The position numbers and the translations under genes were made by a program. A stretch of DNA of 30,094 bases from a bacterium (GTDB lineage: Bacteria > CAIWAD01), in the NCBI GenBank assembly GCA_030685015.1, contig JAUXWS010000090.1, positions 1 to 30,094 on the forward strand, written 5' to 3'. The notes under the pieces were generated by a model that worked only from the letters and a program-made list of their open reading frames with translations, was not told where the DNA came from and searched no databases. How positions within the stretch are numbered: the first letter of the stretch is position 1; every line of letters begins with the position of its first letter. This document shows positions 1 through 30,094 of the stretch, piece by piece.

Positions 1-136
1 AGTCCCACCCACGTGGTGGACGTGTTACTCTCATGCATGGCCGGGCTCCTTACGTTTCTGGGCACTGCCCAGTGTGGCTCTGGTCCCTCGTGGATCAACC
101 CACGGCCAACGTAGGGACCCGGCCGTTCCATAAGGT
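1..136. other. Non-coding DNA beyond the mscS truncation point
   Basis: No reading frame here continues the MscS protein. It contains the short inverted repeats CTGGGCA/TGCCCAG (about 60-76) and CCACGTGG (about 9-18). It may be the edge of an inserted element, but I recognise no transposase or intron signature in what is visible. Confidence 0.4.
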
Positions 137-1054
137 CTAGATGATGAGCACGTCCAGGCTGCTTGCGTTGAACTCGTTGAAGTAGACCGTGTACTGCTCG
201 GCATCGACGCCGGGGTCCTCGACGATGAGGCGGCGCACGCCCTCCACGAAGCGCTCCATCTGGTCGGCGGGCGTGGAGTAGAGCAGGCCCACGGACATGC
301 GCACCCTCCGCCGGGTCATGGCCGACCAGTTCTCGATCTGGCGCTCGGTGAGCATTTTGTTGGGCACGATGATGAGGCTGCGGCTGAAGGTGCGGATGCG
401 CGTGGAGCGGAAGCCGATGGTCTCGACGATGCCCTCCTGGCCGTCCACCATCACCCAGTCGCCCACGCGGAAGGGCTGGTCGCTGAGCACGACCACCGTG
501 CCCAGGATGTTGGCCAGCGTGTCCTGGGCCGCCAGCGCCACGGCCAGGCCGCCTATGCCCAGGCCGGCCACCAGGCTGGTCACCTGGTAGCCCATGTTGT
601 GGGCGATGAAGAGGGCGGCCATGGTCACCACCAGGAAGCGGAGCACGCCCGTGAGGATGGGCGAGAACTGGCGGCGGGCCGTTTCGTCGCGGCTGAAGAG
701 GCCGTCCTCGAGGAAGGCCGAGACGGGGATCACCAGGCGATAGAAGGCCCACACCGCCAGGACGGCCAGCACCACCTGCCAGATCTTCTCCAGGTAGCGG
801 GGCAGGTCCACCGGCACATCCGGCAGGTGCAGGGCACTCAGGGCCAGGTAACAGCCCAGGCTGATGATGAAGGCGCTGAGGGGCGGCCGCAGGGCCTTGA
901 TCACCAGGTCGTCGTGGCGCATGCTGGTCAGCGCGCTGATGCGGAGCAGCAGGCGCAGGATGACCTTCTCGAACAGAAGCTTGACGAGGACGGTGGCCGC
1001 CAGGATGCCGGCGGCGATGAACAGGCGGATCAACTCGGGGTTCAGGGTGCGCAA
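137..1054 (-). CDS. MscS-family mechanosensitive channel, C-terminus truncated
   Basis: Small-conductance mechanosensitive channel of the inner membrane, which releases solutes on hypo-osmotic shock. Three or four hydrophobic segments precede the pore-lining helix and beta domain; recognisable motifs are the glycine/alanine-rich stretch GLGIGGLAVALAAQDTLANI, then FRVGDWV and IVETIGFRSTRIRT. I chose the TTG at 1054 because GGAG lies 8 nt upstream and a hydrophobic N-terminus follows; the frame stays open upstream but that part looks non-coding. The protein (305 aa) stops at FNASSLDVLII, where relatives continue for roughly 50-60 residues of alpha/beta C-terminal domain. The sequence beyond the stop (1-136) has no similarity to that domain in any minus-strand frame, so the gene looks interrupted. 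It is divergent from the operon starting at 1291. Confidence 0.85.
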   Translation of the reverse strand: MRTLNPELIRLFIAAGILAATVLVKLLFEKVILRLLLRISALTSMRHDDLVIKALRPPLSAFIISLGCYLALSALHLPDVPVDLPRYLEKIWQVVLAVLAVWAFYRLVIPVSAFLEDGLFSRDETARRQFSPILTGVLRFLVVTMAALFIAHNMGYQVTSLVAGLGIGGLAVALAAQDTLANILGTVVVLSDQPFRVGDWVMVDGQEGIVETIGFRSTRIRTFSRSLIIVPNKMLTERQIENWSAMTRRRVRMSVGLLYSTPADQMERFVEGVRRLIVEDPGVDAEQYTVYFNEFNASSLDVLII

Positions 1055-1290
1055 GACTGGCTCTCCGTTGTTGGTGCTTGTGTCCGGCCCGTGTGCAGGC
1101 CCACGCCCGACAAGGTAGTCAAGCCGCCGGGCTGGGACCGCGCGGCCTGGAGGGCCCTCCAATTTGGCGCCTTGGTTGCAGCTTGCCGGGGACGGCGGTA
1201 GATTCCCCATGCAGCGTTCCATCAGGGCGACTGGGCGGCGGCCGGCCAGCGGTGGCTGCCGCCCCTTCAGCGTCACAGGTGAGGTCCACC

Positions 1291-2499
1291 ATGAAGCGAA
1301 TGTGCAGCCATTTGGCCCGGCACGCCTTGCCGGGCGCCCTCCTGCTCCTGCTCGCCCTTCTCTTCCAAAGCTCCGCCCGGGCCCAGGAGAGCGCCGTGGT
1401 GACGGCCACGGGCATGGCCCAGCTGGCGGGCGGCAACGCGGCCTCGGTGCGGGACGCCGCCCTGCGCGACGCCCTGCGCAAGGCGGTGGAGACGGGCCTG
1501 GGCACCCTGGTGGAGGGGCGCACGCTGGTGGAGAATTTTGCCCTGGTCAACGACCGGATCCTTAGCCGCGCCCAGGGTTTCGTCAGCTCCTACGAGGTGC
1601 TGGAGGAGGGGGAGCGGGACGGCGCCTACGTCATGACTGTCCGCGCTGAGGTCAACCGGCAGGTGCTGGGGGACGACGCGCGCTCGCTGGGCCTCCTCCA
1701 GGAACTGGTGGGCAAGCCGCGCCTGATGGTGCTGGTGGACGAATCCTGGCGGGCGGGGGATCCGCCCGGCGCACCCGAGGCCGTGGCCAATCCCGCCAGC
1801 GCGGCACGGTTGGCCGAGCGCTTGCTGGAGCGGGGTTTCCTGCTCGTGGACGCCGAGACGGCCCGCCGGGTGCGCGCCGCCGAGTCCCGTCGCCTGGACG
1901 AGGTCCTGGACGACGGAGAGGCGGTGCGGCTCCTGGCCCGGCGGGCGGCCGAGGAGAACGGCGCCGAGGTGCTGGTCCTGGGCGTGTGCGTGGCGGAGCC
2001 CGTCTCCGCAGTGGGCGGACGCGTGACGGCCAGCGCCACCTTCAGCGCCCGCATGGTGGACGCCTCCACCGGCGCCCTGATGGGTTCCACCCAGGCCACG
2101 CAGAACGGCGTGGGCATCAGTGCGGACCAGGCACGCGCCGCCAGCGCGGCCCGGGCCGCGGACGGCGCTTGCGAGGCGCTGGTCCGGCAGATCATGCAGT
2201 ACTGGCAGGACAAGGCCAACAACGGCCGGGAGGTGGTCGTCAAGCTGCACAACGTGGATTCCTATGTGCGGCAAGCCATGGCTTTCATCGACGGCCTGAA
2301 GCGGGTGCCGGGCGTGAGCGGCGCCCGCAAGCGCACCTGGGAGGAGGAGGAGCGCCGGCTGGAGGTGGACATCACCTATCTGGGCGGCGACCTGGACCAG
2401 CTCGTCGCGGCCATCGTGGCGACCCTGGGTCCGGACTTCCCCACGCTGGACCTGCGCCAGGCCAAGGGCAACAGCTTGGACTTTTATCTGAGGAAGTAG
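1291..2499 (+). CDS. Exported protein with FlgT N-terminal-like domain
   Basis: 402-residue exported protein of the flagellar-assembly-T N-terminal-like family. The start has AGGTGAGG 6-13 nt upstream and begins a clear signal peptide: basic MKRMCSHLARH, then a leucine-rich core ending near SSARAQ (about residue 34). Residues about 37-130 fit the FlgT_N pattern (DAALRDALRKAVETGLGTLV, then DRILSRAQGFVSSYEVL and a beta-rich end). The middle (about 145-310) resembles the nucleotide-free TolB-N/CsgG-like fold of outer-membrane assembly lipoproteins, and about 320-402 is a small alpha/beta domain. In Vibrio, FlgT supports an outer-membrane flagellar ring, but no flagellar gene is nearby, so a role in cell-envelope assembly is as likely. 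The next gene starts one base after its stop, so the two are probably translated together. Confidence 0.7.
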   Translation: MKRMCSHLARHALPGALLLLLALLFQSSARAQESAVVTATGMAQLAGGNAASVRDAALRDALRKAVETGLGTLVEGRTLVENFALVNDRILSRAQGFVSSYEVLEEGERDGAYVMTVRAEVNRQVLGDDARSLGLLQELVGKPRLMVLVDESWRAGDPPGAPEAVANPASAARLAERLLERGFLLVDAETARRVRAAESRRLDEVLDDGEAVRLLARRAAEENGAEVLVLGVCVAEPVSAVGGRVTASATFSARMVDASTGALMGSTQATQNGVGISADQARAASAARAADGACEALVRQIMQYWQDKANNGREVVVKLHNVDSYVRQAMAFIDGLKRVPGVSGARKRTWEEEERRLEVDITYLGGDLDQLVAAIVATLGPDFPTLDLRQAKGNSLDFYLRK

Positions 2500-2500
2500 G

Positions 2501-4717
2501 ATGGCGGCCACCACCTTGAGCGGGAGGCCGCGCCCCACGGCCATGCGGCAAGGGCGGCGGGCGGCCCTAGTCGTGCTCCTGTTGCTGGCGTTGCCTCTGT
2601 GGGGCACTGAGCCGGTGGGGCCGGAGATCGTCGTCACCGATGTCATCATGGACGATCGGGCCGACGTGGACGCCGCTTTCCTGGCCGACGGCGGGCGCGA
2701 GCTGGCGGCCGCGGCGGGCAGCCGGCTGGTCGCCCTGCTGGCCGCCAACCCCGGCTGGCGCGTCCACCCGGACTTCCTGGAGCATCCCGCCAACGACCTG
2801 AGGGCTCTGGAACAGGGCAGGGACCGCATCTACGCCCGCGGCGTGACGACCCGCGCCGACATCCGCCAGACCCGCTACTGGGGCGACCGCCGCCTCTGGA
2901 CCTTCACGGTCGGGCTGCGCCTGGAGTTCTTCGACATCCGCAGCGGCCAGGTCTGGTTCGGGCAGGACGCCACGGTGCGCGTTCCGGTGGAGACGGCTGT
3001 CGAGCTGGATCGCGGCGAGCGGACCCGCCAGTTCACGGACGCCTTCAACCTGGCCCTGGAGACGGCCGCCGCACTGGCCGGGCGCAACTACCGGCCCGGC
3101 AGCGTGGAGGCAGTGGCCACCAGGCGGATGGCGGACGGCCTGTACGCCGTCGACCGCGGTTCCCGCCACGGACTGCCACCGGGCGCCACGGGCGAGATGC
3201 AGCGTGGCGCCGAGCGTTGGCTGCTGCGCCTGGAGGAGGTGGAGAGCGCCTACAGCTTGGCGCGGGTGACGGCGGGGTCGACCACGGAAGCGCCTCCCGC
3301 CGGTCTCGTTGTTCGATTCAGCGGCGTCAACGGCCTGCTGGCGCTGGAGGGACCGCAGCTGGCGGTGGCGGGGGCGGCCCTGCCCGCCGCCGGCGAGCTG
3401 GACGAGTGCTTCGACGTGGACTCCGCCACGCTGGGCCAGTGGCTGCACGACGCCCTGGTGGACACTCGCGCCTTCAACCTGCTGCCGCCGCTGCTGGCGG
3501 CCGGGGAGGCGCCGTCCGAGCTGTCCGCCGCCTTCTTCCGGGCGCAGAGCGTCTTCTCGGCGGTGGGCGACCTGCGCCACGACGAGATCGTGGGGCATCG
3601 CAGCCTGCCGCAGGTCCTGGCCCGACTGGTGGTGACCCACGCCGATCTCACCCGCGCCGTCCGGCTGGGCTACGAGGCGCGCATCCTGCGGCTGGGCCTG
3701 CTGCTCGAGATCTACGACCGGCGCACCCACGAGGTCCTGCTCAGCCAGGCCCTGGAGGGCACGCGCCGCGAGAAGCACAGCGAGCAGTACCGCCAGACGG
3801 ACCTGGTGGCCGCCTGGCGGGAACTGGCGCGCAGCACCACGGCCGATCTCGCCCGGCAGGCGGCCGCCGCCTGGCGGCCGGCGGGACGGGAGCTGGAGGT
3901 GGCGGGCGTGGACGCCAAGGGCGGCATCCTGCTCAAAGGCGATGCCGTTCCCGGTGAGCGGGGCCGCCTGCTGCGTCCGGGCGAGGTGCTGCTCGACCGC
4001 CGGGGCGAGGCGCTGGCCCGGCGGCTTGCTCCCTACGGCATCGCCGAGCTGGAGAGCGGACGCCCCGACCCGCGGGCGCGCCTGGCGTTGAGCGACGGCC
4101 GAACCCTGCCGCAGCCGGGCGACCGCCTGCTTTTGCCGGCCGCCGCACCGCGGCCGGGGGCACGCATCCGGCACGTGGAGATCGGTGGCGAAAAGGTCCA
4201 GGCGGACTGGCATCCGGGTGAAAGGCGCGTCACCTTGTGGGCGCACCAGGCGCTGGGCGCCAGCGGGCGTTTCAACATGCTGGCCCCCGCCGCGCTGGCG
4301 GCGGAGGCGGCTGCCGCCGAAGTGGCGCTGGCGGGCGGGGAGTTCCGCGCCGTGGACCTGGACGAGATCCTGCTCGCCGAGGAACCGCAGCCCCAGGTGC
4401 TGGTGGACCTGCGCGTCGGCCTGGGCCGCTGGGAGCGCACGGCCGGTCCCTACAAGGCGGACCTGGTTTTCACGACGGGGGCGGAGTTGGCCTTCTTCAA
4501 CGCGACCGGCGAGCCTCTCCTCCTCTTCACGGACGGGGGCGGCAGCGCCACGCACATCAGGAAGAAGGCCTGGACGTTGACGGAGCAACAGGTGCTGGCC
4601 GAAGGACGGGTGGTCCAAGGCGTGACGGAGGAGGAGTATGGCGACCGGCTGGACGCCTGCCTTCGCGTCTGCCTGGAGAAACTGGGCGAGGAGATCCGCG
4701 GCGGCGCCGGGCGCTGA
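2501..4717 (+). CDS. Large exported protein of unknown function
   Basis: 738-residue protein that I do not recognise. It has an N-terminal export signal: the hydrophobic stretch ALVVLLLLALPLWG follows MRQGRRA. The ATG at 2501 follows the previous stop by one base with GAGGAAG upstream; the ATG at 2543 would give a tidier signal peptide and is the main alternative. The rest is soluble and alternates beta-rich and alpha-helical segments without cysteine pairs or catalytic motifs. The second half has repeated short glycine-rich beta units of the type seen in FlgT middle and C-terminal domains (for example KGGILLKGDAVPGERGRLLR), which is suggestive only. Its coupling to the FlgT_N-like gene suggests both act together in the periplasm or at the outer membrane. 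Confidence 0.75.
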   Translation: MAATTLSGRPRPTAMRQGRRAALVVLLLLALPLWGTEPVGPEIVVTDVIMDDRADVDAAFLADGGRELAAAAGSRLVALLAANPGWRVHPDFLEHPANDLRALEQGRDRIYARGVTTRADIRQTRYWGDRRLWTFTVGLRLEFFDIRSGQVWFGQDATVRVPVETAVELDRGERTRQFTDAFNLALETAAALAGRNYRPGSVEAVATRRMADGLYAVDRGSRHGLPPGATGEMQRGAERWLLRLEEVESAYSLARVTAGSTTEAPPAGLVVRFSGVNGLLALEGPQLAVAGAALPAAGELDECFDVDSATLGQWLHDALVDTRAFNLLPPLLAAGEAPSELSAAFFRAQSVFSAVGDLRHDEIVGHRSLPQVLARLVVTHADLTRAVRLGYEARILRLGLLLEIYDRRTHEVLLSQALEGTRREKHSEQYRQTDLVAAWRELARSTTADLARQAAAAWRPAGRELEVAGVDAKGGILLKGDAVPGERGRLLRPGEVLLDRRGEALARRLAPYGIAELESGRPDPRARLALSDGRTLPQPGDRLLLPAAAPRPGARIRHVEIGGEKVQADWHPGERRVTLWAHQALGASGRFNMLAPAALAAEAAAAEVALAGGEFRAVDLDEILLAEEPQPQVLVDLRVGLGRWERTAGPYKADLVFTTGAELAFFNATGEPLLLFTDGGGSATHIRKKAWTLTEQQVLAEGRVVQGVTEEEYGDRLDACLRVCLEKLGEEIRGGAGR

Positions 4718-4734
4718 CGCGGGAAAGGCGAATC

Positions 4735-5535
4735 ATGACGACACTGACCCTGCACACGGACGACCAGGTGGCCCTCGTCACCTTGAACCGCCCCCAGGTG
4801 CGCAATGCCATCGACGAGCGGATGGTGCGCGAGCTGCGCGGCCTGGTGGACGAACTGGAGCGGGACGATGGCCTGCGCGCCGTGGTCCTGACCGGGGCCG
4901 GCAAGGCCTTTTGCAGCGGCATGGATCTGGACTATCTGGCGCGCACGGCCCAGGCTCCCGCAGTGGAGCTCCGCCGCGACACGGAGCACCTGCGCGAGCT
5001 CTTTGTCGCCATCCGCTCCAGTCGGCTGCCCTGGATCGCCGCCGTCAATGGGCCGGCGGTGGCGGGCGGGGCCGGTCTCGCCACTGTCTGCGACCTGGTG
5101 CTGGCCGATCGCGGCCATGCCCGCTTCGGCTACCCCGAGGTGCAGATCGGCTTCATCCCCGCCCTGGTCGCCGTGCTGCTCGTGGCCCGGGTGGGGGAGA
5201 CGGCCGCCCGCGACCTGCTGCTCACCGGCCGGCTGGTCAAGCCCGACGCCGCCCAGCGCCTGGGCCTCGTCAACGAGCTGGCCGAGGAGGGCCAAGTGCT
5301 GGCCCTGGCCGGCCAGCGGGCCCGTGCCCTGGCCCGTGGCTGCGCGCCGGGGGCCGTCGCCGCCACCAAATCCCTGCTGGAGCGCCTGCGCGGCCGGGAC
5401 ACGGCCTCCGCCATGGACATCGCGGTGGAAGCCAACATCCGGCAGCGGACGGACGAGGAGTGCCACCGCGGTGTGCGGGCCTTCCTGGACAAGGAGGAAC
5501 TGGATTGGCGGCGGAGGGGTGGGGAGTCCGCCTGA
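4735..5535 (+). CDS. Enoyl-CoA hydratase/isomerase family protein (methylglutaconyl-CoA hydratase-like)
   Basis: 266-residue crotonase-fold enzyme acting on acyl-CoA thioesters in the cytoplasm. The oxyanion-hole segments are AGKAFCSGMDL (about 57-67) and AAVNGPAVAGGAGLA (about 100-114). Of the two acidic residues used by classical hydratases, the one in the PEV segment (FGYPEVQIGFIP, matching rat Glu164) is present, but the one in the GGxxE segment (rat Glu144) is glycine. That single-acid pattern, with GETAARDLLLTGRL after it, matches bacterial methylglutaconyl-CoA hydratases (leucine degradation) better than fatty-acid beta-oxidation hydratases. Substrate assignment is inference. The start ATG has GAAAGG upstream and lies 17 nt after the previous gene. 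No other leucine-catabolic genes are in the window. Confidence 0.88.
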   Translation: MTTLTLHTDDQVALVTLNRPQVRNAIDERMVRELRGLVDELERDDGLRAVVLTGAGKAFCSGMDLDYLARTAQAPAVELRRDTEHLRELFVAIRSSRLPWIAAVNGPAVAGGAGLATVCDLVLADRGHARFGYPEVQIGFIPALVAVLLVARVGETAARDLLLTGRLVKPDAAQRLGLVNELAEEGQVLALAGQRARALARGCAPGAVAATKSLLERLRGRDTASAMDIAVEANIRQRTDEECHRGVRAFLDKEELDWRRRGGESA

Positions 5536-5948
5536 TGGTGGAGTGGCTGGCCGCGCTGTTCGGTTCTTCCCTGCTCTGGTATCTGGGCGGCCTGTCCGTC
5601 GTCACCTTTGTCAGCACCCTCCTGCTGGTGCCATGGGTGATCGTGCGCATTCCCGCGGATTACTTCAGCCGGCGGCGTCCGCCCAAGCCACCCTGGGCCG
5701 ACGAACACCCGGTGGTCCGTATCCTGCTGCGCAGCCTGCGCAACGCGGCGGGCGTGGTCTTCATTCTCGCGGGCGTGGTTCTGTTGGCGCTTCCCGGCCA
5801 GGGCTTGCTCACCATCCTCGTCGGCCTCTTGCTCATGACTTTTCCCGGCAAGTACCGGCTGGAGCGATGGGCCATTTCCCGACCACCGGTCTTGCGCGCG
5901 GTCAACTGGCTGCGCCGGCGCGCCGGACGCCGGGATCTCAGCCTGTAG
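5535..5948 (+). CDS. Small two-helix membrane protein (PGPGW-like)
   Basis: 137-residue integral membrane protein. Its ATG overlaps the stop of the hydratase gene (TGATG), indicating translational coupling. It has one hydrophobic stretch at about residues 5-35 and a second, hairpin-like one at about 68-95 (GVVFILAGVVLLALPGQG, then LLTILVGLLLMTFPGKYRLE), followed by a basic C-terminal tail. The proline/glycine turn between hydrophobic halves and the following charged block resemble the PGPGW putative transmembrane family. No catalytic motif is seen and the function is unknown. It is the last gene of the 1291-5948 operon and converges on the beta-helix gene 17 nt away. Confidence 0.75.
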   Translation: MVEWLAALFGSSLLWYLGGLSVVTFVSTLLLVPWVIVRIPADYFSRRRPPKPPWADEHPVVRILLRSLRNAAGVVFILAGVVLLALPGQGLLTILVGLLLMTFPGKYRLERWAISRPPVLRAVNWLRRRAGRRDLSL

Positions 5949-5965
5949 CTGGTGGTCGCACGCCT

Positions 5966-7648
5966 TCATCGGCCCGGCAACAACGCCACCACCCGGTAGA
6001 AGCGCCGGAGGCCGGCCAGTCCGCCCACATGCACGGTCTGCTCCTCCTCCCCCGTCCACAGGGTCTCCGTCTCACCGGGCGGAAAGGAGGGGTCGGCGGA
6101 ACTTTCCAGGCGATAGCCGAGCGCGACGGGCACGGTGCTCCAGGACAAGAAGACGTCGCCGCCCGACAAGGCCAGTTCCAGGTGCGGGCGGGGCGCGGGC
6201 GCCAAGCGGCGCCAAACCTTGACCGTGTCGGTGGCGGACAGGCCCTGCGGCGTCTCGGCGCGCAGCAGCAGCGTGATCAGGGTGTCGCCCGCCGCCGGCG
6301 GCGTCCAACGCAGGGAATCCCCCCACACCTCCAACTGACCAGGACCCTCCAGTGAGAAGGCGAGGCCGGGCACCGGTCGGAAATGGCCGGCCGGATGCAG
6401 GACCAGTGTCTCACCCGCCGCCAGCGCGGCGAAGCCCAGGCCGGGGGAGAGCAGCGGGGTGAAGAGGGAATCGGGCAGGATGGGATCGATGTGCACGACC
6501 CCGAAGGCGCCATCGGCGGCGTCATGGATGTGCAGGGCGATGAGGGCGGGGTCGGTCGTGCCCCACCAGTTGCCTCGGGCCTGGATGACGCTGGCCGTGT
6601 TGTTGTAGAAGTCCCACACGGCGCCGCCGTTGCCGTTGCCATGGAGCCGGTTGCTGCCGGGATCCTCAACCGTGCCGAAGTCGGGGGCACAGGCGCTGGT
6701 GATGGTCACGCCCCAGTCGTTGTCCTCCAGGCAGCAGCCGCGGAAAACCGGCAGCGCGCCGGTGTTGACGTTGATCCCGCTGCCGCCGAGGTTGGGATTG
6801 ACATAGCGGCTGGCGTGGATCCAGCAGCGTTCGAGGCTCCCCTGGGCGCCGCTGCCCTGGATGACGACACCGCTGCGGAAGTTCACGATCTCGCAGTCGC
6901 TGAGCCGCGGATTGCCGCTCATCCACAGGGAGAAGCCGCTGGCCGGGTTGGCCGGACCACGTCCTTCCAGCCGGCAGGACACAAGGCGCGGACTGTTGGT
7001 GCCCTGGATGCCGATGCTGACCGCGTTGCGCGGGCTGGCCCCCTCCGTGTTGTTGCCACGAATGACACAGTGCTCCAGCACGGGGCTGCAACCGCCGGTG
7101 ATCTCCACACCGTAGCGGGAGTTGCCCTCGATCAGGCAGTGGCGCAGCACGGGATGGCTGCCCAGGAAGCAGTGCAGGCCGCTGCTGTAGTTGCCGACCA
7201 GCGTGCAGTACTCCACGGTAGGTGAGCTGCCCAGGCAGTTGAGGCCGTCGGCGCCACCCCCCACTGTGACACAGCGCAGCAGGCTGCCGGAAGCGGCGCC
7301 GTCCAGGATGAGGCCGCTCCAGCTGTTGGGCTGGCCGCTCTGGGATTGGGCGAGGATGGGCTCCCAGGGCGTGCCCAGGGCCAGCATCGTGCCGTGGACG
7401 CGCAGCTCCTGGTTGCCGGCCACCGTCCACTGTGTTCCCGCCGGCCAGCGCAGCGTGTCCCCTGTGCTGATGATGACGGCTTGCTGCTGCAGGTAGTCCG
7501 GCCAGTCGCCGGTGACCGCGCCGCCGCTAAGGGCGACCAGATCGGCCGGCGTGTAGCTCAAGCCTGTGCCGGGGCTGGTCCAGGCGTGGGCGGCGGCGGT
7601 GATCAGCAAGAAGACGGTGAAGAGCCCCAGGAGGCGTCTTGTGTTCAT
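5966..7648 (-). CDS. Secreted right-handed beta-helix protein with C-terminal FnIII-like domain
   Basis: 560-residue secreted protein. The ATG at 7648 is preceded by GGAG and begins a signal peptide (MNTRRLLGLFTVFLLITAAA, then HA). Residues about 60-390 are made of parallel beta-helix repeats of about 22-24 residues, each with a C-x-(V/I/L)-x-G/N pattern, for example PTVEYCTLVGN, PVLRHCLIEGN and PVLEHCVIRGN, as in pectate-lyase-fold/PbH1 proteins. No pectate-lyase catalytic set is evident. A linker rich in proline and glycine leads to a fibronectin-III-like domain at about 480-560 (LELALSGGDVFLSWSTV and the RFYRVVA end). It has no PNPFN sorting domain, unlike two other secreted proteins here. 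It lies 75 nt downstream of the SRPBCC gene on the same strand and may be co-transcribed. Likely an extracellular or surface binding protein. Confidence 0.85.
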   Translation of the reverse strand: MNTRRLLGLFTVFLLITAAAHAWTSPGTGLSYTPADLVALSGGAVTGDWPDYLQQQAVIISTGDTLRWPAGTQWTVAGNQELRVHGTMLALGTPWEPILAQSQSGQPNSWSGLILDGAASGSLLRCVTVGGGADGLNCLGSSPTVEYCTLVGNYSSGLHCFLGSHPVLRHCLIEGNSRYGVEITGGCSPVLEHCVIRGNNTEGASPRNAVSIGIQGTNSPRLVSCRLEGRGPANPASGFSLWMSGNPRLSDCEIVNFRSGVVIQGSGAQGSLERCWIHASRYVNPNLGGSGINVNTGALPVFRGCCLEDNDWGVTITSACAPDFGTVEDPGSNRLHGNGNGGAVWDFYNNTASVIQARGNWWGTTDPALIALHIHDAADGAFGVVHIDPILPDSLFTPLLSPGLGFAALAAGETLVLHPAGHFRPVPGLAFSLEGPGQLEVWGDSLRWTPPAAGDTLITLLLRAETPQGLSATDTVKVWRRLAPAPRPHLELALSGGDVFLSWSTVPVALGYRLESSADPSFPPGETETLWTGEEEQTVHVGGLAGLRRFYRVVALLPGR

Positions 7649-7723
7649 GGAAGACTCCAAACTTGTGCCCCAGGCAGGCACGCTGCCTACTCCGGTCTAA
7701 CATGGCGCTTTGGACGTGGTGTG

Positions 7724-8302
7724 TCAGGGCTGGCCGCCCTCCGCTTCCCCCGTTGCCACGTCCAAAGTGTCCGGCGCCATGGCCTCCGCCTCGGTGGCAC
7801 GCTTGAGGTTGTCCAGACCCTGCTGGAACATGGGGCCGATCATGGCGCCGGCCAGCATCTTGAAGTAGGGGCCGACCACGGGCATGTCCATCTCGCCGGC
7901 CATGCTCCAGCTGACCACGGTGGAGGCGCCCGGCCCGGGCACCGCGCGCATGATGGAGCGGGCGGGCTTGGGGCTGTCCGCGAAAAAGACGTCGTACTCC
8001 ACCAGGCCGGGCTCGCAACGGGTCAGGACCAGGCGGCCGCCGCCCGTGCCGTCGGTCCAGCTCTGGCTGGCGCCCACGCCGCGGGTGATCTCCCCCAGCG
8101 TGGTGACGATGGTGGTGTCGGCCTGCTCCCAGGGGGACCACTCGGGCCAACGGGCCAGATCCTCGAGCAGCGGCTGGATGCGGTGGAGGGGGGCGTCCAC
8201 GGCCACACTGCGCTCCACGTGGAAATCGTCGGGCAGCACCAGTCCGCCCGCGATGAGCAGGGCGAGCACGGCCGCCAGGCCGATCAGCATTTTCTTGATC
8301 AT
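7724..8302 (-). CDS. Membrane-anchored SRPBCC family protein (polyketide cyclase/dehydrase-like)
   Basis: 192-residue protein. The start is well defined: AGGAGG lies a few bases upstream of the ATG, which begins MIKKMLIGLAAVLALLIAGG, an N-terminal membrane anchor. The remainder matches the START/SRPBCC helix-grip fold: an early strand HVERSVAVDAPLHRIQPLLE, the conserved WPEWSPWE segment, an antiparallel sheet (VVSWSMAGEMDMP) and a long C-terminal helix (FQQGLDNLKRATEAEA). Such proteins bind hydrophobic ligands, but no ligand can be predicted. Proteins with this anchor-plus-SRPBCC arrangement are common single genes of unknown role. Confidence 0.85.
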   Translation of the reverse strand: MIKKMLIGLAAVLALLIAGGLVLPDDFHVERSVAVDAPLHRIQPLLEDLARWPEWSPWEQADTTIVTTLGEITRGVGASQSWTDGTGGGRLVLTRCEPGLVEYDVFFADSPKPARSIMRAVPGPGASTVVSWSMAGEMDMPVVGPYFKMLAGAMIGPMFQQGLDNLKRATEAEAMAPDTLDVATGEAEGGQP

Positions 8303-8731
8303 GATTCCTCCTGGACTGGACGGCCAAGCCGTCACCCGGTGTTGTCAGGTCAGGCGGCCGGGTGGAAGGCCGATGGCCTCCCGGCCGCGGGCGGAAGGCC
8401 ATGGATTCCGCCCGGAGGAAAATAGGCTGAACGAGGGTCAGAGGCCAGCACAAAGTACGGCGGGGGAGGGAGGGCTCCTCTAGCTTTTTGTGAACAGCTG
8501 CGCCCTCCCACCTCCTCCCCACCCGCCCTGGCCGTTGGGGAGCACGCGTCCCAACGGATTTCCGCACATTCAGGTTCCCAAGGAATTTCCTCAAATTGGA
8601 CATTCGGAACAATGTTGCCCGGGTGATCGGACAGGGCACGCCTGTCGGGTCCGCAATCAGCCACGCTGTCAAGGTCAGCGGGCATGGCCCCAGTGACAAA
8701 TCGGCTCCGGACGGGAGGCGCTTTGCTGCCC

Positions 8732-8748
8732 CAGCGCCAACGGCGCGA
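8732..8748 (+). repeat. Intergenic GCGCCAACGGCGC element, copy 1
   Basis: The 17-nt string CAGCGCCAACGGCGCGA, itself a short hairpin (GCGCC-AAC-GGCGC), recurs at 29860-29876 and its core recurs inverted at 29940-29952. In both places it is followed closely by a TCAT string and then a large GC-rich hairpin. This looks like a dispersed intergenic repeat family near the SUMF1 genes. Confidence 0.6.
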
Positions 8749-8789
8749 CGTCATCCCAGCCCAGGGCGCAGCCCTGGGCTGGGATGACG
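8749..8789. repeat. Perfect 19-bp inverted repeat with 3-nt loop
   Basis: The left arm CGTCATCCCAGCCCAGGGC (8749-8767) is exactly complementary to 8771-8789, separated by GCA. No T-tract follows on either strand, so it is not a standard intrinsic terminator. It lies 215 nt upstream of the SUMF1 start and is followed by a simple CCGGCG-rich run (about 8811-8838). Confidence 0.85.
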
Positions 8790-9003
8790 AGAGCGCTCCA
8801 CCGGGCTGAAGGCCCGGCGCCGGCGCCGGCGCCGGCCGGTATGAACGCGGGAGGCCGGGACAACCGACGGTTTTGCCCACTTCTGTTGTTGAAGTACTTA
8901 TGAATCAATTGCCAGTGGCACTTGCTTTGCAGCATTGAGAAACCCACTCTCCCGCCAGACTTTCGTCACGCCCAGCAGATCCATTTCAATCGCCGAGGAT
9001 GGC

Positions 9004-10071
9004 ATGAAACAACTGATTCTTCTTGCCGGCGCCAGCCTGTTGCTGGCCCTCCAGGCTGCCCGGGCCGGCCAGCCCAGCGTCACCAACGTGACGGCGCAGC
9101 AACTGCCCAACAGCGAAATCATCCAGATCAGCTACGACCTGGCCGAGGACGAGGGCTTGGCCTGCTGGGTGAGCGTGCAGGTGGACCGCGACAACCTGGG
9201 TTCCTGGGCCGTGCCCGTGCACGCCCTGACGGGTGACGTGGGCCCCAATGTCCAGCCCGGCGGCGGCAAGACCATCCAGTGGAACGCCGCCCTGGACTAC
9301 GACCACAACGTGGCCAACGCCCAGGTGCGCGTCACGGCCCACAGCCTGGTGGACGGCGCGCCCCAGGACATGGTGCTGGTGCCGGCCGGCGAGTTCGTGA
9401 TGGGATCCAGCGCCGTGGGCGGCGACGCCGTGCCCGAGCACACCGTCTACCTGGACGCCTACTGGATCGACATCTACGAGGTGACCAACCGCGAATACAA
9501 GCTCTTCTGCGACGCCACCAGCCGCGCCTATCCGCCCGATCCCGGCTTCTCCGGCATGAGCGGCTACTTCCTCAACTACCCGCAGTATCCGGTGGTCAAC
9601 GTCTACTGGGCGGATGCCATGGCCTATGCAACTTGGGCGGGCAAGCGTCTGCCCACGGAGGCCGAGTGGGAGCGGGCGGCCAAAGGCAACACAGACAACC
9701 GCTTGTGGCCGTGGGGCAACGTCTTCAATGCCAACATCGGTGGGACCATCCACCACGCCAACACAAGTGTAACGGGCGATGGCTTCACTTACACTGCGCC
9801 AGATGGTAACTACCCGACAGGAACGAGCCCCGTGGGCTGCATGGATATGGCAGGCAACGTTTGGGAATGGTGCAGTGACTGGTATTCCAGCAGTTATTAC
9901 AGCAGTTCTCCCTATTTGAATCCTCAGGGTTCTGTATCCGGCACCTACCGGGTGCGCCGTGGCGGCTACTGGTCCAGCTACAGTTCGTACGCCCGTTGTG
10001 CCTACCGGAGCAGCGACACACCCACGAATCGCACCTACAACATCGGCTTCCGCTGTGCCAGGACTCTGTAG
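9004..10071 (+). CDS. Secreted SUMF1/C-type-lectin-fold protein with DGR-like variable C-terminus (copy 1)
   Basis: 355-residue secreted protein. The ATG at 9004 has GAGG 8 nt upstream and starts a signal peptide (MKQLILLAGASLLLALQAARA). Residues about 22-115 form an Ig-like beta domain common in front of SUMF1 domains in FCB and related bacteria. The formylglycine-generating-enzyme-like domain follows (VLVPAGEFVMGSS, EHTVYLDAYWIDIYEVTN, KRLPTEAEWERAAKG, WPWGN, DMAGNVWEWCSDWY, GFRCARTL). The two catalytic cysteines of true FGE are not found in the GGYW...RCAYR segment, so sulfatase activation is unlikely; the fold is probably used for ligand binding. Codons 320-354 are the putative variable region (separate entry). 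From about 9760 onward the DNA is visibly richer in A/T than the 5' part. Confidence 0.88.
   Translation: MKQLILLAGASLLLALQAARAGQPSVTNVTAQQLPNSEIIQISYDLAEDEGLACWVSVQVDRDNLGSWAVPVHALTGDVGPNVQPGGGKTIQWNAALDYDHNVANAQVRVTAHSLVDGAPQDMVLVPAGEFVMGSSAVGGDAVPEHTVYLDAYWIDIYEVTNREYKLFCDATSRAYPPDPGFSGMSGYFLNYPQYPVVNVYWADAMAYATWAGKRLPTEAEWERAAKGNTDNRLWPWGNVFNANIGGTIHHANTSVTGDGFTYTAPDGNYPTGTSPVGCMDMAGNVWEWCSDWYSSSYYSSSPYLNPQGSVSGTYRVRRGGYWSSYSSYARCAYRSSDTPTNRTYNIGFRCARTL
9961..10065 (+). other. Putative DGR variable region VR1
   Basis: Aligned codon by codon with 29712-29816 over 35 codons without gaps, it differs at 15 bases. Fourteen of these are at codon positions 1 or 2 and none is synonymous; 13 of the 15 have A in one copy. 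Many variable codons are NNC (TAC, AGC, GAC, AAC), as expected from AAC-rich templates. Bases 10042-10065 are identical in the two copies and sit where a homing-initiation (IMH-like) sequence would lie. The template repeat and reverse transcriptase are not in the window. Confidence 0.7.
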
Positions 10072-10129
10072 CCCTTGGTCCCTTGGGTTTTGGCCCTTGG
10101 GCTTGAGGCAGGGCCATTCATGGCCCTGC
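10072..10129 (+). repeat. CCCTTGG-rich tail and hairpin downstream of VR1
   Basis: Directly after the stop codon, CCCTTGG recurs at short spacing, as it also does after the second SUMF1 gene (29821-29859). It ends in a 10-bp perfect hairpin (GCAGGGCCAT at 10108-10117, loop TC, complement at 10120-10129). A-residues rather than T follow, so it is a poor terminator. A hairpin or cruciform close behind the variable region is a known feature of DGR target sites. Confidence 0.55.
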
Positions 10130-10155
10130 TGAGGAAAAAAATTTGGAGAAGGTGA

Positions 10156-10419
10156 GTGGATCAGGCCCACGATGTTCAATGTGTTGCTGTCATGGGCGCA
10201 ATGCTCTTCCTGACGGTGGACGGCAAATCCTGCGAGATCGACCTCGGGCGGCAGTCCCCGCGACGGACGGCGGCCACCCAGGCACAGCGGGAGCGCTTCG
10301 AAGTCTCGCCCAGCGGGTACTGCATCCATTGGCCGGAGCTGGATGAGGATTTGTCTATCGACGGCCTGATCGGAGTGAAGCGCCCAGCGCCGGCAGTAGA
10401 ACTGAGTGGCAAGGTCTAA
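10156..10419 (+). CDS. DUF2442-family protein, copy A
   Basis: 87-residue small protein with a GTG start (GAGAAGG upstream). The pattern matches DUF2442: a beta-rich N-terminal half (MLFLTVDGKSCEIDL), then FEVSPSGYCIHWPELDEDLSIDGLIG. The tryptophan-x(3-4)-DEDLSIDGLIG segment is the family hallmark. DUF2442 proteins usually sit next to a DUF4160 protein in toxin-antitoxin-like small-gene pairs; their function is not established. Copy A has lost that partner: a DUF4160 gene precedes only copy B (10853). It is about 85% identical at DNA level to copy B in its first 220 bases and almost identical afterwards. Confidence 0.8.
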   Translation: MDQAHDVQCVAVMGAMLFLTVDGKSCEIDLGRQSPRRTAATQAQRERFEVSPSGYCIHWPELDEDLSIDGLIGVKRPAPAVELSGKV

Positions 10420-10436
10420 GCGATGACGGTTACAGC

Positions 10437-10649
10437 GTGAACTGCCTGCATTGCCAGGGTGAGATGATGCGCGGCTCCTCGCCCTTCCACGTCGATCGCA
10501 GCGGCTGCCACGTCCTGCTGGACAGTGTTCCGGCCTGGGTCTGCACCCAGTGTGGCGAGCCCTTGTTCGAGGAGCGCGAGGTGGAGGCCCTCCAGGGCTT
10601 GATCCAAGCCGTGGAGCAGGGCAGCAAGCGAATTGCGGCGGCGAGTTGA
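10437..10649 (+). CDS. YgiT-type (MqsA N-terminal) zinc-finger protein, copy A
   Basis: 70-residue protein with two CxxC pairs: CLHC at residues 3-6 and CTQC around 37-40, the zinc-binding arrangement of YgiT/MqsA antitoxin N-termini. GEPLFEEREVEALQGLIQAVE then forms the usual C-terminal helix. The start is GTG, 17 nt after the DUF2442 stop, without a strong ribosome site. Free-standing zinc-finger proteins of this size are usually antitoxins paired with a DUF4258/RelE-like toxin, but no such toxin gene is adjacent here. This is the intact copy; its duplicate at 11384 has a frameshift. Confidence 0.8.
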   Translation: MNCLHCQGEMMRGSSPFHVDRSGCHVLLDSVPAWVCTQCGEPLFEEREVEALQGLIQAVEQGSKRIAAAS

Positions 10650-10686
10650 TGGAGGTGGAAACTGACTCAGACAGGGTGAGGGCGAC

Positions 10687-10848
10687 ATGAGCGTTCGTAA
10701 GATGATGGCACTTGTTCTGTTGCCTCTGCTGGCCCGGGCTGGTGGCGTGCACAGCGGGGATTCCAGTCCCTTCGCCCTGAACATCGGCGGCTATCCCAAC
10801 GGCGCGCGCTGGGTCAGCGGAACGGCTGCAACTGTCGTGAGCAGGTGA
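10687..10848 (+). pseudogene. Truncated 5' copy of the secreted protein at 11633
   Basis: The first 44 codons (MSVRKMMALVLLPLLARAGG onward to NGARWVS) match the gene at 11633 almost base for base, including the upstream GTGAGGGCGAC. Identity stops abruptly at 10818, after which nine unrelated codons lead to a stop. The junction falls just before the leader of the DUF4160 gene, so it marks the breakpoint of the tandem duplication. Confidence 0.8.
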
Positions 10849-10852
10849 TTCC

Positions 10853-11110
10853 ATGCCTACGGTTCTGATGATGCTGGGTTGGCGCTTCTTCTTCTACGCC
10901 AATGAAGGGGACGAACCCATGCACATCCACTGTCGCAAGGGAGATGCGGAAGCCAAGTACTGGCTGGACGTGGAGGGCTTCCAGGTCGTGGAGTCCCACG
11001 CCTACAACCTTGGCCCGGCGGACAAGCGCACCGTGCGGCGGATCATCATGGAGCACTTTGATTATCTGGTGTCCGAGTGGAACAAGTTCGAGGAGCAGAA
11101 GCGTGGATAA
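10853..11110 (+). CDS. DUF4160-family protein
   Basis: 85-residue protein recognisable as DUF4160 by its pattern: GWRFFFYANEGDEPMHIHC near the N-terminus, then AEAKYWLDVEGFQVVESHAY and a C-terminal helix ending HFDYLVSEWNKFEE. The family is small, widespread and typically paired with DUF2442, as here: the DUF2442 GTG start at 11103 overlaps its last eight bases. The pairing and patchy distribution suggest a toxin-antitoxin-like or other mobile small-gene module; biochemical function is not established. Only one copy exists although the genes downstream are duplicated. Confidence 0.85.
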   Translation: MPTVLMMLGWRFFFYANEGDEPMHIHCRKGDAEAKYWLDVEGFQVVESHAYNLGPADKRTVRRIIMEHFDYLVSEWNKFEEQKRG

Positions 11111-11366
11111 GGCACACGATGTCCAGCGGACCACCGTGGTGGGCGCAGTGCTCTTCCTGACGGTGGACGGCAAATCCTTCGAGATCGACCTCGGGCGGCA
11201 GTCCCCGCGACTGGTGGCGGCCACCCAGGAGCAGCGGGAGAGGTTCGAAGTGTCGCCCTCGGGCTATGGCATCCACTGGTCGGATCTCGATGAGGATTTG
11301 TCCATCGACGGGCTGATCGGAGTGAAGCGCCCAGCGCCGGCAGGAGAACTGAGTGGCAAGGTCTAA
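11103..11366 (+). CDS. DUF2442-family protein, copy B
   Basis: 87-residue paralogue of the protein at 10156, same length, with the hallmark SPSGYGIHWSDLDEDLSIDG. The GTG start overlaps the end of the DUF4160 gene (translational coupling), which supports these two being the original functional pair. The 5' 220 bases differ from copy A at about one base in seven, with many changes non-synonymous, whereas the 3' end and the following zinc-finger gene are nearly identical. The duplicate is therefore a mosaic. Confidence 0.82.
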   Translation: MDKAHDVQRTTVVGAVLFLTVDGKSFEIDLGRQSPRLVAATQEQRERFEVSPSGYGIHWSDLDEDLSIDGLIGVKRPAPAGELSGKV

Positions 11367-11383
11367 GCGATGACGGTCACTGC

Positions 11384-11595
11384 GTGAACTGCCTGCATTG
11401 CCAGGGTGAGATGATGCGCGGCCCTCGCCCTTCCACATCGATCGCAGCGGCTGCCACGTCCTGCTGGACAGTGTTCCGGCCTGGGTGTGCACCCAGTGTG
11501 GCGAGCCCTTGTTCGAGGAGCGCGAAGTGGAGGCTCTCCAGGGCTTGGTCCAGGCCGTGGAGCAGGGCAGCAAGCGCATCGCGGCGGCGAGTTGA
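11384..11595 (+). pseudogene. YgiT-type zinc-finger gene, copy B, frameshifted
   Basis: DNA nearly identical to 10437-10649 but with one base missing near 11424 (GCGCGGCCCTCG against GCGCGGCTCCTCG in copy A). Translation after MNCLHCQGEMMRG therefore leaves the frame and loses the second CxxC pair. In the correct frame the rest of the protein (VPAWVCTQCGEPLFEEREV and so on) is intact to the TGA at 11593-11595. It is either a recent loss of function or a sequencing error; copy A could still supply the product. Confidence 0.8.
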
Positions 11596-11632
11596 TGTAG
11601 GTGGAAAGTGACTCAGACAGGGTGAGGGCGAC

Positions 11633-12334
11633 ATGAGCGTTTGTAAGATGATGGCACTTGTTCTGTTGCCCCTGCTGGCCCGGGCTGGTGGCGTGCACAG
11701 CGGGGATTCCAGTCCCTTCGCCATCAACATTGGTGGCTATCCCAACGGCGCGCGCTGGGTCAGCGCCACGGCCGGCTTCTTCCTGGACACCTGGACACCC
11801 TGCTGCAGCCGCACAGCCAGCGGGGAAAGCAACTCCTTCAGCATCCAAAGGCCGCCCGCCCTACGTTTCCTGGCCGGCGACGTGCTGGACGCGGACAGCG
11901 GCCTGCCGGTGCCGGGCGCGCAATTGTCCTTGGCTCCCGGCAGCGGCGCTGCGGACGGCGGCCCCAACGGCTGGTTCCGTCTCGCGCCCGTGGCGCAAGG
12001 AAACAACTACCAGCTCTCCGCCCAGCATGTGGGCTATTGGCCCGCCATGGTCTCCGGCATTGATGTGGAAGAGCACCGCCCAGCCTTCCAGCGCATCTGG
12101 CTGGAACCCATCCGCCCCAGCGCGGTGACGGGCCTGCAGATCACGGCGGACAGCGTCAACGTCCATTTGAGCTGGAACCCGGTCGGGGGCGCCACGGGCT
12201 ACCGCGTGCGCGCGGCCTGGGATCAGGGTGGTTATTGGAGCCCCCAGGTGACCACCACCCAGACGGACTGGACCACGCCCTTCCTGCAAGGTGTGGAGCA
12301 GGTGCGCTTCTATCGCGTCTCATCCGTGCAGTAA
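11633..12334 (+). CDS. Secreted protein with carboxypeptidase-regulatory-like and FnIII domains
   Basis: 233-residue protein with a short signal peptide (KMMALVLLPLLARAGG). After a region without recognised fold, residues about 85-155 resemble a carboxypeptidase-regulatory/CNA-B-type beta sandwich (GDVLDADSGLPVPGAQLSL, NGWFRLAPVAQGNNYQLSAQHVGY; the segment is split here for length). Residues about 160-233 fit a fibronectin-III module (VNVHLSWNPVGGATGYRV, then RFYRVSSVQ at the end). The start has GTGAGGG upstream. Probably exported or surface-attached. Its 5' end has a truncated duplicate at 10687. How it relates to the small toxin-antitoxin-like genes ahead of it is unknown. Confidence 0.72.
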   Translation: MSVCKMMALVLLPLLARAGGVHSGDSSPFAINIGGYPNGARWVSATAGFFLDTWTPCCSRTASGESNSFSIQRPPALRFLAGDVLDADSGLPVPGAQLSLAPGSGAADGGPNGWFRLAPVAQGNNYQLSAQHVGYWPAMVSGIDVEEHRPAFQRIWLEPIRPSAVTGLQITADSVNVHLSWNPVGGATGYRVRAAWDQGGYWSPQVTTTQTDWTTPFLQGVEQVRFYRVSSVQ

Positions 12335-12598
12335 CGCGGCTGCATAGGCACACCTTAGGCGGCGCAGGTCACCAACCCCCAGTAGAACACTACCAAGCCC
12401 TGACCAAGCCCTGCTGCGCCGGCCGCGGTGGGGCTTCCTTCAGGCCGGATCCCCGATCTATTTGGATTACATCCAGAGGCGTGCCCGAGCCGATCTGGAT
12501 GGAGGCCGGGCTGCGGCGCAGAACCGATTTGCCGATTGCTTCGTCGGCAGAGGGGAGGTAGTGGGCCAGATAAATGAACCATTTCTCACGGAGAGGGC

Positions 12599-12626
12599 TT
12601 GCTTCTACAACTTTTACTGTTAATAT
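12599..12626 (+). promoter_or_regulatory. Candidate sigma-70-type promoter for hydCBA
   Basis: TTGCTT (12599-12604) and TAATAT (12621-12626) are separated by 16 bases, in the only AT-rich island between the preceding gene and hydC. The -10 box overlaps the Rex-like palindrome. Confidence 0.5.
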
Positions 12627-12634
12627 TTTAACCG
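12617..12634. promoter_or_regulatory. Putative Rex operator (NADH/NAD+ sensing)
   Basis: CTGTTAATATTTTAACCG matches the Rex consensus TTGTTAA-n4-TTAACAA in its core (TGTTAA-n4-TTAAC), an inverted repeat of five bases per arm. Rex represses fermentative and hydrogenase genes when NADH is low. Its position over the -10 box of the candidate promoter suits repression of an NADH-linked hydrogenase. A rex gene is not in the window. Confidence 0.55.
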
Positions 12635-12749
12635 TGATGTGAGGTGGCCAGGCGCGCCACCCGCGCCCGCTTCACGCAAGCGGCGCCGTGAGTCGACCCA
12701 CGCGCCCGGGCCAGTGTCACGTGCCCGGCGACGAACATAGGAGACGGTC

Positions 12750-13322
12750 ATGCTGGTATTGGAGCGCGAAGGACTGGGCCGGCAGATCGAGGAGATCTGC
12801 GCGCGCCACGGTCGCAGCCGCTCGGCCCTGCTGCCCATCCTGCAGGATCTGCAGGAGGCCCAGGGCTGGGTCTCGGATTATGCCATGCAAGAGGTGGCGC
12901 GCCACCTGGACATCCACCCTGTGGAGGTCTACAGCGTCATCACCTTCTACGCCTTCCTCAACGGCGAGAAGAAGGGGCGCTTCGTCCTGCGCCTCTGCCG
13001 CACCATCTCTTGCGACATGCGCGACAAGGATCGCGTCGCCCGCCAGCTGGAGCAGGAGCTGGGCATCCGTTTCGGCGAGACGACCCCCGACGGGCGCTTC
13101 ACCCTGGAGTGGACCAATTGCATGGGCATGTGCGACCAGGGTCCGGCCATGCTGGTCAACAAGCAGGTCTTCACGCAGATCACCCCGGAGCGCGTGCACG
13201 AGATCATCGAGGCCTGCCGCCGCATCTACGGCCTCTATCCCGAGCGCAGCGAGGACGCCGCCCTGGAATCGGCGGGGGCGATGCGGGTCGAGGCGGGCCG
13301 CGCCGCGGCCAAGGAGGCTTGA
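12750..13322 (+). CDS. hydC: [FeFe] hydrogenase subunit HydC, NuoE-like [2Fe-2S] protein
   Basis: 190-residue NuoE/HydC-type subunit, carrying a thioredoxin-fold [2Fe-2S] cluster that passes electrons between the flavin subunit and the rest of the hydrogenase. Cluster ligands are visible as C83-x4-C88 and C124-x3-C128 (TNCMGMCDQGPAM). The N-terminal helical domain is typical (ALLPILQDLQEAQGWVSDYA, then HPVEVYSVITFYAF). The ATG is preceded by AGGAGA. The C-terminus has about 25 extra low-complexity residues. It is first in the operon, with one base between its stop and the hydB start. The gene order E-F-G-like is that of HydCBA hydrogenases and of the complex I NADH module; the hydrogenase subunit at 14531 settles the identity. 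Confidence 0.92.
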   Translation: MLVLEREGLGRQIEEICARHGRSRSALLPILQDLQEAQGWVSDYAMQEVARHLDIHPVEVYSVITFYAFLNGEKKGRFVLRLCRTISCDMRDKDRVARQLEQELGIRFGETTPDGRFTLEWTNCMGMCDQGPAMLVNKQVFTQITPERVHEIIEACRRIYGLYPERSEDAALESAGAMRVEAGRAAAKEA

Positions 13323-13323
13323 G

Positions 13324-14508
13324 ATGAGCAGCAAGAACCACGCGTCCATCCTCTTCCGCGAGTCCGTCCCCAACGAGGGCCTGAAGAAGGCCGTCACCAT
13401 GAAGCGCGTGGAGATCATCACCACGGTGCGCGAATCCGGCCTCAAGGGGCGCGGCGGCGCCGGCTTCCCGACGGGCGTCAAGTGGAACTTCGCCGCCCTG
13501 GCCCAGGACGCGGTCAAGTATGTCGTCTGCAACGCCGACGAGGGCGAGCCCGGCACCTTCAAGGATCGCGTCCTGTTGACGGAGAAGGCCGACCTCGTGC
13601 TCGAGGGCATGGCCATCGCCGGCCGGGCCATCGGCGCCCGGGAGGGCATCATCTACCTGCGCGGCGAGTACGACTACCTGCGCCGCCATCTGGAGCAGGT
13701 GATCGCGCGCCGCGTGGACGCCAGGCTGCTGGGCGAGCGCATCCTGGGCACGGACGGTTTCGACTTCACCGTCACCGTCCACATGGGCGCCGGCGCCTAT
13801 GTCTGCGGCGAGGAGACGGCCCTCATCGAGTCCCTCGAGGGCCATCGCGGCGAGCCGCGCAACCGGCCGCCCTTCCCCGTCAACACGGGCTACATGGGCC
13901 ATCCCACCACCGTCAACAACGTGGAGACCCTGGCCCTGGCCGCCCGCGTCATTGCGCTGGGCGCCGAGACCTTCGCCAAGATCGGCCCCGCCAGCTCCAC
14001 TGGGACCAAGCTCTTCAGCGTCTCGGGGGACTGCCTGAAGCCGGGCGTCTACGAGATGCCCATGGGCATCACCATCGAGGAGCTGCTGCGCGAAGTGGGC
14101 GGCGAGGACGCCAAGGCCGTCCAGGTGGGCGGCGCCAGCGGCGTCTGCGTCCCGCGCAAGGGCTTCACGCGGCGCCTGGCCTTCGACGACGCCTCCACCG
14201 GCGGCTCGATCATCGTCTTCGGACCGCAGCGGGACATGCTGCGCGTGGCGAAGAACTTCATGGAGTTCTTCGACGAGGAGTCCTGCGGCCAGTGCACGCC
14301 CTGCCGCCGCGGCAACCGCGTGCTGCTGGAAGGAATCGGGAAGCTTGAGGCGGGATGCTGCTCCCTGGCCTATCTGCAGGAGCTGAAGGCCCTGGGCCAG
14401 ACCATGCAGCTGGCTTCCAAGTGCGGGTTGGGGCAGAGCAGCCCCAACGCCTTCCTGTCGATCGTGGAGCACTTCAAGGACGAGATCCTGGCCCGGCAGT
14501 CGGCCTGA
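13324..14508 (+). CDS. hydB: [FeFe] hydrogenase subunit HydB, minimal NuoF-like NADH/FMN subunit
   Basis: 394-residue NuoF-type subunit that binds NAD(H), FMN and one [4Fe-4S] cluster. The FMN/NADH site shows GRGGAGFPTG (42-51), NADEGEPGTFKDR and GAGAYVCGEETALIESLEG; the cluster ligands are C321, C324, C327 (ESCGQCTPCRRG) and C367. An SLBB domain lies between. It begins directly at the FMN domain and ends after the cluster domain. The N-terminal [2Fe-2S] thioredoxin-like domain and the C-terminal ferredoxin domain found in electron-bifurcating HydB of Thermotoga and Acetobacterium are both absent. This favours simple NADH-linked rather than bifurcating activity. It starts one base after hydC and is followed by hydA after 22 bases. 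Confidence 0.92.
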   Translation: MSSKNHASILFRESVPNEGLKKAVTMKRVEIITTVRESGLKGRGGAGFPTGVKWNFAALAQDAVKYVVCNADEGEPGTFKDRVLLTEKADLVLEGMAIAGRAIGAREGIIYLRGEYDYLRRHLEQVIARRVDARLLGERILGTDGFDFTVTVHMGAGAYVCGEETALIESLEGHRGEPRNRPPFPVNTGYMGHPTTVNNVETLALAARVIALGAETFAKIGPASSTGTKLFSVSGDCLKPGVYEMPMGITIEELLREVGGEDAKAVQVGGASGVCVPRKGFTRRLAFDDASTGGSIIVFGPQRDMLRVAKNFMEFFDEESCGQCTPCRRGNRVLLEGIGKLEAGCCSLAYLQELKALGQTMQLASKCGLGQSSPNAFLSIVEHFKDEILARQSA

Positions 14509-14530
14509 GGCCGCGCCCGTAGGAGGAACG

Positions 14531-16462
14531 ATGAGCACCGAGAGCAGAATGAATCCCGATACGAGCCGCGCCCCTGTCTCCCAGAAGGCGCAGCAGATCG
14601 CCCCCCACGCCGACGAGAACGCTGTCGGCGCGCAGGTCCGCATGTCCATCGACGGCCAGGAGATCAAAGTGCCCATGGGCACCACCATCCTGGACGCGGC
14701 CAAGCGCCTGGGCATCCACATCCCCACCCTCTGCCACCACGCCGACCTGTGCAGCGCCGGCCTCTGCCGTGTCTGCGTCGTCGAGGTGGAGGGCCAACGC
14801 GCCCTGCAAGCCGCCTGCGCCTACCCCGTCACCAGTCCCTTGACGATCCACACCCACACGCGCAAGGTGCGCAACGCCCGGCGCCATGTGATCGACCTCT
14901 TGCTCAGCGAGCACGTGGGTGAATGCTACACCTGCTTCCGCACCAACAACTGCGAGCTGCAGTCCCTGGCCAAGGAGATGGGCGTGACCCATTTCCGCTT
15001 CGGCCAGCGCACGGAACGCCGGCACATGACGGACACGAGCAGCTATTCCGTCGTGCGCAACATGGACAAGTGCGTGCTCTGCCGCCGCTGCGTGCGCACC
15101 TGCATCGACCTGCAGGAGGTGGGCGTGCTGGAAGCCTGCCACCGCGGCAGCGAGACGGCAATCGAGACCTTCCGCGACAAGCCCCTGGGCGAGGTGGTCT
15201 GCATCAACTGCGGGCAGTGCATCAACCGCTGCCCCACCGGCGCCCTGCGCGCCAACGACCCCACCGAGGAGATCTGGCGCCTCATCGACGACCCAAGCAA
15301 GCACGTCGTCATCCAGACCGCCCCGGCCCCCCGCGCCGCCATCGGCGAGTGCTTCGGCTGCGAGCCGGGCACACCCATGACCTTCGAGATGAATACGGCG
15401 CTCAAGCTCTGCGGCTTCGACAAGGCCTTCGACACCAACTTCACGGCGGACTTGACCATCATCGAGGAGGGGACGGAGCTGCTGCTGCGCCTCCACCGCG
15501 CGCTGGTCCAGGGCGACCGCGAGGCGGCCCTGCCCCAGTTCACCAGTTGCTCGCCGGGCTGGGTCAAATACCTCGAGCACTTCTACCCGGAGTACATCCC
15601 CAACCTGAGCAGCGCCAAAAGCCCGCAACAGATGTTCGGCGCGGTGATCAAGACCTACTACGCCCAGCTGCACAACATCGACCCCAAGGACATCGTCACC
15701 GTGGCGCTGATGCCCTGCTCGGCCAAGAAGTTCGAGTGCAACCGCCCGGAGATGCGCGACAGCGGCGTCAAGGACGTGGACTACGGCCTGACCACGCGGG
15801 AGCTGGCCCAGATGTTCATGGAGGCGGGCATCGACCTGCCGCGCCTGCCCAAGTCGGATTTTGATGATCCCTTCGGCACGGCGACGGGCTCGGGCGTCAT
15901 CTTCGGCGCCACGGGCGGCGTGATGGAGGCGGCGCTGCGCACGGTGATCGAGGTGGTGTGCGGCATCCAGGTGGAGAACCTCTTCGACCACGCCGACATC
16001 ATCCCGGTGCGCGGCTTCGACGGCATCCGCTACGTGGAACTGCCCATCCAGGACGTCGGCCCGGTCATCCCCATGTTCAAGCACCTGGTGGACAGCTGGT
16101 CCTGGTTGAAGGGCGCCACCCTCAAGGTGGCGGTGGCCCACGGCACGGCCAACGCCAAGAGAGTGATGGACGACATCAAGGCGGGCGGCCGCTTCAGCGA
16201 GTGCCATTTCATCGAGTTCATGGGCTGTCCGGGCGGCTGCCTGGGTGGCGGTGGACAGCCGATTCCCACCTCGCCCGAGATCCGCGCGGCGCGGGCCAAG
16301 GCCATCTACGCGGAGGACAGCTCCTACAAGGTGCGCAAGTCGCACGAGAATCCGGCCGTGCTGGAACTCTACACCAAGTTCCTGACGGAAGGCCCCTGCG
16401 GACATCTCAGCCACAAGCTGCTGCACACCCACTACACGGCGCGCGGCAAGTTCATGGCCTGA
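14531..16462 (+). CDS. hydA: [FeFe] hydrogenase catalytic subunit HydA, NuoG-like N-terminus
   Basis: 643-residue catalytic subunit that reduces protons or oxidises H2 in the cytoplasm. Domains in order: plant-type [2Fe-2S] ferredoxin (C68, C74 or nearby, C79, C82, C96); His-Cys [4Fe-4S] site (H128, C132, C135, C141); two [4Fe-4S] clusters (C181/C184/C187/C191 and C224/C227/C230/C234); then the H-cluster domain. H-cluster motifs are TSCSPGW (338-344, a common variant of TSCCPGW), MPCSAKKFE (394-402) and EFMGCPGGCLGGGGQP (562-577), followed by the small-subunit-like tail (KSHENPAVLELYTKFL). All expected ligands are present. GGAGGAACG precedes the ATG. Together with HydB and HydC it forms a trimeric NAD-linked enzyme of the group A3-like type. 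Confidence 0.95.
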   Translation: MSTESRMNPDTSRAPVSQKAQQIAPHADENAVGAQVRMSIDGQEIKVPMGTTILDAAKRLGIHIPTLCHHADLCSAGLCRVCVVEVEGQRALQAACAYPVTSPLTIHTHTRKVRNARRHVIDLLLSEHVGECYTCFRTNNCELQSLAKEMGVTHFRFGQRTERRHMTDTSSYSVVRNMDKCVLCRRCVRTCIDLQEVGVLEACHRGSETAIETFRDKPLGEVVCINCGQCINRCPTGALRANDPTEEIWRLIDDPSKHVVIQTAPAPRAAIGECFGCEPGTPMTFEMNTALKLCGFDKAFDTNFTADLTIIEEGTELLLRLHRALVQGDREAALPQFTSCSPGWVKYLEHFYPEYIPNLSSAKSPQQMFGAVIKTYYAQLHNIDPKDIVTVALMPCSAKKFECNRPEMRDSGVKDVDYGLTTRELAQMFMEAGIDLPRLPKSDFDDPFGTATGSGVIFGATGGVMEAALRTVIEVVCGIQVENLFDHADIIPVRGFDGIRYVELPIQDVGPVIPMFKHLVDSWSWLKGATLKVAVAHGTANAKRVMDDIKAGGRFSECHFIEFMGCPGGCLGGGGQPIPTSPEIRAARAKAIYAEDSSYKVRKSHENPAVLELYTKFLTEGPCGHLSHKLLHTHYTARGKFMA

Positions 16463-16470
16463 TCGATCAT

Positions 16471-16500
16471 GGCCCGGAGCTTGCCGGCTTCGGGCCTTTT
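16471..16500 (+). terminator. Intrinsic terminator-like hairpin after hydA
   Basis: GGCCCGGAGC (16471-16480) pairs with GCTTCGGGCC (16487-16496) over ten base pairs (one G-T), with a six-base loop and TTTT after it. It lies eight bases after the hydA stop. It could end the hydCBA transcript or lower the amount reaching hydG. Confidence 0.65.
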
Positions 16501-16605
16501 CATGGACAGATCGCCGACCTGGGAGTGGGATGTTCTGGTTGAGGAAGCGGACGGCCGGGGCTACGTTGAAAGCGGTGGCCGGGCGCCGGCGGAAAGGAAT
16601 CCGAA

Positions 16606-18060
16606 TTGGACACGACGATTCGCATCGACGGGCGGCAGATCGAAGCGGTGCTGCAAGGGGCGCGCGGCCATGACGCCGCCGCCGTGCGCGAGGTGCTGGC
16701 CTGCGCCGCGCTGGGCCGCGGCCTGGATGACGGACAGATGGCCACCTTGATGGGTGTGAGCGACCCGGAGCTGCTCGCGGAGCTTTTCGCCACGGCGGCG
16801 CAGGTCAAGCGCGAGATCTACGGCAACCGCCTGGTCATCTTCGCCCCCCTCTACATCTCCAACCTCTGCGCCAACGATTGCGCCTACTGCGCCTTCAGCG
16901 TCAAGAACAAGGGTTTGAAACGCCGCGCCCTGCGCCAGGACGAGATTGCCCGCGAGGTGCTCCACCTCATCCGCACCGGCCACAAGCGCGTGCTGCTGGT
17001 GGCGGGCGAGGCTTATCCGCGCCAGGGTTTCCGCTACGTGCTGGACTCCATCGAGACGGTCTACCAGACGAAGGAGGGCCCCGGCGAGATCCGCCGCGTC
17101 AACGTCAACGTGGCCCCGCTCACGGTGGAGGAGTTCCGCGAGCTGAAGGGCGCGCGCATCGGCACCTACCAGATCTTCCAGGAGACCTACCACCCGGAGA
17201 CCTACAAGGCCGTCCACACGCGCGGCCCCAAGTCCGACTACGACTGGCGCATCACGGCCATGGACCGCGCCATGACGGCGGGGATCGACGACGTGGGCGT
17301 GGGCGTCCTCTTCGGCCTCTTCGACTGGCGCTGGGAGCTGCTCGCCCTCATGCAGCACGTGCGCCACCTGGAGAAGCACTTCGGCTGCGGGCCGCACACG
17401 GTGAGCGTGCCGCGCCTGGAGCCGGCCGCGGGCTCCAGCATCAGCGAGCATCCGCCCAAGCCCGTCTCCGACATCGAGTTCCGCAAGCTGGTGGCCATCC
17501 TGCGCCTGGCCGTGCCCTACACGGGCATCATCATGTCCACGCGCGAGACGACCGTGATGCGCCGCGCCACCTTCGCCCTGGGCGTCTCGCAGATCTCGGC
17601 GGGCAGCCGCACCAATCCCGGCGGCTACGAGGACGAGGAGGAGGCCTGCGACCGTGTCTCCGTCGAGGGGGACGACCAGGCCGCCCTGCGCGCCCACGAG
17701 CTGGAGGAGGAGACGGGCGCCCAGTTCAGCCTGGGCGACCACCGCGAGCTGGACGAGGTGGTGGCCGACCTGGTGCGCATGGAATACATCCCCAGCTTCT
17801 GCACGGGCTGCTATCGCCTGGGGCGCACGGGCATGGACTTCATGGACCTGGCCAAGCCGGGGGACATCCGTGCCCACTGCGACCCCAACGCCGTCTCCAC
17901 CTTCCTCGAGTACCTGCTTGACTACGCCAGCCCGGCCACCCGCGCCGCCGGCGAGGTCCTTATTCCCGAGCTGCTGGAGAAGATGGCCGATGGTCCGCGC
18001 GAGACCTCGCGCCGCCTGGTGGAGCAGGTGCGGGCCGGGCGGCGGGATGTCTACTGCTGA
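16606..18060 (+). CDS. hydG: [FeFe] hydrogenase maturase HydG (tyrosine lyase)
   Basis: 484-residue radical-SAM enzyme that cleaves tyrosine to make the CO and CN ligands of the H-cluster. The N-terminal radical-SAM cluster motif is C88-x3-C92-x2-C95 (CANDCAYC). The HydG-specific C-terminal auxiliary cluster motif C-x2-C-x22-C is exact (C399, C402, C425; FCTGCYRLGRTG ... AHC), which separates it from ThiH and HydE. The start is TTG with AAAGGA upstream; no ATG in frame gives the full N-terminus. It is separated from hydA by 143 bases containing a terminator-like hairpin, so it may have its own promoter, and it heads the hydG-aspA-hydF-hydE group. Confidence 0.95.
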   Translation: MDTTIRIDGRQIEAVLQGARGHDAAAVREVLACAALGRGLDDGQMATLMGVSDPELLAELFATAAQVKREIYGNRLVIFAPLYISNLCANDCAYCAFSVKNKGLKRRALRQDEIAREVLHLIRTGHKRVLLVAGEAYPRQGFRYVLDSIETVYQTKEGPGEIRRVNVNVAPLTVEEFRELKGARIGTYQIFQETYHPETYKAVHTRGPKSDYDWRITAMDRAMTAGIDDVGVGVLFGLFDWRWELLALMQHVRHLEKHFGCGPHTVSVPRLEPAAGSSISEHPPKPVSDIEFRKLVAILRLAVPYTGIIMSTRETTVMRRATFALGVSQISAGSRTNPGGYEDEEEACDRVSVEGDDQAALRAHELEEETGAQFSLGDHRELDEVVADLVRMEYIPSFCTGCYRLGRTGMDFMDLAKPGDIRAHCDPNAVSTFLEYLLDYASPATRAAGEVLIPELLEKMADGPRETSRRLVEQVRAGRRDVYC

Positions 18061-18095
18061 TCCTTCCAGCTATGGGATACGAGCGGATGTGAGTG

Positions 18096-18123
18096 TCGAT
18101 ATCGATATCGATATCGATATCGA
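18096..18123. repeat. 28-bp perfect palindrome of GATATC units
   Basis: Four to five head-to-tail GATATC units form a perfectly self-complementary 28-mer in the 96-base gap between hydG and aspA. It ends 33 bases before the aspA ATG. It could form a hairpin in RNA or be a simple microsatellite; no spacing to a promoter is evident. Confidence 0.85.
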
Positions 18124-18156
18124 AATGGGTGCCGCGGAAGATTGCGAGGGGAGCGG

Positions 18157-19551
18157 ATGAAGACCCGGATCGAGCGCGATCTGCTGGGCGAGCGCGACGT
18201 GCCGGAGCACGCGCGCTGGGGCATCCACGGCCTGCGGGCCCGTGAGAACTTCCCCCTGAGCGGCCGCCCCTGCCATCCGGAGCTGGTCAAGGCCTACGGG
18301 CTGGTCAAGCTGGCCTGCGCCCGCATGAACGAGTCGCTGGGCCTCTGGCGGGACGACCCTGCCCGCGGCGAGGCCATCCGGCGCGCCTGCCGGGAGCTGG
18401 CCGACGGGGAAGGCCTGGAGCAGGTGGTGGGCGACGCCCTGCAGGGCGGCGCCGGCACCAGCCTCAACATGACCGTCAACGAGGTGCTGGCCAATCGCGC
18501 CCTGGAACTGCTGGGCGAGCCGCGCGGCACCTGTGGCCGCGTCTCGCCGGCGGACGACCTCAACCGCCACCAGTCCACCAACGACACCTACCCCACCGCC
18601 CTCCGCCTGGCCGCCCTGCGTGGTCTGAAGGTATTGGAGCAGGCCGTGCTCGAGCTGCAGGAGGCCTTCCAGGACCGCGAGCGCGCGTTCGCGCACCTGG
18701 TCAAGGTGGGGCGCACCCAGTTGCAGGACGCCGTGCTGACGACCCTGGGGCGGAGCATGTCCGCCTATGCCGAGGCCCTCTCCCGCGACCGCTGGCGCAT
18801 CTTCAAAGCCCAGGAGCGCCTGCGCGTCGTCAACCTGGGCGGCACAGCCATCGGCAGCGGGCTGGGCGCGCCGCGGGCCTTCGTCTTCGGCGCCGTGGAC
18901 CACTTGCGCGAGCTGAGCGGCCTGCCCCTGGCCCGCGCCGAGAATCTGCTGGAGGCCACCCAGAACGCCGACGTCTTCGTGGAGACGGGCGGCCTGCTCA
19001 AGGCCCTGGCCGTGACCCTGAAGAAGAGCGCCAACGACCTGCGCCTGTTGGCCAGCGGACCGGAGGCGGGGCTGGGCGAGCTGCGCCTCCCCCCCCGCCA
19101 GGCCGGGAGCAGCATCATGCCGGGCAAGGTCAATCCCGTCATCCCCGAGGCGGTCGTCCAGGTGGCGATGCTGGTGGAGGGCAACGACGTGGCCATCACC
19201 CAGGCGGCGGGGGCGGGCACCCTCGAACTCAACCCCTTCCTGCCCCTCATCGCCGACCGCCTGCTGGAGTCGTTGGACCTGCTCACCGCGGTCTGCCGCA
19301 TCTACCGAACGCACTGCGTGCTGGGGCTGGAAGCCAACGAGGAGCGGCTCATCGCCCAGGTGGAGGGCTCCACCGCGGCGGCCACGGCCCTGGTGCCGCG
19401 CCTGGGCCACGAGGCGGTCTGTGCGCTGGTGGAACGGTCCCGAGCCGCCGGCCGCACCATCCGCGGGCAGGTGCTGGCCGAAGGCCTGCTGACGGAGGAG
19501 GAGTACCGGGCGGCCATCTCGCCGGAAGCGGTCACGCGGCTGGGGTCGTGA
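18157..19551 (+). CDS. aspA: Aspartate ammonia-lyase
   Basis: 464-residue aspartase/fumarase superfamily enzyme that deaminates L-aspartate to fumarate and ammonia. Conserved regions are GTSLNMTVNEVLAN (100-113), HQSTNDTYPT (138-147), GRTQLQDAVLTTLG (185-198) and the signature loop GSSIMPGKVNPVIPE (317-331) with the catalytic serine. The glutamine in GRTQLQDA is typical of aspartases, where fumarases have histidine. GAGGGGAGCGG precedes the ATG at 18157. It sits between hydG and hydF on the same strand. Aspartase genes recur inside hydrogenase-maturation clusters of several anaerobes, which suggests a link to supplying ammonium for the dithiolate bridge of the H-cluster. That role is inference here. 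Confidence 0.92.
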   Translation: MKTRIERDLLGERDVPEHARWGIHGLRARENFPLSGRPCHPELVKAYGLVKLACARMNESLGLWRDDPARGEAIRRACRELADGEGLEQVVGDALQGGAGTSLNMTVNEVLANRALELLGEPRGTCGRVSPADDLNRHQSTNDTYPTALRLAALRGLKVLEQAVLELQEAFQDRERAFAHLVKVGRTQLQDAVLTTLGRSMSAYAEALSRDRWRIFKAQERLRVVNLGGTAIGSGLGAPRAFVFGAVDHLRELSGLPLARAENLLEATQNADVFVETGGLLKALAVTLKKSANDLRLLASGPEAGLGELRLPPRQAGSSIMPGKVNPVIPEAVVQVAMLVEGNDVAITQAAGAGTLELNPFLPLIADRLLESLDLLTAVCRIYRTHCVLGLEANEERLIAQVEGSTAAATALVPRLGHEAVCALVERSRAAGRTIRGQVLAEGLLTEEEYRAAISPEAVTRLGS

Positions 19552-19585
19552 GCATGGATTGCCAAAATCACGCGGAGGCGGGACG

Positions 19586-20845
19586 ATGCCCAAGGTGAGG
19601 AAGGGCCTGCGCCTGCACATCGGCATCTTCGGCCGGCGCAACGTGGGCAAGAGCAGCCTGCTCAACGCCCTGACCCGCCAGCAGGCGGCCATTGTCAGCG
19701 CGGTGGCGGGCACGACGACGGACCCGGTGGAGAAGCCCATGGAGCTGCAGCCGCTGGGCCCCGTCCTCTTCATCGACACGGCCGGCATCGACGACGAAGG
19801 CGCCCTGGGCGGGCAGCGCATCGCCAAGACGCGCCAGGTGCTGGACCGGACGGATTTGGGCGTCATCGTCTGCGACCAGCCCGTCTGGGGCGGCTTCGAG
19901 CAGCACCTGCTCGAGGAGTTGCAGACCCGCCAGGTGCCGGTGGTGGCGGTTTTCAGCAAGGGTGACCTCGTGGCGGCGGACGAGGCGGAGGTCTGCCGCC
20001 TGGCCGCCCTGGGCCTGGCCGTGGTGCGCACGACGGCGACCGCGGGGCCGCAAGGGGCGCTGGGCCTGGCCGCCGGCGTGGCCGACCTGCGCGAGGCCCT
20101 GCTCGAGAAGGCGCCGGAGGAATGGCTCAACCAGCCGGCGCTGCTGGCCGACCTGGTGCGTCCCGGCGAGCCGGTCGTGCTGGTCGTGCCCATCGACAAG
20201 GAGGCCCCCGCCGGCCGCCTCATCCTGCCGCAGCAGCAGGCCATCCGCGAGTTGCTCGACGCCGACGCCTGGGCCCTGGTCGTCAAGGAGCGGGAGCTGT
20301 CCGGCGCCCTGGCCGCGCTGGGCCGCCCGCCGGCCTTGGTCGTGACGGATTCCCAGGCCTTCCTCAAGGTGGCGGCCGACACGCCTCCCACCGTGCCCAT
20401 GACCTCCTTCTCGATCCTGTTCGCCCGCCGCCAAGGCGACCTGACCGAGCTGGCGCGCGGCGCGGCGGCCATCGAGCGGCTGCGGGCCGGGGACCGCGTG
20501 CTGGTGGCCGAAGCCTGCGGCCACCACCCGGGTGGCGAGGACATCGGCCGCGTCAAGATTCCCCGCTGGCTGCGGCAGGTGGTGGGCGGCGCCCTCGAGT
20601 TCGACCACGTCCAGGGCCACGACTTCCCGCCGGACCTGTCGCCCTGGCGGCTGGTCATCCACTGCGGCGCCTGCATGTGGAACCGCCGCGAGGTGCTGAA
20701 CCGGCTGCTCCACTGCCGGAGGGCCGGAGTGCCCATGACCAATTACGGCATCGCCATCGCCGCCAGCCTGGGTATCCTGGAGCGGGCCCTCGCCCCCTTC
20801 CCGGCCGCGCTGGAAGCCTGGCGGGAAGAGCGGCTGGGCGGCTGA
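19586..20845 (+). CDS. hydF: [FeFe] hydrogenase maturation GTPase HydF
   Basis: 419-residue scaffold GTPase on which the di-iron subcluster is assembled and from which it is delivered to HydA. The GTPase domain shows the P-loop GRRNVGKS (16-23), the G2 threonine stretch GTTTDPV and the G3 box DTAG. The C-terminal [4Fe-4S] site matches the HydF pattern CxH-x(about 45)-HCxxC (C311, H313, then H359, C360, C363; HCGAC). The ATG at 19586 has GGAGG upstream and lies 34 bases after aspA. Length and domain order are normal for the family. Confidence 0.95.
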   Translation: MPKVRKGLRLHIGIFGRRNVGKSSLLNALTRQQAAIVSAVAGTTTDPVEKPMELQPLGPVLFIDTAGIDDEGALGGQRIAKTRQVLDRTDLGVIVCDQPVWGGFEQHLLEELQTRQVPVVAVFSKGDLVAADEAEVCRLAALGLAVVRTTATAGPQGALGLAAGVADLREALLEKAPEEWLNQPALLADLVRPGEPVVLVVPIDKEAPAGRLILPQQQAIRELLDADAWALVVKERELSGALAALGRPPALVVTDSQAFLKVAADTPPTVPMTSFSILFARRQGDLTELARGAAAIERLRAGDRVLVAEACGHHPGGEDIGRVKIPRWLRQVVGGALEFDHVQGHDFPPDLSPWRLVIHCGACMWNRREVLNRLLHCRRAGVPMTNYGIAIAASLGILERALAPFPAALEAWREERLGG

Positions 20846-20900
20846 GGGATCCCCGACCGGCACGGGACAAGCGGCCAGGAACGAAACTCGGAGCAGCGCC

Positions 20901-21977
20901 TTGATCCCCAATGAAGGGACGCCATCGCACGAAGAGATCCTCGCCTGGTTGCGCGAGGAGGACCCTTCCCGCCTCGAGAAGCTGTGGGCCGCCGCCGACG
21001 AGACCCGCCGCCGCCATGTGGGCGACGAGGTGCACCGGCGCGGCCTGATCGAGATCAGCAACCACTGCGTGCGCCGCTGCGCCTATTGCGGCATCCGCTC
21101 GGCCAACACGGAGGTGGTGCGCTACCGCATGGAGCCGGATGAGATCCTGGAGTGCGCCCGCCAGGCCAAGGTCTTCGGCTACGGCACGGTGGTGGTGCAG
21201 TCCGGCGAGGACCGCGCCCACACGACGGAAGCCGTCGCCGAGCTGGTGCGGCGCATCGCAGGCGAGACGGGCCTGGCCATCACCCTCAGCCTGGGGGAGC
21301 GACCCCTGGCCGATTACGAGGCCTGGCGCCGCGCCGGCGCCGACCGCTACTTGCTCCGTTTCGAGACGACCGACCCGGAGCTCTTCGCCCGCATCCACCC
21401 CGGCTACCCCGGGCGCGAACCGCGCTTGGCCATCCTGCGGCACCTGCGCGAGCTGGACTACGAGGTGGGCAGCGGCGTCATGATCGGCATTCCCGGCCAG
21501 TCCTACGAAAGCCTGGCGCGGGATCTCGAACTCTTCCGCGAACTGGACCTGGACATGATCGGCGTGGGGCCCTACATCCCCCACCCCGCCACGCCCCTGG
21601 GACAGGATGGCCACCCGGACTACCCGCCAGCCCCCGCCGGCCGGCAGGTCCCCAACACGGAGGAGATGACCTACAAGGTCGTCGCCCTGACCCGCCTGGT
21701 GCGGCCCGACGCCAACATCCCCAGCACCACCGCCCTGGCCACGTTGAACAAGGAGCAGGGTCGGGAGCTGGGCCTCATGCGCGGCGCCAACATCGTCATG
21801 CCCAATCTCACGCCGCCCAAGTACCGCGTCCTCTATGAGATCTACCCGGGCAAGGCCTGCCTCTCGGAGACGGCGGCCCAATGCTCCCTCTGCCTGGAGG
21901 GGCGCATCTACAACATCGGCCGGGTGCCGGGAACCGGACCGGGCTGGCGCCCCGGCCATGAGCCGGCGGGCCGCTAG
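20901..21977 (+). CDS. hydE: [FeFe] hydrogenase maturase HydE (radical SAM)
   Basis: 358-residue radical-SAM enzyme that acts on the HydG-made iron-CO-CN-cysteine synthon during H-cluster assembly. The SAM cluster motif is C56-x3-C60-x2-C63 (CVRRCAYC). The second, non-essential cluster motif C-x7-C-x2-C is also kept (C320, C328, C331), as in the Thermotoga enzyme. Other family segments are VVVQSGED, MIGIPGQSYESLARD and GPYIPHPATPL. The start is TTG at 20901 with GGAG 8-11 bases upstream; the nearby ATG at 20911 is out of frame. It lies 55 bases after hydF and completes the set of three maturases. Confidence 0.95.
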   Translation: MIPNEGTPSHEEILAWLREEDPSRLEKLWAAADETRRRHVGDEVHRRGLIEISNHCVRRCAYCGIRSANTEVVRYRMEPDEILECARQAKVFGYGTVVVQSGEDRAHTTEAVAELVRRIAGETGLAITLSLGERPLADYEAWRRAGADRYLLRFETTDPELFARIHPGYPGREPRLAILRHLRELDYEVGSGVMIGIPGQSYESLARDLELFRELDLDMIGVGPYIPHPATPLGQDGHPDYPPAPAGRQVPNTEEMTYKVVALTRLVRPDANIPSTTALATLNKEQGRELGLMRGANIVMPNLTPPKYRVLYEIYPGKACLSETAAQCSLCLEGRIYNIGRVPGTGPGWRPGHEPAGR

Positions 21978-22102
21978 GCGCCGCGGAGAAATCCCCGGCC
22001 ACACATTTCCCTTGCTTGATCGTCCGGCCGCTGCTGTCTTGTCGGAGCGCCGGCCCGCCGCGCGAAGCGGCGGGACCTGCCGCCCCAACGGGAGGTCGTT
22101 TC

Positions 22103-22627
22103 ATGATGAATAGCATCTGGGCCCGCATCCTGGTCATCGCCGGACCGCTCTTGATGGTGCTGGGCGCCGTCGATCCCCTGGAAGGTTCCATCGCCATCGG
22201 CGTTGGCGCTGTCCTGGGATCGCTGGGCGTGCGCCTGGGCGGCCGGCCGGACAAGCGCATCCTGCTCTGGGGGTTGACCGTCATCGGCGTGCTGTCCCTC
22301 CTCCTCCTGTTCCGGGCCGCCACCGCCCGGCAGCCCATGCTGCTGATCCCCTTCGGCCTGGTCGCGCTCTCCCTGTTGATGCTGTGGTGGGGCCTGCGCC
22401 GGGGAGCGCCGGCCGACCGGACCTGCGTCTACGGCAGCACGGGCCTGATTTGCTTCGGCGTGGCCGCCATGTGGGTCCTGAGTGCCTACGGTGGTTTTGG
22501 CGAGGGCGCACTCTCCTGGTGGTGGGCCCTGCTGGTGCTGCCCTTCCCCGTGGGCTGGCTGCGGCACCTTTTCAGCATCGGACGCTGGATCGGCGAGGGG
22601 GCCGATGCGGCCACGCCCGCGGCCTGA
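22103..22627 (+). CDS. Integral membrane protein of unknown function
   Basis: 174-residue protein with about five hydrophobic segments (for example RILVIAGPLLMVLGA, SIAIGVGAVLGSLGV, ILLWGLTVIGVLSLLLL, LIPFGLVALSLLMLWWG and SWWWALLVLPFPVGWL). There are no catalytic or binding motifs. The ATG at 22103 has GGGAGG 7-12 bases upstream; a second ATG follows directly at 22106. It lies 125 bases behind hydE on the same strand, so it may be read through from the maturation operon, but nothing in the sequence ties it to hydrogenase. I do not recognise a family. Confidence 0.7.
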   Translation: MMNSIWARILVIAGPLLMVLGAVDPLEGSIAIGVGAVLGSLGVRLGGRPDKRILLWGLTVIGVLSLLLLFRAATARQPMLLIPFGLVALSLLMLWWGLRRGAPADRTCVYGSTGLICFGVAAMWVLSAYGGFGEGALSWWWALLVLPFPVGWLRHLFSIGRWIGEGADAATPAA

Positions 22628-22797
22628 GGCGCGCGGCGGCGACAACCCACTGTCTCGGACCCCCACCTGACGAAGGTGAGCGCGAGCGGGGAGACGCGAG
22701 CCAGAGGATTGCTCATGCTGAGAAACGCATGGCACCGAATGGCCGGAGCCCTTACCTTCTGGTCACCCCCGCATCGTCCAACTGGCAACGGTGACAC

Positions 22798-24645
22798 ATG
22801 TTGAGCATCCTGGACTTGTCTCCTGGCAGCAAGCGGACCGGTTCAAATGCTGGAGTAGCTCGAGTTGGATCCGGCCCATCGCGGTGGCGGGTTGGTCCCT
22901 TTGCGTTTCTGGCCCTGTGGCTGATCGTGGTGCTGGTGCGGTCCCCTGGTTGTGTCTGTCTGGATCCGATCGTGTCCATCGGGTGCCAAGGCGTCACTGA
23001 TGTCGCAGCAGACGGTGATTACCTGGCTTTGGTGAGGAAGAGCTGGTCCCAGGCCTATCTTCGCACCTACGGACTAGGATCGCTTGGAGAGCCGGTCTTC
23101 CAGTATGAGCGTGGCCTTGTCACTTCGGCCTCTTTCTCGGTCTTCGTCATTCCGGGGGCGGTGGTCGTCTATCGGACGGCGGTCGACGGCAGCTGCTCTT
23201 ATGACGTGTACCGGAACGGCGTCTATGAGATGCTGGCCTATCTTGGCAGCGTGCCCTCCGAGCCCGGCGGGAATCCCGCGGCGGCCATGGTCCAGGACGT
23301 CCTCTGCACGGCCAACCCCAAATCCGTCTCCTTCACGCGCCTGACCGGGTCAAGACTGAATCACCTGGATAGCGTACCCCATTCCGACGTCCGCCTGTGT
23401 CGCCGTCAACGAGAGCACCAGCTGGTGGCGCTGAGCAACGACACGATCTTCGTCTACGAGATCCAGCGCCGCAAGGCCCCAAGGTTGTCACAGACCTTCC
23501 GCGTGGATCGCGCGACCACGGATGTGATTCCGGATCCGGACAACCTCTTCCTGGTCTCGCGTGGGGGAATCCGGCGTTGCCGGACCCAGGGGGAATCCCT
23601 GGTGGTGCAGGCCGAGGCCCCTTGGCCAGGAGGGGACGCGCCGGACCTGCGTTTCATTGGTGCGACGGATTCCCTGCTCTTCTTCCGCAGTGCCCGGGGG
23701 GATGTGGCCCTGGACGTGGGTGACCGCGACCGCATGCGCTGGTGCGGCCTCCTGCCCTGGAGCCGCTGCGTCGTGGACCCCCGACACAACACGGCCATCA
23801 GTCTGGAACGATGCCTTCAGGCCGACTCCCTGATTGTGTTCGGCCTGGACTGCCGGTTGCCGGACCTGGACCTGCGGGGGGAGACGCTGGACGATCCCCT
23901 GCCTCTGACCCTGGTCCCGGGCCTTCCCCTGGTCGTGGCCGGCAGCACCGACCTGTATCGCGCCGACTTCACGGATTGCGATGCTTGCGCTTGCCACACG
24001 TGGTATTGGCACAATCCCAACCACTACGATTGGTCAGAGACAAAGGAGTGGCACGCCTGGGGCAACGATGTCTGCTACCAGTTCACAACCGACTTCTCCG
24101 GCCGGCTGGATTGCCTGTTGACGGCCAGCTACAACGCCGATGTGGCGATCCTGGGACCAACGAATGTGCTCGCCTGCGGCCCGGGTCCCCATAGCCTGCA
24201 CCTGGATCCAGGCACCTATACCCTGGTCGTCGACGGAACCTATGGCGAGGTCCATGGTGGCTCACACAACGGAGATTGGAGTTCTCTGACCCACGACAGC
24301 AGCGGGCGTTATGCCCTCACGTTGAATTGGATGCCGGAGACCTCGCCGCTGGGACAGGTGACACCGAGCGGTTTCCTTCTGGGGGAACCCGCCCCCAACC
24401 CCTTCAACCCCGCCACACGTCTGGATCTGACGCTGAGCATACCCACGCCGGTGCGCGCCGAGATCGTCGACCTGGCCGGCCGGCGTGTGCGGCTGCTGGA
24501 GGAGGGCGTCCTGCCGGCGGGCTCCCATGCGCTGCACTGGGACGGGCGGAGCGAGAGCGGCGCCCCGGCGGCCTCGGGGCTCTACTTGGCGGTGGTCGCG
24601 GCGGGCGGCGAACTGCGCACCCGCAAGCTGCTGCTGCTGCGCTGA
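22798..24645 (+). CDS. Large secreted protein with C-terminal FlgD-like sorting domain
   Basis: 615-residue exported protein. A basic N-terminal region precedes a hydrophobic signal/anchor (GPFAFLALWLIVVLV, about residues 33-47). The body is beta-rich with propeller-like repetition (DYLALVRK, TIFVYEIQRR, NLFLVSRGG). At about 400-515 there is a cysteine- and tryptophan-rich beta sandwich (CDACACHTWYWHNPNHYDWS, then SLHLDPGTYTLVVDGT) resembling bacterial pre-peptidase C-terminal domains. The C-terminus (about 530-615) is a FlgD-Ig-like/type-A sorting domain: GEPAPNPFNPATRL, VDLAGRRVR, LHWDGRSESGAPAASGLYLA. Such ends direct secretion or surface attachment in FCB-group bacteria. The ATG has only a weak ribosome site, so the start is uncertain. 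Function unknown. Confidence 0.75.
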   Translation: MLSILDLSPGSKRTGSNAGVARVGSGPSRWRVGPFAFLALWLIVVLVRSPGCVCLDPIVSIGCQGVTDVAADGDYLALVRKSWSQAYLRTYGLGSLGEPVFQYERGLVTSASFSVFVIPGAVVVYRTAVDGSCSYDVYRNGVYEMLAYLGSVPSEPGGNPAAAMVQDVLCTANPKSVSFTRLTGSRLNHLDSVPHSDVRLCRRQREHQLVALSNDTIFVYEIQRRKAPRLSQTFRVDRATTDVIPDPDNLFLVSRGGIRRCRTQGESLVVQAEAPWPGGDAPDLRFIGATDSLLFFRSARGDVALDVGDRDRMRWCGLLPWSRCVVDPRHNTAISLERCLQADSLIVFGLDCRLPDLDLRGETLDDPLPLTLVPGLPLVVAGSTDLYRADFTDCDACACHTWYWHNPNHYDWSETKEWHAWGNDVCYQFTTDFSGRLDCLLTASYNADVAILGPTNVLACGPGPHSLHLDPGTYTLVVDGTYGEVHGGSHNGDWSSLTHDSSGRYALTLNWMPETSPLGQVTPSGFLLGEPAPNPFNPATRLDLTLSIPTPVRAEIVDLAGRRVRLLEEGVLPAGSHALHWDGRSESGAPAASGLYLAVVAAGGELRTRKLLLLR

Positions 24646-24784
24646 GCCGCCGCGGCCCGTCTTCCACCTGCGCCAGGACACCGGAAGGGCCGCCGCGCAC
24701 CCTTCCCATGGTCGGCCCACATCCGTCGCTCCTCCGTCCTCCCTATCTTCCCCCATCGCGACAACCCATCGACAGGAGATCATC

Positions 24785-25378
24785 ATGTCCATCACCCTGC
24801 CCCCGCTGCCTTACGCGGCGGACGCCCTGGCCCCGCACCTCGGCGAGCGCACCTTGGGCTTCCACCACGGCAAGCACCACCAGACCTACGTCACCAACCT
24901 GGTCAAGTTGATCGAGGGGACGGAGCTGGCCGGCCAGCCCCTGGAGGCCATCGTGCGCGCCAGCGCCGGCGACCCGGGCAAGGCCGGCGTCTTCAACAAC
25001 GCGGCCCAGGTCTGGAACCACACCTTCTACTTCGAGGGGATGAGGGCGGGCGGCGGCGGCCGGCCGGCGGGCCGTCTGGCCGAGCGCCTGACCCACGACT
25101 TCGGCGGCGTGGAGGCCTTCCTTGAGCAGTTCAAGCAGGCCGGCCTTAACCAGTTCGGCAGCGGCTGGGCCTGGCTGGTGGAGGAGGGTGGCGTGCTCAA
25201 GGTGACCAAAACAGCCAACGCCGACACGCCGCTGGTCCGCGGCCAGCGGCCCCTGCTCACGGTGGATGTCTGGGAGCACGCCTATTACCTGGACTACCAG
25301 AACCGCCGCGTCGACTACCTGGACGCCTTCCTGGCCCACCTGGTGGACTGGGCGGCCGTGGCGACCCGCCTGGGCTGA
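24785..25378 (+). CDS. sodB: Iron-type superoxide dismutase
   Basis: 197-residue Fe/Mn superoxide dismutase that converts superoxide to H2O2 and O2. Metal ligands are H27 (FHHGKHHQTYV), H78 (QVWNHTFYF), D160 and H164 (DVWEHAYYLDYQNRR). The glutamine at position 74 (NNAAQVWNH), matching E. coli FeSOD Gln69, together with the WEHAYYLDY end, marks the iron type rather than manganese. The ATG at 24785 has AGGAG upstream. There is no signal peptide, so it acts in the cytoplasm. It presumably protects the oxygen-sensitive radical-SAM and hydrogenase proteins during oxygen exposure. A strong bidirectional terminator follows. Confidence 0.95.
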   Translation: MSITLPPLPYAADALAPHLGERTLGFHHGKHHQTYVTNLVKLIEGTELAGQPLEAIVRASAGDPGKAGVFNNAAQVWNHTFYFEGMRAGGGGRPAGRLAERLTHDFGGVEAFLEQFKQAGLNQFGSGWAWLVEEGGVLKVTKTANADTPLVRGQRPLLTVDVWEHAYYLDYQNRRVDYLDAFLAHLVDWAAVATRLG

Positions 25379-25397
25379 AGCCGGGAGGCCATCAGAG

Positions 25398-25429
25398 AAA
25401 AGCCCCGCCGGCGCGCCGGCGGGGCTTTT
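25398..25429. terminator. Bidirectional intrinsic terminator
   Basis: AAAAGCCCCGCCGGC (25398-25412) pairs perfectly with 25415-25429 (15 bp, two-base loop), giving a T-tract on each strand. It lies between the convergent sodB and cytochrome genes and can serve both. Confidence 0.92.
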
Positions 25430-25451
25430 GTTCAACCATGGCTCGGGTCGA

Positions 25452-27275
25452 TCACTTGACGAGGAGCATCTTGCCCGCGCGCTCGCGGCCGTCGGCCCGC
25501 AGGCGGTAAAGGTAGACGCCGCTGGGCAGGCGGTCGGCGGCGATCTGCACCTCGTGCCGCCCGGCGTTCATGGGCCGCGCCGCGAGGACGGACAGCACCT
25601 GCCGGCCCTGCAGGTCGTGCACGGCCAGGTCCACCACGGCCGGCCCGCCCAGCTGGAAGGGCACGATGGTGGAATTGTTGAAGGGATTGGGCCGGCAGGG
25701 CCCCAGCCAGAAATCGGCGGGTCCGGGCTGGGTGTCCACCGCCGTGCCGTAGTAGGGATCGCCGCTGTAGCCCAATGCTGTCCAGTCGAGGCGTGTGCCG
25801 ATGATGTGGCAGTCCAGGCAGGACAGGACGCGCTCTGCGGGACGGCGCGCGCCGTGGTTCACGGGGAACATCATCTGGCGGTCGATCATGCGCCACTGTC
25901 CCGTGTAGTGGCCCTGGGCGTTGACCAGGCCACTCCAGGAAGCGGGGTCCTGGGCGGCGGCGGCGGCCACGCCCTGGCGCACGGCGCGGTCGAGCAGGCC
26001 CAGGGTGTCCAGGGGCAGCTGCACGAAGTTGGTCATGAGGCTGTCGGCGTCGCCCAGGATGGCCAGGTCGAGGGGCAGGAGGCGGTTGCTGGCCATGTCC
26101 TGCGGCACGCGCGACTGCACCCGCCGGAAGGGCGCGATGCGGTGCAGGTAGGTGCGGAAGGCGCCGCGGGGCTGGTCGTCCGTCCACACCGTGCCGTCAT
26201 ACCAGCGGTACTCGGGGGCGCGCGGCGTCAGCCCGACCCCGCTGCGCGGTTGCCAGCGCTTGAAACGCCCGTTCTCGACGACGCGCTCCAGGCGGTCGAA
26301 GGCCTGCCATTCCAGGCCGCGCACCTCGGGAATGTGGCAGCTCTCGCAGGCCAGCCAAGTGAAATGGATGAGCGGCACGCCGGAGTGGGCCGGCACCACG
26401 ATGTTGAGATCGGGACGCGCCGCCTGGCCCACCAGGCTGTGGCAGCCGGCGCAGGTCACCTGGTTGCCGGCCTGGGTGCCGAAGCGCTCCACGGCCCACT
26501 GGGTGGGCTTGGGCCGGCCCGCGGCGAAACGGTGGTTCTCGCTGGCGTGGCACACGAAACAGGAGAGGGTCTGGGCGTGCAGGTCGTCCGTGGCGTTGTC
26601 GGCGCCCGTGCGGTGCAGGTAGCCGTTGTCGGCGTGCAGGTGGCAGCGCTGACAGGCCTGGGTGGTGGGGTGCGCCACGATGCTGCGGCTGGCCGCGCCC
26701 AGGTCGGCGCCGGCGGGGAGGGGCAGGCGCCAGCCCGTGGGGGAGGTGGCGTCCGCCACGGGGCGGCGCGCGGCGGCGTTGGTGAGGGGCTGCCCGCCCA
26801 CCCGGTAATCCAGGCTGTGGCAGATAAGGCAGTCCACGCTGTGCCAGGCCTCCTCGTTCAACTGGGCGGGGGCCACCCGTCCGGTGGAGGCGTGGCAGCG
26901 GGCGCAGCCGGCGGCCTCGCCGCCGGGCGTGGCCGGGTTGTCCAACTGGCGCAGGCCCAGCCAGTCCAGGATGGAGAGGGTGCCGGGCAGGCTGTCCAGG
27001 CGGTTGAGCATGCCGTGCGAACCCGTGACCGCGCCGCCGCCCGGATGGAAGATGGTCTGGGCCGGCACGGGCGCCTTCAACTGGAAGTGGGCGCTGTGGG
27101 TGAACTGGCGGGCCGTCGCCTCCATCGTCCAGCTGCCGTTGACGTGGCAGGGCGAGGCGCAGGAGCCCGCCCCCGTGTAAACCAGCCAGCTGACATCCGG
27201 GTGTTCGGCCCGCGCCGCCAGGCTGCATGCCAGCGCCAGCGACCAGGCCGCGATCCAGCGCGCGCCAACCTGCAT
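25452..27275 (-). CDS. Secreted octaheme c-type cytochrome with C-terminal sorting domain
   Basis: 607-residue exported multiheme cytochrome. The signal peptide is MQVGARWIAAWSLALACSLA with a following AR-A cleavage region, and GGAGGATCC precedes the ATG. Eight heme-binding motifs are visible: one unusual C-x3-C-H (CASPCH at 39-44) and seven CxxCH at residues 124, 149, 208, 239, 275, 310 and 486. The heme count and spacing recall the octaheme tetrathionate-reductase/hydroxylamine-oxidoreductase group, but I cannot assign a substrate. From about residue 526 it carries a FlgD-like sorting domain (CRPNPFNNSTIVPFQL, DLQGRQVLSV, LPSGVYLYRLRADG), which should send the cytochrome to the cell surface or outside. 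It is the second protein here with this tail. It probably exchanges electrons with extracellular acceptors or donors. Confidence 0.88.
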   Translation of the reverse strand: MQVGARWIAAWSLALACSLAARAEHPDVSWLVYTGAGSCASPCHVNGSWTMEATARQFTHSAHFQLKAPVPAQTIFHPGGGAVTGSHGMLNRLDSLPGTLSILDWLGLRQLDNPATPGGEAAGCARCHASTGRVAPAQLNEEAWHSVDCLICHSLDYRVGGQPLTNAAARRPVADATSPTGWRLPLPAGADLGAASRSIVAHPTTQACQRCHLHADNGYLHRTGADNATDDLHAQTLSCFVCHASENHRFAAGRPKPTQWAVERFGTQAGNQVTCAGCHSLVGQAARPDLNIVVPAHSGVPLIHFTWLACESCHIPEVRGLEWQAFDRLERVVENGRFKRWQPRSGVGLTPRAPEYRWYDGTVWTDDQPRGAFRTYLHRIAPFRRVQSRVPQDMASNRLLPLDLAILGDADSLMTNFVQLPLDTLGLLDRAVRQGVAAAAAQDPASWSGLVNAQGHYTGQWRMIDRQMMFPVNHGARRPAERVLSCLDCHIIGTRLDWTALGYSGDPYYGTAVDTQPGPADFWLGPCRPNPFNNSTIVPFQLGGPAVVDLAVHDLQGRQVLSVLAARPMNAGRHEVQIAADRLPSGVYLYRLRADGRERAGKMLLVK

Positions 27276-27433
27276 GGGAGGATCCTCCGGGAAGTCGTGT
27301 TACTCCGTTGACAAGGTAGTGCTTGGACCTGCCGAGTCAAGCGGAAGCACTCTCTCCTCGAACGATTCAGAAAGAAAACGGGCGCTCCCTGGGGGCCGGC
27401 ATCTTCCCCGGGCGCAGGCTATATTGGCCCCGC

Positions 27434-27516
27434 GCCGAAGTGGCGGAATGGTAGACGCGGCAGACTCAAAATCTGTTGCCCGCAAGGGCGTGGGGGTTCA
27501 AGTCCCCCCTTCGGTA
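27434..27516 (+). tRNA. tRNA-Leu(CAA)
   Basis: Class II tRNA with a 7-bp acceptor stem (GCCGAAG with CTTCGGT, first pair G-T). The anticodon stem-loop GCAGA-CTCAAAA-TCTGT gives anticodon CAA; the long variable arm has a GCCC-GCAA-GGGC stem, the T-arm is GGGGG-TTCAAGT-CCCCC, and the discriminator base is A. It reads UUG leucine codons. The 3' CCA is not encoded. TATATT at 27420-27425 is a possible -10 box. A decayed integrase lies downstream. Confidence 0.95.
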
Positions 27517-27748
27517 CTTGACAGTCAAAGGCTTAACTCAATTCGAGACTGAACATTGAAACCCCGATCCCGCGCCGGTCCCTCACACCTCTAAGGTGCC
27601 GGCTGTCGTGAGCGCCGAAGATCCGGGGAAGATCGTTCGCTTAGCCACGAGAATCCTACTTGTTCCACGTCGTCGTCGCCGTGCACATTCTGGCGGAGTC
27701 TTCGTGGAGTACGTGGCCCGCGCATCCAACCAGCGCCGGTGCCTGACA
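27517..27748. other. Gap between tRNA-Leu and the integrase remnant
   Basis: I recognise no gene here. It would contain the attachment-site junction if the tRNA 3' end was the integration target. No second copy of the T-arm/acceptor sequence was noticed in the window. Confidence 0.35.
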
Positions 27749-28490
27749 CGGCAGGAGTACCGCCGCGCATGGGATGCGCATCTACGCGCACGACAGGGGC
27801 GGACCGTGCGTGACCTTGCCGCAAGGACGTGGAAGCACTCCATCAGCGGATCGGTGAGTAGAACGACCGCCTGGTGGCCAACCGCATGGTGGCGACGCTG
27901 AAGGCCGTCCTACAGTCGCCATCGCCGTGCATGAGCTGAGCATTCCCAGCCCGGCGGCACACATCGAGATCTTCGATCAGCGGAAACGCTCTGCGCGACG
28001 TCATCCTGCTTCTGCTCTTCACCGGCGTGCCAGGCCAACCCTTTATCCATGCAGTGAGAGCATGTATCACGCGAGATGGCACTCTGGACGATTCCTGCCG
28101 GCGAGTCGAAGACCCACCGCGAACTGCACGTCGACTTGTCCACGCACGCGATAGCGGCCCTGGAGCGTCGCCACGCTGCGCAGGCAGGCCCATGCGTCTT
28201 CCCTGAAACGCAGCAGGGCCACATTGCCTTCACACAGAGTGGCTGGGGCGGATCTGCAAGCAGGCATGAATCACGGACCTGCACATGCACGATCTGCGGC
28301 GCAGCCTGGCCTCCTTCCAGATCGACACGGGGACGCCCCTGGAGGTAATCCAAAAGACGCTGGGCCATGAGTCCAAGGTGACGACGGAGATTTACGCCAG
28401 GCTAGTGCTGGTCCCGTGCGGGCAAGCGTGGAGCGGGCGACGGAGGAGATGCTGCGGCGAGATGAAGGGAAGGAGGGCGCCAAATCCTGA
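27749..28490 (+). pseudogene. Decayed tyrosine recombinase (phage-type integrase)
   Basis: Pieces of one integrase are spread over changing frames: a core-binding-domain piece NDRLVANRMVATLKAVLQ (from 27862), GNALRDVILLLLFTG (from about 27981), WTIPAGESKTHRELHVDLS (from about 28085), then HDLRRSLASFQIDTG and EVIQKTLGHESKVTTEIYARL (from 28288), and a C-terminal tail ending at 28490. The HxLRR, LGH and tyrosine motifs survive. The first catalytic arginine region reads TGVPGQP, and there are in-frame stops and at least three frame changes, so it is inactive. The 5' limit is approximate. Its place just 3' of a tRNA gene is the usual arrangement of an integrated element. Confidence 0.75.
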
Positions 28491-28748
28491 ACCTGAAACA
28501 ACTCGCTCCCAGTCATTCCAGGCCCTCGATTGTTATCCGCCTTTCAAGGGAAAGGCCAACTCGTTCCAGATTGTGTGGCCCTGTTGATATCGCTCCTCTG
28601 AACGGCCTTGCTTCGCTGTGACGGTAGTGATTTAGCTTGAGTCTTGACACTCAAACATGTACTCTGCGCAAGCTTGTTCAGCCCCCCCTATCATGATTCC
28701 GGTTTCCCCACTGGCAAGCCGGATTGTGCCATCCTGTCTGGAGGAGAC

Positions 28749-29723
28749 ATGAATCCACGTTGGTCAATGGCTACAGCCCTGCTGGTGGCCCTGTGCGTGT
28801 CGTTTGCTAGTGCTGGCCAGCCCACCGTCTCCAACTTGGTGGCCCAGCAGCAGGCTGGCACGGAGATCGTGCAGATCACCTACAGCTTGGCCGAGAGCGA
28901 GGGTCTGCCTTGCTGGATCTTCGTCCAGGTGGACCGCGACAACTTCGGCACATGGACAGTGCCGGCCCATGCCTTGTCCGGCGACGTGGGGCCGGGCATC
29001 CTGCCCGGCGGCGGCAAGACCATTCTGTGGAACGCCGGCCTGGACTATGATCGCCACTACGTCAACATCACCCAGGTGAAAGTGACGGCCCACAGCCTCA
29101 TCAACGGCGTGCCCGAGGGCATGGTGCTGGTGCCCGCCGGAACCTACACCATGGGCTCCAGCACGGTGGGCGGGAGCGCCATTCCCGAGCACAGCGTCTA
29201 CCTGGACGCCTACTGGATCGACCAGTACGAGGTCACCAACCTGGAGTACAAGCGCTTCTGCGACGCCACGGGGCGCAGCTACCCGCCGGACCCTGGCTTC
29301 ACGGGCATGACCGGCTACTTCCTCAACTACCCGGATTTCCCGGTTGTGATGGTCTACTGGGCGGATGCCGTCGCCTACGCGTCCTGGGCCGACAAGCGCC
29401 TGCCCACGGAGGCGGAATGGGAGCGGGCCGCCAAGGGCGCGGCGGACAACCGGCTGTGGCCCTGGGGCAACATCTTCGACGTCAACATGAACGGCACCAC
29501 CTACCATGCCAACATCAGCGGCACGGCGGATGGCTGGCAGTACACCTCGCCTTGCGGCGTTTATGCCACGGGCGTCAGTCCGGCGGGTTGCTATGACATG
29601 GCGGGCAATGTCTATGAGTGGGTGAACGACTGGTACGATGCATCGTACTATGGTGTATCACCGTTAAACAACCCTCAGGGTCCTGTATCCGGCGCCTACC
29701 GGGTGGTGCGTGGCGGCGGCTGA
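28749..29723 (+). CDS. Secreted SUMF1/C-type-lectin-fold protein with DGR-like variable region, stop within it (copy 2)
   Basis: Paralogue of the protein at 9004 with the same layout: signal peptide (MNPRWSMATALLVALCVSFA), Ig-like domain (about 23-120), then the SUMF1 domain (MVLVPAGTYTMGSS, EHSVYLDAYWIDQYEVTN, KRLPTEAEWERAAKG, DMAGNVYEWVNDWYDASYY). GGAGGAG precedes the ATG at 28749. Translation stops at the TGA 29721-29723, the fourth codon of the putative variable region, leaving 324 residues. The frame otherwise continues cleanly to a TGA at 29820-29822 and would give 357 residues ending GFRCARTP. Without the last 33 residues the fold would lack its core C-terminal strands, so this allele is probably non-functional. 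Upstream of the variable region the two genes differ by many synonymous changes. Confidence 0.82.
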   Translation: MNPRWSMATALLVALCVSFASAGQPTVSNLVAQQQAGTEIVQITYSLAESEGLPCWIFVQVDRDNFGTWTVPAHALSGDVGPGILPGGGKTILWNAGLDYDRHYVNITQVKVTAHSLINGVPEGMVLVPAGTYTMGSSTVGGSAIPEHSVYLDAYWIDQYEVTNLEYKRFCDATGRSYPPDPGFTGMTGYFLNYPDFPVVMVYWADAVAYASWADKRLPTEAEWERAAKGAADNRLWPWGNIFDVNMNGTTYHANISGTADGWQYTSPCGVYATGVSPAGCYDMAGNVYEWVNDWYDASYYGVSPLNNPQGPVSGAYRVVRGGG

Positions 29724-29816
29724 TACAGCTACAGTTCGAGCGCCCGTTGTGCCAACCGGTACAGCTACGCACCCACGACTCGCCACTACTACATCGGCTT
29801 CCGCTGTGCCAGGACT
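29712..29816 (+). other. Putative DGR variable region VR2 with in-frame TGA
   Basis: Gap-free 35-codon counterpart of 9961-10065. Codons at the changed sites are mostly NNC (GGC, TAC, AGC, AAC, CAC), as expected after adenine mutagenesis of AAC codons. The TGA at 29721-29723 stands where VR1 has TGG. The final 24 bases (29793-29816) equal those of VR1. Confidence 0.7.
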
Positions 29817-29820
29817 CCCT

Positions 29821-29990
29821 GAGCCCTTGGGTGCTTGGGCTTTGGCCCTTGGTTTTTGGCAGCGCCAACGGCGCGATTCATATCAGCCTGGGGTGACACC
29901 CCAGGTGGGAGCGACGGCGATGGGAATGCGACCTGGACCGCGCCGTTGGCGCGGGGGGATGTCCCCGATGGGGATCACCGTTTACCGTGG
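29821..29990. repeat. Hairpin-rich intergenic element downstream of SUMF1 copy 2
   Basis: CCCTTGG repeats (29821-29859) are followed by GCGCCAACGGCGC (29862-29874), a near-perfect hairpin CCTGGGGTG-A-CACCCCAGG (29887-29905), and then the inverted copy GCGCCGTTGGCGC (29940-29952). The outer copies form an inverted repeat around about 65 bases. The same GCGCCAACGGCGC core with a following large hairpin occurs at 8734-8789. Confidence 0.7.
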
Positions 29991-30094
29991 GCGATGCCCG
30001 TGACGGAAACGCGAATCACCATGGGCGATGCCCGTGACGGAAACGCGAATCACCATGGGCGATGCCCGAGACGGAAACGCGAATCACCATGGGC
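29991..30094. repeat. 34-bp tandem repeat, three copies and continuing
   Basis: Units 29991-30024, 30025-30058 and 30059-30092 follow without spacers. They are identical except for one base (CCCGTGACGG in the first two, CCCGAGACGG in the third), and a fourth unit begins at 30093. Each unit junction contains the small hairpin GGGC-GAT-GCCC. There is no CRISPR-like spacer structure. Confidence 0.92.

What the first reader, a model, noticed from the sequence alone, without database searches (positions are those of the whole stretch)
9961..10065. Two SUMF1 3' ends differ only in the manner of adenine mutagenesis: a DGR target pair with no reverse transcriptase in the window
Seen directly: over 35 aligned codons (9961-10065 against 29712-29816) there are 15 base differences, 14 at codon positions 1 or 2 and none synonymous; in 13 one copy has A. 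The next 24 bases are identical. Upstream the same two genes differ by many synonymous changes, so the 3' ends have been homogenised by something other than ordinary descent. Known: diversity-generating retroelements copy a template repeat into SUMF1/CLec-fold gene ends with random changes at template adenines, and an unchanged IMH tail follows. Inference: both genes are targets of one DGR located elsewhere. The implied template has A at all variable sites (mainly AAC codons).
Basis: partly seen in the sequence, partly recalled or inferred. Interest (0 to 1): 0.9.

Follow-up and report, generated by a model that had tools for sequence, protein, structure and literature searches.

The report
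Two targets of a diversity-generating retroelement
The ends of two genes in this stretch have been rewritten by a known bacterial mutation machine (a diversity-generating retroelement) whose kind of enzymes lies elsewhere in the same genome, although the exact template for these two genes is missing from the draft assembly.

Summary
The third-position change is TGG to an in-frame TGA in the second copy. The DGR reading is well supported. The genome holds two DGR cassettes (contigs C67 and C86) with RT, Avd, an HRDC protein and A-rich templates, plus three variable regions assignable to those templates, altered mostly at template A. The two window ends belong to a third family of five SUMF1/FGE gene ends, including two genes whose remaining FGE domains are only 46-55% identical in DNA to the others. 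Their variable columns fall at adenines of the independent C86 template (24 of 28; P = 5e-12). The template for this family is absent from the 97%-complete, 105-contig assembly. So these are remote VRs of a DGR whose own template is unassembled or lost. Remote VRs, several templates per genome, and VRs without a template all have precedents (Treponema denticola, Thiohalocapsa PB-PSB1). New member of a known kind, modest interest.

The parts
9004..10071 (+). Target gene 1: 355 aa, putative signal peptide and N-terminal domain, C-terminal FGE-sulfatase (SUMF1, CLec-type) domain ending in the variable region
   Evidence: PF03781 E=3.5e-59; sequence match to Treponema denticola variable protein 2y3c, E=3.4e-15, among formylglycine-generating enzymes
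9940..10067 (+). Variable region VR1, with invariant backbone shared by five gene ends; 5' limit approximate
   Evidence: Column table; BLAST to C28 and C41 loci
10042..10067 (+). Invariant IMH-like 3' tail ATCGGCTTCCGCTGTGCCAGGACT, carrying the CAGGAC form seen in recipients, not the CAGCAC form of the C67 and C86 templates
28749..29822 (+). Target gene 2: paralogue of gene 1, interrupted by in-frame TGA at 29721-29723
29691..29818 (+). Variable region VR2; 5' limit approximate
29721..29723 (+). Premature stop TGA (TGG in the other four copies and in the C86 template)

Best explanation
9940-10067 and 29691-29818 are variable regions of a diversity-generating retroelement. A template-repeat RNA with AAC-rich codons is copied by an error-prone RT/Avd complex that misincorporates opposite A. 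The cDNA replaces the 3' end of SUMF1/FGE-fold genes, upstream of an invariant IMH-like tail. At least five genes in this genome are recipients of that one template. The cassette that carries it is not in the assembly (most likely a gap, possibly a loss), so the two window genes are remote (trans) targets. Shown: backbone sharing, A-site specificity, presence of two other DGR cassettes. Inferred: the third template, its location, which RT acts, and that diversification is current.
For: Two cassettes: RVT_1 on C86 and C67; closest solved structure 8ub7, a reverse transcriptase (from my own knowledge of the BPP-1 DGR RT-Avd series), E=1.8e-43; Avd NF033474 DivGenRetAVD over cut-off and PF22296 bAvd; HRDC PF00570; templates overlapping the RT 3' ends, with VR differences mostly at template A. 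Window family: five members at C90 x2, C28 x2, C41. FGE-domain DNA upstream 46-55% identical between non-paralogous members, yet 79-86% in the 35-codon segment among V1-V4, with 1-2 third-position changes per pair. 24 of 28 variable columns are A in the independent C86 template, P=5e-12; 27 of 28 contain A. Recipient-type GGAC tail in all five copies.
Against: No matching template and no third DGR-like RT or Avd in the assembly. No read-level or strain-level data, so activity today is untested. VR2 carries a stop that mutagenesis of AAC codons cannot make, and the C41 copy has non-A changes, so some copies may be decaying.
Confidence: 0.95

Rival explanations
1. The third cassette was lost; the five ends are fossils of a past DGR, no longer diversified (a sub-case of the DGR explanation).
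For: No template in a 97%-complete assembly; nonsense TGA in VR2 and non-A changes in the C41 copy; T. denticola isolates keep VR genes without RT or TR (PMC4891356).
Against: Four of five copies match one backbone at every non-A site except one or two positions, so little decay since homing; 105 contigs leave many gaps.
Confidence: 0.3
2. Ordinary gene conversion among SUMF1 paralogues combined with diversifying selection on surface residues.
For: Conversion would also homogenise 3' ends; all differences change the amino acid.
Against: Does not predict that variable sites coincide with adenines of an independent DGR template (P=5e-12), nor near-invariant third positions inside NNC codons, nor the recipient-type tail; two DGR machineries are present.
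Confidence: 0.03
3. The C86 or C67 template itself, rather than a third one, is the donor.
For: The C86 template aligns without gaps over 35 codons and is 73% identical to the implied template.
Against: Many non-A mismatches to the C86 and C67 templates across the invariant bases, whereas VRs clearly assigned to them (C88, C52, C67) match at most non-A sites.
Confidence: 0.02

Closest known systems
Treponema denticola DGR (TvpA; core template with several remote targets)
   Same: FGE/CLec-type target, remote VRs, VR genes that persist where the matching template is absent (PMC4891356; 2y3c match)
   Different: Here two other cassettes coexist, each with HRDC and Avd genes, and the window family's own template is not found
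Thiohalocapsa PB-PSB1 DGR set (nine loci, trans targets)
   Same: Several DGR classes in one genome, targets with FGE domains, targets matched in trans, and one locus whose VRs match no template elsewhere in the genome (PMC10907252)
   Different: No NACHT/STAND domain was found in the window target; population data not available here
Bordetella phage BPP-1 DGR
   Same: RT and Avd related by sequence, adenine-specific changes, 3' invariant tail (PMC3240598)
   Different: BPP-1 target is adjacent and phage-borne; window targets are remote from any RT; no clear GRNA-loop hairpin was found downstream

Membership tests
Diversity-generating retroelement target (VR) | Variable sites correspond to adenines of a homologous template | tested here: met
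   Against the homologous C86 template 24/28 variable columns are A, P=5e-12. The cognate template itself was not found
Diversity-generating retroelement target (VR) | Cognate template repeat, identical except at A, in the genome | tested here: inconclusive
   None in the assembly with up to 3 mismatches over 39 bases, or by BLAST; the assembly has 105 contigs and is 97% complete, so absence from it is not proof
Diversity-generating retroelement target (VR) | DGR-type RT and accessory Avd/HRDC in the genome | tested here: met
   C67 and C86 cassettes
Diversity-generating retroelement target (VR) | VR at the 3' end of a CLec/FGE-fold gene followed by an IMH-like invariant tail | tested here: met
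   PF03781 to the C-terminus; 26-base invariant tail with GGAC recipient form
Diversity-generating retroelement target (VR) | Hairpin/cruciform with GRNA loop 4-34 bp after VR (phage DGRs) | tested here: inconclusive
   Downstream 80 bases fold, but no shared GRNA-loop stem across copies was seen
Diversity-generating retroelement target (VR) | Ongoing hypervariation in the population | not testable with these tools
   No reads or strains available

The most novel reading that the evidence does not exclude
A single template located apart from any RT (an orphan or mobile template) is served in trans by the C86 or C67 machinery and feeds at least five unlinked genes, so that three template families share two RTs in one genome.
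Probability: 0.15. Interest if true: 0.5.

Novelty: new member of a known kind. Interest (0 to 1): 0.33.

Why it matters
Surveys of metagenome assemblies miss DGR targets that are not next to the RT (stated in PMC8144416). This case shows that such remote targets can be recognised from a VR pair alone, without RT or template, and then confirmed genome-wide. The genome belongs to a poorly sampled lineage (only four relatives up to class level were available) and has at least eight diversified SUMF1 genes in three template families.

Tried and rejected
Scans of viral contigs and genome contigs with the VR pattern and with the C86 RT found nothing. Among 98 genomes searched with the implied template, only two distant genomes match, at 71-75%, both with their own Avd; two same-genus and one same-family genomes have no Avd, and their longer FGE matches are only 35-45% identical, so no orthologue comparison was possible. 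An AlphaFold model of target 1 had mean pLDDT 45 and was not used. The RTs on C82, C31, C25 and C15 lack the DGR context and were set aside. The CCCTTGG-rich sequence after the stop codons was examined for a common hairpin without result.

Full report
OBSERVATION. The two segments (9961-10065 and 29712-29816) were recomputed. All counts hold: 15 differences, 14 at codon positions 1 or 2, none synonymous, 13 with A on one side. The single third-position difference makes TGA out of TGG in the second gene at 29721-29723. The invariant tail lies inside the range, at 10040-10065. Upstream the FGE domains of the same two genes differ at 166 of 612 sites, 87 at third positions, with 50 synonymous codon differences.

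THE MACHINERY. The window is all of contig C90 of a 3.61-Mb, 105-contig, 97%-complete draft genome. RVT_1 finds six RT stretches; two of them, on C86 and C67, are DGR-like. Both have the motif context IGNLTSQFLANVY...YVRYMDD; the C86 RT matches PDB 8ub7 best (E=1.8e-43); an Avd gene (NF033474, over its curated cut-off; PF22296) and an HRDC-domain gene lie next to each. HRDC is a described DGR accessory (PMC3240598; PMC10053308). Each cassette has an A-rich template overlapping the 3' end of the RT open frame. The C67 template has its VR in the adjacent FGE gene (C67:86041-86175); the C86 template has two remote VRs, C88:30580-30704 and C52:3218-3344. Differences between template and VR are mostly at template adenines. 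One further base separates template from VR in the tail of all three pairs: CTGCAG-C-AC in templates, CTGCAG-G-AC in VRs, like IMH*/IMH.

THE WINDOW FAMILY. The window ends belong to a separate family of five: C90:9946, C90:29697, C28:62112, C28:45664, C41:102049. Window gene 1, window gene 2 and the C41 gene are paralogues (73-84% DNA identity upstream). The two C28 genes are different proteins (one with a PEGA domain), 46-55% identical in DNA to the others over the rest of the FGE domain, but 79-86% identical in the 35-codon segment among V1-V4. Inside the segment, third positions are almost fixed. 27 of 28 variable columns contain A, against 153 of 306 upstream (P=4e-7). As an independent test, the adenines of the C86 template predict the variable columns: 24 of 28 (P=5e-12). 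All five copies carry the GGAC recipient-type tail.

THE MISSING TEMPLATE. The implied template was searched by BLAST and by pattern with up to three mismatches; the only substantial hits are the five VRs and the diverged C86 template (73%). No third Avd or third DGR-like RT was found. Same-genus genomes lack Avd. So the cognate cassette or template is either in an assembly gap or lost. My preference is a gap, because four copies still match one backbone at nearly every non-A base; this is inference. Either case has a precedent: T. denticola isolates with VR genes but no RT/TR (PMC4891356), and PB-PSB1 DGR 7 (PMC10907252).

FUNCTION. The targets are FGE-sulfatase-fold proteins (PF03781) related in sequence to the T. 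denticola variable protein (2y3c). The N-terminus looks like a signal peptide (sequence inspection only). The likely role is a secreted or surface binding protein with a diversified ligand site; the ligand is unknown. A structure model was attempted but was not confident enough to use.

VERDICT. The open points are the location of the template, which RT serves it, and whether it is active.

Noticed in passing
window 29721-29723: In-frame TGA in target gene 2 where the other four copies and the C86 template have TGG; AAC-codon mutagenesis cannot create it.
   Followed up: partly
L032 (C88:30580-30704) and L035 (C67:86041-86175): VRs of the other two templates carry a 4-base deletion and a 1-base insertion that shift the reading frame before the GFRLCRT end; with the TGA in the window, three of eight VRs are broken, perhaps because the assembler merged variable reads.
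   Followed up: partly
window 10193-11772: Tandem duplication (93% over 635 bases) carrying DUF2442 genes directly downstream of target gene 1.
   Followed up: partly
window 29984-30094: 34-base tandem repeat with GGGCGATGCCC palindromes at the contig end, about 160 bases after target gene 2.
   Followed up: no
L024 330-1684 and L026 1923-2412: Repeated sequence (78-97%, several copies) shared by contig C86, which carries a DGR, and C28, which carries two VR genes.
   Followed up: no
C41:102038-102189 (L011): Fifth copy has several non-A and synonymous changes relative to the others, so it looks older or diversified from an earlier template.
   Followed up: partly
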